A stretch of DNA of 64,000 nt, taken from positions 1 through 64,000 of the forward strand of contig CANLTZ010000011.1 in NCBI GenBank assembly GCA_947494145.1, in the 5' to 3' direction. The notes under the pieces are model-generated. The model made no database searches, had not been told where the DNA came from, and saw nothing but the letters and a program-made list of their open reading frames with translations. Both the position numbers and the translations under genes were made by a program. Source of the stretch: an uncultured Jannaschia sp. GTDB lineage: Bacteria > Pseudomonadota > Alphaproteobacteria > Rhodobacterales > Rhodobacteraceae. Shown here in pieces: positions 1 to 64,000 of this stretch (positions are counted from its first letter, which is position 1; each line of letters begins with the position of its first letter).

Positions 1-21
1 CTTGTTCGTCGTCTTGCTCAT
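1..21 (-). CDS. Start of an unidentified gene, cut by the left edge
   Basis: Reading leftward, an ATG at 21 opens a frame beginning MSKTTNK that runs off the window. A GGAG sits four bases upstream. This is where rplO would be expected after rpmD, but the residues do not look like the start of L15, so another small gene may lie here. Only seven codons are visible, so no function can be given. Confidence 0.3.
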
Positions 22-80
22 GATGCTCCATCCTACTCAGGAGTTGGAGCCTCCGGCAAACCCGGCGCGGTTCACCTACG

Positions 81-119
81 TCAAAACAAAACCCCTTCCC
101 GCTCCAAAGCTTGCGGGAG
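81..119 (-). terminator. Terminator-like hairpin overlapping the end of the small ORF
   Basis: On the minus strand TCCCGC (118-113) pairs with GCGGGA (102-97) around a 10-nt loop, followed by GGGG and a TTTTGTTTT tract. It overlaps the 3' end of the small ORF rather than following it. Confidence 0.5.
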
Positions 120-290
120 AGGTGGCTCCACCTCTAGGACGCAGAGAAACGTGTGGTGCACCTTGCGGTGATCCGCTTCGATCTCGGCGATGCGTGCCAG
201 GGCGTCTTCCCGTGTCGCGAAATCATAGGGTGCGCCGATCAAGGCGGGTCTGCCGCCATCGGGCACACGGATGACCACAAAGCGTTTCAT
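81..290 (-). CDS. Small hypothetical protein (69 aa) after rpmD
   Basis: The ATG at 290 gives a protein starting MKRFVVIRVPDGG; an in-frame start at 308 would add six residues. It has no signal peptide or membrane segment and looks like a compact soluble domain with an acidic helix (DALARIAEIEADHRK). It follows the terminator behind rpmD, so it probably has its own transcript. The last dozen codons coincide with a hairpin and T-rich tract, so the C-terminal tail is encoded by what looks like its own terminator. I do not recognise the family. Confidence 0.5.
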   Translation of the reverse strand: MKRFVVIRVPDGGRPALIGAPYDFATREDALARIAEIEADHRKVHHTFLCVLEVEPPLPQALEREGVLF

Positions 291-304
291 GCCGCGATCA
301 AATG

Positions 305-337
305 ACAAAACGCCCCGGATGTCACTCCGAGGCGTTT
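305..337 (-). terminator. Intrinsic terminator after rpmD
   Basis: On the minus strand an 11-bp stem AAACGCCTCGG / CCGGGGCGTTT (one G-T pair) encloses an 8-nt loop and runs into TTTTGTC. It lies 40 bp behind the rpmD stop, so the spc block appears to end here rather than continuing directly into rplO. Confidence 0.7.
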
Positions 338-376
338 CAATTCGTGGGAGGATTGTACCTACCAGCGGCGGAGGGC

Positions 377-565
377 TCAGCCCTTCTCTTCGATAATCTC
401 GACCATGTGCGGAATCTTGGCGACCATGCCGCGGATGGAGGGGGTGTCCTCCAACTCGCGGGTCTTGTGCATCTTGTTGAGACCCAGGCCGATCAGCGTG
501 GCGCGCTGGTCGGCGGAGCGGCGGATCGGGCTACCGATCTGCTTGACCACAATCGTCTTTGCCAT
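377..565 (-). CDS. rpmD: 50S ribosomal protein L30
   Basis: 62 codons, the usual length of bacterial L30. The sequence starts [16 protein letters not shown] and contains the conserved [16 protein letters not shown] core, with the family's small alpha-beta fold that binds 23S rRNA. It begins 3 bp after rpsE, as in other spc operons, and a strong terminator follows its stop. Confidence 0.97.
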
Positions 566-568
566 GAA

Positions 569-1156
569 TCAGGCCTCCTCTGCGACAGGCGCTTGCTTGC
601 CGTCCATCTTGGGACCGTCATCTTTACGCAAAATCTCGGCCACCTTCTTGCCGCGGCGCTGCGCGACGGAGCGAGGCGACGCCTCTTTCGTCAGGCCGTC
701 CAGCGTGGCGCGGATCATGTTGTAAGGGTTCTGGGAGCCGATGGATTTCGACACCACATCCTTGATGCCCAGCATCTCGAACACGGCGCGCATCGGGCCA
801 CCGGCAATGATTCCAGTGCCTTCTGGGGCAGTCCGCATTACGACCCGGCCTGCGCCATGGCGGCCTTCCATGTCGTGGTGGAGCGTGCGACCGTCGCGCA
901 ACGGCACGCGGATCATCTGGCGTTTGGCCTGTTCGGTGGCCTTGCGGATGGCCTCGGGTACTTCCTTGGCCTTACCCTTGCCAAAGCCCACACGACCCTT
1001 TTGGTCGCCTACGACGACGAGCGCCGCAAAACCGAAGCGCTTACCGCCCTTCACCGTCTTGGACACGCGGTTGATCGCCACGAGGCGGTCAGCAAATTCC
1101 GGGGTTTCGTCCCGGTCGCGGCCACGGCCCCGACCTCTGTTTTCACGTTCCGCCAT
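569..1156 (-). CDS. rpsE: 30S ribosomal protein S5
   Basis: 195 aa from the ATG at 1156, which has an AGGAG ribosome-binding site; an in-frame upstream ATG at 1216 would add 20 residues foreign to the family and was rejected. The N-terminal tail is rich in RGRGRDRD. The double-stranded-RNA-binding part ([18 protein letters not shown]) and the C-terminal S5 domain ([15 protein letters not shown]) follow. S5 sits at the mRNA entry and contributes to decoding fidelity. It lies between rplR and rpmD. Confidence 0.97.
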
Positions 1157-1281
1157 GCGGCAACTCCTGATGTATGGGGCGCTTTGCCCCAATTTGTGCA
1201 ATCCTGGTGGCGTCAAAACCTAGTTCGGATGGAACACCCCGGATCATCGAGGGGGCCGCGCACGGCCCCCTACCCGTCTTC

Positions 1282-1641
1282 TTAGAACTTCAAACCACCT
1301 TCGCGCGCGGCGTCGGCCAGGGCCTTCACCTTGCCGTGGAATAAAAAACCGCCGCGGTCGAAATAGACTTCTTCCACACCAGCTTTCTTGGCCCGTTCAG
1401 CGATGGCTGCGCCAACCTTGGCGGCGGCCTCGACGTTGTTCTTGCCCGCCAGGCCGATCTCTTTGTCCATGGTGGACGCAGAGGCGAGCGTCTTGCCCGC
1501 CACATCGTCGATCACCTGCACGGAGATGTTCTTGTTGGAGCGGTGCACCGACAGGCGCGGACGCCCGGCGGCCATCTTGCGAAGCTTGTTCCGGACGCGC
1601 AGGCGGCGCTTGAGGAACAGATCCCGTTTGCTGTTTGCCAT
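1282..1641 (-). CDS. rplR: 50S ribosomal protein L18
   Basis: 119 aa, typical length. The basic N-terminus ([12 protein letters not shown]) is followed by the conserved [18 protein letters not shown] segment and the C-terminal [18 protein letters not shown] motif that holds 5S rRNA in the central protuberance. It lies 11 bp behind rplF. The 125-bp gap to rpsE contains a GC-rich hairpin (about 1251-1271) with no T-run, so read-through into rpsE is likely. Confidence 0.97.
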
Positions 1642-1652
1642 CTGACTGATCC

Positions 1653-2183
1653 TTACCTCTTGCCTTCCTTACGGAAGATGTACTCGCCCTTATATTTGAT
1701 GCCCTTGCCCTTGTAGGGCTCGGGACGGCGCCAATCGCGGATATTGGCCGCCACTTGGCCGACGAGTTGCTGGTCGGCGCCTTCCACGATGACTTCGGTC
1801 TGCTTGGGCGCGGTAACGGTCACGCCTTCGGGCACTTCGAAATTCACATCGTGGCTATAGCCCAGCGACAGCTTCAGGGTGTTACCCTGCATCTGCGCGC
1901 GGTAGCCAACGCCGGAAATTTCCAGCTCTTTCTTGAAGCCTTCTGTCACCCCGGTCACCAGATTGGCGACCATGGTGCGGGACATGCCCCATTGCTGGCG
2001 GGCGCGCTTGGATTTGCCGCGCGGCTCAACCAGAATGGCGTTGTCTTCGACCTTCAGCGTCACGTCATCCGTGGCGGTGAACTGGCGGCTGCCCTTGGGG
2101 CCCTTGACGCTGACGGTCTGGCCCGAGACCGAAGCCTCGACGCCCGATGGCAGGTCGACGGGTCTTTTGCCGATACGAGACAT
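1653..2183 (-). CDS. rplF: 50S ribosomal protein L6
   Basis: 176 aa, the usual length. Two repeated L6 domains are visible. The start is [18 protein letters not shown], and the C-terminal signature [16 protein letters not shown] binds 23S rRNA near the sarcin-ricin loop and factor-binding site. It lies 11 bp behind rpsH in the normal spc order. Confidence 0.97.
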
Positions 2184-2194
2184 ACCACCCTCCT

Positions 2195-2587
2195 CTAGAA
2201 TACGGTGCAGAGCACTTCGCCGCCAACATTGGCGCTGCGGGCTGCTGCATCCGACATGACGCCGCGTGACGTCGAGACGATGGCGACGCCCAGGCCCTGA
2301 CGGACCGAGGGGATGTCGCCCACACCCAAGTAAACGCGACGGCCCGGCTTCGAGACCCGCTTGACTTCGCGGATCACGGGGACGCCCTCGTAATACTTGA
2401 GTTCGATTTCCAGCGTCGGGTGGCCCTGGCGATCCGACGACGATTCATAGCCGCGGATATAGCCTTCGTCGGCGAGCACATCGAGAACGCGTGCGCGCAG
2501 CTTGGACGCTGGGGTGGAAACGGTGCCCTTCCCGCGCATCTGCGCGTTCCGGATACGGGTCAGCATATCGCCGATGGGATCATTCAT
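2195..2587 (-). CDS. rpsH: 30S ribosomal protein S8
   Basis: 130 aa. It starts [16 protein letters not shown] and ends with the family signature ([20 protein letters not shown]). S8 is a primary 16S rRNA binder and in enterobacteria also represses the spc operon through the rplE leader; whether that holds here cannot be seen from the sequence. It starts 12 bp after rpsN. Confidence 0.97.
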
Positions 2588-2599
2588 AACGGGACCTCC

Positions 2600-2905
2600 T
2601 CACCAGCTCGACTTGACCATGCCGGGGATTTTCCCCTGGCTGGCGAGTTCACGCAGCATGATGCGGCTGAGCTTCAGCTTGCGGTAATAGCCACGGGGGC
2701 GACCGGTCAACTGGCAGCGATTGTTGAGACGAACGGCCGATGAGTTGCGGGGCAGCTCAGCCAGTTTGAGGGTCGCCTTGAAGCGTTCCTCCATTGGCTT
2801 GGATTCGTCGCGGATGATTTCCTTCAGCGCTGCGCGCTTTCCGGCATATTTCTTCACCAGCCGCTCGCGCTTCTTCTGGCGTTCGATCATGGATTCTTTT
2901 GCCAT
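2600..2905 (-). CDS. rpsN: 30S ribosomal protein S14 (zinc-independent form)
   Basis: 101 aa from the ATG at 2905. It starts [19 protein letters not shown] and contains [12 protein letters not shown]-type sequence ([19 protein letters not shown]). The long form lacks the CxxC pairs of short zinc-binding S14, as expected in alphaproteobacteria. An in-frame upstream extension to 3127 is out of character and overlaps rplE, so it was rejected. Confidence 0.96.
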
Positions 2906-2915
2906 GGTCCGGTCC

Positions 2916-3479
2916 TCAGCTGTTGAACGGAAGGTTGAAGTGCTTGAGCAGCGACTTCGCCTCCGCGTCCGTATGGGCGGTGGTGCAGATGATGATGTCC
3001 ATGCCCCAAACCTCATCGACCTTGTCGAAGTTGATCTCGGGGAAGACGATATGTTCCTTGAGACCCATGGCGTAATTGCCGCGGCCATCGAAGCTTTTGC
3101 CGGATACGCCGCGGAAGTCGCGGACACGGGGCAAGGCGATCGTCACAAGACGGTCGAGGAATTCATACATTCGGTCGCCGCGAAGCGTCACCTTGGTGCC
3201 CAACGGCATGCCTTCGCGAACGCGAAAGCCAGCGATGGACTTCTTTGCCTTTGTGATGACGGCTTTTTGGCCCGCGATCAGCGTCAGATCATCCTGGGCC
3301 GACTTGGCTTTCTTGCTATCACGCACAGATTCCGCGCCGGCCCCAATGTTCAGGACAATCTTGTCCAAACGCGGGATCATCATGTCGTTCTTATAGCCGA
3401 ATTCTTCCTTCATCGCGGGCTTAATCGTCTCGCGGAAGGCGGCCTTCAGGCGGGGCGTGTAGTTTGCAGTATCGAGCAT
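2916..3479 (-). CDS. rplE: 50S ribosomal protein L5
   Basis: 187 aa. Family markers are [13 protein letters not shown] at the N-terminus, [16 protein letters not shown], and the C-terminal [17 protein letters not shown]5 binds 5S rRNA and contacts S13 across the subunit bridge. Its ATG at 3479 overlaps the rplX stop by one base (TGATG), so translation is probably coupled. Confidence 0.97.
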
Positions 3480-3784
3480 CAGATCACGTCCCCTGTGGTC
3501 TTGGCGAAGCGGACCTTCTTGCCGTCTTCCATGCGGAAGCCAACGCGAGAGGCTTTGCCATTGGCATCGACGATGGCAAGGTTCGACAGGTCGATGGGCA
3601 GCGCCTTGGGGATGCGCCCGCCCTGGCTGGCCTGGCTTTGACGGGTGTGGCGGATGGCCATGTTAAGGCCTTCGACCACGGCCTTGCCGGCCTTCGGGTC
3701 GACGGAGGCGATTTCGCCTTCCTTGCCCTTGTCGCGGCCCGACAGCACGATGACCTTATCGCCTTTGCGGAGTTTGGCAGCCAT
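3479..3784 (-). CDS. rplX: 50S ribosomal protein L24
   Basis: 101 aa, beginning [20 protein letters not shown], the KOW motif typical of L24. L24 initiates 50S assembly by binding 23S rRNA domain I. Start and stop each overlap the neighbours by one base (TAATG with rplN, TGATG with rplE). The longer open frame to 4093 is antisense-like extension across rplN and was rejected. Confidence 0.96.
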
Positions 3785-4152
3785 TACAGCACCTCCGGCG
3801 CGAGCGAGATGATCTTCATGAAGTTCTTCGCGCGCAATTCGCGAACCACCGGCCCGAAGATGCGGGTGCCGATCGGCTCGTTGTTGTTGTTGAGGATGAC
3901 GGCGGCGTTCCGGTCGAAGCGGATGGCGGTGCCATCGTCGCGGCGCACTTCCTTGGCGGTGCGCACGACAACGGCCTTGCGAACGTCGCCCTTTTTGACG
4001 CGGCCCCGCGGAATGGCTTCCTTGACTGACACCACGATGATGTCGCCAACGGAAGCGTATTTCCGCTTGGACCCGCCCAGGACCTTGATGCACTGAACGC
4101 GGCGCGCGCCGCTATTGTCAGCAACATCCAGGTTGGTTTGCATCTGGATCAT
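3784..4152 (-). CDS. rplN: 50S ribosomal protein L14
   Basis: 122 aa, exact family length. It starts [17 protein letters not shown] and contains the signature [18 protein letters not shown]14 sits at the subunit interface in bridge B8. It follows rpsQ after a 100-bp gap and is coupled to rplX through TAATG. Confidence 0.97.
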
Positions 4153-4252
4153 TGGTTTCTCCCGACCTTTGGGGGGCCGATGCGTGGCCGTGTCCCCAGG
4201 GTTTCGAATTCATGTAGCCGCGCTCAGAAGCGAGCGGGCCGGCGGCCATTGC

Positions 4253-4483
4253 CTAGTCGGCAATGACCTCCCACCGTTTCGTCTTGGACTTGGGCGGGCA
4301 TTCCTGGATGCGCACAATGTCGCCAACTTTGAACTGGTTGGTTTCATCGTGGGCACGGTATTTCTTGGACTTCCGCACGGTCTTCTGCAGGAGCGGGTGC
4401 TTGAAGCGCCGCTCGATAGAGACGGTGACCGTCTGGGCGTTGGTGTCGGAGGTGACGACGCCCTGCAGGATACGCTTAGGCAT
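4253..4483 (-). CDS. rpsQ: 30S ribosomal protein S17
   Basis: 76 aa. The OB-fold protein starts [13 protein letters not shown] and carries [19 protein letters not shown] and the [18 protein letters not shown] signature. S17 binds the 5' domain of 16S rRNA early in assembly. The start codon lies inside the end of rpmC (8-nt overlap). Confidence 0.97.
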
Positions 4484-4679
4484 CGGCTTCCCCTTTCGCC
4501 TTTTCGTTGAGGATGGTCATGACGCGCGCTGTGTCGCGGCGCACGCGGCGCATCCGCGCGGTGTTTTCCAGCTGGTTGGTGGCAGCTTGGAAGCGGAGGT
4601 TGAACGCCTCCTTCTTGAGATTGGTGAGCTCCGTGCGCAGCTCATCGGGGGTCTTGCCCCGCAACTCGGTGGCGTCCAT
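4476..4679 (-). CDS. rpmC: 50S ribosomal protein L29
   Basis: 67 aa from the ATG at 4679, two coiled helices: [20 protein letters not shown] and [21 protein letters not shown]29 lies at the nascent-peptide exit with L23. It normally follows rplP directly, but here about 3.7 kb of unrelated genes lie between them. A candidate promoter lies about 75 bp upstream, so rpmC seems to head the spc block. Confidence 0.96.
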
Positions 4680-4754
4680 CGCCTGGGTCCTTTCAACATC
4701 ACCGGAAGGCCCCTTGCGGGTCACCCTTGGTCCGGTGGAGTGGGTAGAGCGCGC

Positions 4755-4783
4755 CGTTTAGACGGCTTGGGCGATGTTGGCAA
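4755..4783 (-). promoter_or_regulatory. Candidate promoter of the rpmC-rpmD block
   Basis: On the minus strand TTGCCA (4783-4778), a 17-bp spacer and TAAACG (4760-4755), followed by a GC-rich GCGCGC discriminator. The -10 and discriminator (TAAACGGCGC) are the same as at the candidate rplB promoter. GC-rich discriminators are a known mark of stringently controlled promoters. Experimental start-site data are lacking. Confidence 0.6.
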
Positions 4784-4787
4784 GGGG

Positions 4788-5576
4788 CTAATCCGCCCTC
4801 TGGCGCAGCCAGATGCGGCGGGCCACTTGTTCATTCAGAAGAAGGTGCGGGTAGACCAGTCTCCCTTCCTTGTTCGGAAGGCATTCTCCGAATTTCCAGC
4901 ATTGCTGCACAGACCAAGGCAGGCCGCTCGGCGCCTTGTCGGGTTCCGCCCAGCCCGGAGCCAATTCTTGGGGAAACGCAGCCAATGTCCTGTCGGTGAT
5001 CCGTTCCAACAGATCATGGGCATCCTTGTGGAAGCGACGGCTTGTGCCTGCATCTTGCAGGGCAAAAGGGTCGGGGACGGCCTGGCGCCAGACTTTGCTG
5101 GATATGGCGGCGTATCGAGATTCGATCCAGCCGTGGTCGAGGAGGAAGGGACGGAAGGAGCGGCAGCCGCTGCCATTGTGGTCGATCAGGCCAAGGGACG
5201 CCAAGGCCTCCGCAAAGGCACCGCTCAAACCCAGTGGTTCCCGCGGATCAAAAACCTGTCGCCCAGCAAAATACTGGCCCGCATAGGCCAAGGCGCAATC
5301 CAGCAGGTCAATGAATGGAGGGGCAAGGCGTTGCGTATCTGCGGACCTTCCAATGACGTCAGTCGTTTCATCGATCGAACAGCGCAAAGAGACGATTGGC
5401 CCATCGACCTCCACCAGGTGGAAGCGAGCAAGCAGCGCGGGAAGTCCTTCGCCTGCCGACATAAACATATGATCGAACGAAACCCCGCCTGCGAAAGCAT
5501 GGACGAGACAGGGCCGGATCACCGCGACACGTGCCGCGGGACAGTCCAGGTCTTCGTAGAAATCCAGATATCCCAT
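4788..5576 (-). CDS. Hypothetical protein (262 aa) inside the ribosomal protein cluster
   Basis: I do not recognise the family. The protein starts MGYLDFYEDLDCPAAR, has no signal peptide or membrane segment, and is rich in aromatic and acidic residues (FIDLLDCALAYAGQYFAGRQ). Near the end it has a segment PWSVQQCWKFGECLPNKEG. It starts 10 bp after the oxygenase-like gene, so the two are probably cotranscribed with each other and with the VWA gene. The rpmC promoter lies between it and rpmC. Confidence 0.75.
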   Translation of the reverse strand: MGYLDFYEDLDCPAARVAVIRPCLVHAFAGGVSFDHMFMSAGEGLPALLARFHLVEVDGPIVSLRCSIDETTDVIGRSADTQRLAPPFIDLLDCALAYAGQYFAGRQVFDPREPLGLSGAFAEALASLGLIDHNGSGCRSFRPFLLDHGWIESRYAAISSKVWRQAVPDPFALQDAGTSRRFHKDAHDLLERITDRTLAAFPQELAPGWAEPDKAPSGLPWSVQQCWKFGECLPNKEGRLVYPHLLLNEQVARRIWLRQRAD

Positions 5577-5586
5577 TCCTGGCCGG

Positions 5587-6207
5587 TCACCCCCAGCGAT
5601 AGTTGAAACTGACGCTGACCCGGTCCTCCTCGGCCATATTCATCGGCACCTCATGCCGAAGCCAGCTTTCCCACAGCAGCAGATGGCCCACTTTCGGGGT
5701 CTCATAGTGGAAGCTGCGCAGGTCCGGCGGTGCATCGGCGCGGCGAGGGGGGGCCGCCATCATCATGGGCAGGCGCGGGTCTTCGAGTTTGAGGGCGGAC
5801 GTGCCCGGCGGCATGGCGACATAGGTCGTACCGGAGATGACGGAATGAGGGTGAAGGTGGCCGGTATGGATGCCGCCTTCGGGCAGGATGTTGATCCAGA
5901 TGTCTTCCAGCGTCAGGGGCTTGTCGCCCAGATCGAAAGCCAGCGCCTCGGCGAAACTGGCGACATGGACATCGAGCGATTTCACCAGGTCGGCGAAGAT
6001 CGGAAAGCGCCAGGGCAGGTCCGACAGCGACGCGTAGGAGGTATAGCCGGGAAAGGCGTTGGCGTCGCACCAATCCTGCCCCGCTTCGTCATCCTCGGCG
6101 ATGGAGAAGCAAGACGTCGCGAGTTCGTCGGCATCGACCTTGGGGCCGTGTTCCGAAAGTGCTGCGCGGTAAAGGCGGGTGGCAAAGAGGGAGGAGATGT
6201 GGGGCAT
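5587..6207 (-). CDS. Putative 2-oxoglutarate/Fe(II) oxygenase of the TIGR02466 type
   Basis: 206 aa from the ATG at 6207; an upstream in-frame ATG at 6309 overlaps the VWA gene and adds unrelated sequence. The central GGIHTGHLHPHSVISGTTYV matches the metal-binding H-x-HP segment of TIGR02466-type proteins. The C-terminal WLRHEVPMN plus RVSVSFNYRW supplies the distal histidine and the arginine expected to bind 2-oxoglutarate. Substrate is unknown. The gene is the middle one of three inserted between rplP and rpmC. Confidence 0.8.
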   Translation of the reverse strand: MPHISSLFATRLYRAALSEHGPKVDADELATSCFSIAEDDEAGQDWCDANAFPGYTSYASLSDLPWRFPIFADLVKSLDVHVASFAEALAFDLGDKPLTLEDIWINILPEGGIHTGHLHPHSVISGTTYVAMPPGTSALKLEDPRLPMMMAAPPRRADAPPDLRSFHYETPKVGHLLLWESWLRHEVPMNMAEEDRVSVSFNYRWG

Positions 6208-6262
6208 GCCCCCCTTTAGCGGAGCTGGCGGGTGGCCGGTAGAGATGAGAGGGCGGGACGCT

Positions 6263-6940
6263 TTAGAACAGCAGCGCGCAACCCAGAGTGCGGCGGAAGG
6301 CGGCCTCAAGCTCTTCGGTGGTTTCGGTGTCGAGGAACAGCCCGCCGGTCAGGTCGGCCAAGCAGCGGGAGGCGGTTTCGCCCTCGGTGTAGTCGCTTGC
6401 GCCCTCGCTCTGCCAGGCAAAGAAGGCGCCACGGACTTTGAAGCCGATAACATGGATGGTGAGGTCCTGGGCTTCGGCAGCCAGCCGCGCGGCAAGGCGG
6501 CAGGGCGCGCCGCCGCAGGTTTCCTTGCCGTCGGTGACCAGGACGATCGCGCCAGGTCGGGCGCGGTAATCGAGGGCTTGGGCGGCCAGTTCCACTGCGG
6601 CAGTCAGCGCGGTATCGCCCGCCGGCTGCAGGGCATCCACGGCATCCACGATGCGGAGCCCTGCCCCGGCCATGGGCGGGAAGCGCAGGTCGATGCCGGC
6701 GCATTGGTCGCCGCCGCCGGGGCCGTAGACGATTAGGCCCAGGCGCCGGTGCAGGGCGATGTCGGGGATGGCCTCGGCCACGGCCCGGCGGGCGGAGACG
6801 ATGCGCGGCTCGTCCAGGAGGTTGAAGCCCATCTCCGCCATGGAGCCGGAGCCGTCGAAGACGATCATGGCGTCCTCGGTGCAGTCCTGGGCCGCGAGCG
6901 GCGTGGCGAGGGCGGTGCAGAGGACGAGGGCGCGATACAT
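6263..6940 (-). CDS. Exported von Willebrand factor A domain protein
   Basis: 225 aa with a signal peptide (cleavage likely after LATPLAAQ) and a VWA domain. The MIDAS loop is DGSGSM (Asp29, Ser31, Ser33), with a second metal-site Asp in VTDGKE. Cysteine pairs (DC..., CGGAPC) suit a periplasmic disulfide-bonded protein. The role is unknown; VWA domains bind proteins through a divalent metal. It heads the three-gene minus-strand insertion, 55 bp ahead of the oxygenase-like gene. Confidence 0.85.
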   Translation of the reverse strand: MYRALVLCTALATPLAAQDCTEDAMIVFDGSGSMAEMGFNLLDEPRIVSARRAVAEAIPDIALHRRLGLIVYGPGGGDQCAGIDLRFPPMAGAGLRIVDAVDALQPAGDTALTAAVELAAQALDYRARPGAIVLVTDGKETCGGAPCRLAARLAAEAQDLTIHVIGFKVRGAFFAWQSEGASDYTEGETASRCLADLTGGLFLDTETTEELEAAFRRTLGCALLF

Positions 6941-7231
6941 GGGCGGAGTATGGCGGGCAGGCGGCGTGTGTCGAGGGGGCGCTCGGCTTGTTCTTCTGGG
7001 AAGGGTCGACGTGGAGGGACCCGGTAGGACATAGTTTGTCGTCGGTCTGCTTTGCGGGACAAGTCAGCTTTCGCTGCGGCTGCGCCAATGGCTGATTTCG
7101 AAAATCTAACTGATAATAAGCAAGTGTCGTTGCATGCTTGAAATGTAAGACTCGAATGCTTTCATTCAGCATGGCACTTAACATATCGACGAATACTGCT
7201 CCCACACTATAGCGATTGAAGGCCAAAGGCT

Positions 7232-7879
7232 TTGAAAATATATAAGTATTTTTCTATCGACGTCATAGATTTGGTTTTCCAAAAGAATGGCTATTGTGGA
7301 GTCAAATTCTCGCTCCCAAAAGACTACAATGATCCATACGAACTATTCTTGGGCGTTGACCTAGATGTGTCGACAGAAAGCCTTGCCACATACCAAGAAA
7401 TCGTCCAGGAACTTCCACAGTTTCCAACGACATGTTTCTCCAAGTCACCGATTGTCGCTCCTATGTGGGCACACTATGCGCAAAATCACACTGGGTTCGT
7501 GCTCGAATTTGACGTGAGCGCCTTGCAAGAAACCTTTGAAAAAATCGAAGTTCGCGATGTTGATTATAAGGCGGGCCCCAATCCAGACCTTGCATTATCT
7601 TTGGAACGAGTGGCAGTAACAAAGAAACCCAGGCATGCAGTTTGGCTGCGCCAACAAGTTCTCACCGAAGCCTACTTTTCGAAGTATCAGGACTGGAGTT
7701 ACGAGCAGGAATGTCGATTGGTTGACAAAAACCAGTACGTGGAGGATGTCGCAGGAAACGACATCCTGTTCATACCAACTGAATGTGTGACTGCGATGAT
7801 CGTTGGCGGGAAAATACTCGAAGACAAGAAAGCGACCAGTATTGAGTTGTCCCAGATAAATGACATTGATTGGTACTAA
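7232..7879 (+). CDS. DUF2971 family protein
   Basis: 215 aa on the strand opposite to the ribosomal genes. Family hallmarks in order are the N-terminal IYKYFS, LPKDYNDPYE, CFSKSPIVAPMWAHYAQNHTG, and DWSYEQECRL. DUF2971 has no established biochemical function. Base composition is clearly more AT-rich than the flanking genes, with codons such as aaa, tat and gat common, which suggests transfer. The gene sits between rplP's terminator and the VWA gene, with a small zinc-ribbon ORF 33 bp downstream. Confidence 0.85.
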   Translation: MKIYKYFSIDVIDLVFQKNGYCGVKFSLPKDYNDPYELFLGVDLDVSTESLATYQEIVQELPQFPTTCFSKSPIVAPMWAHYAQNHTGFVLEFDVSALQETFEKIEVRDVDYKAGPNPDLALSLERVAVTKKPRHAVWLRQQVLTEAYFSKYQDWSYEQECRLVDKNQYVEDVAGNDILFIPTECVTAMIVGGKILEDKKATSIELSQINDIDWY

Positions 7880-7912
7880 CTCATCATCGGAAAAAGCCTA
7901 GCGCTGCCATAC

Positions 7913-8155
7913 ATGCGATCAACGGATGAGAGCGTCTTCCTCTTTGAAAAAGGGGAAGTCACTGAGGCTCTGGGCAAATGCGAGAGTTGTTCAGAACCAG
8001 TCCCATCTGGTGGCGACCTATGTGTTTGGTGCTCGATTACTGAATCACATGCAGACGAAGCCGCACGGGGCAATCCATTCAGAATCCTCGATCACATAGG
8101 ACAGTTAGAAAGCTACCTTGAAGGCGTCCGCGATATTGAACGCAAACGGAGATAA
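7913..8155 (+). CDS. Small putative zinc-ribbon protein (80 aa)
   Basis: It contains CESC and CVWC separated by 13 residues, a plausible four-cysteine zinc site, followed by a charged helical tail (LESYLEGVRDIERKRR). It begins 33 bp after the DUF2971 gene, shares its lower GC content and may be cotranscribed. No family is recognised; a non-coding explanation cannot be excluded. Confidence 0.5.
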   Translation: MRSTDESVFLFEKGEVTEALGKCESCSEPVPSGGDLCVWCSITESHADEAARGNPFRILDHIGQLESYLEGVRDIERKRR

Positions 8156-8299
8156 GCGCTTAGCAAAATGAGCATCTCGAGTCCCTAGGGTTGAGCCGAA
8201 AAATCTGTACAGTTCCTTCAAAGCTCACCGGAAGCAGGCCTTCCAGCGCCCCGTAACACTGGTCACTTTAGGCTCAAACCAGACGCCCGCCATCAGAAA

Positions 8300-8326
8300 G
8301 AGAAAGGGCGCCCGCGGGCGCCCTTC
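8300..8326 (-). terminator. Intrinsic terminator after rplP
   Basis: On the minus strand GGGCGCCC is followed by GC and GGGCGCCC, extended by AA/TT, then TTTCTCTTTCTG. It begins 28 bp behind the rplP stop and separates rplP from the accessory genes and rpmC. Confidence 0.75.
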
Positions 8327-8353
8327 CACTGTCGGATCACTCGAAGACCGGTC

Positions 8354-8767
8354 TCACCAATCTTCCCGAACCACCGTCCGTGTCTTCACCGGAAGCTTCA
8401 TCGCGGCGAGGCGCAGGGCCTCGCGGGCGATGGGTTCGGACACGCCGTCGATCTCGAACATGATCCGGCCGGGCTTGACCTTGCAGGCCCAATAATCGAC
8501 CGAACCCTTGCCCTTACCCATCCGCACTTCGGTGGGCTTCGACGTCACAGGTACGTCGGGGAAGATGCGGATCCAGACGCGGCCCTGACGCTTCATATGG
8601 CGCGTCATGGCACGGCGCGCCGCTTCGATCTGGCGGGCGGTGACCCGCTCGGGCTGAGTCGCCTTCAGGCCGTAAGTGCCAAAGGTCAGGTCAGAGCCGC
8701 CCTTGGCCTGGCCGTGGATGCGGCCCTTATGGGCTTTGCGGAACTTTGTCCGTTTCGGTTGCAGCAT
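8354..8767 (-). CDS. rplP: 50S ribosomal protein L16
   Basis: 137 aa, exact family length. It starts [19 protein letters not shown] and has the signature motifs [23 protein letters not shown] and [20 protein letters not shown]16 helps form the A site and binds tRNA and 5S-proximal rRNA. It follows rpsC by 13 bp but is followed by a terminator rather than rpmC. Confidence 0.97.
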
Positions 8768-8780
8768 TGGTTAACCTCCC

Positions 8781-9518
8781 TCAGCGGCGACGGTCGCCGC
8801 GGGGGCGATCGTCACGGCGGCCACCCGCGCCACGGGGGGCGGGACCGTCCTGCAGTTCCTGGGCCTTGCGGTCACGGGCGGCGGGGTCATGTTCCATGAT
8901 CTCGCCTTTGAAAATCCAGACCTTGATGCCGATGATGCCGTAGGGCGTCTTGGCTTCGCTGTGGGCGTAATCGATATCGGCGCGCAGCGTGTGCAACGGC
9001 ACCCGCCCTTCGCGATACCATTCCGTCCGCGCGATTTCCGCGCCGCCAAGGCGGCCCGCCATGTTCACGCGGATGCCAAGGGCCCCCATGCGCATGGCGT
9101 TCTGCACGGCACGCTTCATGGCCCGGCGGAAGCTGACGCGGCGTTCCAACTGCTGGGCGATGCTTTCGCCCACAAGCTGCGCGTCCAACTCGGGCTTGCG
9201 CACTTCCACGATGTTGAGGTGCAATTCGCTGTCGGTCATGGAAGCCAGCTTCTTGCGAAGCACTTCGATATCCGCGCCCTTCTTGCCAATGATGACACCG
9301 GGGCGAGCCGTGTGAACGGTGACGCGACACTTGCGGTGCGGGCGTTCGATCACGACGCGGCTGACGCCCGCCTGCTTGCATTCTTCTTCGATGAACTGGC
9401 GCATCTTGAGATCCTCAAGAAGCAGATCGCCATAATCCTTCGTATCGGCATACCAGCGGCTGTCCCAGGTGCGATTGACCTGAAGCCGCATACCGATTGG
9501 GTTAACTTTGTTCCCCAT
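8781..9518 (-). CDS. rpsC: 30S ribosomal protein S3
   Basis: 245 aa from the ATG at 9518 ([19 protein letters not shown]); the in-frame extension to 9716 lies over rplV and was rejected. The type II KH domain carries [19 protein letters not shown]. The C-terminal S3 domain is followed by a variable Arg/Asp/Gly-rich tail. S3 forms part of the mRNA-entry helicase. The start overlaps the rplV stop by one base (TGATG). Confidence 0.96.
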
Positions 9519-9898
9519 CAGGCTTGCTCCTCTACCTGCCGCACCTTGATCGTCAGTTCCGCGAATGGCTTGGTGATCCGTCCGAAACGACCACGGGCGC
9601 GCGGGCGGCCTCGCTTCATGGTCAAGTTCTTGCCCACATAGGCCTCGGCGACGATCAGTTCGTCGACATCCAGGTTGTGGTTGTTTTCCGCGTTGGCGAT
9701 GGCCGATTGCAGGCACTTGCGCACGTCGATGGCGATCCGCTTCTTCGAGAAGGTCAGGTCGCTGAGCGCCTTTTCCACCTTCTTGCCACGGATCATGGCG
9801 GCCACCAGGTTCAGCTTCTGCGGGCTGGTCTTCAGCATCCGCAGCTTGGCCATGGCCTCATCATCGGCCACGCGGCGGGGATTTTTTTCCTTGCCCAT
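9518..9898 (-). CDS. rplV: 50S ribosomal protein L22
   Basis: 126 aa. It starts [18 protein letters not shown] and has the conserved helices ([20 protein letters not shown]), with the extended beta-hairpin ([15 protein letters not shown]) that lines the nascent-peptide tunnel and is a site of macrolide resistance changes in other species. It begins 3 bp after rpsS. Confidence 0.97.
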
Positions 9899-9901
9899 GG
9901 C

Positions 9902-10180
9902 TTATTTCCTTTTGGCTTTTTTGTCGGCCGCGTGCCCGTAATAGGTGCGCGTGGGCGAATATTCCCCGAACTTCTGGCCAATCATCTCTTCGGAAACGTT
10001 CACGGGGATATGCTTGTGCCCGTTATAGACGCCGAAGGTGAGGCCCACGAACTGGGGCAGGATGGTGGAGCGGCGCGACCAGATCTTGATCACGTCGTTG
10101 CGCCCGCTTTCGCGCGCAGCTTCGGCCTTCTTGAGGACATAGGCGTCCACAAACGGGCCTTTCCAGACGGAGCGGCTCAT
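9902..10180 (-). CDS. rpsS: 30S ribosomal protein S19
   Basis: 92 aa, the usual length. Markers are [16 protein letters not shown] at the N-terminus and [22 protein letters not shown] at the C-terminus. S19 pairs with S13 in the head of the 30S subunit. It starts one base after the rplB stop. Confidence 0.97.
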
Positions 10181-10181
10181 A

Positions 10182-11024
<843 letters not shown>

Positions 11025-11102
11025 TGTTTACCTGTCTTCCGTTGTGTGTCGGACGACGCGTGCCGCCCTGGATGTAAGGGCCCCGAAGGTCCCCGGTGAT
11101 AC

Positions 11103-11136
11103 CTCGAAAAGAGACACCCCGGACGGATCCGGGGTG
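11103..11136 (-). promoter_or_regulatory. Terminator-like hairpin in the rplB leader (candidate attenuator)
   Basis: On the minus strand CACCCCGGA pairs perfectly with TCCGGGGTG around a four-base loop, followed by TCTCTTTTCG. It lies downstream of the predicted transcription start and 90 bp before the rplB start codon, so it could terminate transcription within the leader. Function is inferred from structure only. Confidence 0.5.
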
Positions 11137-11149
11137 GTCGGGATGGCGC

Positions 11150-11178
11150 CGTTTAAGGGACAGGGACGGGGCGGTCAA
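11150..11178 (-). promoter_or_regulatory. Candidate promoter of rplB-rplP
   Basis: On the minus strand TTGACC (11178-11173), 17 bp, TAAACG (11155-11150), with discriminator GCGCC. The -10 plus discriminator TAAACGGCGC repeats at the rpmC promoter and nearly so at the second tuf (TAGACGGCGC). It accounts for expression of rplB once separated from rplW by a terminator. Confidence 0.65.
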
Positions 11179-11238
11179 GGGCCGTCTGGGCGGTGGAATT
11201 TTAAGGGGTGATCTGCGGGTGATCCACGGGTGATATAC

Positions 11239-11270
11239 GTCGGACGTGTTTGCTTCGGGGCACGTCCGAC
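11239..11270. repeat. 10-bp perfect inverted repeat upstream of rplB
   Basis: GTCGGACGTG and CACGTCCGAC are separated by 12 bases. It lies about 60 bp upstream of the candidate rplB -35 box and has no T-run, so it could be an operator, a weak hairpin or a remnant. The rest of 11025-11382 holds the promoter and leader hairpin and no gene I can support. Confidence 0.45.
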
Positions 11271-11382
11271 CAATCGTGTGGGGTCACGCCGCGACGTCTC
11301 CGGTCGGGTGGTGAAAACACATCGTGTGACGTCTCGTATCAGGTCGTGATGGCGTGCGCGCCCTACCCAAGCCTTGCGCTCG

Positions 11383-11643
11383 TTACGGTGAACAGAACGG
11401 CAAGCTCTCACAATCGACTTCGATGGGAAGACGACGGGCCTGGCCGTCGATTTCGACCGCATAGGCCGAGGCGGTGAGCCACCAGCGCCCCTGCCCGCCG
11501 CCTTCACGGGCGGCATCGCAACTTTTGCCGAGATAGTAGGTGGTCCCGTCGTCCAGCCTGACGACGGCCCCATTGGCGTTGCATTCGAAACTGTCCGCCA
11601 GGGCCAGGGATGGCGTGAGGAGAAGGGCGAGGATGAAGCGCAT
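11383..11643 (-). CDS. Small exported protein (86 aa)
   Basis: A clear signal peptide (MRFILALLLTPSLALA) precedes a 70-residue mature part with four cysteines (FECNAN, KSCDAA, DCESLPFC), consistent with two disulfides in the periplasm. Conserved-looking features are VVRLDDGTTYYLGKSC and WWLTASAYAVEIDG. I do not recognise a family. It lies in the rplW-rplB insertion, transcribed toward rplB. Confidence 0.7.
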   Translation of the reverse strand: MRFILALLLTPSLALADSFECNANGAVVRLDDGTTYYLGKSCDAAREGGGQGRWWLTASAYAVEIDGQARRLPIEVDCESLPFCSP

Positions 11644-11714
11644 TGCGTCACTCTTTCATTGTATCTCGCCCGATTGTGCGTGCCGCGCATGTGAGGCGTC
11701 AAGCGTATCGCGGG

Positions 11715-11987
11715 ATGAGTGAAACCCCACCGCGACGCACGGTCTGCCACGACAAGCGGTGGCTTGCCCCCGACCCTACGACGGTTGTCGTTCCGGCGCG
11801 CATCGGCGGGCCGCGGCACGGCGATATGCGCGGGGGCTTTGCGGTTTATGGTTGCCATCACCGGAAGCTGTTCAAGCTGTGCGCTCACCCCAGCCAAATC
11901 GCCGGGCCGTGGGGGCGGCCCGCCGATGCGCGGCATCCGCCATGGCGGATGCTGTTTCGCGCGGGTGTGGAAATGCAGGGTGGGTGA
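11715..11987 (+). CDS. Possible small protein (90 aa), divergent from the exported protein
   Basis: The ATG at 11715 opens a frame with high GC at third positions, a mark of coding sequence in this genome. The product is rich in Cys, His, Trp and Arg (TVCHDKRWLAPDP, YGCHHRKLFKLCAHP), which could bind metal. There is no signal peptide and no recognised family. It could also be chance in GC-rich DNA. Confidence 0.4.
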   Translation: MSETPPRRTVCHDKRWLAPDPTTVVVPARIGGPRHGDMRGGFAVYGCHHRKLFKLCAHPSQIAGPWGRPADARHPPWRMLFRAGVEMQGG

Positions 11988-12064
11988 CAACCCAGCAGTG
12001 CGGGTCGCGACCGGTCAGGCGGTGGGTTTTTAGCCACCCTAGGCTTGCTTCAAACGTAGAGACG

Positions 12065-13024
12065 TTAGACTACGTCTTTCGGAATAAGGTCCGGAATAAG
12101 TGTATTTGCCTCTGGCAATGCAGGCATATCTGGGATTTCATAGTTCTCCCATCCATTAGAGCCGCGTTTAATACGCATTACAGGTCGCCCATACCGTTTT
12201 ACCCATTGAACCTGAGCGTTCCCGTGGAAATAGAAGCGAACAGCTTTCCGTAATGCAGCAATGTTGCTCCTGGTTAAGAACGATTTGAGGTCAGCCATCT
12301 CGCTACAAGCAGTCTTGATCTTACCTTGCAGGTCGCGAGCCAAACGTATCCGACGCTCCTCAGAGACATCCAACCCGTAGTCGTTCCGCCCCTTAAGTAT
12401 TGCCCTGCAGTCTCCGACAACATCTCTAAATGCCGGTCTTGGTTGCTCCAGAAGATATGCCGCCTTCACGACCGCAACCACGTCGTCGTGCCTACTCCCT
12501 GTCTCAATCACCAGTAGGTCACGTTCTGGCGTCATGCGAGACTTGATGAGCGACTTGCGCATCGTTGGAACCTTGGAAACAACCTCTCGCGCAGCGAAAT
12601 CAAGCGGCAGCCAAACTCGCTCAATTTCCTCTATCAGTGCTGGGAGATACAGAAAGCATCGCCGCTTTATCTCAGTCGCTGCAGCTTGGTTGATAGCGGA
12701 CTGGATCTCTGACTCCAATTTGCGCGCAGCGTCATCGCCAAAGTACTTCCGTCCACAGTCTTTGCCGCAGAGCGCGATCCGACCGTCGCTCATCACCGCA
12801 GTGAAACCCGTATTGTGAGACTGTCGCTGCTCGCAAAACGCGCACCTCACCTTATGCATCGTTTTATATCGATTCTTATACCTGACCGGAATCTGACCTG
12901 AAGGAATCCTTTTAACGAGGCCCTCCTGGCTGCACGGATCAACGATCACGAGCTGACTGAGGTCAATTTCCTCAGCGTTCGCCTGGGGTTGATAGAATTT
13001 CTCGATTGGTGTGTGGGTGGACAT
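12065..13024 (-). CDS. Hypothetical zinc-site protein (319 aa) in the rplW-rplB insertion
   Basis: A cysteine cluster CAFC...C...C near residues 60-92 (VRCAFCEQRQSH, IALCGKDCGRKYFG) resembles a treble-clef or zinc-ribbon site. After it comes a mainly helical region of about 200 residues and a basic C-terminal part (QWVKRYGRPVMRIKRGSNG). No family is recognised. GC content is visibly lower than in the ribosomal genes on both sides, which suggests acquisition by transfer. It lies just downstream of the rplW terminator in the same orientation. Confidence 0.75.
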   Translation of the reverse strand: MSTHTPIEKFYQPQANAEEIDLSQLVIVDPCSQEGLVKRIPSGQIPVRYKNRYKTMHKVRCAFCEQRQSHNTGFTAVMSDGRIALCGKDCGRKYFGDDAARKLESEIQSAINQAAATEIKRRCFLYLPALIEEIERVWLPLDFAAREVVSKVPTMRKSLIKSRMTPERDLLVIETGSRHDDVVAVVKAAYLLEQPRPAFRDVVGDCRAILKGRNDYGLDVSEERRIRLARDLQGKIKTACSEMADLKSFLTRSNIAALRKAVRFYFHGNAQVQWVKRYGRPVMRIKRGSNGWENYEIPDMPALPEANTLIPDLIPKDVV

Positions 13025-13183
13025 GCAGAAGATTTCCCTGATGCACTAGTACCATGATGCCTCCCCTACCACCAATTGTATTCAAAAGCCGCCGACATTC
13101 AAGATATAGCTCTAAATCGAGCATTCCCACGGTGACATTATCCAGACCACGAGACGCGGGCCAAGTTGTAAATATGACAAATA

Positions 13184-13213
13184 TGAAAAAGCCCCGCCGT
13201 CTCCGGCGAGGCT
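13184..13213 (-). terminator. Intrinsic terminator after rplW
   Basis: On the minus strand AGCCTCGCCG (13213-13204), loop GAGA, CGGCGGGGCT (13199-13190) with one G-T pair, then TTTTTC. It lies 44 bp behind the rplW stop and is a textbook rho-independent terminator. The S10 block therefore appears to stop after rplW. Confidence 0.85.
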
Positions 13214-13257
13214 TAGAATCTGGTCCGGCTGGGGACCGCCCCTTTCGGAAGGGCCGA

Positions 13258-13542
13258 TTAAAGCCCCGTCGTAACGTCGATAGTATTCCCCTCTTCCAAC
13301 GTCACATAGGCTTTCTTCACGTCTTTCCGGCGGCCTATTTGGCCGCGGAAGCGCTTGACCTTACCTTTGGTGATGGTCGTGTTCACGGCCTTCACCTTGA
13401 CGCCGAACAGCTCCTCGACGGCCGCTTTGATCTGCGGCTTGTTGGCGTCGATGGCCACCTCGAAGACGACGGCGCCGGACTCCGACGCCATGGTCGCCTT
13501 CTCGGTGATGATCGGCTTGCGGATCACGTCATAGGTGTTCAT
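13258..13542 (-). CDS. rplW: 50S ribosomal protein L23
   Basis: 94 aa. It starts [20 protein letters not shown] and has [17 protein letters not shown] and the basic loop [23 protein letters not shown]23 at the tunnel exit is the docking site for trigger factor and SRP. Its start overlaps the rplD stop by four bases. Confidence 0.97.
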
Positions 13543-14156
13543 GCCAGTCGCGCCTCCAGCGCTTCGACGCCCGCCTTCGTGAGCACGAGCGTGTCACGCT
13601 TGAGGATGTCGTAGACGTTCGCACCCATGGAGGGCAGGACGTCGATATTGTCTAGGTTGCGGGCCGCTTGGGCGAAGCCTTCGTTGACCTCAGCCCCGTC
13701 GATGACGAGCGCGCGCTTCCAGCCGAGATCCTTGACGGCCTTGGCCAGCACGGCGGTCTTACCGTCCATATTGGCCGCGTCCAGGATGACCAGCTCACCC
13801 GCCTGCGCCTTGGCAGACAAAGCGTGCTTGAGGCCCATTTGGCGGACCTTCTTGGGCAGGTCATGGGCGTGGCTGCGGGGCGTGGGGCCCTTGTAGACGC
13901 CGCCCTTGCGGAAGATCGGCGCCTTGCGGGAGCCGTGGCGTGCCCCGCCGGAGCCCTTCTGGCGAACGATCTTCTTGGTCGAATAGCTGACCTCGGAACG
14001 GGTCTTGACCTTGTGCGTGCCAGCCTGCGCCTTGTTGCGCTGCCAGCGGACGACGCGGTGCAGGATATCGGTGCGCGGTTCCAGCCCGAACAGGTCGTCG
14101 TTCAGATCGACCGACCCGGCCTTACCGCCGTCCAGTGTGATGACGTCGAGTTTCAT
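13539..14156 (-). CDS. rplD: 50S ribosomal protein L4
   Basis: 205 aa from the ATG at 14156, which has GGAAGG eight bases upstream; a GTG at 14165 is possible. Markers are the long loop that reaches the exit tunnel ([22 protein letters not shown]) and [22 protein letters not shown]. In enterobacteria L4 autoregulates the S10 operon; no such leader structure is evident here. The start lies 2 bp beyond the rplC stop. Confidence 0.96.
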
Positions 14157-14157
14157 C

Positions 14158-15033
14158 TCACTCACCTTCCTTCTTCTCGGGCGTCGCGTCCGAATTGTCG
14201 GTGTCGGCCTTTTCTTCGGCGATTTCCGCCTCGGCGGCCTTCAGCGCGGCTTCCTGTGCGGCGGCCTCTTCGGCCAGACGCGCTTCTTCGGCAGCGGCAG
14301 CTTCGGCCTCGGCGGCGGCGGCAGCTTCTTCAGCGGCCTTCTGCGCTTCCTTCTTGGCGGACATCAGCGCGGCGGGCAGAATTGCGTTTTCGGGGAACGG
14401 CTTCTTGACCGCATCCTTAACCGTAACCCAGCCACCTTTGGAGCCCGGCACCGCACCCTTGACCATGATCAGACCCCGGTCGGTATCGGTCTTCACGACC
14501 TGCAGGTTCTGCGTGGTCACGCGGGCAGCGCCCATATGGCCGGCCATCTTCTTGCCCTTGAACACCTTGCCGGGGTCCTGGCACTGGCCGGTGGACCCGT
14601 GAGAGCGGTGGCTGATCGACACGCCGTGCGACGCACGCAGGCCGCCGAAATTCCACCGCTTCATGGCGCCAGCGAAGCCCTTACCGATGGAGGTGCCGCT
14701 GACATCGACGAACTGGCCTTCGAAATAATGGTCGGCGATGATTTCCTCGCCAACCGGGATCAGCGCATCCTCATCCACGCGGAATTCGACGATCTTGCGC
14801 TTGGGCTCAACACCCGCCTGCTTGTAGACGCCGCGCATGGCCCGGCTGGTGCGCTTGGCCTTGGCCGTGCCCGCGCCCAGTTGGACGGCGGTGTAGCCAT
14901 GCTTGTCATTGGTGCGCTGACCGATGACCTGGAGGCCATCCAGTTGCAGCACGGTGACGGGGATTTGCCGCCCGTCTTCCTGGAAGAGACGGGTCATGCC
15001 CACCTTCTTCGCGATCACTCCGGAACGCATCAT
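14158..15033 (-). CDS. rplC: 50S ribosomal protein L3 with a long acidic Ala/Glu tail
   Basis: 291 aa, compared with about 210 for most bacterial L3. Residues 1-222 are the normal core, including [18 protein letters not shown] with Gln150, the residue methylated by PrmB in E. coli. From about residue 223 an Ala/Glu-rich, probably helical tail ([19 protein letters not shown] and similar) runs to the end, finishing [13 protein letters not shown]. The frame and codon use continue smoothly, so it is not a frameshift. Two adjacent ATGs (15033, 15030) are possible starts. Confidence 0.95.
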
Positions 15034-15048
15034 GTCCTATGCCCTCCC

Positions 15049-15357
15049 TCAGACCGAAATCTGCACGTCCACGCCAGCGGCCAGGTCGAGCTTCATGAGC
15101 GCGTCCACGGTCTGCGGGGTGGGGTCAACGATGTCGAGCATCCGCTTATGTGTGCGGATCTCCCACTGATCGCGGGACTTCTTGTCGATATGGGGGCCGC
15201 GTAGGACGGTGAACTTCTCGATCTTGTTGGGCAGCGGGATCGGACCGCGAACCTGGGCACCGGTGCGCTTGGCGGTATTGACGATTTCCTGGGTGCTGGC
15301 GTCCAGCACGCGATAATCGAACGCCTTGAGCCGGATGCGGATGTTCTGGCTTTTCAT
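15049..15357 (-). CDS. rpsJ: 30S ribosomal protein S10
   Basis: 102 aa from the ATG at 15357. It starts [19 protein letters not shown] and has the signature [21 protein letters not shown]10 is in the 30S head and also partners NusB in antitermination. It heads the S10 block. The usual upstream neighbour tuf is 1.7 kb away, with three oppositely oriented genes between. Confidence 0.97.
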
Positions 15358-15519
15358 GTCATTCGCCTGACAATACGGGTCCTGCCGGACGCGCCGGGGA
15401 CCGTCATTTGAGTTGAGAGGAGGAAGCCGGACCACCCGTCGCCCTCGTCGAACCCGAACGGTAAAGGGGCCGCGTCGGGGGGAGAATCCCCCGGGGGCGA
15501 CCCCGTCCGTAGGCCGCGT

Positions 15520-15548
15520 GCCTTACGAGAGAAGCCCGTTTCCCGCAA
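15520..15548 (-). promoter_or_regulatory. Possible rpsJ promoter
   Basis: On the minus strand TTGCGG (15548-15543), 17 bp, TAAGGC (15525-15520), followed by a GC-rich ACGCGG. It would give a leader of about 155 nt. The region 15358-15717 contains this, GC-rich runs and the start region of the plus-strand gene; I see no other gene in it. Confidence 0.4.
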
Positions 15549-15717
15549 GACAAAAACGCGGAATCTGAGGGAATTTCGTAACACGCGCTCACATCCGCGC
15601 GATTTTCGGCTGATTCCTGCGACGAAGCGTTGACCATACCGGTCACCCATGGAGGGGATAGGCCTGCGGAATCGGCCGTTGTGGTCGTGACCTGTACGCA
15701 CAACCAAGGATACACCA

Positions 15718-15981
15718 ATGAAACTGAACATCATCGCGCTTGCTTCTGCCGCTGCTCTGACGCTCGGCGCTGTCGCCCCCGCCGCCGCCCAAGGCATGGG
15801 CCAGGGCTTCGACATGCTGCAATCCGCTCTCATGAGCGAGTTCGAGCGCCTGAACATCGACATCAACGGCATGGAAGGCCTGACGCTCGGCGAACTGGCG
15901 ATCATCAAGACGATCCTCGACTCCGACGAAGCCGAAAGCCAGAAGAAGGGCCGCATCGAAGCGATCCTGCAGAACAACTAA
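15718..15981 (+). CDS. Secreted mini-protein, copy 1 of a three-gene tandem family
   Basis: 87 aa with a signal peptide (LASAAALTLGAVAPAAAQ) and a mature part of about 62 residues. The C-terminus LTLGELAIIKTILDSDEAES then KKGRIEAILQNN is shared with the next two genes: L-S/T-LG-x3-I-x3-L-x3-E-x4-K-K/R-G-R-I/V-x-AI-x2-N. No cysteines, no recognised function. It has its own terminator 20 bp downstream, so it is a separate transcript. Confidence 0.8.
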   Translation: MKLNIIALASAAALTLGAVAPAAAQGMGQGFDMLQSALMSEFERLNIDINGMEGLTLGELAIIKTILDSDEAESQKKGRIEAILQNN

Positions 15982-16000
15982 TCGCAGCCGCGATTTGGGA

Positions 16001-16030
16001 AAGGGGCGGTCCGGTCGGGCCGCCCTTTTT
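16001..16030 (+). terminator. Intrinsic terminator after mini-protein 1
   Basis: AAGGGGCGGTCC, loop GGTC, GGGCCGCCCC with one G-T pair, then TTTTT. It lies 20 bp after the stop codon. The following 200 bp to the next gene contain GC-rich sequence with no evident gene. Confidence 0.8.
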
Positions 16031-16228
16031 CGTGGCCCCCCAGAAAGTGCCGCGTGGACTGATTTTTGATGTGGCGCGGGGGGCGTGTGTTCCCGCGCAC
16101 GTGGTCTCCATCTGTCTTAGCTTGCGTCGCAAGACCCATCGCGACGCCAGGATCCTTTGGAAATTGAATGGAACGAATGCACGCCAAGCGTGTTTGGACC
16201 TTACAATTAACCTACGGAGGAACCTGCA

Positions 16229-16489
16229 ATGAAAACGATCATCGCCACCCTTACAACAGTCACAGCCCTTTCGTTCGGCACGATGGCCTTTGCGGATACA
16301 CGGGCAGAAGTCAGCCAGGGATACGACATGCTGGCGACCTCGCTGATGGGCGATTTCGAGCGGATGGGCATCCCCACCGCCACGCTCGATACGCTGACAC
16401 TGGGTCAGTTGGCCGCCATCAAAGAGACGTTGGAGGACGGGGACGAGTCTAATGACAAGGGCCAGGTCGAAGCGATTATCTACAACTGA
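16229..16489 (+). CDS. Secreted mini-protein, copy 2 of the tandem family
   Basis: 86 aa with a signal peptide ending TMAFA. The mature part shares QGYDML-SLM-FER with copy 1 (QGFDML...LMSEFERL) and the C-terminal LTLGQLAAIKETLEDGDES...KGQVEAIIYN motif. An ACGGAGG ribosome-binding site precedes the ATG. The family is not one I recognise; the repeated pattern in three adjacent genes shows tandem duplication. Confidence 0.8.
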   Translation: MKTIIATLTTVTALSFGTMAFADTRAEVSQGYDMLATSLMGDFERMGIPTATLDTLTLGQLAAIKETLEDGDESNDKGQVEAIIYN

Positions 16490-16512
16490 CCGTGACCCGG
16501 ACCATGGACCGG

Positions 16513-16539
16513 AGGGCGCCCAAATGGGGCGCCCTTTTT
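16513..16539 (+). terminator. Intrinsic terminator after mini-protein 2
   Basis: AGGGCGCCC and GGGCGCCCT form a perfect 9-bp stem around a 5-nt loop and are followed by TTTTC. It lies 24 bp after the stop codon. Confidence 0.85.
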
Positions 16540-16675
16540 CGTGGCCGACGAGGGCTTTGGCGCGCCCTACCTATCCGCCAGATGCGATCACAGTTGCGCG
16601 GGGTGGTGTAGAATATCCGGGGCTTGGATGCGGCGACATGCGATAATAGCCCCATCGCAACCCATGAGGTCGCCC

Positions 16676-16942
16676 ATGAAACTTACCGTATCCACCCTTT
16701 TGCTTGCCTCAATCCTTGCTCTCAGCTCTGCGGCGCCGAGCTTCGCGCAACGCGATCTAGCCGGCAGCCCTGCCCTGGCCGCCCGCATCGAGCGGGAGTT
16801 GAGGCATAATGTCATCCGCATCGATACCGATATCCGCACCCTGAGCTTGGGGCAGATGAAGGCCATCCAGGACGTCCTGCGCGACGATGAAAGCACCGGT
16901 CAGAAGCGCGGGCGCATTCAGGCGATTATCCGTAACAACTGA
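16676..16942 (+). CDS. Secreted mini-protein, copy 3 of the tandem family
   Basis: 88 aa from the ATG at 16676, where a signal peptide begins (LLLASILALSSAAPSFAQ); the open frame extends upstream to 16541 but that part is intergenic. The C-terminus LSLGQMKAIQDVLRDDEST then KRGRIQAIIRNN matches copies 1 and 2, while the middle has diverged. It ends 48 bp before the tuf-containing repeat. Confidence 0.75.
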   Translation: MKLTVSTLLLASILALSSAAPSFAQRDLAGSPALAARIERELRHNVIRIDTDIRTLSLGQMKAIQDVLRDDESTGQKRGRIQAIIRNN

Positions 16943-17028
16943 CGCTTAATGCGGGTCGCATGGCCTGTGATCGGTTAGCGGGTCCAGGCACCTTCCGCCC
17001 GACGAGCGCCTAGGCTCCGCAGACGCAC

Positions 17029-17049
17029 AAAGGCCCCCGGGGGGCCTTT
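17029..17049. terminator. Palindromic terminator behind tuf (copy A)
   Basis: AAAGGCCCCC followed by GGGGGGCCTTT forms a long stem readable from both strands. T-runs are short, so termination may be partial. The same palindrome lies at 42674-42694. Confidence 0.55.
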
Positions 17050-17096
17050 GCTTGGTTGGTGGCGTGGCGCGGGCCGAGTGGCCCGGCGCCGGCCCG

Positions 17097-18272
17097 TTAC
17101 TCGATGATCTTCGAGACCACGCCCGCACCCACCGTGCGGCCGCCTTCGCGGATCGCAAAGCGCAGGCCCTGCTCCATCGCGATGGGCGCGATCAGCTCAA
17201 CACCGAACGCCACGTTGTCGCCCGGCATCACCATCTCCGTGCCCTCGGCCAGCTGAACCGTGCCCGTCACATCCGTCGTGCGGAAGTAAAACTGCGGGCG
17301 GTAGTTCGCGAAGAACGGCGTGTGGCGGCCGCCCTCTTCCTTGGTCAGGATGTACGCCTCAGCCTCGAACTTCGTGTGCGGCGTCACCGAGCCGGGCTTG
17401 CAGAGCACCTGGCCCCGCTCGACGCCGTCCCGGTCGATGCCGCGCAGCAGCGCGCCGATATTGTCGCCCGCCTCGCCGCGATCCAAGAGCTTGCGGAACA
17501 TCTCAACGCCCGTGCAGGTCGTCTTCTGCGTGTCGCGGATGCCGACGATTTCGATCTCGTCGCCCACATTGATCACGCCACGCTCCACGCGACCGGTCAC
17601 AACCGTACCGCGGCCGGAGATCGAGAACACATCCTCCACCGGCATCAGGAAGGGCTGATCCACGGCGCGCTCGGGCGTGGGGATCCATTCATCCACGGCG
17701 GCCATCAGCTTCTTGATCGATTCCTCGCCGATTTCGGGCGACTTGCCCTCCATCGCCGCCAAGGCCGAGCCTGGGATGACGGGAATGTCGTCGCCGGGAT
17801 ATTCATACGAGCTCAGCAGCTCGCGAATTTCCATCTCGACAAGCTCCAACAGCTCCTCGTCATCGACCTGATCGACCTTGTTCATATAGACGACCATGGT
17901 CGGAATGCCCACCTGGCGGCCCAGCAGAATGTGCTCGCGCGTCTGCGGCATGGGGCCGTCGGCGGCGTTCACCACCAAGATCGCGCCGTCCATCTGCGCG
18001 GCCCCGGTGATCATGTTCTTCACGTAGTCCGCATGGCCCGGGCAATCGACATGGGCGTAGTGCCGGTTCTCGGTCTCGTATTCCACATGCGCCGTCGAGA
18101 TCGTGATCCCGCGGGCCTTCTCCTCGGGCGCGCCGTCAATCTGATCGTACGCCTTGAAGTCCCCAAAGTACTTCGTAATCGCCGCCGTCAGCGTCGTCTT
18201 CCCGTGGTCAACGTGACCAATCGTGCCGATGTTCACATGCGGCTTCGTACGCTCAAACTTTGCCTTCGCCAT
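17097..18272 (-). CDS. tuf: Elongation factor Tu, copy A
   Basis: 391 aa. The GTPase signatures are [10 protein letters not shown] (P-loop), [12 protein letters not shown] (G3) and NKVD (G4), followed by the two beta-barrel domains. EF-Tu carries aminoacyl-tRNA to the ribosome. It follows fusA after an intervening lipoprotein gene with only 27 bp upstream, so it is probably cotranscribed with fusA. The protein is identical to that of copy B at 42742-43917. Confidence 0.98.
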
Positions 18273-18299
18273 GGTGGGCGTCTCCTCTATCTGCCCCGG

Positions 18300-18853
18300 C
18301 TATTCAGCCGACAATTCAATTCCGTAGATCGCCTTGGCGAGGTTGCGGCCCAGGCCTGCCCCTGCAAGGTCGATTTCGCCCCGTTCCCCGCCAGTGACCA
18401 GCGCGCCCGCCGTCAGCACGGCGCCCGCGCTGCCGCCCAGGCGGAAGGTCCCACTGCCCGTCACTTCGAACGGGGAGCCAAGGGCAGCGCCGGTTTCCGC
18501 GTCGCGCAATTGCGCCACCGCTTCGACCGCGCTGCCGGACTGGCCCACCGCCGCCGAGGCGACATTGGGGACGAAAAGGCGTGTCACATCCAACGCAACC
18601 ACGACGTCCCGCGTCCCATCAGGGTTCAGGTCATCGAGGACGCCCAGGACCTGATTGCGCAAAAGCGCTTCAGCCTCGGCTTCCGAGATGTTGAACCCGC
18701 GACTGTCCGCAGACGCCGCGCGCGCGGCCTCCACCTGGACATTGGTGACGCGAAGCGTGTCCGCTTGATCCGCCGCAACAACTTGCGTCGTTTCAGGGAC
18801 GCAGCCTGCCAAAGCGAGAGCTGCGATTGCGATGAGTGTGATGTGGGGTGCCA

Positions 18854-18854
<1 letters not shown>
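18300..18854 (-). CDS. Putative lipoprotein between fusA and tuf (184 aa)
   Basis: The signal peptide ends in the lipobox LAGC, so the mature protein starts at Cys18 and should be lipid-anchored. The rest is an alpha-beta domain (DVVVALDVTRLFVP) followed by a Gly/Ala-rich stretch. No family is recognised with confidence. The ATG overlaps the fusA stop by one base (TAATG), so it is translationally coupled to fusA, an unusual place for an envelope protein. Confidence 0.8.
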
Positions 18855-20971
<2,117 letters not shown>

Positions 20972-21055
20972 GGGGCTTACCTCGGATAGGAGGAGAAAAA
21001 CGGGTTCGGGGGCCACGTTAAGGCCCCCGAGATAAAGCTGTTCAGGGCGAAGAGA

Positions 21056-21541
<486 letters not shown>

Positions 21542-21913
21542 TTACTTGGGGCGCTTGGCGCCGTATTTGGAACGACGCTGGCGACGGTCCTTGACGCCCT
21601 GCGTATCGAGCACACCGCGCAGGATGTGGTAGCGCACGCCGGGAAGGTCCTTGACGCGGCCGCCACGGATCAGGACGACGCTGTGTTCCTGAAGGTTGTG
21701 GGATTCACCCGGAATGTAGCTGATGACCTCGTAGCCGTTGGTCAGGCGCACCTTGGCGACTTTCCGCATGGCCGAGTTCGGCTTCTTCGGCGTCGTCGTA
21801 TAGACGCGCGTGCAGACGCCGCGCTTTTGCGGGCAGCTTTCCAAGTGCTGCGACTTGGAACGTTTTACCTTGGGCTGCCGCGGCTTGCGGATCAGCTGCT
21901 GGATCGTTGGCAT
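21542..21913 (-). CDS. rpsL: 30S ribosomal protein S12
   Basis: 123 aa from the ATG at 21913 ([15 protein letters not shown]). Lys43 ([11 protein letters not shown]) and the later lysine in [13 protein letters not shown] are the wild-type residues at positions where changes give streptomycin resistance in other bacteria. The longer open frame to 22189 runs through the promoter and was rejected. Confidence 0.98.
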
Positions 21914-22109
21914 TCGGGAATCCCCGTCTTGGTTCAAACACGTGTCCGGCGCCCACCCTGCCAAAAGCGCGAAGGCCGCACGCGCCCGGAATTCCGACCT
22001 GGACGATGCGGTTTGGTGACAGAGGGTGCGGAAAGCAGTATCCCGGACCTTGTGCAGCGGTTCTGGCAAGCCGGATCGGGCCCGGGGGGCCCTGACCGAA
22101 TTGAAGCCG

Positions 22110-22138
22110 CACATAGGCGAATCGCACTGGGGTGTCAA
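22110..22138 (-). promoter_or_regulatory. rpsL promoter
   Basis: On the minus strand a perfect TTGACA (22138-22133), 17-bp spacer and TATGTG (22115-22110) followed by CGGC. This would start the str operon about 190 nt before rpsL. The divergent intergenic region 21914-22262 holds this promoter and presumably that of the plus-strand gene; I see no gene or riboswitch in it. Confidence 0.75.
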
Positions 22139-22262
22139 CGCGGCCCCGATAGGGGGCGGGTCCGCGGTCGCGCCGCATCGCATCCCCACGGAATGTCAGG
22201 GTATTCGCCCCGCCGCCACGGTGCCTTGCGCCGGTCGGCCCCGCACGGCACGACTGCATCCC

Positions 22263-23066
22263 ATGTCCGCGTTGCAAATCCTGGCCATCACGCGCTTCGC
22301 CTATCCGGGTCTCGGTGGTTTCCGGGTCGCGCATGACAGCGTCGAGGCACGCCAGGCCCATCTTTGGGCGCCCGCGCGGATGGCAGCGCGGCTTCGGACG
22401 TTGGAACATGTCTGCCTGCACACCCTGGCGCGTCAGACGGACCCGGATTTCCGGGTGATCATCCTGACCGGCGACGCCCTGCCCGATCCCTGGCGCAGCC
22501 GCCTGCTGGAGATCGCGGGCGCCGTGCCCCAGGCGGAGGTCGTCTTCCATCCGCCCATGAACCCCCGCCATGCCGCTGAAGAGGTGGTGAATGCGCGCAT
22601 CGACCCAGACGGCCCGCCGGTCATGCAGTTCCGCCAAGATGACGATGACGGCGTGGGGCTGCGCTTTGTGGAACGGTGCCGGGCCCTGTTCACGGATATC
22701 CGCCCGTTTTGGGAGCGTCACGGCCGCGTGGCCGTGGATTTCAACCGCGGCTACATGCTGCACCTGACGCCCGACGGCCCCCGCGTGGAGGAAGCTGCAC
22801 GCACCCATCTGGGCGTGGCGCAGGCGCTGTTTTTGAAACCTCGCGTCAGGCGAACGGCCGTCCACTTTCCGCATCATCGGCTGGGCCTTCTGATGCCGTC
22901 GGTCACGATCCCGGACGCGCCTATGTGGTTGCGCGGCGTGGATGGGACCAATGACAGCCAGATGGAGGGCGCATTGGAGCGGTTGGCGCCCGCCACGCCC
23001 GAGCAGCGCGCCGATCTGGAAGCGCGCTTCGGCCTGGATCTGGCGAAGATTGCGCAGAGTTTTTGA
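22263..23066 (+). CDS. Putative rhamnosyl transferase-like glycosyltransferase (PF11316 type)
   Basis: 267 aa from the ATG at 22263; the open frame continues upstream through the rpsL promoter region but is not coding. Family hallmarks are ILAITRFAYPGLGGFRV, LHTLARQTDPDFRVIILTG, and QFRQDDDDG, the metal-binding Asp run of GT-A-like enzymes, then HFPHHRLGLLMPSVTIPDAPM. It probably transfers a sugar to a surface polysaccharide; donor and acceptor are unknown. A related protein is encoded at 24088-24921. Confidence 0.8.
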   Translation: MSALQILAITRFAYPGLGGFRVAHDSVEARQAHLWAPARMAARLRTLEHVCLHTLARQTDPDFRVIILTGDALPDPWRSRLLEIAGAVPQAEVVFHPPMNPRHAAEEVVNARIDPDGPPVMQFRQDDDDGVGLRFVERCRALFTDIRPFWERHGRVAVDFNRGYMLHLTPDGPRVEEAARTHLGVAQALFLKPRVRRTAVHFPHHRLGLLMPSVTIPDAPMWLRGVDGTNDSQMEGALERLAPATPEQRADLEARFGLDLAKIAQSF

Positions 23067-23073
23067 CCGGGTT

Positions 23074-23125
23074 GGGGGCTCTGCCTCCGTCCTCGCGAGG
23101 CGAGGACTCCCCCGGGATATTTTCG
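23074..23125 (+). repeat. Hairpin-bearing intergenic element after the glycosyltransferase
   Basis: GTCCTCGC and GCGAGGAC form a perfect 8-bp stem with a 3-nt loop, framed by an outer GGGGG...CCCCC pair and followed by GGATATTTTCGCC. Similar elements (GGGGGCTCTGCC...CCCCCGG-ATATTTT) recur between genes in Rhodobacteraceae as I recall them; it probably works as a terminator for 22263-23066. Confidence 0.55.
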
Positions 23126-23203
23126 CCAGGAAGAAGAGGCGGCGCACGGAACAAGCTTTCCTGAATGCAAGGCGCAGCGGAGCCCAGTGGAACGGCTATG
23201 GCT

Positions 23204-24091
23204 CTACTCTGGTGCCGCGGCGCGGGGAACGGGGACGCGGCGGGTTTCGCGCCAGAGGGTGTAGAGACCCGTGGCCGTGACCAGGGCGGCGCCGGCAAGG
23301 GTAAGAGGGTCGGGCCAGTCTCCGAACACGGCCCAACCAAGCAAAAGGCCCCATAGGATTGCCGTATAGCGGAACGGGGTGGTCACAGCGAGATCTCCGA
23401 CCCGGATGGCCATGACGGAAAAGAGATAGCCGCCAATAATGAAGAGCGCGGCACCGGCCACCAAGGCCCCCTGCCCCTGCGAGACCGGTTGCCAGGTCTC
23501 ACGCGTGGTTAATGCTATGCCCAGCAGAGTCACCGCGGCCGCGGTCAGCGCGGCCACCTTGAGGCTTGGCACGTCGGGCGACAGCCGTCGCGTGATCAGG
23601 TCCCGCACGGTAATCATGATGACGGCCAGCACCGCGAGAAGCGCCCAAGCATCGAAGCCATCGGGGCCCGGCCGAACGATGATAAGGACGCCCAGTAGGC
23701 CGACTGCGATGGCCACCCAACGGCGCCACCCCACCTTTTCACCCAATAAGATCGCGCCCGCCGCGGTGATGGTGAGCGGCAGCGCCTGCAAGATCGCCGT
23801 TATGTTGGCCAGCGGCATGTGGGTCAGGGCCAGAATGAAGGGCAGGAAAGCCGCAACTTCGGCCGCGCTGCGCAGTGCAACCTTGCCGCGATCGCCCCTT
23901 GGAATGGGCTGGCGCAGTGCGCCTGTCCAATGGGCAAGCGCAACCATCAGCGTCGTGGCGGCAAGGCCCCGAAGCGTGACCGCCTGGAAGGTGGGCAGGT
24001 CTTGCGCCAGAAGTTTGATGCAGGCGTCATTGAGCGTGAAGGTCGCCATGGACGCCATCATCAAGAGCGCGCCGCGCAGGTTGTCGGTCAT
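23204..24091 (-). CDS. EamA/DMT-family transporter
   Basis: 295 aa with about ten hydrophobic segments and the two EamA repeats: LLMMASMATFTLNDACIKLLA in the first, IVRPGPDGFDAWALLAVLA in the second. PLANITAILQALPLTITAAGA is typical. These inner-membrane carriers export or import small metabolites; the substrate cannot be told from sequence. It overlaps the downstream end of the second glycosyltransferase gene by four bases (ATGA), so the two form an operon. Confidence 0.85.
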   Translation of the reverse strand: MTDNLRGALLMMASMATFTLNDACIKLLAQDLPTFQAVTLRGLAATTLMVALAHWTGALRQPIPRGDRGKVALRSAAEVAAFLPFILALTHMPLANITAILQALPLTITAAGAILLGEKVGWRRWVAIAVGLLGVLIIVRPGPDGFDAWALLAVLAVIMITVRDLITRRLSPDVPSLKVAALTAAAVTLLGIALTTRETWQPVSQGQGALVAGAALFIIGGYLFSVMAIRVGDLAVTTPFRYTAILWGLLLGWAVFGDWPDPLTLAGAALVTATGLYTLWRETRRVPVPRAAAPE

Positions 24092-24921
24092 GGCTCGCGC
24101 GCGGGTTCGGGCATCAGCGCCATGGCGGCGTCGGCATCCAGGCCAAAACGCTCGCGCAGCAGCTTGCGGCCCTTGCGCGTGGCCATTTCCACGGCGTGGG
24201 GCGGGATGGAGCGGCCGCTGTCATTATGGTCATGGAGCGTGCGAACGAACATATGCGCATCACCCGGCAGGGTGTAGCCCGGCACATGGCAGGGCAGTCG
24301 CCGATGGTTGTAGCGGTAGATGCAGGTGGGCAGCTCCGCGGTGGTGATCATGGCGCAGGCTAGGCCCAGGGGTTGGGGTTCGCGGAATTCGTGGAAGGGC
24401 TGCACAGGGTCGAAAAGGTTCCAGTAGATGCCACGCATGAAGCTGAGCGTGGTGGGCCCTTCGGCCAGCCCCGCATGGATCAGCCGGTCGGAGACATCGC
24501 GGGTTCGGGCGATGTAATCCGTCGCCACGGCGTCATCATCGTCGATGCGGAAGCCGGTGACATGGGTCGCGCCCTCGGTGATGCCGCGGCGAAAGCTGCG
24601 CTTGCCCGCGGAAAGGGCACCCATACGCTCCATGAAGACGCATTTGACGAACGGATATCGCTCCTCATAGCCGCGAAGGCGGCGGCGGTGGCGGATGGGC
24701 AGACTGGCGCCCGCGAGGATGACGAGTTTGAAGTCCTGGTCCGTCTGCGCGGCAAGCGACGGAAGGGTGATAGTTTCAAGATAGGTGAAACGGGTGGCCA
24801 GGCGTTTGGCGTCATAAAGGTGGGTTTCGAGCGCGGCCTCCTCAAGGCCGCTAACGGCGAAGCCCTCTTTGGCGGGATAGGAAAAGCGCAGGACGCCGAT
24901 GATCTGGTTCTGGATGGCCAT
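24088..24921 (-). CDS. Second putative rhamnosyl transferase-like glycosyltransferase (PF11316 type)
   Basis: 277 aa from the ATG at 24921. It starts QNQIIGVLRFSYPAKEGF and has ITLPSLAAQTDQDFKLVILAG, FRIDDDDAVATDYIARTRD (Asp run) and the C-terminal VPGYTLPGDAHMFVRTLHDHND. It resembles the protein of 22263-23066 in layout but is clearly diverged. The remains of an IS element end about 130 bp upstream of its start, so its original promoter may have been lost. Confidence 0.8.
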   Translation of the reverse strand: MAIQNQIIGVLRFSYPAKEGFAVSGLEEAALETHLYDAKRLATRFTYLETITLPSLAAQTDQDFKLVILAGASLPIRHRRRLRGYEERYPFVKCVFMERMGALSAGKRSFRRGITEGATHVTGFRIDDDDAVATDYIARTRDVSDRLIHAGLAEGPTTLSFMRGIYWNLFDPVQPFHEFREPQPLGLACAMITTAELPTCIYRYNHRRLPCHVPGYTLPGDAHMFVRTLHDHNDSGRSIPPHAVEMATRKGRKLLRERFGLDADAAMALMPEPAREP

Positions 24922-25431
24922 GCCGGTTGTGGTGGCATGGTGCGAGGCCGAGCCACAAGGGGTCTTGGATCGCAGATGGGTTGGCGTCTTGGCTGGCGCC
25001 CGACGGCGACTGTCTGCCGTCAGCACCAATGAGACAGTTTAGGTCGATTTGATAAGGGAGGGTTTCTGGCGCATCGTAACCACCAAGAAGTGGAGATGAG
25101 ACAGAAACCCGGAACACGTAAGAGCCACGGCGAGAAGGTCGTAAAGGACATCCGCATGCGACCCGCAAACAGTATTCGCCCGAAGAAAAGATCAGGATTG
25201 TGCTGGACGGTTTGAAGGGCGAGGACAGCATTGCTGAGCTATGCCGCTGTGAGGGCATTGCCTAGAGCTTATATTACAGTTGGTCGAAGGAATTCTTTGA
25301 GGCCGGAAAACGGCGCTTGGCGGGCGATACGGTGCGCGCGGCAACTTCGACTGAAGTCAAAGACCTGCGTCGGGAATCTCGCGATCTCAAGAAGGTCGTG
25401 GCAGAGCAGGCTTTGGAGCTGCGTTCGTCGG

Positions 25432-25456
25432 GGAATTGATCCCCCGGATCAATTCC
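25432..25456. repeat. Palindromic insertion of a different type in orfA
   Basis: GGAATTGATCC and GGATCAATTCC form a perfect 11-bp stem around CCC. Transposases of this family read ...ELR-LL-KKSM at this point, so about 42 nt (roughly 25425-25469) appear to have been inserted. The arms do not match the six double-hairpin repeats, so this is a separate kind of insertion. Confidence 0.6.
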
Positions 25457-25490
25457 TGATCCTCCTTACCTCAAAAAAAGCATGATCGCC

Positions 25491-25531
25491 CCCTCTCGTG
25501 ACATTGCTGCGCAATGCACTGCCGGGCAATG
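25491..25531 (-). repeat. Double-hairpin mini-repeat, copy 1 (41 nt, reverse)
   Basis: Read on the minus strand: left arm CATTGCCCGGCAG, hairpin ATTGC-GCA-GCAAT, right arm CGAGAGGG. Removing exactly 41 nt restores the orfA frame at MIA|DGGDDA-stop. Confidence 0.8.
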
Positions 25532-25558
25532 GATGGGGGCGACGACGCATGAGGTATC

Positions 25559-25603
25559 TATTGCCCGGCAGGTGATTTGGCCAAGCCAAATCTGCCGAGA
25601 GGG
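25559..25603 (+). repeat. Double-hairpin mini-repeat, copy 2 (about 45 nt, forward)
   Basis: Left arm TATTGCCCGGCAG, the longest variable hairpin ATTTGGC-CAA-GCCAAAT, right arm CTGCCGAGAGGG. It interrupts the start of orfB after MRY. Confidence 0.75.
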
Positions 25604-25913
25604 CGGCATTCGAGAAGCTGGAGATCATCCGACTCGTCGAAGGGTCACATCTGCCGACCAAGCGCACACTGGACAGACTGGGCATTCCTAGGACGACGTT
25701 CTACCGCTGGTATGATCGTTACTTGGCTGGTGGCCCCGAGGCACTTGAGGATCGCAACCCGAGGCCATCCCGCGTCTGGACCCGCATTCCCAAACCGGTT
25801 CGCGAGAAGGTCAAGGACTTGGCGCCAAAGGAAAGCGATCTTTTCGCCGCGCGAACTGGCCGCGCGCTTCACTGACACGGAAAAGTATTTTGTATCAGAG
25901 GTTTCGGTCTATC

Positions 25914-25954
25914 CACTGCCCGGCAGGGTATTGCGCAGCAATGTCCCGAGAGGG
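25914..25954 (+). repeat. Double-hairpin mini-repeat, copy 3 (41 nt, forward)
   Basis: Left arm CACTGCCCGGCAG (itself a CTGCC-C-GGCAG hairpin), hairpin ATTGC-GCA-GCAAT, right arm CCCGAGAGGG. Its removal restores orfB at SVYR|VLKSYDLITSPAY. Confidence 0.8.
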
Positions 25955-26052
25955 GCGTCCTCAAGTCCTACGATCTGATCACCAGTCCGGCCTATGTGGT
26001 TTTGCCAGCAGCCGATGAGTTCAAGGACAAGACCACGCGGCCAAACGAGTTG

Positions 26053-26093
26053 CTCCTCTCGGCAGATTGCTGCGTAATCGCCTGTCGGGCAAC
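26053..26093 (-). repeat. Double-hairpin mini-repeat, copy 4 (41 nt, reverse)
   Basis: Read on the minus strand: GTTGCCCGACAG, hairpin GATTAC-GCA-GCAATC with one mismatch, CTGCCGAGAGG. Its removal restores NEL|WQTDFTYLK, so it sits two codons before the first catalytic Asp. Confidence 0.8.
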
Positions 26094-26186
26094 TGGCAGA
26101 CCGACTTCACCTATCTCAAGGTTATCGGTTGGGGCTGGTTCTATCTATCGACCATCCTTGACGACTACAGCCGTTACATCATCGCC

Positions 26187-26227
26187 CACTGACCGGTAGG
26201 GTCATGCATGGCATGATCCCGAGAGGG
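26187..26227 (+). repeat. Double-hairpin mini-repeat, copy 5 (41 nt, forward)
   Basis: Left arm CACTGACCGGTAG, hairpin TCATGC-ATG-GCATGA, right arm CCCGAGAGGG. The stem sequence differs from copies 1 and 3 on both sides yet still pairs. Its removal rejoins YIIA and KLCTTMK. Confidence 0.8.
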
Positions 26228-26449
26228 AGGAAGCTCTGCACCACGATGAAGGCCGACGATGTAACCGACACGTTCGACATGGCATTGCAGGCTTCGGGTT
26301 GTGATCAGGCAACCGTACTGCACAAGACGCGCCTGCTCAGCGACAATGGCGCCAGTTACATCTCTGGTGAACTGGCCAATTGGCTGGGAGATCAACAGAT
26401 GGACCATGTCCGAGGCGCCCCGTATCACCCCCAAACCCAAGGCAAGATC

Positions 26450-26487
26450 CCTCTCATGGTTTGCAAGCAAACCACTGCCGGGCAGTG
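26450..26487 (-). repeat. Double-hairpin mini-repeat, copy 6 (38 nt, reverse)
   Basis: Read on the minus strand: CACTGCCCGGCAG, hairpin TGGTTTGC-TT-GCAAACCA, TGAGAGG. Its removal restores QGKI|ERW, so it sits directly before the catalytic Glu codon. Confidence 0.8.
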
Positions 26488-26771
26488 GAGCGCTGACACC
26501 AGACCCTGAAGAACCGCATTCTGCTGGAAAACTACTACATGCCCGGCGATCTCAGGCAGTAGATCGGCGCCTTTGTCGATCATTACAACCACCGGCGCTA
26601 TCACGAGAGCCTGCAAAATCTTACCCCGGCCGATGTCTACTTCGGACGCGGCCAAACCATCCTGAAACAACGACAACGGATTAAACGGAAGACCATCGAA
26701 ACCCGGCGCTTGCTTCACCGCAAAGCCGCCGCATGATCAGACAAACCAGATGCGCCAGATCCTCTCTTAGC

Positions 26772-27008
26772 TCAGGCCGCAATCTGCTCCAAAACCCATG
26801 ACGACGGACACTCGGGCAAGGTGAAGATCGGTCGATAGGTCACGCTGCGGCGCTTTCGGCTGACGTTTTTGCGCAGTTCCACGCGGGCAACCGTCGCGGT
26901 CTTCCGGGGGCTGCGGCAGAACGCACGCGTCTGCTTGCCGACATGCCATCCCGACACCATCAGCACCGAGCCGATGACGCTCACCATTATGGCGATGGTA
27001 CTGTCCAT
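26772..27008 (-). pseudogene. DUF3592-like gene truncated by the IS
   Basis: 78 codons. One N-terminal membrane segment (STIAIMVSVIGSVLMVSGWHV) is followed by TATVARVELRKN...SVTYRPIFTL, the pattern of a DUF3592 membrane protein (value-A-V then YRPxF). Such proteins are normally longer, with a second membrane segment. The stop codon here is the terminal TGA of the IS inverted repeat, so the reading frame seems to have lost its 3' end by insertion. The family call rests on a short match. Confidence 0.5.
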
Positions 27009-27079
27009 GATCTGCCCTTCGAACTCTTGCTGCCGGACCGTCTTTGACCGAGCGACCGACGATATCGTGGCGAAAACGA

Positions 27080-27110
27080 GAAACCCCGCCGGATCTCTCC
27101 GACGGGGGTA
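27080..27110 (-). terminator. Intrinsic terminator after rpoC
   Basis: On the minus strand ACCCCCGTCGGA, loop GAGA, TCCGGCGGGGT with a single-base bulge, then TTCTCGTTTTC. It lies 24 bp after the rpoC stop and ends the rpoBC transcript. Confidence 0.75.
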
Positions 27111-27133
27111 AATTTAGATGACGCGGGCGCGCG

Positions 27134-31362
<4,229 letters not shown>

Positions 31363-31366
<4 letters not shown>

Positions 31367-31643
31367 TGCTGAACCTCCGCAAAATCGAATGAGCACGAGA
31401 CGTCGTTCGCAAACGGCGCCCAGATTGTAAGGTCAAACAGTGGGAGCTTGTCTTCAGTCGAGTAGCCCAGCCGCACCTGGACCGGACGCCCGGCGACTTC
31501 AGCTTCTCCGATTGCCGTAGTCATCTGACTGCCGTCATTCGAAAGAACCTGTAGGTCCTGCCACGTGAAGTCGCTGACGCTCAAAGAGGCACCCGCAACA
31601 TTTAGTTGGCCCCCAGAGATACGAGGCGGGATCTCAAACTCCA

Positions 31644-31644
<1 letters not shown>
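31363..31644 (-). CDS. Extra small protein (93 aa) between rpoB and rpoC
   Basis: The ATG at 31644 shares a base with the rpoB stop (TGATG); a GTG at 31647 is an alternative. The stop overlaps the rpoC start (ATGA). The gene is thus translationally coupled on both sides. The product ([20 protein letters not shown]...[19 protein letters not shown]) has no signal peptide or membrane segment and looks beta-rich. GC content appears lower than in rpoB and rpoC. No family is recognised. rpoB and rpoC are usually direct neighbours, so this position is unusual. Confidence 0.75.
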
Positions 31645-35783
<4,139 letters not shown>

Positions 35784-35954
35784 GTGATGGTCTCTTTCTC
35801 TCGGTTTCGCGCCGTGTCGTCCGTCGGGCACCGGACGCACGGCCTGCGAAGGGGTCTGAGGGGGAACCATCTGGCGCACCGTCCCACGGGCGTGCCTCCG
35901 TTCCGTCCTCCTGACCTGGAAAACCCCCACCTGGGGGCTTGCCGGGACAGGAAG

Positions 35955-36039
35955 GGGTGGAGCAAGGTTGCGCCCGCTCCACCCTGATATCTTCACCCGC
36001 GTTCTCTACTCGGGAGACTTTGCCGGGGGCAAAGTCCCC
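35955..36039 (-). promoter_or_regulatory. Two strong hairpins in the rplL-rpoB intergenic leader
   Basis: On the minus strand GACTTTGCC-CCC-GGCAAAGTC extended by G-C pairs (about 36012-36039), then a perfect 9-bp stem GGGTGGAGC / GCTCCACCC with a 12-nt loop (35955-35984). Neither has a T-run. In E. coli the same gap carries an attenuator and an RNase III site, so these may set the L12:RNA polymerase ratio. The remainder of 35784-36093 shows no gene. Confidence 0.5.
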
Positions 36040-36093
36040 TTTCCTTCAACGGGGTGGGATGCAGGGCATCCCACGAAGACGGCAGAACCGCCT

Positions 36094-36474
36094 TTACTTC
36101 AGTTCAACCTCGGCGCCAGCGGCTTCGAGCTTGCCTTTGATTTCCTCGGCCTCGGCCTTGTCAACGCCTTCCTTGACGGCCTTGCCGCCGGCTTCAACCA
36201 GGTCCTTGGCTTCCTTGAGGCCCAGACCGGTGATGCCGCGTACTTCCTTGATCACGTTGATCTTGGAGGCACCGGCCGACTTCAGGATAACGTCGAATTC
36301 GGTCTGCTCCTCAGCGGCGCCACCGCCGCCACCATCGGCCGGATTGGCCATCATGACCGCGCCACCAGCGGCGGGCTCAATGCCGTATTCGTCCTTGAGG
36401 ATGGTTTTCAGTTCTTGGGCTTCCAGCAGGGTCAGACCCACGATTTGTTCAGCGAGAGCTTTCAGATCAGCCAT
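36094..36474 (-). CDS. rplL: 50S ribosomal protein L7/L12
   Basis: 126 aa: N-terminal dimer domain ([20 protein letters not shown]), an Ala/Gly-rich flexible hinge ([19 protein letters not shown]), and the C-terminal domain ([28 protein letters not shown]) that recruits translation GTPases. It follows rplJ by 79 bp. Confidence 0.97.
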
Positions 36475-36553
36475 TGTTTGATTTCCAGTTCGTTAAGATG
36501 TGTTCCGGTGCCGTAAAAACAAGTCCACGGACAAGGGATGACAGGGTGATGCC

Positions 36554-37066
36554 TTACGCAGCCTTCTCTTCGATGGTCGAAAGAATGCTCGCGATGTTGG
36601 AAGCAGGCGCGCCAACGGCGCCGGCGATGTTGGAAGCAGGCGCGCCGATGCAGCCCACGATGGAAGCGATAAGCTCCTCGCGGCTGGGCATCTTGGCGAC
36701 GGCTTTCACACCTTCGACGTCCAACGCGTTCTCGCCCATTGCCCCGCCCAGGATCTCCAGCTTGGAGTTTTCCTTGGCATAGGCTTCGAAGACTTTCGCC
36801 GCAGCGACGGGGTCTTCGGAATAGCCGAGTACGGTCATGCCCGTGAGGTAATCCGCGATCGAGGCCGCGGGCTTCCCTTCAAGGGCGATCTTGGCGAGCT
36901 TGTTCTTGGCAACGCGTACAGACCCGCCCGCTTCGCGCATGCGCGCGCGCAGGTCCTGCATGTCGGCAACTGTCATGCCCTCGTAGTGGCTTACCACGAC
37001 GACGCCAGAGCTTTCGAAGATTTGGCCGAGTTCCTCGACCACTTTCTCTTTCTGGGCTCTATCCAC
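36554..37066 (-). CDS. rplJ: 50S ribosomal protein L10
   Basis: 170 aa. The N-terminal rRNA-binding domain begins [19 protein letters not shown]; the C-terminal helix that holds L7/L12 dimers contains two copies of GAPASNIA 11 residues apart. At DNA level a 23-nt segment (36591-36613) recurs exactly at 36624-36646. L10 with L12 represses this operon through the rplJ leader in other bacteria. Confidence 0.97.
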
Positions 37067-37270
37067 AGTTTTTCTCCAAGTATGGAGGGTAACCCCTCCG
37101 GCTCAATCAGGTCGGGTTGCCCCAACCAGCGGGTCCAATGAAGGGCCCCGCGCCAGATCGCCCAAGCCTTGACCTGGAAATCAGTCTCGGGTCCCATCTC
37201 AGGAAGGACTTAGCGGGGTCTCCCCCTGCCCTCCGTCTCGGACAGGACGGGGCCAGGGGCCCCGCCAACC

Positions 37271-37317
37271 GGGCTTTCGTAGAAAGCTCCGGCATCTCTC
37301 CCTGCCTCGCGGCAGGG
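37271..37317 (-). promoter_or_regulatory. Hairpins in the rplA-rplJ leader
   Basis: Just after the rplA stop, on the minus strand, CCCTGCC-GCGA-GGCAGGG forms a perfect 7-bp stem (37317-37300), then GCTTTC-TAC-GAAAGC (37289-37273). The 268-bp gap is GC-rich and structured, as expected for an L10-L12 binding leader; the binding site itself cannot be pinned down by eye. Confidence 0.45.
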
Positions 37318-37334
37318 AACTTGGTCAGCGCCCG

Positions 37335-38045
37335 CTAGGACGCCGCTTCGTTGCCGGTCGCGCTTTCGACGCTGACCGACACGCCCGGCCCCATGGTGGA
37401 GCTAAGCGAAATCTTTTGCAGGTACGACCCCTTGGCGCCCGACGGTTTGGCCTTGGAAACCGCGTCGACGAAGGCCATGACGTTTTCCTTCAACTTCGCC
37501 TCATCGAACGACGCCTTGCCGACACCGGCATGGACGACACCGTTCTTTTCAGCCTTGAACTGCACCTGGCCGCCCTTGGCATCCTGGACGGCCTGGGCCA
37601 CATCCATGGTCACCGTGCCCACTTTGGGGTTCGGCATCAGGTTGCGAGGGCCCAGCACTTTGCCCAGACGGCCGACGATCGGCATCATGTCCGGCGTGGC
37701 GATGCAGCGGTCGAAGTCAATCTGGCCGGACTGAACCGTTTCCATCAAGTCTTCGGCGCCGACGATATCGGCCCCGGCTTCCTTGGCCTCATCGGCCTTG
37801 GGGCCGCGGGCGAACACGGCGACGCGGACGGATTTGCCGGTGCCGTTGGGCAGGCTGACAACGCCGCGGACCATCTGATCCGCGTGACGAGGATCAACAC
37901 CAAGATTCATGGCGATCTCGACGGTTTCGTCGAACTTTGTCTTGGAATTCGACTTGATCAGGTTCACCGCCTCATCAACCGAGACGTTTTCCTTGCCGGC
38001 AAATGCCTCACGGGCTGCCTTTGCGCGCTTTCCGAGCTTTGCCAT
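37335..38045 (-). CDS. rplA: 50S ribosomal protein L1
   Basis: 236 aa from the ATG at 38045, which overlaps the rplK stop (TGATG); a GTG at 38048 would add one residue. Markers are [39 protein letters not shown] and the family signature near [20 protein letters not shown]1 forms the mobile stalk at the E site and autoregulates rplKA in other species. Confidence 0.97.
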
Positions 38046-38494
38046 CACTTCACCTCGATGCCCATGGACTCAGCCGAGCCCACGATGATCTTCATGGCGG
38101 CCTCGATATCGTTGGCCGACAAATCCTTCATCTTCGCTTCCGCGATTTCACGCACCTGCTTGACGGTGACCGAGGCCACGGTCTCACGGCCCGGCATCTC
38201 GGCGCCGCGCGGGCGGTTGCGCTTACCTACGGGCTTCAGACCCGCGGCCTTCTTAAGATAATAGCTCGCAGGCGGCGTCTTGATGTCCATGGTGAAGGAC
38301 TTGTCCTGGTAATACGAAATCACCGTGGGACAGGGGGCGCCCTGCTCCATTTCCTGCGTCTTGGCGTTGAACGCCTTGCAGAATTCCATGATGTTGATGC
38401 CGCGCTGGCCTAAGGCCGGGCCCACGGGGGGGCTGGGGTTGGCTTGGCCTGCAGGGATCTGCAGCTTCATCGTGCCGACGAGTTTCTTCGCCAT
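38045..38494 (-). CDS. rplK: 50S ribosomal protein L11
   Basis: 149 aa, slightly longer than the usual 141-143. It has the proline-rich N-terminal linker ([20 protein letters not shown]) that binds the GTPase-associated rRNA with thiostrepton, and the C-terminal VRGTA-equivalent segment ([19 protein letters not shown]). L11 is needed for RelA activation in the stringent response. It follows nusG after 137 bp that include a GCGCCC/GGGCGC hairpin. Confidence 0.97.
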
Positions 38495-38631
38495 TGGCTC
38501 TCTCCTACTCGGCGGTGGCTGGTGCCACCCTACCTATTTGCGCCCTTTGGGCGCGGTTCAGGCCGTGGTTCGGGCTGCCCGCAGGTGCCCTCCCACGTCC
38601 GGGATTGGGGTGCGCGTTGGCGCCTGCCCCG

Positions 38632-39165
38632 TCACGTGGCCTTGCTGACCTGCGTGAATTTCAACTCAACGGGTGTTGCACGCCCGAAGATCGAGACGGA
38701 CACTTTCAGCGATTGCGCTTCGTCGTCCACTTCCTCGACCTGGCCCGAGAACCCTTCGAAGGGCCCGTCGATGACGTTAACGTTTTCACCCACATCGAAC
38801 GTGATCAGGCTGCGTGGGGCTTCTTCGCCTTCCTGCACGCGATTGAGGATCTGGTTCACCTCGGCGTCGCGCATCGGCATGGGGCGGCCTTGAGGGCCCA
38901 GAAAACCCGTAACTCGATTGATCGAATTCACCAAATGGTAGCCCTCGTCGGACATCTCCATTCGGACAAGGACATAGCCAGGCATAAAACGGCGCTCCGA
39001 GGTCACCTTCTTTCCGCGGCGGACCTCCAAAACCTCTTCCGTCGGGACAAGAACTTCCTCGATCTGGTCTTCGAGACCCTGCTCCCCGACGGCCTGACGA
39101 ATCTGTTCCGCCACCCGCTTTTCAAAGTTCGACAGCACGCTGACTGAATACCACCGCTTCGCCAT
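38632..39165 (-). CDS. nusG: Transcription antitermination/termination factor NusG
   Basis: 177 aa. The NGN domain starts [20 protein letters not shown] and contains [12 protein letters not shown]...INRVTGFLG. The C-terminal KOW domain has [20 protein letters not shown], which binds Rho or S10. NusG links RNA polymerase with Rho and with the leading ribosome. It follows secE, the standard order. Confidence 0.97.
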
Positions 39166-39330
39166 CTGATCCGCGTCCCTGTATCGCCCGGAGCTCCGAA
39201 GAAAAGCGCCGATCGCGCAAGTCCCGAAACGTTAAACAGCGCGCAGGTCGAATCGATGCGCGCCGTATATCCTTCAAGTCTGCGTCGTCTAGCCCCAGGC
39301 CTGGCTGGGTTCAAGTCCCTACAAGCACCC

Positions 39331-39525
39331 TTAGAAGGATTGAAGCAGGGTCGTCAGCCCAGTGCGGATCACAAAATCCACAAAGAAGAAAAACGTGGCG
39401 GCTGCGATAGCCAGCAGGAACACCATTACCGTGGTCAACAAGACTTCCCGCCGACCGGGCCACGTGATCTTTGCCACTTCTGCGCGCGTCTGCTGCAAGA
39501 ACTGTAATGGATTTGTGGTCGCCAT
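39331..39525 (-). CDS. secE: Preprotein translocase subunit SecE
   Basis: 64 aa with one membrane segment. It starts MATTNPLQFLQQTRAEVAKITWPGRRE, the amphipathic helix and hinge of short SecE, then TTVMVFLLAIAAATFFFFVDFVI as the transmembrane helix. It clamps SecY in the inner membrane. It is followed by nusG after 165 bp. Confidence 0.96.
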   Translation of the reverse strand: MATTNPLQFLQQTRAEVAKITWPGRREVLLTTVMVFLLAIAAATFFFFVDFVIRTGLTTLLQSF

Positions 39526-39551
39526 GGTGTACTCTCTTGTCCGGTGAGCTG

Positions 39552-39580
39552 GGTCTAAGGGGTCCGCGCCCCGGAGACAA
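39552..39580 (-). promoter_or_regulatory. Candidate secE-nusG promoter
   Basis: On the minus strand TTGTCT (39580-39575), 17 bp, TAGACC (39557-39552), 27 bp before the secE start codon. The -10 resembles the TARACG boxes of the other ribosomal promoters here. Confidence 0.45.
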
Positions 39581-39735
39581 GAGACTGAGCAAAACGGATA
39601 GGCGCTCTCAGGACTTCGGACGCTCGATCAGAGAGTTCTAGAGGTTAGCTTTTGGGCTCTTAAGGTCATCGATACTGTTTTCGACGCATAGAGCCAGCCT
39701 TTTTCTGGCCGACCCTATAATGAAACGAAGCCCAG

Positions 39736-41832
39736 TTAAGCGCGTGTGTCGTGGCCGGCTGCTGCCTGACCTGACTGGCTTTCCGACCAGGCGACATCCG
39801 ACATTGACCACGAATCCGTTGCGTTGTCGTCGCCGCCCGACACCGCGGCAGAGCTGTAGCTTGACGACGCCGAGGGCGCAGGTTGACCGGACCAGGCCGC
39901 TTGTTCGGCCGTGGCACCATCCGCATCGAAACGCTCGATCAAACGAAGCATCTCTGATGCAGCTCCTTTCAGCGACAAATTGGCCGTGGTGATTTCCTCG
40001 AACATGGCCGTATTTTGCTGCGTTGCGCCGTCGATCTCGCTCATGGCACGACTGATTTCGGCTGCAGCGCCAGATTGTGCTTCGGCGGAATGCGCGATGT
40101 CCGAGACCTGATCGCCGATCCGTTCGATACGTTCGCCGAGATTGGCGAGCGTCTCACCTGTGCGAGCCACCCGTTGCACGCCCTTATCGATCTGCTCCGA
40201 ACTTGTGGCAATCAACTGGCCGATGAGCTGGGCGGCGTCAGACGCGCGCTGCGCCAAGGCGCGCACCTCGGATGCGACAACCGCGAAGCCACGACCGGCC
40301 TCACCAGCGCGGGCGGCTTCCACACCCGCATTCAGCGCCAGGAGATTGGTCTGGAAAGCAATATCGTTGATCACGCCAAGTGTTTTGGAGATCTCCTCCG
40401 AGACGGATTGGATTTCTTGCATCGCCTGCACTGCATCACGGACAATTACGTCGCTCTGGCGCGCATCTTCCCGAGCGCTTTCTGCAAATCCACGGGCCTG
40501 CGCGGTCAGATCAGCAGTCGACGAAATTGAGCCCACGATCTGGTCAAGCGCAGTGGTCGTCTCAGCCAACGAACCCGCCGTCCGCTCCGTCCGCTTAGAG
40601 AGATCTTCGGCGGAAGCTGACAAGTCGCTCGTGTCATCGAGCATGCCGGTGGCGTGGCGCGAAAGGTCGTCGAAGGCGGCTTCCAAGCGGGCGGCCATGG
40701 CGTTGGTCCGCTCTTGCAATTGACTGAACACACCTGTCCGATGACCTTTGATACGCGCCGACAGCCGCCCCTCACCCAACTCTGAAAGCGTAGCAGCGAC
40801 GTCATCAACGCTTTTGCCGATCTGCTCAACAAGACCGTTGAGCATATTGCGGACCTGTGCCTGGGATCTCGGGCATCCGGTCACATCCAGGCGCGCAGTG
40901 AAATGCCCATCATTTGCCGACGCGATGAAATCACAGATGTCATCTTCAAGCTTCGAATGCTCGGCGGCCTGAGCTTCGGCATCCGCTTTGACGGCTTGCA
41001 GACGCTCCCGTTCGGCCTTCAACTCCAACTCGATGGCCTGCAGGCGAAGCGCAACCTCACTCTCCTCGCGATCCGAACTGTTGTCGTCGGAGACCTTCCC
41101 ATTGCGCAGGTGCGATACTTCACCACGCAGCTGTGCGATCTTCCCCATAAGCGCGAAGACTTCCACGCCCGCAGCCGCGGGCCAGTCTTGGGTGTCGCGC
41201 CCCTCAACCAAGTCGTCCAGCGCACGAACCGTGTCTTTGAGCGGTCCCTTCACGTCCCGCCCCAGAAGCCAAGCCAAGGCACCGCAAGCCGCAGCAGCAG
41301 CGACCAAGAAGAACAGAGCCGAACCGATCCCCGCAAACCCAACGCCGGAGGCATTGGCAAAAACAAGCTCCACCCGATCCGTTGTCGCAAGCCCCAAGGC
41401 TACCGCGGGGACGGAGACAATGGCCGCGTCGTCCAACACCTCAGCCTGCATGTCCGCGCCGCCGGAGAAAGTGGGGGCGGAGGCAGCACCGCTGGTGGAA
41501 AGAACTGGCGCACCAGATGCGTTGAAAACATGAATGTCACGTAACGCGGTATTGCTGAAACGGACGGCCGAGTTGGCAAGGTCTTCAGCGGCGGGCACAT
41601 CCCCATCGGCCAATGCGGACAAAACGTGACCGGCAATAATCGTTGCCTGCGCCTCGTGGGCGGCCATCCGCTCGTCGGTGACGGCCCCTTGGGTCAAAAG
41701 ATAAGACGTACCCGCCGCGACAAGCGCAAGAACCGCGAAGGTCCCACTGAACCGGATCAAAACATGGGTCACGAGCGAGCGACCCGAATGGTCGTGCGTG
41801 GGTTCCGTGGGGGTGGTCGGGGCCGCTTCCAT
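39736..41832 (-). CDS. Methyl-accepting chemotaxis protein
   Basis: 698 aa from the ATG at 41832. A first membrane segment ([21 protein letters not shown]), a periplasmic sensor of about 110 residues and a second membrane segment ([20 protein letters not shown]) precede a long coiled coil. The cytoplasmic signalling tip reads [20 protein letters not shown] then [20 protein letters not shown], which couples to CheA/CheW. The ligand is unknown. It sits between tRNA-Trp and secE, which are usually adjacent. Confidence 0.9.
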
Positions 41833-41928
41833 GACTCGAATTCTCCGCTGTGGTCGCGGATTGCGATAGCGCCCAGGCGTTAACAGGAGCTTTATGTCCC
41901 GCAAATTTCGATACGTTTCTAAAGAATA

Positions 41929-42004
41929 TGGCAGGGGCAGCAGGATTCGAACCCGCGACCTGCGGATTTGGAATCCGCTGCTCTACCAACTGAGCTATAC
42001 CCCT
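41929..42004 (-). tRNA. tRNA-Trp (anticodon CCA)
   Basis: Reading the minus strand: acceptor AGGGGTA pairs with TGCCCCT, the D arm follows TAGCTCAGTTGGTAGAGCA, the anticodon arm is GCGGA-TTCCAAA-TCCGC with anticodon CCA, and the T arm is CGGGTTCGAATCCTG. Discriminator G and an encoded CCA end the gene. tRNA-Trp near tuf and secE is a common alphaproteobacterial arrangement. Confidence 0.95.
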
Positions 42005-42017
42005 ACAGAACGTGCAT

Positions 42018-42046
42018 CGGATAGGGCCCCAAGCCCTTGGGCGCAA
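42018..42046 (-). promoter_or_regulatory. Candidate tRNA-Trp promoter
   Basis: On the minus strand TTGCGC (42046-42041), 17 bp, TATCCG (42023-42018), 13 bp before the mature tRNA 5' end. Confidence 0.5.
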
Positions 42047-42130
42047 GAGCAGATCTGCAACACGCGATCGTGTCACGCGCCGCACCGACGGAATGCTAGC
42101 CTGCCGCCATCTCACAAAGGAGCTTGTCCG

Positions 42131-42658
42131 ATGAACGATCTTCCCCTGACCCGACGGGCTATGCTTGGCGCATCGGCCGCGGCCCTCGCCACTGCCCCCG
42201 CCGCTGCGAATACCGGTTTTAGCGACGACGAAACATTCATCTATGAAATTCAACATGATGAAGCGGAATGGCGGGCGAAGCTTGCCCCCGAAGAATATGC
42301 GATTCTCCGCGACGGCGAAACCGAATGGCCCAAGACGTCGCCGCTTTGGCAAGAGAGCCGGGATGGGACTTATCACTGCCGCGGCTGTGAGTTGACGGCC
42401 TATGAGGCCAACTGGAAAGTCGAGCTCGACAAAGGTTGGGTGTTTTTCCACCACTCGGTACGCGACGCGGTCATGACGGGGATTGACGGGCCGGTTCGGC
42501 AATATGGCCAGAACGAAATGGCCGAGGGACTCATCGCGATGGTCGAAATCCATTGCCGCCGGTGCGGCAGCCACCTTGGCCACTACCTAAACGTGTCAGG
42601 TCAGAACCTGCATTGCATCAACGGCACGGCGCTGACCTTCCGCCCGACGAGCGCCTAG
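42131..42658 (+). CDS. msrB: Tat-exported peptide-methionine (R)-S-oxide reductase
   Basis: 175 aa from the ATG at 42131; an open frame runs upstream through the tRNA but is not coding. The N-terminus LTRRAMLGASAAALATAPAAA is a twin-arginine signal. The MsrB domain has the zinc pairs CRGC and CRRC, GSHLGHYL, and the catalytic Cys in LHCINGTALTF. It would repair oxidised protein methionine in the periplasm. It converges on tuf copy B; its last 22 bases and stop are inside the repeat shared with copy A. Confidence 0.88.
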   Translation: MNDLPLTRRAMLGASAAALATAPAAANTGFSDDETFIYEIQHDEAEWRAKLAPEEYAILRDGETEWPKTSPLWQESRDGTYHCRGCELTAYEANWKVELDKGWVFFHHSVRDAVMTGIDGPVRQYGQNEMAEGLIAMVEIHCRRCGSHLGHYLNVSGQNLHCINGTALTFRPTSA

Positions 42659-42673
42659 GCTCCGCAGACGCAC

Positions 42674-42694
42674 AAAGGCCCCCGGGGGGCCTTT
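42674..42694. terminator. Palindromic terminator between msrB and tuf (copy B)
   Basis: AAAGGCCCCC / GGGGGGCCTTT, able to act on both convergent genes. T-runs are short. Confidence 0.6.
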
Positions 42695-42741
42695 GCTTGG
42701 TTGGTGGCGTGGCGCGGGCCGAGTGGCCCGGCGCCGGCCCG

Positions 42742-43917
42742 TTACTCGATGATCTTCGAGACCACGCCCGCACCCACCGTGCGGCCGCCTTCGCGGATCG
42801 CAAAGCGCAGGCCCTGCTCCATCGCGATGGGCGCGATCAGCTCAACACCGAACGCCACGTTGTCGCCCGGCATCACCATCTCCGTGCCCTCGGCCAGCTG
42901 AACCGTGCCCGTCACATCCGTCGTGCGGAAGTAAAACTGCGGGCGGTAGTTCGCGAAGAACGGCGTGTGGCGGCCGCCCTCTTCCTTGGTCAGGATGTAC
43001 GCCTCAGCCTCGAACTTCGTGTGCGGCGTCACCGAGCCGGGCTTGCAGAGCACCTGGCCCCGCTCGACGCCGTCCCGGTCGATGCCGCGCAGCAGCGCGC
43101 CGATATTGTCGCCCGCCTCGCCGCGATCCAAGAGCTTGCGGAACATCTCAACGCCCGTGCAGGTCGTCTTCTGCGTGTCGCGGATGCCGACGATTTCGAT
43201 CTCGTCGCCCACATTGATCACGCCACGCTCCACGCGACCGGTCACAACCGTACCGCGGCCGGAGATCGAGAACACATCCTCCACCGGCATCAGGAAGGGC
43301 TGATCCACGGCGCGCTCGGGCGTGGGGATCCATTCATCCACGGCGGCCATCAGCTTCTTGATCGATTCCTCGCCGATTTCGGGCGACTTGCCCTCCATCG
43401 CCGCCAAGGCCGAGCCTGGGATGACGGGAATGTCGTCGCCGGGATATTCATACGAGCTCAGCAGCTCGCGAATTTCCATCTCGACAAGCTCCAACAGCTC
43501 CTCGTCATCGACCTGATCGACCTTGTTCATATAGACGACCATGGTCGGAATGCCCACCTGGCGGCCCAGCAGAATGTGCTCGCGCGTCTGCGGCATGGGG
43601 CCGTCGGCGGCGTTCACCACCAAGATCGCGCCGTCCATCTGCGCGGCCCCGGTGATCATGTTCTTCACGTAGTCCGCATGGCCCGGGCAATCGACATGGG
43701 CGTAGTGCCGGTTCTCGGTCTCGTATTCCACATGCGCCGTCGAGATCGTGATCCCGCGGGCCTTCTCCTCGGGCGCGCCGTCAATCTGATCGTACGCCTT
43801 GAAGTCCCCAAAGTACTTCGTAATCGCCGCCGTCAGCGTCGTCTTCCCGTGGTCAACGTGACCAATCGTGCCGATGTTCACATGCGGCTTCGTACGCTCA
43901 AACTTTGCCTTCGCCAT
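42742..43917 (-). CDS. tuf: Elongation factor Tu, copy B
   Basis: 391 aa, identical to copy A; the ATG at 43917 is chosen because [14 protein letters not shown] is the family start, although the frame is open to 44115. This copy stands alone at the head of the tRNA-Trp-secE-nusG side of the cluster. Unlike copy A it has its own candidate promoter and a terminator-like hairpin only 25 bp before the start codon. Confidence 0.98.
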
Positions 43918-43941
43918 GGTGGGCCCCTGCCTTGAAAAAAG

Positions 43942-43966
43942 GGGTCTGCGACAGACCCCGGGATTA
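43942..43966 (-). promoter_or_regulatory. Terminator directly upstream of tuf copy B (terminator or attenuator)
   Basis: On the minus strand GGGGTCTG-TCG-CAGACCCC is a perfect 8-bp stem followed by TTTTTT. The T-run ends 25 bp before the tuf ATG. It may end the upstream lipoprotein transcript, but the candidate tuf promoter lies upstream of it, so it may also attenuate tuf. Confidence 0.65.
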
Positions 43967-43976
43967 CGTCGCGCGC

Positions 43977-44005
43977 CGTCTAGCGGGACGGTTGTCAGAA
44001 CGCAA
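43977..44005 (-). promoter_or_regulatory. Candidate promoter of tuf copy B
   Basis: On the minus strand TTGCGT (44005-44000), 17 bp, TAGACG (43982-43977), then GCGCGCG. It shares the TARACGGCGC signature with the rplB and rpmC promoters. If used, transcription starts just before the terminator hairpin. Confidence 0.5.
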
Positions 44006-44017
44006 GTGTTGCGGTCG

Positions 44018-44572
44018 TCAGGTCGGCAGATCGAACCATTGAGGGTTGCGTAGCATCCAACCCTGGATCTTGCGCGCGGTGTTGCGGGCAAGCGTCTGCA
44101 ACTGCTCCGACGCATCTTTGACGAGCCCGGACCCCAACAACAGCGTCTCTACGCCCTCAAATGTATAAAACTGTTCGGGCTCTGCATGCAGCTTGCGCTG
44201 CTCTTCGGCCGACCAGACATTGGCCGACACCACCAGAAGGGATTTCGGCGTGAGGACGACAGGGATTCCCGGCGGAGCAAGGGCATAGCCGTCGATATTG
44301 ATTGCGATGTGGAAGTCCTTGCCGCCACGATAGGCACCGAAGCGACGGTCGATCTCAGCCTTCATGACGGCCTCCAGTTCCTCCGTCGTGGTGTTGCGGG
44401 AGGGAGGGACCTTCTTCGCATTTTTCGCCACTACGATGTTGAAACCCAACTGGAAATTTCCCATAGGCAGCATCTCGGATTCAAGCGGATCGGGCGTGGC
44501 GCAGGCCGAAAGACCGGCCATTCCAGCCAGTGACATGCCCGCGAAGGCGCGGCGGCTATAGGTATCGGTCAT
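44018..44572 (-). CDS. Putative Tat-exported lipoprotein (184 aa)
   Basis: The N-terminus combines a twin-arginine motif ([10 protein letters not shown]) with a lipobox (GLSAC), so it is probably a Tat-dependent lipoprotein. The mature domain ([40 protein letters not shown]) has no family I can name. The final residues [17 protein letters not shown] look helical. It lies 55 bp downstream of the M48 protease gene in the same direction. Confidence 0.75.
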
Positions 44573-44627
44573 GGTTCCCCTTCCAGTCTTGGCCCATTTG
44601 CTAAGATGCAGGCCACGCGCTGACAGA

Positions 44628-45749
44628 TCAGCCGCAGATGCCTTGCAGTGCCTGCCATTCCTCAGGGGTCAATGCCGGTGCGCCAGAGACCGGGTCGCCC
44701 CGTTCGGCAGCCGCCTCGATTCGCGCCGTAAGCTGCGGGTGGCTGGAAAAGTGGGCCACGAGCCCCTCGGCATCGCCGTATTCTTCGCGCATCCTGGTGA
44801 ACATTTCACCCATGGCGGAAGGCGGCAGGCCCACTTTCGTGAGTTGGTCATAAGCGAATTCGTCGGCCCGCGTCTCCGCCCCGCGGGAATAGCTGGAAGT
44901 CAGCGCGCCGCCGAGTGCACCAGTGACCAACCCGCCACCCGAGATATCACCCGCCAGAATCGAGACGATGGCTGTCGTCGTGGCCCGCTGCAGGCTGCCA
45001 CGGACGGGGTCGTCATTGACCACGTGACCCAGTTCATGGGCGAGAACGGCTGCCACTTCTTCCGGGGTTTCAGCGGCTTGGATGAGCGCGTTGAAGAACG
45101 TCATGCGCCCGCCCGCCACGGCATAGGCGTTGATGGCCGGGTTTGCGCTGTCGTCCAGGACGACGACATGCAGCTCATAGGGCAGCTCCACGCCGTCGGC
45201 GACACGGATCAGCATCTTGTCGAGCGCAGCGACACCCGCGGGTTCGTCGCAGATGCGCAATGGCTCAAGACCACCGCCAAACATATAGCGCGTGGCCTCG
45301 AACTGTTCTTCGCCCATGGCGACTTCGGCTTCCACATTCATGAAGTTCGCCAGGAGTGCTGCCAAGGCAGGCAGGATCAGATAGAACAGCGCCGCCATAA
45401 TGGCGGCCCCGCTGCCCACGACCACAGAGGCCCGAGGCCAAAGAGACGGGCCCTTCAGAGACGCGTCTAGATGTTCGCCCGACTCGGCCAGCAGCTTCTT
45501 AGATTCCGGGTGCGATACGATAAGCCGCGACGGGTCTTCCAGCGACAAGCCGTAGGCTATGGCGCGGCCCGGCGCTTGATCGGGGATGCGGCGAATGTCG
45601 GCGATGGGCCAGCGGACGACCTCCCCTTCAGGCGGGTCGATTATCAGCATGTCGCCCTCTACGCGCAGCCGAGATCGTTGCTGCAAGGCGCGTAAGCCGT
45701 CATAATACTCACCCCATTTCGGGGCTTCGGTGATCGGGACGAAACTCAT
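44628..45749 (-). CDS. M48-family zinc metalloprotease, membrane bound
   Basis: 373 aa. An N-terminal soluble region is followed by one membrane segment (VVGSGAAIMAALFYLILPALA) and a gluzincin domain with VLAHELGHVVNDDP (HExxH) and a downstream Glu in ETRADEFAYDQLTKVGLPP. It resembles periplasmic BepA/LoiP-type quality-control proteases. Its start overlaps the end of the DUF898 gene by four bases, so the two are coupled. Confidence 0.85.
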   Translation of the reverse strand: MSFVPITEAPKWGEYYDGLRALQQRSRLRVEGDMLIIDPPEGEVVRWPIADIRRIPDQAPGRAIAYGLSLEDPSRLIVSHPESKKLLAESGEHLDASLKGPSLWPRASVVVGSGAAIMAALFYLILPALAALLANFMNVEAEVAMGEEQFEATRYMFGGGLEPLRICDEPAGVAALDKMLIRVADGVELPYELHVVVLDDSANPAINAYAVAGGRMTFFNALIQAAETPEEVAAVLAHELGHVVNDDPVRGSLQRATTTAIVSILAGDISGGGLVTGALGGALTSSYSRGAETRADEFAYDQLTKVGLPPSAMGEMFTRMREEYGDAEGLVAHFSSHPQLTARIEAAAERGDPVSGAPALTPEEWQALQGICG

Positions 45750-46930
45750 ATGCCGGACCCCATGTCAAAGAGGTTTGCGAAGCCATCTGCATCCGCCATA
45801 TGGGATTTCTCTCCACGTTCAATGTTATTGATTTCCAACGGGTTGGAAACGACCAGCGTCTCAAGCGTGTGGGCGATGACCGGGAAAGTGATCATGGCAA
45901 GCTTGAGCGCACCGCGCAGCAGGAAGAACCCCAGATACGTGATCAAGGCGACAAGCGCGATGACATAGGGCGACACATCTTCCAACGCCTCCAGGTCGAG
46001 TTGTTCGAGCGCGCCCGCGCTGAAGAACCCGAAGGTCGTACCGATGATGAAGACCAAAAGGCCCAGCAGCATACCTTGCAGGATCCAGCCCAGCAGATGG
46101 ATGCCGATCACGGTCAGGGTCTTTGGTTCGACCCTCAGGCGGACTTTCCCGCCAAAGCGCAGGCCCGAGGCCAAGATGCGAAACGATGCGACCCGCCAAT
46201 TGACCCAGGCGAAGAACAGAACCGGCGGAAAGACAAGGAAGCCGAAAAAGGAGCTCCAGTATCCTGTCACTGCCGCCGCGATCGAGGCAGCGGTGCCATA
46301 GAACCCGATGAGAACCGGGATGAAGGGGCCGTAAAGCTCGTTCATGGAGACTTGCATCTCGAAGCGGTCATCGCCGTACCAGATCCGCTCAGCCCGATAT
46401 TTCCAAAGCTGATAGGTCCGAAAGGGCATCAAGATGCCCGCCGATAACACCGTGGCCAGTGACCATAGGATGGCCCGCAGAACATACCCCCCGGCCCCCG
46501 AATCCATCGAAAACGAGATGCCGCGCCAGCGCGTGTGGTTCATCAGATATCGCAGGCCGCGATATTTCGCGAGCCAGAAGACGGGCGCGATCAGCACGAT
46601 CGCGGCCAACATGCCCGGCAGTTCAGTGCGGAACAAGTTGAGCGACGCAAAGACCAGCACCATGACGACTAGGGCCAGGTAAAGCGCCACGATCACCGCC
46701 GCGATAACGAAACCCATCAGTTTTTCCAGCGGCCGCCCTACATATTCGAACGGCGCGTTGCCAAGCCGAAGCGATGACCAGATCCAGCGCCGTGCGCGGG
46801 TCCGCGCCCAGAAGCTGTAGACGCCCAGCGTCGCCACCGTCATCGCCGTGGTTTGCAAGACCAGTCCCAACAAGGACATGCGCGAGCCCACAACATCGCC
46901 GGGCATTTTGTTGGTCGAAGCCATGCTCAT
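45746..46930 (-). CDS. DUF898 (YjgN-like) multi-pass membrane protein
   Basis: 394 aa with about eight hydrophobic segments. Hallmarks are TLGVYSFWARTRARRWIWSS and GRPLEKLMGFV, and the repeat GLRYLMNHTRWRGISFSMD plus FRTYQLWKYRAERIWYGDDRF. The function of the family is unknown. It is followed by the M48 protease with an ATGA overlap, a pairing that suggests a shared envelope role. Two Met codons (46930, 46924) could be the start. Confidence 0.82.
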   Translation of the reverse strand: MSMASTNKMPGDVVGSRMSLLGLVLQTTAMTVATLGVYSFWARTRARRWIWSSLRLGNAPFEYVGRPLEKLMGFVIAAVIVALYLALVVMVLVFASLNLFRTELPGMLAAIVLIAPVFWLAKYRGLRYLMNHTRWRGISFSMDSGAGGYVLRAILWSLATVLSAGILMPFRTYQLWKYRAERIWYGDDRFEMQVSMNELYGPFIPVLIGFYGTAASIAAAVTGYWSSFFGFLVFPPVLFFAWVNWRVASFRILASGLRFGGKVRLRVEPKTLTVIGIHLLGWILQGMLLGLLVFIIGTTFGFFSAGALEQLDLEALEDVSPYVIALVALITYLGFFLLRGALKLAMITFPVIAHTLETLVVSNPLEINNIERGEKSHMADADGFANLFDMGSGI

Positions 46931-46933
46931 GGA

Positions 46934-49246
46934 TCAGTCGAACCTGTTATTTCTAGGAAATCCGCGCGGGGCCATGCGGCCGGCCTGCGCCCGCGTGCCG
47001 ACCCATTCCGACAGATCGGTTTCGTGCCGTGTCCGGCCCGCCGGGTCGGCCCATTTGAGGCCATCGGCCAGCGTGATGACACGCAGGTCTGACAGACCGC
47101 CATCTTTGAACTTTTGTAGCCGCACACCTTTGCCACGGGGCATTTCCGGCAATTCCGCCAACGGAAACACCAGCATTTTGCGGTTCTCACCGATGCAGGC
47201 CACGTGATCGCCATCCGCGGTGACAGGCGCCAGGGCACGCACATTGTCGCGTAAGTTGAGCACCTGCTTGCCGGCGCGTTTGGTGGCCAAAAGCTCCTCC
47301 TCGGGGGCGACGAAACCGTCGCCCGCGGACGAGGCCAGCAGCAACTTGCGCCCCGGCACGTGGATAAGGATGTCGATGATCGCCACTTCGTTGGGCAGAT
47401 CGACCATCAGGCGCAAAGGCTCCCCCATGCCGCGCCCACCAGGCAGGTTGGAGGCCTGCACCGTATAGGCCCGCCCGTTGGAGCCCCAGACGATCAGCTT
47501 GTCGGTGGTTTCAGCGTGGAACAGGAAGGCTGAGCCGTCGCCATCCTTGAACTTCAATTCCTTATCGAGCGGTTGATGTCCCGACAGCGCCCGCACCCAG
47601 CCCATTTTTGAGCAGACGACGGTGATCGGCTCCCGCTCGATCATGGCTTCCAGGGGCACGTCGGCCACTTCGACGGCTTCGGCGAAATCGGTGCGGCGAC
47701 GGCCAAGATCGGTGGCTTTGCCAAACTGCTTTCGGGCTTCGCGCAACTCGTCCGAGATGGTTTTCCACTGGATGCTTTCGTCATCCAGGAGGTCCTGCAG
47801 GCCCGCGCGCTCTTCCATCAGGGCGTCGCGTTCCTTGAGCAGCGCCATTTCTTCCAGGCGGCGCAAGGCGCGCAGGCGCATGTTGAGGATAGCCTCCGAC
47901 TGCACCTCTGTCAGTGTTGACTTACGATCCGTCGGCAGCGGCGACCGATAATCGGCTTCATCCTTGGCGCGCACATAGCCTTCGCCCCAAGGCTCGAACA
48001 TCAGCGCCTCTTTCGGGGCGTCATCGTAGCGAATGATGTCGATGACCCGGTCGAGGTTCAGATAGGCCAGAATGAACCCTTCGAGAACTTCCAACCGGTG
48101 ATCGATCTTTGCCATCCGGTGGCGCGAGCGGCGCAGCAAGACATCGCGCCGGTGATCCAGGAAGGCCTGCAACACTTCGCGCAAGCCGCAAACCTTGGGC
48201 GTCACCCCGTCGATCAGCACGTTCATGTTCAGGCTGAACCGCGTCTCAAGCTCGGACAGGCGGTAGAGCGTGGACATCAGCACATCAGGGTCGACATTGC
48301 GGCTTTTGGGCTCAAGCACGATGCGGATATCGTCGGCGCTTTCGTCGCGCACATCGGCCAGAATGGGAACCTTTTTCTGAAGGACCAATTCAGCCAGCTT
48401 CTCGATCAACTTCCCCTTCTGCACTTGATAGGGGATTTCGGTCACGACGATTTGCCATTGGCCCTTGCCCAAATCCTCCACCTCGTGGCGGGCGCGCAAT
48501 CGGAAAGCGCCCCGTCCGGTGCGATAGGCGTCTTCGATACTGTCGCGTGGCTCAACGATGATGCCACCCGTAGGAAAGTCAGGGCCCGGAACATGTTCCA
48601 GCAGGGTTTCATGGCGCGCCTTGGGCGCCTTGATCAGATGCAGGCAGGCCGCGATCAGCTCATCGATGTTGTGTGGCGGGATGTTCGTCGCCATGCCCAC
48701 AGCAATACCGGCAGAGCCATTGGCCAGAAGGTTCGGATAGGCCGCAGGCAGCACCACAGGTTCGCGCAGGGTGCCGTCGTAATTGTCTCGAAAATCAACG
48801 GCATCTTCGTCGAGTCCTGCCAGCAGCGCCTCGGCCGCAGCGGTCAGCCGTGCCTCTGTATAGCGAGACGCGGCTGGGTTATCGCCGTCGATATTGCCGA
48901 AATTGCCCTGCCCGTCCACAAGCGGATAACGCACGGCGAAATCCTGGGCCAAGCGCGCCATGGCATCGTAGATCGCGCCATCCCCGTGCGGATGGTAATT
49001 GCCCATGACATCGCCGCTGATCTTCGCCGATTTCCTGAACCCTCCGGTCGAAGATAAGCGCAGCTCTCGCATGGCATAGAGAATGCGGCGATGGACCGGT
49101 TTCAAACCGTCACGCACATCGGGCAGCGCACGGTGCATGATCGTGCTGAGCGCGTAATTCAGATAGCGCTCACCAATGGCGCGGCGCAGCGGTTCTGCGA
49201 CCACGAGCGGTGGCTGATCTTCCGGCGTGTCATTCCGATCACTCAT
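46934..49246 (-). CDS. parC: DNA topoisomerase IV subunit A
   Basis: 770 aa from the ATG at 49246 ([15 protein letters not shown]). The catalytic Tyr lies in [11 protein letters not shown], and the resolvase-like region has [18 protein letters not shown]. ParC with ParE decatenates daughter chromosomes. The gyrase-specific GyrA box is not seen, supporting ParC. At the position of E. coli Ser80 the residue is Gly, and at Glu84 it is Asp. It ends 3 bp before the DUF898 gene. Confidence 0.93.
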
Positions 49247-49452
49247 GGCAGATGATGTATCCAGCGGGCCTCGGCGGCACAAGCAATGGCGGCTACGAAA
49301 TCACGACGCTTGCAGCTTTCTGGATACACAGCCTTGTGTTAACAAAGATGCAGTAAAGTTTGGAATAGTTATTGAAGGATGGGAACCCCTGCCAGGGTTT
49401 CACGTTCGAACCCAAGAAGAATTATGAAGACCTGTCCGGGGGGACGGAACAC

Positions 49453-50016
49453 ATGTTGAAAATGACCTTTACGCTGGCTGCAGCGATCTACGTCGCCTTC
49501 GTTGTTTGGGGCGACCCTATCGATATCGCGGAAGACGCCGATGAAGCCGCACCGATCGTCGTTGCGAATACGGATGCGGGTTTCGATCAACCCGTCATTC
49601 TGACGACCAACGGGTCGGGTGAGGTCGATGTGTCGGTGACACGCGCCCAGACAGACGTGATCGTGCCAGACGCCGCTGTGATCGCAGCTTCGGCCCCTGC
49701 CCCGACCGGCGCGCTTGGTCAGCCGCGTCTTATTGGCGAACCCGTCGTCGTCAGTCTATACCGCCCCCAGGCCGCACCGACCGAAGATGCCACCGTCGAG
49801 GAAGAGGCCGCCGCCGATGAAATCCTGCTGCGCGTGACTGGGACACGGGTGAACATGCGGTCCGCACCTTCCACATCCAACCGAGTGGTCGATAGCTTGC
49901 CGCAGGGCACGATTGCCGAAGCGATGGGCCCTGAACAAAATGGCTGGATCGAAATTCGCGACGTCGCGACGGGCCGCACCGGGTTCATGTCGGCCCGCTT
50001 TCTCGACCCTGCATAA
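49453..50016 (+). CDS. SH3-domain protein, probably membrane anchored
   Basis: 188 aa from the ATG at 49453; an in-frame ATG at 49372 is less likely because the hydrophobic N-terminus (MLKMTFTLAAAIYVAFVVWG) starts here. A low-complexity linker leads to a bacterial SH3 domain (RVTGTRVNMRSAPSTSNRVV ... GWIEIRDVATGRTGFMSARF). Such domains often bind peptidoglycan. It is divergent from parC. Confidence 0.75.
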   Translation: MLKMTFTLAAAIYVAFVVWGDPIDIAEDADEAAPIVVANTDAGFDQPVILTTNGSGEVDVSVTRAQTDVIVPDAAVIAASAPAPTGALGQPRLIGEPVVVSLYRPQAAPTEDATVEEEAAADEILLRVTGTRVNMRSAPSTSNRVVDSLPQGTIAEAMGPEQNGWIEIRDVATGRTGFMSARFLDPA

Positions 50017-50091
50017 TCAACCTGTGCGTCGTTGACGCGGAACCAACCGGTGGCCGTTTCCATTCGCGGAAACCACTGATATCGGCTTGTC

Positions 50092-50913
50092 ATGACACGC
50101 TCGATCCTGATCACTGGCTGTTCCACTGGCATCGGCCATCACGCCGCCCACACGCTGAAGGCTCAGGGCTGGCAGGTCTTTGCCGCTTGCCGCAAGATTG
50201 CCGACTGTGACCGGCTACGCGCCGAAGGGCTTGCCGCGCCACGCATCGATTACGAGGACGAAACCACCATCGAAAACGGCTTGGCTGAAGTATTGGAGGC
50301 CACGTCAGGCAAGCTTGATGCCCTTTTCAACAATGGCGCCTATGCCATACCTGGCCTTCTGGAAGACATCCCGACCGCGGGCATGCGCGCCATCTTCCAG
50401 GCGAACCTGATCGGTTGGCACGATCTGACGCGCCGTGTCATTCCCGTCATGCGGGCCCAAGGCTCGGGCCGTATCGTGCAAAATTCCAGCGTTCTTGGCT
50501 ACGTCGCTGCCCCTTGGCGCGGGGCCTATAACGCGACGAAATTCGCTCTGGAGGGTCTGACCGACACGTTGCGCATCGAAATGCGGGGGACCGGCATCGA
50601 CGTTGTCTTGATCGAACCCGGCCCCATCACATCGGCCTTTCGGGCCAATGCCCGGGCTCAGTTCGAACGCTGGGTGGATTGGAAAAGTGCTGCCAGACGC
50701 GACGACTATAAACGGCGCATGGTTCAACTTTATGACGACGGGGCGACTCGTTTTGAGCTGCCCGAGCAGTCCGTGACCGCCGCGCTAATCAAAGCCCTCG
50801 ACGCACCGCGTCCGAAGGCACGATATCGTGTCACGCTACCAGCACATGTCGAGGCGGTCATGAAACGCGCTCTGCCGACGCGCGTGCTCGATAGAATTCT
50901 GTCGAATTTCTAA
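50092..50913 (+). CDS. Short-chain dehydrogenase/reductase
   Basis: 273 aa. The Rossmann motif is ILITGCSTGIGHHAA, then NNGAYAIPG (NNAG equivalent), the catalytic Ser in NSSVLGYVAAP and YNATK (YxxxK). The C-terminal substrate region is typical of classical SDRs. The substrate is unknown. It is a monocistronic-looking gene 75 bp after the SH3-domain gene. Confidence 0.88.
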   Translation: MTRSILITGCSTGIGHHAAHTLKAQGWQVFAACRKIADCDRLRAEGLAAPRIDYEDETTIENGLAEVLEATSGKLDALFNNGAYAIPGLLEDIPTAGMRAIFQANLIGWHDLTRRVIPVMRAQGSGRIVQNSSVLGYVAAPWRGAYNATKFALEGLTDTLRIEMRGTGIDVVLIEPGPITSAFRANARAQFERWVDWKSAARRDDYKRRMVQLYDDGATRFELPEQSVTAALIKALDAPRPKARYRVTLPAHVEAVMKRALPTRVLDRILSNF

Positions 50914-50962
50914 GCCAGCCTGCTAGCTCGCCTTCCAAGGCTTAATACAGGATAAAGATAAC

Positions 50963-51169
50963 ATGCGCGACGACCCATTCTTCTATGTCATCGTGGGCGG
51001 CTGCCTCGTGGTGCTGGTCATCCTGATGGTGGGCGTGGGCGGCTTCGCGAAGGGCGGTGAGTTCAATCGCAAGCACGCCAACCGCCTTATGCGCTGGCGT
51101 CTCATCGCGCAATTCATCGTTGTCATCGTGCTCGTCGGCTTCGTCTGGCTGCGCAGCCTCGGAGGTTGA
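50963..51169 (+). CDS. Twin-transmembrane small protein (HIG1-like)
   Basis: 68 aa with two membrane helices (YVIVGGCLVVLVILMVGVGG and LIAQFIVVIVLVGFVWL) joined by GGEFNRKHANRLMRWR. This matches the small twin-TM/HIG1-type proteins of Rhodobacteraceae. It lies three bases upstream of the adenosyltransferase gene, so they are cotranscribed. Function unknown. Confidence 0.75.
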   Translation: MRDDPFFYVIVGGCLVVLVILMVGVGGFAKGGEFNRKHANRLMRWRLIAQFIVVIVLVGFVWLRSLGG

Positions 51170-51172
51170 TCC

Positions 51173-51745
51173 ATGGTCGTTCTATCGAAAATCTACACCC
51201 GCACCGGCGATGCCGGCACCACGGCCTTGGGCGACGGGTCGCGGGTGCCCAAGACCTCAGCCCGGGTCAATGCCTACGGCACGGTTGACGAAGCCAATGC
51301 GACGATTGGCATGGCCCGCTTGCATGCGACGGGCGACATGGATGCGCAATTGGCCGCCATTCAAAATGACATGTTCGACCTGGGCGCCGACCTCTGCCGC
51401 CCCGACATGGCCAAAGATGCCGAGGCAGAGTACCCGCCGTTGCGCATGACGGCCGCCCAAGTGGACCGGCTCGAAGGCGAAATCGACGCCATGAACGACG
51501 CGTTGGAGCCTTTGCGCAGCTTCGTGCTGCCCGGCGGGTCCGCCTTGTCGGCCCATCTGCATCTTTGCCGCACCGTCACGCGCCGCGCAGAGCGGCTTGC
51601 CGTCGAACTTTCAGCTACCGAAGGCGTCAACCCCGCGGCCGTTAAGTACCTTAACCGCCTGTCGGATTGGTTCTTCGTGGCGTCACGCATCGCCAATGAC
51701 GACGGGCGCGCCGATGTACTCTGGGTGCCCGGCGCAAACCGCTGA
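51173..51745 (+). CDS. pduO: ATP:cob(I)alamin adenosyltransferase, PduO type
   Basis: 190 aa. The ATP-binding N-terminus SKIYTRTGDAGTTALGDGSR and the corrinoid/ATP residues in RRAERLAVELS and NPAAVKYLNRLSDWFFVASR identify the PF01923 fold. It transfers the adenosyl group from ATP to cobalamin, making the coenzyme for methylmalonyl-CoA mutase and related enzymes. It is followed 141 bp later by etfB. Confidence 0.92.
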   Translation: MVVLSKIYTRTGDAGTTALGDGSRVPKTSARVNAYGTVDEANATIGMARLHATGDMDAQLAAIQNDMFDLGADLCRPDMAKDAEAEYPPLRMTAAQVDRLEGEIDAMNDALEPLRSFVLPGGSALSAHLHLCRTVTRRAERLAVELSATEGVNPAAVKYLNRLSDWFFVASRIANDDGRADVLWVPGANR

Positions 51746-51886
51746 CATCCGTCCTCTCACAAGCGTCAACACTTTTGCCGCTTTGCCCGAAACGATGCGT
51801 CACGAGGCATCACTTGGTCGTTTTCCGGCTGTAACGGCCTTTGCCGATCCGCTAGACCCGCTTCAAGTTTACAGGAGGAGAGCGCC

Positions 51887-52645
51887 ATGAAGGTCCTCGT
51901 ACCCGTCAAGCGGGTGATCGACTACAACGTCAAAGTGCGCGTGAAGGCCGATGGGTCAGGCGTTGACCTGGCCAACGTCAAAATGTCCATGAACCCCTTC
52001 GATGAAATCGCCGTCGAGGAGGCCATTCGGTTGAAAGAAGCGGGCAAAGCCGAAGAAGTCGTGGCCGTTTCTATCGGCGTGACGCAAGCACAGGAAACGC
52101 TGCGCACCGCCTTGGCCATGGGGGCCGACCGCGCCATTCTGATCATCGCCGCCGATGACGTGCACCAAGACATCGAACCTTTGGCCGTGGCCAAACTTCT
52201 CAAAGCTGTGATCGACGAAGAACAGCCGGGCCTTGTACTGGCGGGCAAGCAAGCCATCGACAACGACATGAACGCGACGGGCCAGATGCTGGCGGCCCTA
52301 CTCGGCTGGTCCCAGGCAACGTTTGCTTCGGAAGTGGCCATCGACGGCGACAGTGCTGTCGTCACCCGCGAAGTTGATGGTGGATTGCAAACCATCAAGG
52401 TGAAGATGCCGGCCATCATAACCGTTGACCTGCGCCTCAACGAGCCGCGCTATGCGTCGCTGCCCAACATCATGAAGGCGAAGAAGAAACCGCTCGATGA
52501 AAAGACCGCGGCTGATTACGGCGTCGACGTCACCCCGCGGCTGGCCATCGTCAAGACGGCCGAGCCGGAATCGCGGAAGGCGGGCGAAATGGTGGAGTCG
52601 GTGGACGATCTTGTGACGAAACTCAAAGAAGCGGGGGCTGTGTGA
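51887..52645 (+). CDS. etfB: Electron transfer flavoprotein, beta subunit
   Basis: 252 aa. It starts [19 protein letters not shown] and has [17 protein letters not shown] and the AMP-binding/recognition-loop region [19 protein letters not shown] with [16 protein letters not shown]. Together with EtfA it carries electrons from acyl-CoA dehydrogenases to ETF:ubiquinone oxidoreductase. It has an AGGAGG ribosome-binding site and overlaps etfA by four bases. Confidence 0.96.
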
Positions 52646-53571
52646 TGGCTGTTCTTCTTGTTGCCGAGGTCTCGGGCGGTGAACTCAACGTCGACGCGAC
52701 TTCCAAAGCACTGACCGCGGCGCGCCAGATGGGCGATGTGACAGTGCTGTCGGCAGGCGACGGCTGCCAAGGCGCGGCCCAGGCCGCGGCTAAGTTGGAG
52801 GGGGTGAACAAGGTTCTTTGCGCCTCGGACCCAGCCCATGGACACGACTTGGCGGAACCCGTGGCGGCTTTGATTGTATCGCTCGCCAACGATTACAGCC
52901 ACATCTGTGCGCCTTCGACGGCGGCGTCCAAGAACGTGATGCCCCGGGTGGCCGCGCTTTTGGACGCGATGGTGATTTCGGAAGTGACGGCCGTGGTCGA
53001 TGCCGACACATTCGAGCGGCCGATCTATGCTGGGAACGCCATCCAGACGGTGAAGTCTTCCGACGCCACCAAAGTGATGACAATCCGCACCTCGACCTTC
53101 GATGCGACCGGCGAAGGTGGATCGGCTTCGGTGGAAGAGATTTCGCCCGCTGCCAATCCCGGTCTGTCTGAATGGGTCGAAGACAAGGTCGCAGCCAGCG
53201 ACCGGCCGGAATTGACCTCGGCCGGGGTGGTCGTCTCGGGGGGCCGCGGCGTAGGGTCCGAGGATGACTTCGCGCTGATCGAAAAGCTGGCCGACAAGCT
53301 GGGGGCTGCCGTTGGTGCGTCCCGCGCCGCGGTTGATTCAGGCTACGCGCCGAATGATTGGCAAGTCGGCCAGACCGGCAAAGTGGTCGCGCCGAGTCTT
53401 TATATCGCCGTCGGCATTTCCGGCGCGATCCAGCACCTAGCGGGCATGAAAGATTCCAAGGTGATCGTCGCGATCAACAAGGATGAAGAAGCCCCGATCT
53501 TCCAAGTGGCCGATTATGGCCTCGTGGCCGATCTGTTCAAAGCCGTGCCGGAGCTGATTGAAAAGCTCTGA
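52642..53571 (+). CDS. etfA: Electron transfer flavoprotein, alpha subunit
   Basis: 309 aa. The C-terminal FAD domain shows [32 protein letters not shown] and [20 protein letters not shown], the family signature. Its start overlaps etfB (ATGA), so the subunits are translated together. A terminator follows. Confidence 0.96.
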
Positions 53572-53587
53572 CCTGGTCAGGTCTTCA

Positions 53588-53632
53588 ACAAGGCGCGTGC
53601 CGGGTAAAGCAGACCCGCGCGCGCCTTGTTTG
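53588..53632 (+). terminator. Terminator after etfA
   Basis: ACAAGGCGCG and CGCGCCTTGT form a perfect 10-bp stem around a 22-nt loop that itself pairs (CGGGT/ACCCG), followed by TTG. It lies 17 bp after the etfA stop. Confidence 0.65.
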
Positions 53633-53782
53633 CATTTATCATGGTTCTCGAAAAACCTGAGCCATCGGCACTTCGAGAAACCGTGCAACACCAATGCGAC
53701 GTCTGGACGTTTTTCGAAAGGATTTACTCAGGTTCCTCGAACACTGCTTTGAGGACCGGATGCTCACGCTGAGCGCAGTCCT

Positions 53783-54601
53783 TCAAGCGGCAATGAACCT
53801 CGGCCCGCGCACGGCGCGTGACAGCGCCTCGCCAATCCGGGCATGGGCACTGGGTGGTAGCGAAAGCGCCGCGCTTGCCCGTTCGGTTTCGGGATAGATC
53901 AAGTCACTCAAGCTTTCTGTCGCGCAGTCTTCGGTCACATCGACATGCACCACCTTGTCGAGCAAAGGCTCAAGTTCCTGCATCATATCGACGGACACGA
54001 AAAGCGGCTCGGAACCGAGGCCACGATCGTTGTTGTTTTCGATCCAAAGCAGGACGCGCTGACCCGGCATCCGAGCAAGAAGCAGCCGCATGCGCGCCAC
54101 CCAAGCAGCCGCAAGTTCCTGTTCGAGGATGGCAAAGCGCTTGGGTGACCGGGACCTGAGCGCACTGATCAAGTGACGCGTGTAGTTAAAATCAGTGAAG
54201 TCCACGTCCGGAAAGAGCTTTTCCATCATGGCGGAATGGCTCACGAAGCGGTCGTTGCGGCGCGGATGAACGGTGTAGAAGCGGTTAGACAGGTTCTGGG
54301 CCCCCATGGCCTGAACCACAACCGTATCGGCCCGTTCCGCAACCTTCAGGAGCGCGCGGTCCAGCGCGAAAGCATCGACCCCACCATTCTGAAGCCCTAG
54401 GTTTGCAACCCTTCGCCCCGTGCGCTCCGCGACTTTGTCCACAAACGGGGTCTCTACATACTTACCGAATACTTCGGACCCACCGATCACCGCGGTAAAG
54501 GGCCCGTCAATGGACACGGGCGGCCCACGGAATACGGTCCGTGACCTGCCATAGCGGCACGGAGAATAGTCCAGCCCAGTTTCATTACCCTCATGCCCCA
54601 T
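53783..54601 (-). CDS. DUF6473 family protein
   Basis: 272 aa from the ATG at 54601; an ATG at 54625 would add eight residues. The N-terminal LDYSPCRYGRSRTVFRGPP and AVIGGSEVFGKYVETPF are typical of this Roseobacter-group family, which has no proven function but looks like an SGNH-hydrolase-related fold with GGSE as the first block. It is transcribed toward etfA and divergently from the dehydrogenase gene. Confidence 0.75.
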   Translation of the reverse strand: MGHEGNETGLDYSPCRYGRSRTVFRGPPVSIDGPFTAVIGGSEVFGKYVETPFVDKVAERTGRRVANLGLQNGGVDAFALDRALLKVAERADTVVVQAMGAQNLSNRFYTVHPRRNDRFVSHSAMMEKLFPDVDFTDFNYTRHLISALRSRSPKRFAILEQELAAAWVARMRLLLARMPGQRVLLWIENNNDRGLGSEPLFVSVDMMQELEPLLDKVVHVDVTEDCATESLSDLIYPETERASAALSLPPSAHARIGEALSRAVRGPRFIAA

Positions 54602-54758
54602 GGCCCGTGCCACCCGATTCGTCATTCATGACGCAACTTGGCAGCCCCGGCTTAATGCCGAGTTGAAGAACGCATTCACATCGAATTGTACGCATCGGGG
54701 GTGCCTTGTGCCGCCAAACCCCGCTGCTATGGTCGCGCCGACCGGCAGGAGAACGACC

Positions 54759-55634
54759 ATGGACATCCGCAGCATCGGCATCGTTGGGGCCGGCCAAATG
54801 GGCAACGGAATTGCCCATGTGACGGCTCTGGCGGGCTATGACGTCACGCTGACCGATGTTAGCGCCGACGCGCTAGAGGCAGCCACGGCGCTGATCGCCA
54901 AGAACATGGACAGGCAAGTTACCCGCGAAAAGATCACCACGGGCGACCGAGACGCAGCGCTGGCGCGCATCCGCACCACCCAAGACTTGGCCGAGCTAGG
55001 CCCCAGCAACCTGATCATCGAGGCCGCGACCGAACGCGAAGACATCAAGGATGCTATCTTCGCTGAGCTCGGACCGGCCCTGTCGCCCGATACGATCCTG
55101 ACGTCCAATACGTCCTCCATCTCGATCACGCGGCTTGCCAGCCGGACCGACCGACCCGAGCGCTTCATGGGGTTTCACTTCATGAACCCCGTGCCCGTCA
55201 TGCAGTTGGTCGAACTGATCCGTGGCATCGCCACCGACGAGGCGACTTACAAGGCCTGCTACGCCGTCGTGGAAAAGCTCGGAAAGACGGCAGCCACGGC
55301 CGAAGACTTCCCCGCCTTCATCGTTAACCGCATCCTGATGCCGATGATAAATGAAGCGGTCTACACGCTCTATGAAGGGGTGGGCACGGTCACCTCCATC
55401 GACACGTCGATGAAGCTCGGGGCGAACCATCCGATGGGGCCACTGGAGCTGGCGGATTTCATCGGGTTGGATACGTGCCTGGCCATCATGAACGTGCTCC
55501 ATGACGGGTTGGCCGACACCAAATACCGCCCCTGCCCCTTGCTGGTGAAATACGTCGAGGCCGGATGGCTGGGTCGCAAGACGCAGCGAGGCTTCTATGA
55601 TTATCGCGGCGAGGCGCCGGTTCCCACGCGCTGA
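54759..55634 (+). CDS. hbd: 3-hydroxybutyryl-CoA dehydrogenase
   Basis: 291 aa from the ATG at 54759 with AGGAG upstream; the frame is open to 54600. The NAD-binding motif is GIVGAGQMGNGIAHV. The catalytic His is in FHFMNPVPVMQLVELI and the Glu in this same stretch; SSISITRLAS and NRILMPMINEA follow. It oxidises (S)-3-hydroxybutyryl-CoA to acetoacetyl-CoA in butyrate or fatty-acid degradation. Placement near etfBA fits that pathway. Confidence 0.93.
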   Translation: MDIRSIGIVGAGQMGNGIAHVTALAGYDVTLTDVSADALEAATALIAKNMDRQVTREKITTGDRDAALARIRTTQDLAELGPSNLIIEAATEREDIKDAIFAELGPALSPDTILTSNTSSISITRLASRTDRPERFMGFHFMNPVPVMQLVELIRGIATDEATYKACYAVVEKLGKTAATAEDFPAFIVNRILMPMINEAVYTLYEGVGTVTSIDTSMKLGANHPMGPLELADFIGLDTCLAIMNVLHDGLADTKYRPCPLLVKYVEAGWLGRKTQRGFYDYRGEAPVPTR

Positions 55635-55721
55635 AGAGGGCGGGGCGAGATCACTTCAAGCGGCAGGGTCACGATGCGCTGCCCTGCGTCGGTGGCCGCG
55701 CCCTCAGCCTCAATGCGAAAT

Positions 55722-56612
55722 TCAACCTTCACCGTTCAACGTTCGCTCCCGCAGCCACGCCATGAACTCCGTCGCGTTCCCCGCCTGGGGCCCCCAATCG
55801 TCCGGCGTGATCGGCTGGCGAACTTCGGGGGCCTGGGGCTTGCCCAGGGCGTGGACCACCTCGTGCAGCAAGAGCCCCTGGCGCAGAGTGGCGGATATCA
55901 GGTTAGCGATCTGATAAGCGCGGGAATTGCGTCCCTTGAAATAGATCGGCACCACGGTCGCCCCGCTGAGCCGGATCATCTTAGCGGTAAAGGAATGCCA
56001 GGGCTTTTCGACGGCCGGGCCGAAAGCGGTCTTCGACGAAGCCACAGCGCCTGCTGGAAACAGCACGACCACGCCACCCGCCGCTAAATGCCCCATGGCC
56101 GCGCGGCGCATGGCCAGGTTGCCTTCCCTGGCGTCTTCTTCGTGGGGAAACGGCACCGGGATCATATGATCGGCGACTTCGGGCACACCGCTCAGCAAGC
56201 TGCGGGTCAGGATTTTGTAATCGGTCCGCACATGGCCGATCAGTTCGGCCAGCACCATTCCGTCGACCAGCCCGTGGGGGTGGTTGGCTACGATGACAAC
56301 GGGGCCTTCCCGGGGGATGCGGGCGATCTGTGCTTCGGGTGTGTCCAGGCGAATACCCATCACACGGAGCGCATGGCCGAAGAAGGCGTGACCAGTCTCG
56401 ACACCTTCGCGTTCAAATTTGCGGATGAGGTATAGAAGCCGCGCCTTGCCCGTCAGCCATTCAATGGTGCGGATGACGAAGGCGCGCCTGGGGTCAGTGA
56501 ATGTGCCCGCATAGCTCAGCTTCGTTCGATCATAGGGCTGATAATCGCCATGGGCCCCGCCCTCAACCGAGGGTTTCGGTGGTGTCGCGCGGGTGAAGGA
56601 GATGTCGCTCAC
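55722..56612 (-). CDS. Lysophospholipid acyltransferase-family protein (GTG start)
   Basis: 296 aa if it starts at the GTG at 56612, which overlaps the ptsH stop (GTGA); the next Met is far inside the conserved part. The acyltransferase block I is VIVANHPHGLVDGMVLAELI, and block III is VVLFPAGAVASSKTAFGP. It has no clear membrane segment and may be peripheral. It probably acylates a glycerophospholipid or related acceptor. It is the last gene of the HPr operon. Confidence 0.8.
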   Translation of the reverse strand: MSDISFTRATPPKPSVEGGAHGDYQPYDRTKLSYAGTFTDPRRAFVIRTIEWLTGKARLLYLIRKFEREGVETGHAFFGHALRVMGIRLDTPEAQIARIPREGPVVIVANHPHGLVDGMVLAELIGHVRTDYKILTRSLLSGVPEVADHMIPVPFPHEEDAREGNLAMRRAAMGHLAAGGVVVLFPAGAVASSKTAFGPAVEKPWHSFTAKMIRLSGATVVPIYFKGRNSRAYQIANLISATLRQGLLLHEVVHALGKPQAPEVRQPITPDDWGPQAGNATEFMAWLRERTLNGEG

Positions 56613-56878
56613 ATCCCTTCCCCAAAGTAATCGGCCACAAGGTGGGCCAGCGCATCCAGCATCGGGTCTGCATCCGGGCCCTCGGCCTCCACCTCGATGG
56701 TGGTGCCGCGGGCTGCGGCCAACATCAAAAGGCCCATGATCGAATCCCCCGCTGCAGCCAAGCCGTCGCGCCGCACCGTGGCGCGCGCTTCGAACTGTTC
56801 CACGCATTCCACGAATTTGGCTGAGGCGCGGGCGTGGAGCCCTTTTTCATTCACTATTTCCAGAACTCGCGTCGGCAT
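56609..56878 (-). CDS. ptsH: Phosphocarrier protein HPr
   Basis: 89 aa from the ATG at 56878; the frame is open to 57067. His15 lies in NEKGLHARASAKFVE, and the regulatory Ser46 in AAGDSIMGLLMLAA, so both phosphorylation sites are present. His15 would accept phosphate from enzyme I, and Ser46 from the HprK encoded four genes upstream. It follows the EIIA gene by 28 bp. Confidence 0.93.
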   Translation of the reverse strand: MPTRVLEIVNEKGLHARASAKFVECVEQFEARATVRRDGLAAAGDSIMGLLMLAAARGTTIEVEAEGPDADPMLDALAHLVADYFGEGM

Positions 56879-56906
56879 CCGTCCCCCTGCCTTGCCAACC
56901 CGAAAA

Positions 56907-57299
56907 TCAGGCAGCCGGCCCCTGTGCGACGTCCATGTAGCGTGTTCCTGCGGCTTTGGCCAAGGCCACGGCTTCTTCAACCGGTTTCGCGCGCGAGCGC
57001 GCCAGCTTGATGAGCGCCGGCAGGTTCGCCCCATAGAAGATGACCCGGTCCGAGGGGGAGCAGGCATTCATCGACAAATTGGACGGCGAGCCTCCGAAAA
57101 TATCGGTCACCACGACCACGCCGTCACCCGTATCGACCGCATCGGCAGCTTCGCAGATTTCCCGTTCCTTGTCGGCGCGGTTGCAGGCGGCACCGACGGC
57201 GATGGCCCGCACGCCCCGTTGGGGGCCGATGACATGCTCAACCGCCTTCCGATATTCCTCGGCCAGGCCGCCATGGGCCACGATGACGATGCCGATCAT
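56907..57299 (-). CDS. PTS EIIA component, mannose family
   Basis: 130 aa. His9 in IGIVIVAHGGLAEEY is the phosphorylation site of the EIIA-Man fold; VVVVTDIFGGSPSNLSMNA is the second family motif. No EIIB/EIIC permease genes are nearby, so the protein is likely regulatory. Its start overlaps the rapZ stop by four bases. Confidence 0.92.
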   Translation of the reverse strand: MIGIVIVAHGGLAEEYRKAVEHVIGPQRGVRAIAVGAACNRADKEREICEAADAVDTGDGVVVVTDIFGGSPSNLSMNACSPSDRVIFYGANLPALIKLARSRAKPVEEAVALAKAAGTRYMDVAQGPAA

Positions 57300-58240
57300 G
57301 CGGCGCTACCTCTACGGAGCCTGTCCCCTGGGGCGGGCTCCGTCTGTGGCGCAGTTTCTGCTGCGCGGCGGAAGTCCATTTCCCTATGACGCTTAGACAC
57401 CCGCCACCCGTTTTCCGCAAGTGCATCCGCCAGGAATTCCGCAACGGCAACCGAACGATGGCGGCCACCGGTGCAGCCAAAACCCACAGATAGATGAGCG
57501 CGCCCCTCTTGGCGGTAAGCAGGCAGGAGCGACAGGATCAGATCCGTCACCTGGCCAAAGAACGCCCCAAACCGTGGATCGGACGCGATATAGCCCTGTA
57601 CCGCGCCGTCACACCCCGTCAGCGGGCGCAGCTTTGGAACCCAATGGGGGTTGGTCAAGAAGCGGACATCGAACACCATATCGAGGCCCGATGGCAGGCC
57701 ATTGCGGTAGCTAAAAGACTGAACGGATATGGCCAGTTCGCGTCCCGTCTCGGCAAAGCGCGCCCGTACTTCTTCGCGCAGATCATGGACCGTCAGGTGC
57801 GTGGTATCGATTGCGAAATCCGCGTGTTCGACCAAAGGTGCAAGAAGATCGAGTTCCCGTTCCACGCCGCTGGCGGTGTCTTCATCCGGTGCCAGGGGAT
57901 GGCGGCGACGTGTTTCGGAAAAACGGTTGATCAGGGTTTCGGCGGCGCAATCGAGGTAGAGAATGCGCAAGGCAACGCCCGGGTCGGCGCGCAAGCGGTC
58001 CGCGAGATGTAGAATAGAATCCACCGTGAAGCCCCGGCTGCGCACGTCCAAACCAAGGGCCAGTGGACGCTCCAGGTCTTTACCCAGCAAGTCCGATACG
58101 AGACTGAGCGGCGGATTATCGACGACCTCAAACCCCTCATCTTCCAGCACGCGAAGCGCGGTCGTCCGGCCCGCGCCGGACGGTCCGGTCACAAGAACCA
58201 GGTTCGACCCTTCGGGGCTGGGGGCGAAGATGGCAGTCAT
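57296..58240 (-). CDS. rapZ: RNase adapter protein RapZ
   Basis: 314 aa from the ATG at 58240; a TTG at 58246 would add two residues. Walker A is VTGPSGAGRTTALRVLEDEG (GPSGAGRT at residues 19-26), and DVRSRGF follows. The C-terminal RNA-binding domain has VGFGCTGGRHRSVAVAEFLA. In E. coli RapZ presents the GlmZ sRNA to RNase E; in alphaproteobacteria the target is less clear. It lies 88 bp after hprK. Confidence 0.93.
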   Translation of the reverse strand: MTAIFAPSPEGSNLVLVTGPSGAGRTTALRVLEDEGFEVVDNPPLSLVSDLLGKDLERPLALGLDVRSRGFTVDSILHLADRLRADPGVALRILYLDCAAETLINRFSETRRRHPLAPDEDTASGVERELDLLAPLVEHADFAIDTTHLTVHDLREEVRARFAETGRELAISVQSFSYRNGLPSGLDMVFDVRFLTNPHWVPKLRPLTGCDGAVQGYIASDPRFGAFFGQVTDLILSLLPAYRQEGRAHLSVGFGCTGGRHRSVAVAEFLADALAENGWRVSKRHREMDFRRAAETAPQTEPAPGDRLRRGSAA

Positions 58241-58328
58241 CGGCAAGCCTTTGGCGGGTTTCGTCTTAGGTAGCGTGCAATCGAGTTCATTTTAAGGCCC
58301 AGCCCAGCTGCCTCGCATATGCGTTACG

Positions 58329-58790
58329 TCAGCGCAGACCTGCGGACAGCCACAAGTGCAGTCTAGCAGCCGTGTCATGGCGATGGGGATGACGCCAAAG
58401 TGGGAGTTGCGTTTCACAAATTGTCCAAGTCTCCGGTTCGGGCAGCCGCGCGGGGGACGGCTGCAGCAGGACAGCGCCAGATAATGGCACGGGGTCTGCC
58501 TCTGGCAATGCAACCAGGCCAAGTCCCCGCAATTCAAGGCGCTGCGTTCCATCGCGAGGCGCGCGCGCCCAGAGTCCGCCCTCCCGACATTCGACAACCA
58601 CCAAGTCATCCGCCACCAGAAAAGCGCCAAGGGCCACCAATTCAACCGCAAGGCCGGTCTTACCAGCCCCCGATGGCCCCACGATGAGTAGCCCCTTGTT
58701 GGCCAGCCTGATTGCCGTTCCATGAAGGCTCACCTTGCCCGACTGCCCGTGGAGGGGCGTGGGCTGCGGAAGGGCTGGGTCGGAAGCCAC
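58329..58790 (-). CDS. hprK: HPr kinase/phosphorylase, short alphaproteobacterial form
   Basis: 153 aa, catalytic domain only; Gram-positive HprK is about twice as long with an extra N-terminal domain. The P-loop is LLIVGPSGAGKTGLAVELVA (residues 38-45), followed by DDLVVVE. It phosphorylates or dephosphorylates HPr at Ser46. It follows chvG by 23 bp, an arrangement that ties carbon/nitrogen PTS signalling to the ChvG/ChvI system. Confidence 0.9.
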   Translation of the reverse strand: MASDPALPQPTPLHGQSGKVSLHGTAIRLANKGLLIVGPSGAGKTGLAVELVALGAFLVADDLVVVECREGGLWARAPRDGTQRLELRGLGLVALPEADPVPLSGAVLLQPSPARLPEPETWTICETQLPLWRHPHRHDTAARLHLWLSAGLR

Positions 58791-58813
58791 AGCGACGGCT
58801 GTTGGGCCGCCCG

Positions 58814-60565
58814 TCAGACGGGCAGGCCGACGACGAAGCGTGCGCCCAGCGGCTCGGACGTGATATCCATGTCGGTTGGACGGATATTTTCAGCCCAGAT
58901 GACACCGCCATGGGCTTCGACGATTTGCTTCGAAATTGCGAGACCGAGGCCAGAATGATTGCCAAATTGCTTCTCAGGCCGTTCCGAATAGAAGCGATTG
59001 AACACCTTGGTCAAAGCCGCTTCCGGGATGCCGGGACCTGTATCTTCAACCACGACGAGCACGCGATTATCCCGCCGCCGCATCCATACCCGCACCGCAT
59101 CGCCTTCATCACAGAAGGATAGCGCGTTGGTGATCAGATTCACGAAAACCTGCGCCAACCGGGCCTCCAGCCCCATGATCACGATGGGTTCTTTCGGAAG
59201 GTCTGTGATGAAGTCGATATCTTCGGCCTCAGCCTCCTGCCCGTGATAGACAGCTAGGTTCGAGATCATCTTGACCAGATCGAAAGGCTCTTCTTCCTCT
59301 TTTACAAGTTCACTGTCGAGGCGCGACGCGTTGGAGATATCGGACACAAGCCGGTCTAGACGGCGGACATCGTGTTCGATCACTTCCAGCAAGCGATTGC
59401 GCTGATCGTCGGTCTTGGCCAAACGCATGGTCCCAACGGCCGAGCGCAGACTGGCCAGCGGGTTCTTGATCTCATGCGCCACATCCGCAGCGAATTGTTC
59501 GTTGCTATCGATCCGATCGTAAAGCGCGCCAACCATGCCGCGCAAGGCACCGGAAAGGCGGCCGATCTCATCGGGTCGCGCCGTCAGGTCGGGAATGCGG
59601 ACCCGCTGGGGCGACATCTTGCGCGCGTGCTTGTCACGCCCCAATTCCGCAGCAGCCGACAAGTCGGACAGCGGGTTGGCGATGGTCGATGCAAGCACAA
59701 GGCTGAGGCCAATGGACACCAGAAGGGCGATCACGAACATCTGCAGAAGCTGCTCACGCTCTACCCGGACCAGCGCGTCGATTTCACCCGCGCGCGTCGT
59801 AACTGCGATAGTCCCAAGCGCCGTGTCACCCGCTGAAATCGGGGTCGTCACGGTGTAAAGCTGTCCCGCCTCTCCAGCATAGCCGCGAATGACGGTTTCG
59901 CCCGTCTGCGATTCGGCGACCAGTGTCTGGGCAACGTCAACAGGACGCGGAACGGGCCCATCACCGCGGTTGAACACGGCAGACGCCAACTCCCAAATGG
60001 AGTTTAGCGCAGACGTGATGATCGTCGTGCGGCGGGTCCCGTCGGTCAGGCCGGACACGTCGCCAAGCACTTCGCCCCCGATGGCCTGGGCCACCAACGT
60101 GCCGGAGCGGTCGAAGACGTGGACTTCGACGCCGCGCGGAAGCTCGATATCACGTAGCAAGGCAGCCACATCGACACCGTCGCCCGCACCCAGCGATACA
60201 GGCGCCGACTGCGGCAGTGACGCCTCAAAAACATCGGCCACAAGCCGCGCTTCGGTCACCAGCCCCTGTTCGCGCTGAACAAGCAAACTGTCCCGCGATG
60301 GGTTCAAAAACAGCACGCCCGCGACCAGCATGAGGATCGCAAGCAGGTTGAAAAGAATGATCTTCCGCGCCAGCGGCGAGCGGTCGAGTGAGAACATGCC
60401 GCGACGCTCACGCGCCTCGCTCAGCTCACTTTCAATCGTGCCTTCCGGACGCTCCCAATCCTCACCGAGGACAACCTCGCTTTCGCCGCGCGCAGGGCGG
60501 CGGCGGAAGAAACGGCGTTTCGAAGCGGTATCAGGCGCGATGTCCAAGTCGGTCACGGAAGCCAT
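58814..60565 (-). CDS. chvG: Sensor histidine kinase ChvG
   Basis: 583 aa. An N-terminal charged tail, first membrane segment (KIILFNLLAILMLVAGVLFL), a periplasmic sensor of about 200 residues, the second segment (MFVIALLVSIGLSLVLASTI) and HAMP precede the H-box FAADVAHEIKNPLASLRSAV. Then come the N-box LITNALSFC and G-boxes DTGPGIPEAAL and GNHSGLGLAISKQIVEAHGG. It phosphorylates ChvI in response to envelope or acid stress. It is separated from chvI by 8 bp. Confidence 0.92.
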   Translation of the reverse strand: MASVTDLDIAPDTASKRRFFRRRPARGESEVVLGEDWERPEGTIESELSEARERRGMFSLDRSPLARKIILFNLLAILMLVAGVLFLNPSRDSLLVQREQGLVTEARLVADVFEASLPQSAPVSLGAGDGVDVAALLRDIELPRGVEVHVFDRSGTLVAQAIGGEVLGDVSGLTDGTRRTTIITSALNSIWELASAVFNRGDGPVPRPVDVAQTLVAESQTGETVIRGYAGEAGQLYTVTTPISAGDTALGTIAVTTRAGEIDALVRVEREQLLQMFVIALLVSIGLSLVLASTIANPLSDLSAAAELGRDKHARKMSPQRVRIPDLTARPDEIGRLSGALRGMVGALYDRIDSNEQFAADVAHEIKNPLASLRSAVGTMRLAKTDDQRNRLLEVIEHDVRRLDRLVSDISNASRLDSELVKEEEEPFDLVKMISNLAVYHGQEAEAEDIDFITDLPKEPIVIMGLEARLAQVFVNLITNALSFCDEGDAVRVWMRRRDNRVLVVVEDTGPGIPEAALTKVFNRFYSERPEKQFGNHSGLGLAISKQIVEAHGGVIWAENIRPTDMDITSEPLGARFVVGLPV

Positions 60566-60573
60566 CTTACCGC

Positions 60574-61275
60574 CTATTCTTCGTTGTAGCGATAACCGAT
60601 GCCGTAGAGCGTCTCGATCGCGGAAAACTCGGCATCTGCCGTCCGCATTTTTTTGCGGAGCCGCTTGATGTGGCTGTCGATGGTCCGGTCGTCCACATAG
60701 ACTTGATCGTCATAGGCGACGTCCATGAGCTGATCGCGCGACTTCACGAAACCAGGGCGCTGCGCCAGGGCTTGCAAGAGCAGGAATTCCGTGACGGTGA
60801 GCGTCACATCCCGACCCTTCCACTTCACTGCGTGACGCAGCGGGTCCATCACCAGCTCACCACGCTGCATGACCTGCGTCTCTTCAGGCACCTCACCCTC
60901 ATCGGAGGCAATGGCTTCCTGACGCCGCAGGATGGCGCGAATACGCTCCACCAGCAGGCGCTGGCTGAACGGCTTGCGGACGTAGTCGTCGGCACCCATG
61001 CGCAGGCCGAGCACTTCGTCGATCTCATCATCCTTGGAGGTCAGGAAAATGACCGGAACCGACGATTTCTGCCGCAGACGTTGGAGCAGGTCCATACCGT
61101 CCATGCGGGGCATCTTGATGTCGAAGACACCAAGATCGGGCATCTGGCGACTGAACGCATCCAGCGCACTTTGCCCATCATTGTAAGTTTCAACCTCGAA
61201 GCCTTCCGCTTCGAGAGTCATGGAGACGGACGTCAGGATATTCCTGTCGTCGTCGACGAGCGCGATCCGCGACAT
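60574..61275 (-). CDS. chvI: Response regulator ChvI
   Basis: 233 aa from the ATG at 61275; the frame is open to 61332. The receiver has LVDDDRN (acidic pocket), the phospho-acceptor Asp in [16 protein letters not shown], and KPFS. The OmpR-type winged helix ends [16 protein letters not shown] and [12 protein letters not shown]. It acts with ChvG and lies divergent from pckA, the layout seen in rhizobia. Confidence 0.93.
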
Positions 61276-61591
61276 GCCAATGTCCTCTGGTTGCCTGTTA
61301 TTACTGCCGTGTTTTTTCCCAAGTCTCCGCAAAAGCCCGACAGAATCAACTCATTTCGCGATCGGGGTGATTCGCGCGTCCGACTGTGGCCCTACTGCAA
61401 TTAAGGACAAGTTAAGATGCTGTGTCAGATCCGACGCATGATTGCGCTATCGGAGGGGTATGGTGGCGCTAACGTCCCCTGCCCCAAGGGGAAAGGGGGT
61501 GCTAGGGTATCCCATCGGAAAAGGACGTCGCAACGGTATGCGCCCGTATGCCATTCAACCCAAACAGATTTCCGACGGCCAGGAGGAAGCC
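61276..61591. other. Divergent intergenic region between chvI and pckA
   Basis: This 316-bp stretch should hold both promoters. A short palindrome-like run (CCCCTGCCCCAAGGGG, about 61481-61496) is present. I see no reliable -35/-10 pair and no small gene; the open frame running into pckA from 61442 is considered non-coding up to the ribosome-binding site. Confidence 0.5.
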
Positions 61592-63187
61592 ATGACCCAC
61601 CGCGTGAACCCCGAGCAGACGCTCGAAGCCCAAGGCATCACGGGGCTCGGCCGGGTCTATTATAATCTGCCAGAGCCAGCGATCATCCAAGAAGCGTTGG
61701 CGCGCGATGAAGGCACTTTGGGCCTTGGCGGCGCGTTTTTGGTGACGACAGGTAAATTCACGGGCCGCTCACCGAAGGACAAACACATCGTCCGCACGCC
61801 CGCGACGGAGACCACCATCTGGTGGGAAAACAACGCCCCCATGACGCCCGAGAGCTTCGCAGTCCTGCGTGATGACATGTTGGGGCATATGAAAGGCCGC
61901 GATTACTTCGTGCAGGATCTCTTTGGTGGGGCCGACCCGGCGCACCGTTTGGACGTGCGTGTGGTGACCGAGCTTGCCTGGCACAGTCTCTTCATCCGGC
62001 ACATGCTGCGTCGCCCCGACGCAACCGAGCTCGCGAAGTTCGTGCCGGAGTTCACGATTATCAACTGTCCCAGCTTCAAGGCCGATCCCGCGCGGCACGG
62101 CTGCCGGTCGGACGTGGTGATCGCACTCAACCTGGATGCCAAGGAAATCCTGATCGCGGGCACCGAATATGCGGGCGAGAACAAGAAATCCGTTTTCACA
62201 CTTCTCAACTACATCCTGCCATCGAAGGGCGTGATGGCCATGCATTGCTCGGCCAACCACGCCTTGGGCAAGCCCACCGACGCCGCCGTTTTCTTCGGGT
62301 TGTCGGGCACCGGCAAGACCACCCTTTCGGCGGCGCCAGATCGCACGCTAATCGGTGACGACGAACACGGCTGGTCGGAACGCGGCATCTTCAATTTCGA
62401 GGGCGGCTGCTACGCCAAAACCATCAATCTCAGCCGGGAAGCCGAGCCCGAAATCTACGACACCACATCGAAATTCGGCACCGTGATCGAAAACATGGTG
62501 TTCGACCCCGAGACGCTGGAACTAGACTTCGAAGACGACAGTATCACCGCAAACATGCGGGCGGCTTACCCGCTGGATTACATATCCAACGCGTCGGTCA
62601 CGGCCCTGGGCGGGCATCCAAAGAACGTGGTCATGCTAACCTGCGACGCGTTCGGCGTGCTGCCCCCCATCGCGCGGCTGACCCCGGCCCAGGCGATGTA
62701 TCACTTCCTGTCGGGCTTCACGTCGAAGGTGGCAGGCACCGAACGCGGCGTCACAGAGCCGGAGCCCACATTTTCTACCTGTTTCGGCGCACCCTTCATG
62801 CCCCGCCGCCCCGAAATCTATGGCAACCTGCTGCGTGATAAGATCGCCAAGTATGGCTCCGATTGCTGGTTGGTGAACACCGGCTGGACGGGGGGCGCCT
62901 ATGGCACGGGGTCGCGCATGCCCATAAAGGCCACGCGCAACCTATTGACCGCCGCACTGACGGGCACCTTGGCCAAGGGTGAATTCCGCCGCGACCCGAA
63001 TTTCGGCTTCGACGTGCCCGTGGCGTGCGAAGGTGTGCCCGACGTCCTGCTGGACCCGCGGCGCACATGGGCGGACAAAGACGCCTATGACACGCAGGCC
63101 AAAAAGCTGGTGGACATGTTTGCGGCGAACTTCCAGAAATACCTCGACAATATTGACGAGGATGTAAGGGCATGCGCCATCGGCTAA
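61592..63187 (+). CDS. pckA: Phosphoenolpyruvate carboxykinase (ATP)
   Basis: 531 aa from the ATG at 61592, placed by a perfect AGGAGG six bases upstream and by homologous starts. Markers are [19 protein letters not shown], the substrate Arg and Lys residues, Walker A in [34 protein letters not shown] and [15 protein letters not shown]. It converts oxaloacetate to PEP for gluconeogenesis and is in many alphaproteobacteria under ChvG/ChvI influence. Its last 16 bases overlap the next gene. Confidence 0.96.
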
Positions 63188-63690
63188 CCTATCTGACACT
63201 TGCCCTCGGCCTCATGGCCGGGGCGGCGCAGGCGCAAGTCAGGTTGGTGGAGGCTGGCATCATCTGCCCGCGGGAAGCCGAAGGCCCGGTGGTCGATGCA
63301 CCCGGCACCGAAGCGGGCTTCATCCGCACCATCCAAGACCCGGTGACGTTCGACCTGTTCGACCGCACCGTTCCCACCATGGACAATATCAGCTTCGGGT
63401 TTCGAACCGCATTGAAACCCGGCACGCCGACGCAAACCGTGACCGTCGTGGTCACGCACCCGCCCATGGGCCCCCGCGGCGTGGAACGGCAGGCCTGGGA
63501 AGACGTGATCGTCACCGGAACCGAAAGCCTGAACTTGTTCACCTTTGAATTCGACTACGAAAAGGTGCTCGGCACTTGGACATTCTCCATCGAGGTGGAT
63601 GGCGTGCCAGCCGTCTCCGTCCCGTTCGAGGTGACGGAAAATGACGGCCGCGGCCGAGTCGAACAGGCTTGTTTCCAGTTCTTGTCCTGA
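63172..63690 (+). CDS. DUF3859 exported protein
   Basis: 172 aa with a signal peptide ([13 protein letters not shown]). The mature part [55 protein letters not shown] and [17 protein letters not shown] fits DUF3859, a beta-sandwich-like family of unknown role. Its ATG lies inside pckA (16-nt overlap), so it is coupled to it. Confidence 0.8.
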
Positions 63691-63696
63691 CGGCCT

Positions 63697-64000
63697 TCAG
63701 CCCGTCAGCCCCTTTCGGATCAGATTGACCCCGGCGATCACCAGCACGACCAGCGTGGCCTTCTTGAACAGCGCTTGATCCATCTTGTCCTGCAGGCGGA
63801 AGCCGACAGCCATCCCCGCCAGAGCCGCGGGCAACAAGGCGGCGGAAAACCAGATCGTCTCCCCATTCAGGATGCCCGACCGCAGATGGGCGATCACCAA
63901 CACCACGGACCCGGTGCCGTAGATGACGCCCTGAACCACCATTTGCCGCGCCTTCGGCGTGTCGATGGCAATCAGGTACAGAACGGTTGTCGGCCCCCAC
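63697..64000 (-). CDS. TauE/SafE-family permease, C-terminal part only
   Basis: The frame is open to the right edge, giving the last 100 residues; an internal ATG at 63942 is not the real start. Visible are WGPTTVLYLIAIDTPKARQ, GVIYGTGSVVLVIAHL, FSAALLPAALAGMAVGFRLQ and the C-terminal KATLVVLVIAGVNLIRKG, the pattern of the second TauE/SafE repeat. These are inner-membrane exporters for sulfite or organosulfonates in studied cases. It converges on the DUF3859 gene with 6 bp between. Confidence 0.75.
   Translation of the reverse strand, partial: WGPTTVLYLIAIDTPKARQMVVQGVIYGTGSVVLVIAHLRSGILNGETIWFSAALLPAALAGMAVGFRLQDKMDQALFKKATLVVLVIAGVNLIRKGLTG

Follow-up and report, generated by a model that had tools for sequence, protein, structure and literature searches.

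The window, that is, the whole stretch of 64,000 nucleotides that was analysed, contains a decayed IS3-family transposon in which the transposase gene is broken by six copies of a short palindromic segment, termed here the mini-element, three in each orientation. The features of the locus, with the evidence by which each was placed, are as follows.

25080..26760 (about), forward strand: decayed IS3-family transposon, host of the six copies; end-to-end alignment with annotated IS3 transposases
25428..25469, forward strand: seventh segment, 42 nt, unrelated to the six copies, with hairpin GGAATTGATCC/GGATCAATTCC; insert relative to both relatives, with a like segment in another genus at locus L090
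25491..25531, reverse strand: mini-element copy 1, 41 nt; covariance-model match with flanks at 25490-25532, insert relative to both relatives
25559..25603, forward strand: mini-element copy 2, 45 nt, variable stem longer; covariance-model match at 25558-25604, 45-nt insert
25914..25954, forward strand: mini-element copy 3, 41 nt, near consensus; covariance-model match at 25913-25955, insert at target GTCTATC|GC
26054..26094, reverse strand: mini-element copy 4, 41 nt, ends mutated; covariance-model match at 26053-26095, 41-nt insert
26187..26227, forward strand: mini-element copy 5, 41 nt; covariance-model match at 26186-26228, 41-nt insert
26449..26487, reverse strand: mini-element copy 6, about 38-39 nt, no bulged T in the stem; covariance-model match at 26448-26488, 38-nt insert

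The two relatives that serve as reference IS3 transposases, from Yoonia sp. SS1-5 (L307) and Ruegeria sp. THAF33 (L308), are 84% and 81% identical to the window sequence outside the gaps, respectively. Judged from its nonsense changes, small indels, and inserts, the window transposon is dead. All six segments are missing from both relatives, with insert lengths of 41, 45, 41, 41, 41, and 38 nt in order, and no target duplication was found at any of the six in these alignments. The first-pass annotation of this DNA had described six segments at these places and in these orientations, with shared arms around a variable paired stem, four of them exactly 41 nt long and none with a target duplication, and had taken them for insertions rather than parts of the insertion sequence. 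The sequence, the covariance-model matches, and the relatives that lack the segments bear out each of these points.

The 42-nt segment upstream of copy 1 is possibly a second type of mini-element. Its hairpin AATTGATCC..GGATCAATT, at 25428-25469 in the window, is also found in L090 (about 1895-1945) and L287 (1315-1360), and in the window and L090 it is followed by a nearly identical CTGATCCTCCTT tail. Further matches to the hairpin lie in L020, L141, L266, L280, L288, and L289; the window genome contains one exact copy.

One irregular hairpin closed by its two ends

Folding of 68 distinct 41-nt copies with RNAalifold returned, unprompted, the nested hairpin .....(((....(((((((((...)))))).)))....))). 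It is composed of an unpaired 5' tail (CRYTG), a 3-bp closing helix (MCC/GGK) that joins the left part to the very 3' end, a GGCA/GAGA internal loop, a variable stem that includes a bulged T, and a 3-nt loop. The copies were picked from 121 distinct 41-nt copies to include all 17 non-C types, so that type frequencies in this set are not natural. Double changes occur in 9 of the 12 pairs, and the paired cells amount to 98.5%, compared to 77.1% after shuffling and 29-54% when the pairing is slid. Double-changed cells number 133 versus 30 in shuffled alignments; two coarse covariation measures stood out less (41 and 56 of 500 shuffles as high). With 24 distinct copies, the paired-cell share, the double-changed cells, and a covariation score were each reached by none of 500 shuffles, and two coarser measures were unremarkable (196 and 148 of 500 as high). 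At the level of the alignments, these comparisons demonstrate a single irregular hairpin whose two ends pair to close it, rather than the double hairpin originally proposed.

A two-hairpin model still pairs 96.1% of the cells in the 68 copies, because the variable stem is common to both models; the difference between them rests on the left part. The left hairpin of the first-pass annotation, CTGC/GCAG, lacks covariation support in this set, with its inner pair broken in 16 of the 68 copies and a single double-changed cell. A pseudoknot that combines the end-joining pair described below with this left hairpin was considered and dropped, given the broken inner pair and the greater simplicity of the nested fold. 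DNA folds of single copies lend the hairpin less support: the five strands computed gave z scores of -0.98 (twice), -0.64, -3.93, and -2.0, and the nested fold was the minimum in only one of the five (L096).

The key result is the end-joining pair between the third core base (L3) and the last base (R7). It was scored in 250 rows. Some of these, like some in a second set of 236 rows, are mutated copies or occupy homologous positions in related transposons, and a few probably match by chance. The pair is C-G in 205 rows, A-T in 19, G-C in 8, T-A in 1, and other in 17; Watson-Crick pairing in 233 of 250 rows was reached by none of 20,000 permutations. There are 159 distinct middles among the 250 rows, a set whose stem score misses some short-stem copies. 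The variable stem is nearly free of wobble pairing, with 1396 Watson-Crick, 24 G.T, and 20 mismatched cells (1440 in total). Of 160 standard copies, 150 have the bulged T. Position by position, the CRYTG tail fits 212-229 of the 236 rows. A first census had kept 210 of 244 candidates by a stem filter; the 236- and 250-row sets used other mismatch limits, with one row per flank.

When 315 genomes were scanned specifically for copies lacking the C-G pair, 66 matches were listed, compared to about 28 for the reversed control, so the pattern has a background to which many of these matches belong. Among the 16 with a middle that passes a fixed folding score, the closing pair is A-T in 9, G-C in 4, T-A in 1, and A-A in 2, i.e., paired in 14 of 16; among the 50 below the fold score, 18 are paired, about the one third expected by chance. 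A looser reading by eye gave A-T 15, G-C 5, T-A 2, and A-A 2. The scan shares genomes with the 250-row set and is not independent of that result.

Natural empty sites and target preference

Eleven natural empty sites were compared, six for the window copies and five in other genomes, and the inserts measure 41 nt at seven of them and 38-45 nt at the rest. At 95% identity, Sulfitobacter SK025 has an IS30 without the two copies that sit in its counterpart in Sulfitobacter pontiacus BL28 (inserts of 40 and 42 nt). For the two copies (41 nt each) inside an IS5 of D. shibae, P. pantotrophus provides the empty counterpart, and for the single copy (41 nt) inside an IS3 of S. pontiacus W028, S. dubius does so. 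S. pontiacus S1704 has no element-sized gap at either of the two BL28 sites and therefore contributes no empty site. Target duplication was found at none of the 11 sites, and the alignments of filled and empty sequences establish each copy there as an insertion without target duplication.

The sequence 5' of the insert belongs to the host and is present in the empty sites. Across 205 C-type rows, RTC is favoured in this flank, with T in 73% and C in 78% at the last two places and A or G in 86% before them, and the host base that follows the insert is G in 77%. Read directly at the 11 empty sites, RTC precedes the insert at six and is absent from five. The next host base also varies with L3: it is G in 162 of 211 C-type copies and T in 18 of 26 A-type copies, the latter fraction overstating the number of independent events because the A-type rows include homologous sites. 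The base expected from this rule is seen in only 1 of 10 G-type copies (host C) and in none of 3 T-type copies, so that a full guide rule is not shown. At the S. dubius empty site, the T after the insertion point is already there. Copy 5 in the window has A as its third core base (TGACC) and G as its last base, and the next host base is T in both relatives.

In seven loci from different genomes (L017, L020, L021, L030, L036, L070, and L078), copies with differing stems occupy seemingly one position of IS5-type transposase genes, as suggested by similar flanks and with the gene type judged by eye. This observation suggests a hot spot or repeated insertion.

Copies in the window genome, the Rhodobacteraceae, and beyond

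In the 4.9-Mb genome to which the window belongs, the pattern TGCCCGGCAG-N12..35-CGAGAGGG gave 8 matches and its reversed control 0, in line with the earlier view that the segments are too regular for random decay. A covariance model built from 25 copies found 27 matches at E<0.001, or 28 when the limit was relaxed to E<=1, which confirms that further copies exist in this genome. At least 22 of the 27 lie inside or directly beside transposase or recombinase genes. This count comprises the six in the window IS3, 13 others placed by Pfam (L041, L042, L044, L045, L046, L051, L052, L053, L055, L058, L060, L061, and L062, of which L051 has a weak match below the curated cut-off and L053 was placed via a piece identical to that of L052), and three placed by blastn (L039, L056, and, by an adjacent fragment, L063). 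Not counted are L043, L048, L050, L059, and L064, the last of which borders an AhpC/TSA gene. The genes that host or adjoin copies are of the IS3, IS5, IS6, IS21, IS630, and integrase types; the names IS6, IS21, and IS630 follow from the Pfam families matched.

Copies in this genome are clustered. Sixteen of the 27 have a neighbour within 1 kb, forming 20 such pairs versus 0.14 expected under uniform placement, and the six-copy transposon alone accounts for 15 of the 20. If only about 150 kb (an assumed figure) tolerated insertions, about 5 close pairs would be expected, and survival in dispensable DNA could thus account for a large part of the close spacing seen elsewhere than in the six-copy transposon. 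In a screen of neighbouring copies for a gene that they might carry between them, most were 100-900 bp apart, and a few wider pairs enclosed open reading frames (ORFs) of 240-431 codons. Beside the mini-element in L063 (1246-1302) lies a stretch of about 55 nt that is 85-95% identical in several Rhodobacteraceae plasmids, mostly outside annotated genes, and is possibly another small repeat or the end of an insertion sequence.

Across the family, the covariance model finds copies in 155 of 394 genomes at E<=0.001, window genome included, under strict filters and with no more than 16 candidates given a score in any genome. With a somewhat looser pattern, 11 of 30 genomes were matched (the window genome among them, all 11 in one genus), and the controls gave no match. 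A blastn search with one copy returned 96 plasmid records, including 39 from Pseudosulfitobacter and 18 from Sulfitobacter; the ten genera named among the plasmid matches listed all belong to the Roseobacter group, and the tally holds seven more genera. A scan of named genomes yielded at least 119 stretches, 80 of them listed by name and the other 39 analysed without one, mostly from Rhodobacterales with a background of unrelated taxa. Among the eight genomes behind outlying loci, six were matched at E<=0.1: Labrenzia (6 matches), Cohaesibacter (10), a Rhodospirillales metagenome-assembled genome (MAG; 10), an alphaproteobacterial MAG (8), and two others in which a lone weak match was seen. 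By these matches, the mini-element is also present in some alphaproteobacteria outside the Rhodobacteraceae. The dispersal of many copies, together with the natural pair of Sulfitobacter sequences with and without the element, upholds the proposal of a mobile or dispersed mini-element with a preserved structure.

The Rhodospirillales MAG (L105) contains one clear and three weak copies outside long ORFs, two of them just after one ORF that we take, from its sequence, to be enoyl-CoA-hydratase-like, and the preference for transposon genes is therefore not universal. The relatives of the mini-element at 2838-2935 and 6002-6111 of this locus are paired outside long ORFs, like classical REPs. Among viral loci, 5 of 31 score above 55 bits, and clear copies are seen in the viral contigs L422, L424, L426, L435, and L444.

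Some carrier transposons have, by sequence comparison, been copied with the element inside. On D. shibae pDSHI04, three copies of an element-carrying transposon are 99.9-100% identical over about 919-926 bp, and element-carrying transposons are also multi-copy in genomes G369 (97.5-99.5%) and G104 (97.9-99.6%). The pDSHI04 transposon (L303, 1342-2266) is of the IS5 type and has two mini-elements and a stop codon in its three identical or near-identical copies; these dead copies apparently spread in trans or by recombination.

Candidate mechanisms and known systems

Three enzyme families were considered as possible mobilisers. Y1 (PF01797) occurs in 39 of the 394 genomes and 27 of the 155 carriers, Y2 (PF04986) in 46 and 29, and the reverse transcriptase family RVT_1 (PF00078) in 115 and 53. 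Each is absent from most carriers, so none is required, and the suggestion that a RAYT-like or reverse transcriptase gene might track the repeat does not hold, since the association is too loose. None of the three was found in the element-rich genomes G137, G275, G291, and G349, and the window genome gave partial Y1 and Y2 matches only and no RVT_1 match. Carriers are enriched among genomes with Y1 (27 of 39; odds ratio 4.0, p 1e-4) and Y2 (29 of 46; odds ratio 3.0), and both families most likely mark transposon-rich genomes and regions, a lost or trans-acting Y1 enzyme being the less likely reading. A clear copy was nearby at one of 30 Y1 loci (one locus each from 30 of the 39 genomes), and a copy was nearby at 5 of 30 Y2 loci (E<0.01). 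The single Y1 case, L223, has an intact Y1 gene between a clear and a weak copy in inverted orientation, whose distances to the Y1 match are about 0.6 and 0.15 kb. Its interpretation as a REPtron was rejected, as the Y1 gene appears by eye to have its own terminal hairpins amid other transposon debris. On contig C31 of the window genome, a copy and a Y1 fragment are separated by about 0.5 kb. The boundaries of near-identical IS91 copies in three genomes, where three of six comparisons aligned, share no ends with the mini-element.

We favour the interpretation, to which we assign a probability of roughly 0.6, that these inserts represent a REP-like, non-autonomous mini-element, which is spread among Rhodobacteraceae and other alphaproteobacteria and is moved as a single strand. 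Its likeness to a REP element or an IS200/IS605 end suggests that it is probably a single-stranded-DNA element residing beside the short target RTC|G, or |T for the A-type. An HUH-type single-strand nuclease/strand-transferase, or an enzyme that acts in a similar way, would recognise the shape of the element (tail, internal loop, and bulge) and not the sequence of its stem. The enzyme would cut the strand once at each end, while base pairing keeps the 3' end in place, and would rejoin it to a single-stranded target as in IS200/IS605 and REP/TnpA-REP, the CRYTG tail occupying the position of the guide. Copies would land or persist mainly in transposon genes because these tolerate them, and some would then multiply as passengers of the host transposon. 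Many hosts may have lost the enzyme, or it may work in trans.

Alternatively, the copies could be fossils of an old IS200/IS605- or RAYT-type family that a normal Y1 transposase moved before being lost from most hosts. The mechanism would be that of the favoured interpretation, and the differences lie in the enzyme and in the movement being over. A 5' tail, a bulged irregular hairpin, a preference for a short 5' target, and the lack of target duplication fit such an origin, as do the enrichment of Y1 genes in carriers and the Y1 sequences near copies in L223 and on C31. However, the similar enrichment of Y2 means that both may simply mark transposon-rich genomes, the near-absence of copies from Y1 loci is hard to reconcile with it, and presence and absence at 95% identity in Sulfitobacter argue for fairly recent movement; we consider this origin unlikely. 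A bolder proposal, and one we hold to be distinctly unlikely, is a self-guided single-strand element of about 41 nt, in which L3 would both pair with the element's own 3' end and set the adjoining host base (G for the C-type, T for the A-type). It would depend on an enzyme that belongs to none of the known single-strand transposase families and would prey chiefly on transposons, disabling insertion sequences. The same host-base relationship in C-type and A-type copies is reminiscent of exon-intron guide pairing and, with the covariation expected of a structured RNA, would be in keeping with spread via an RNA intermediate by reverse transcription or reverse splicing, the hairpin being an RNA structure and the 3'-end pairing resembling an intron guide. 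Spread by this route is more doubtful still: RVT_1 is found in about a third of carriers and is without a match in the window genome, G-type copies rarely show the expected host C, no Rfam family matches at the gathering score within 25000-27000, and, as a weak argument, G.T pairs are few (24 of 1440 cells, 12 of them at one position).

It is very improbable that the segments are functional parts of the transposons, whether removed from RNA, bypassed by ribosomes, or regulatory. Carriage evidently does not stop amplification, as the near-identical multi-copy carriers on D. shibae pDSHI04 and in G369 and G104 indicate, but transposase-annotated relatives of four transposons are without the segment, the insert lengths are mostly not multiples of three, and six inserts occur in one transposon, leaving this explanation largely refuted. 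Splicing and ribosomal bypass in particular were dropped because the carriers examined (window, D. shibae, and G369) also have other nonsense changes or frameshifts. An origin by chance palindromes or transposon decay is refuted: although the host transposon is decayed, the same sequence and structure recur at many unrelated sites in many genera, and reversed-pattern controls gave zero.

If it is mobile in the manner of the favoured interpretation, the mini-element would be a very small mobile DNA unit that is widespread in an ecologically important bacterial group. As far as the open-access literature searched shows, it is undescribed, in agreement with the first-pass annotation. The words Rhodobacter, Paracoccus, and Roseobacter do not occur in the main text of a 2025 REP survey (PMC12306157), nor do Rhodobacter, Paracoccus, and Dinoroseobacter in the main text of the paper on CGTC REPs (PMC3733652). 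Because all four Watson-Crick closing pairs occur naturally, a set of test molecules is already available, and the movement of REP-like palindromes without a dedicated transposase becomes directly testable by experiment. Should the concentration in insertion sequences of the window genome reflect targeting, the element would represent a natural brake on transposons.

Classical miniature inverted-repeat transposable elements (MITEs) have the terminal inverted repeats of an insertion sequence, cause a target duplication, and are far larger than about 41 nt. The mini-element resembles them in being non-autonomous and dispersed and differs in all three of these properties. Insertion of IS608 occurs 3' of a short target without duplication, and the mini-element likewise inserts without duplication, with a preference for a short target on its 5' side. 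Unlike IS200/IS605 elements, it has no coding capacity, measures about 41 nt in all, contains one hairpin, and has no transposase that was found. IS608 moves as single-stranded DNA and chooses a 4-nt target by base pairing with the element (PMC5934647). More generally, the enzymes of IS200/IS605 elements and REPs bind a hairpin, and pairing with a guide 5' of it determines where they cut (PMC8266576 and PMC5934647).

With GTAG REPs and their TnpA-REP/RAYT enzymes, the mini-element shares a short imperfect palindrome, many dispersed copies, and an unpaired 5' tag followed by a bulged hairpin. In REPs, the tag has been put forward as a guide for where cleavage takes place, a role demonstrated for one enzyme, and the bulge is required in the E. 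coli REP (PMC8266576). In contrast to GTAG REPs, the mini-element has the tag CRYTG, an internal loop of 4x4, and a closing helix in which its 3' end takes part; it lies mostly inside transposon genes in the window genome and not in extragenic positions, and 128 of 155 carriers have no PF01797 match where a resident Y1 would be expected. It is not a GTAG REP on tag, location, or enzyme. Of the overall interpretation offered earlier, insertion, dispersal, and a kept structure stand; the double hairpin is not supported, and neither is a size much below that of REPs, which are given as 20-40 bp in PMC3733652.

According to the same paper, CGTC REPs, dRS3, and Rickettsia RPE-4 and RPE-6 are, for most families, alphaproteobacterial and without a dedicated transposase, a property that the mini-element shares with CGTC REPs insofar as none was found, and how such palindromes move is a question raised there for CGTC REPs (PMC3733652). 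The mini-element is set apart from these families, by their description only, in stem design. Moreover, its RTC is, by the empty sites, host target sequence and not part of the element, as opposed to the tag of CGTC-tagged REPs. A close functional parallel, in a likeness not drawn from sequence, is GC42 of yeast mitochondria, described as a 42-nt mobile palindrome of unsettled mechanism that is flanked by short direct repeats; in related GC clusters, a short 5' part is conserved and the rest varies (PMC4478555). By analogy with these systems, the mini-element would belong with the short palindromic mobile elements and may work like a REP or an IS200/IS605 end.
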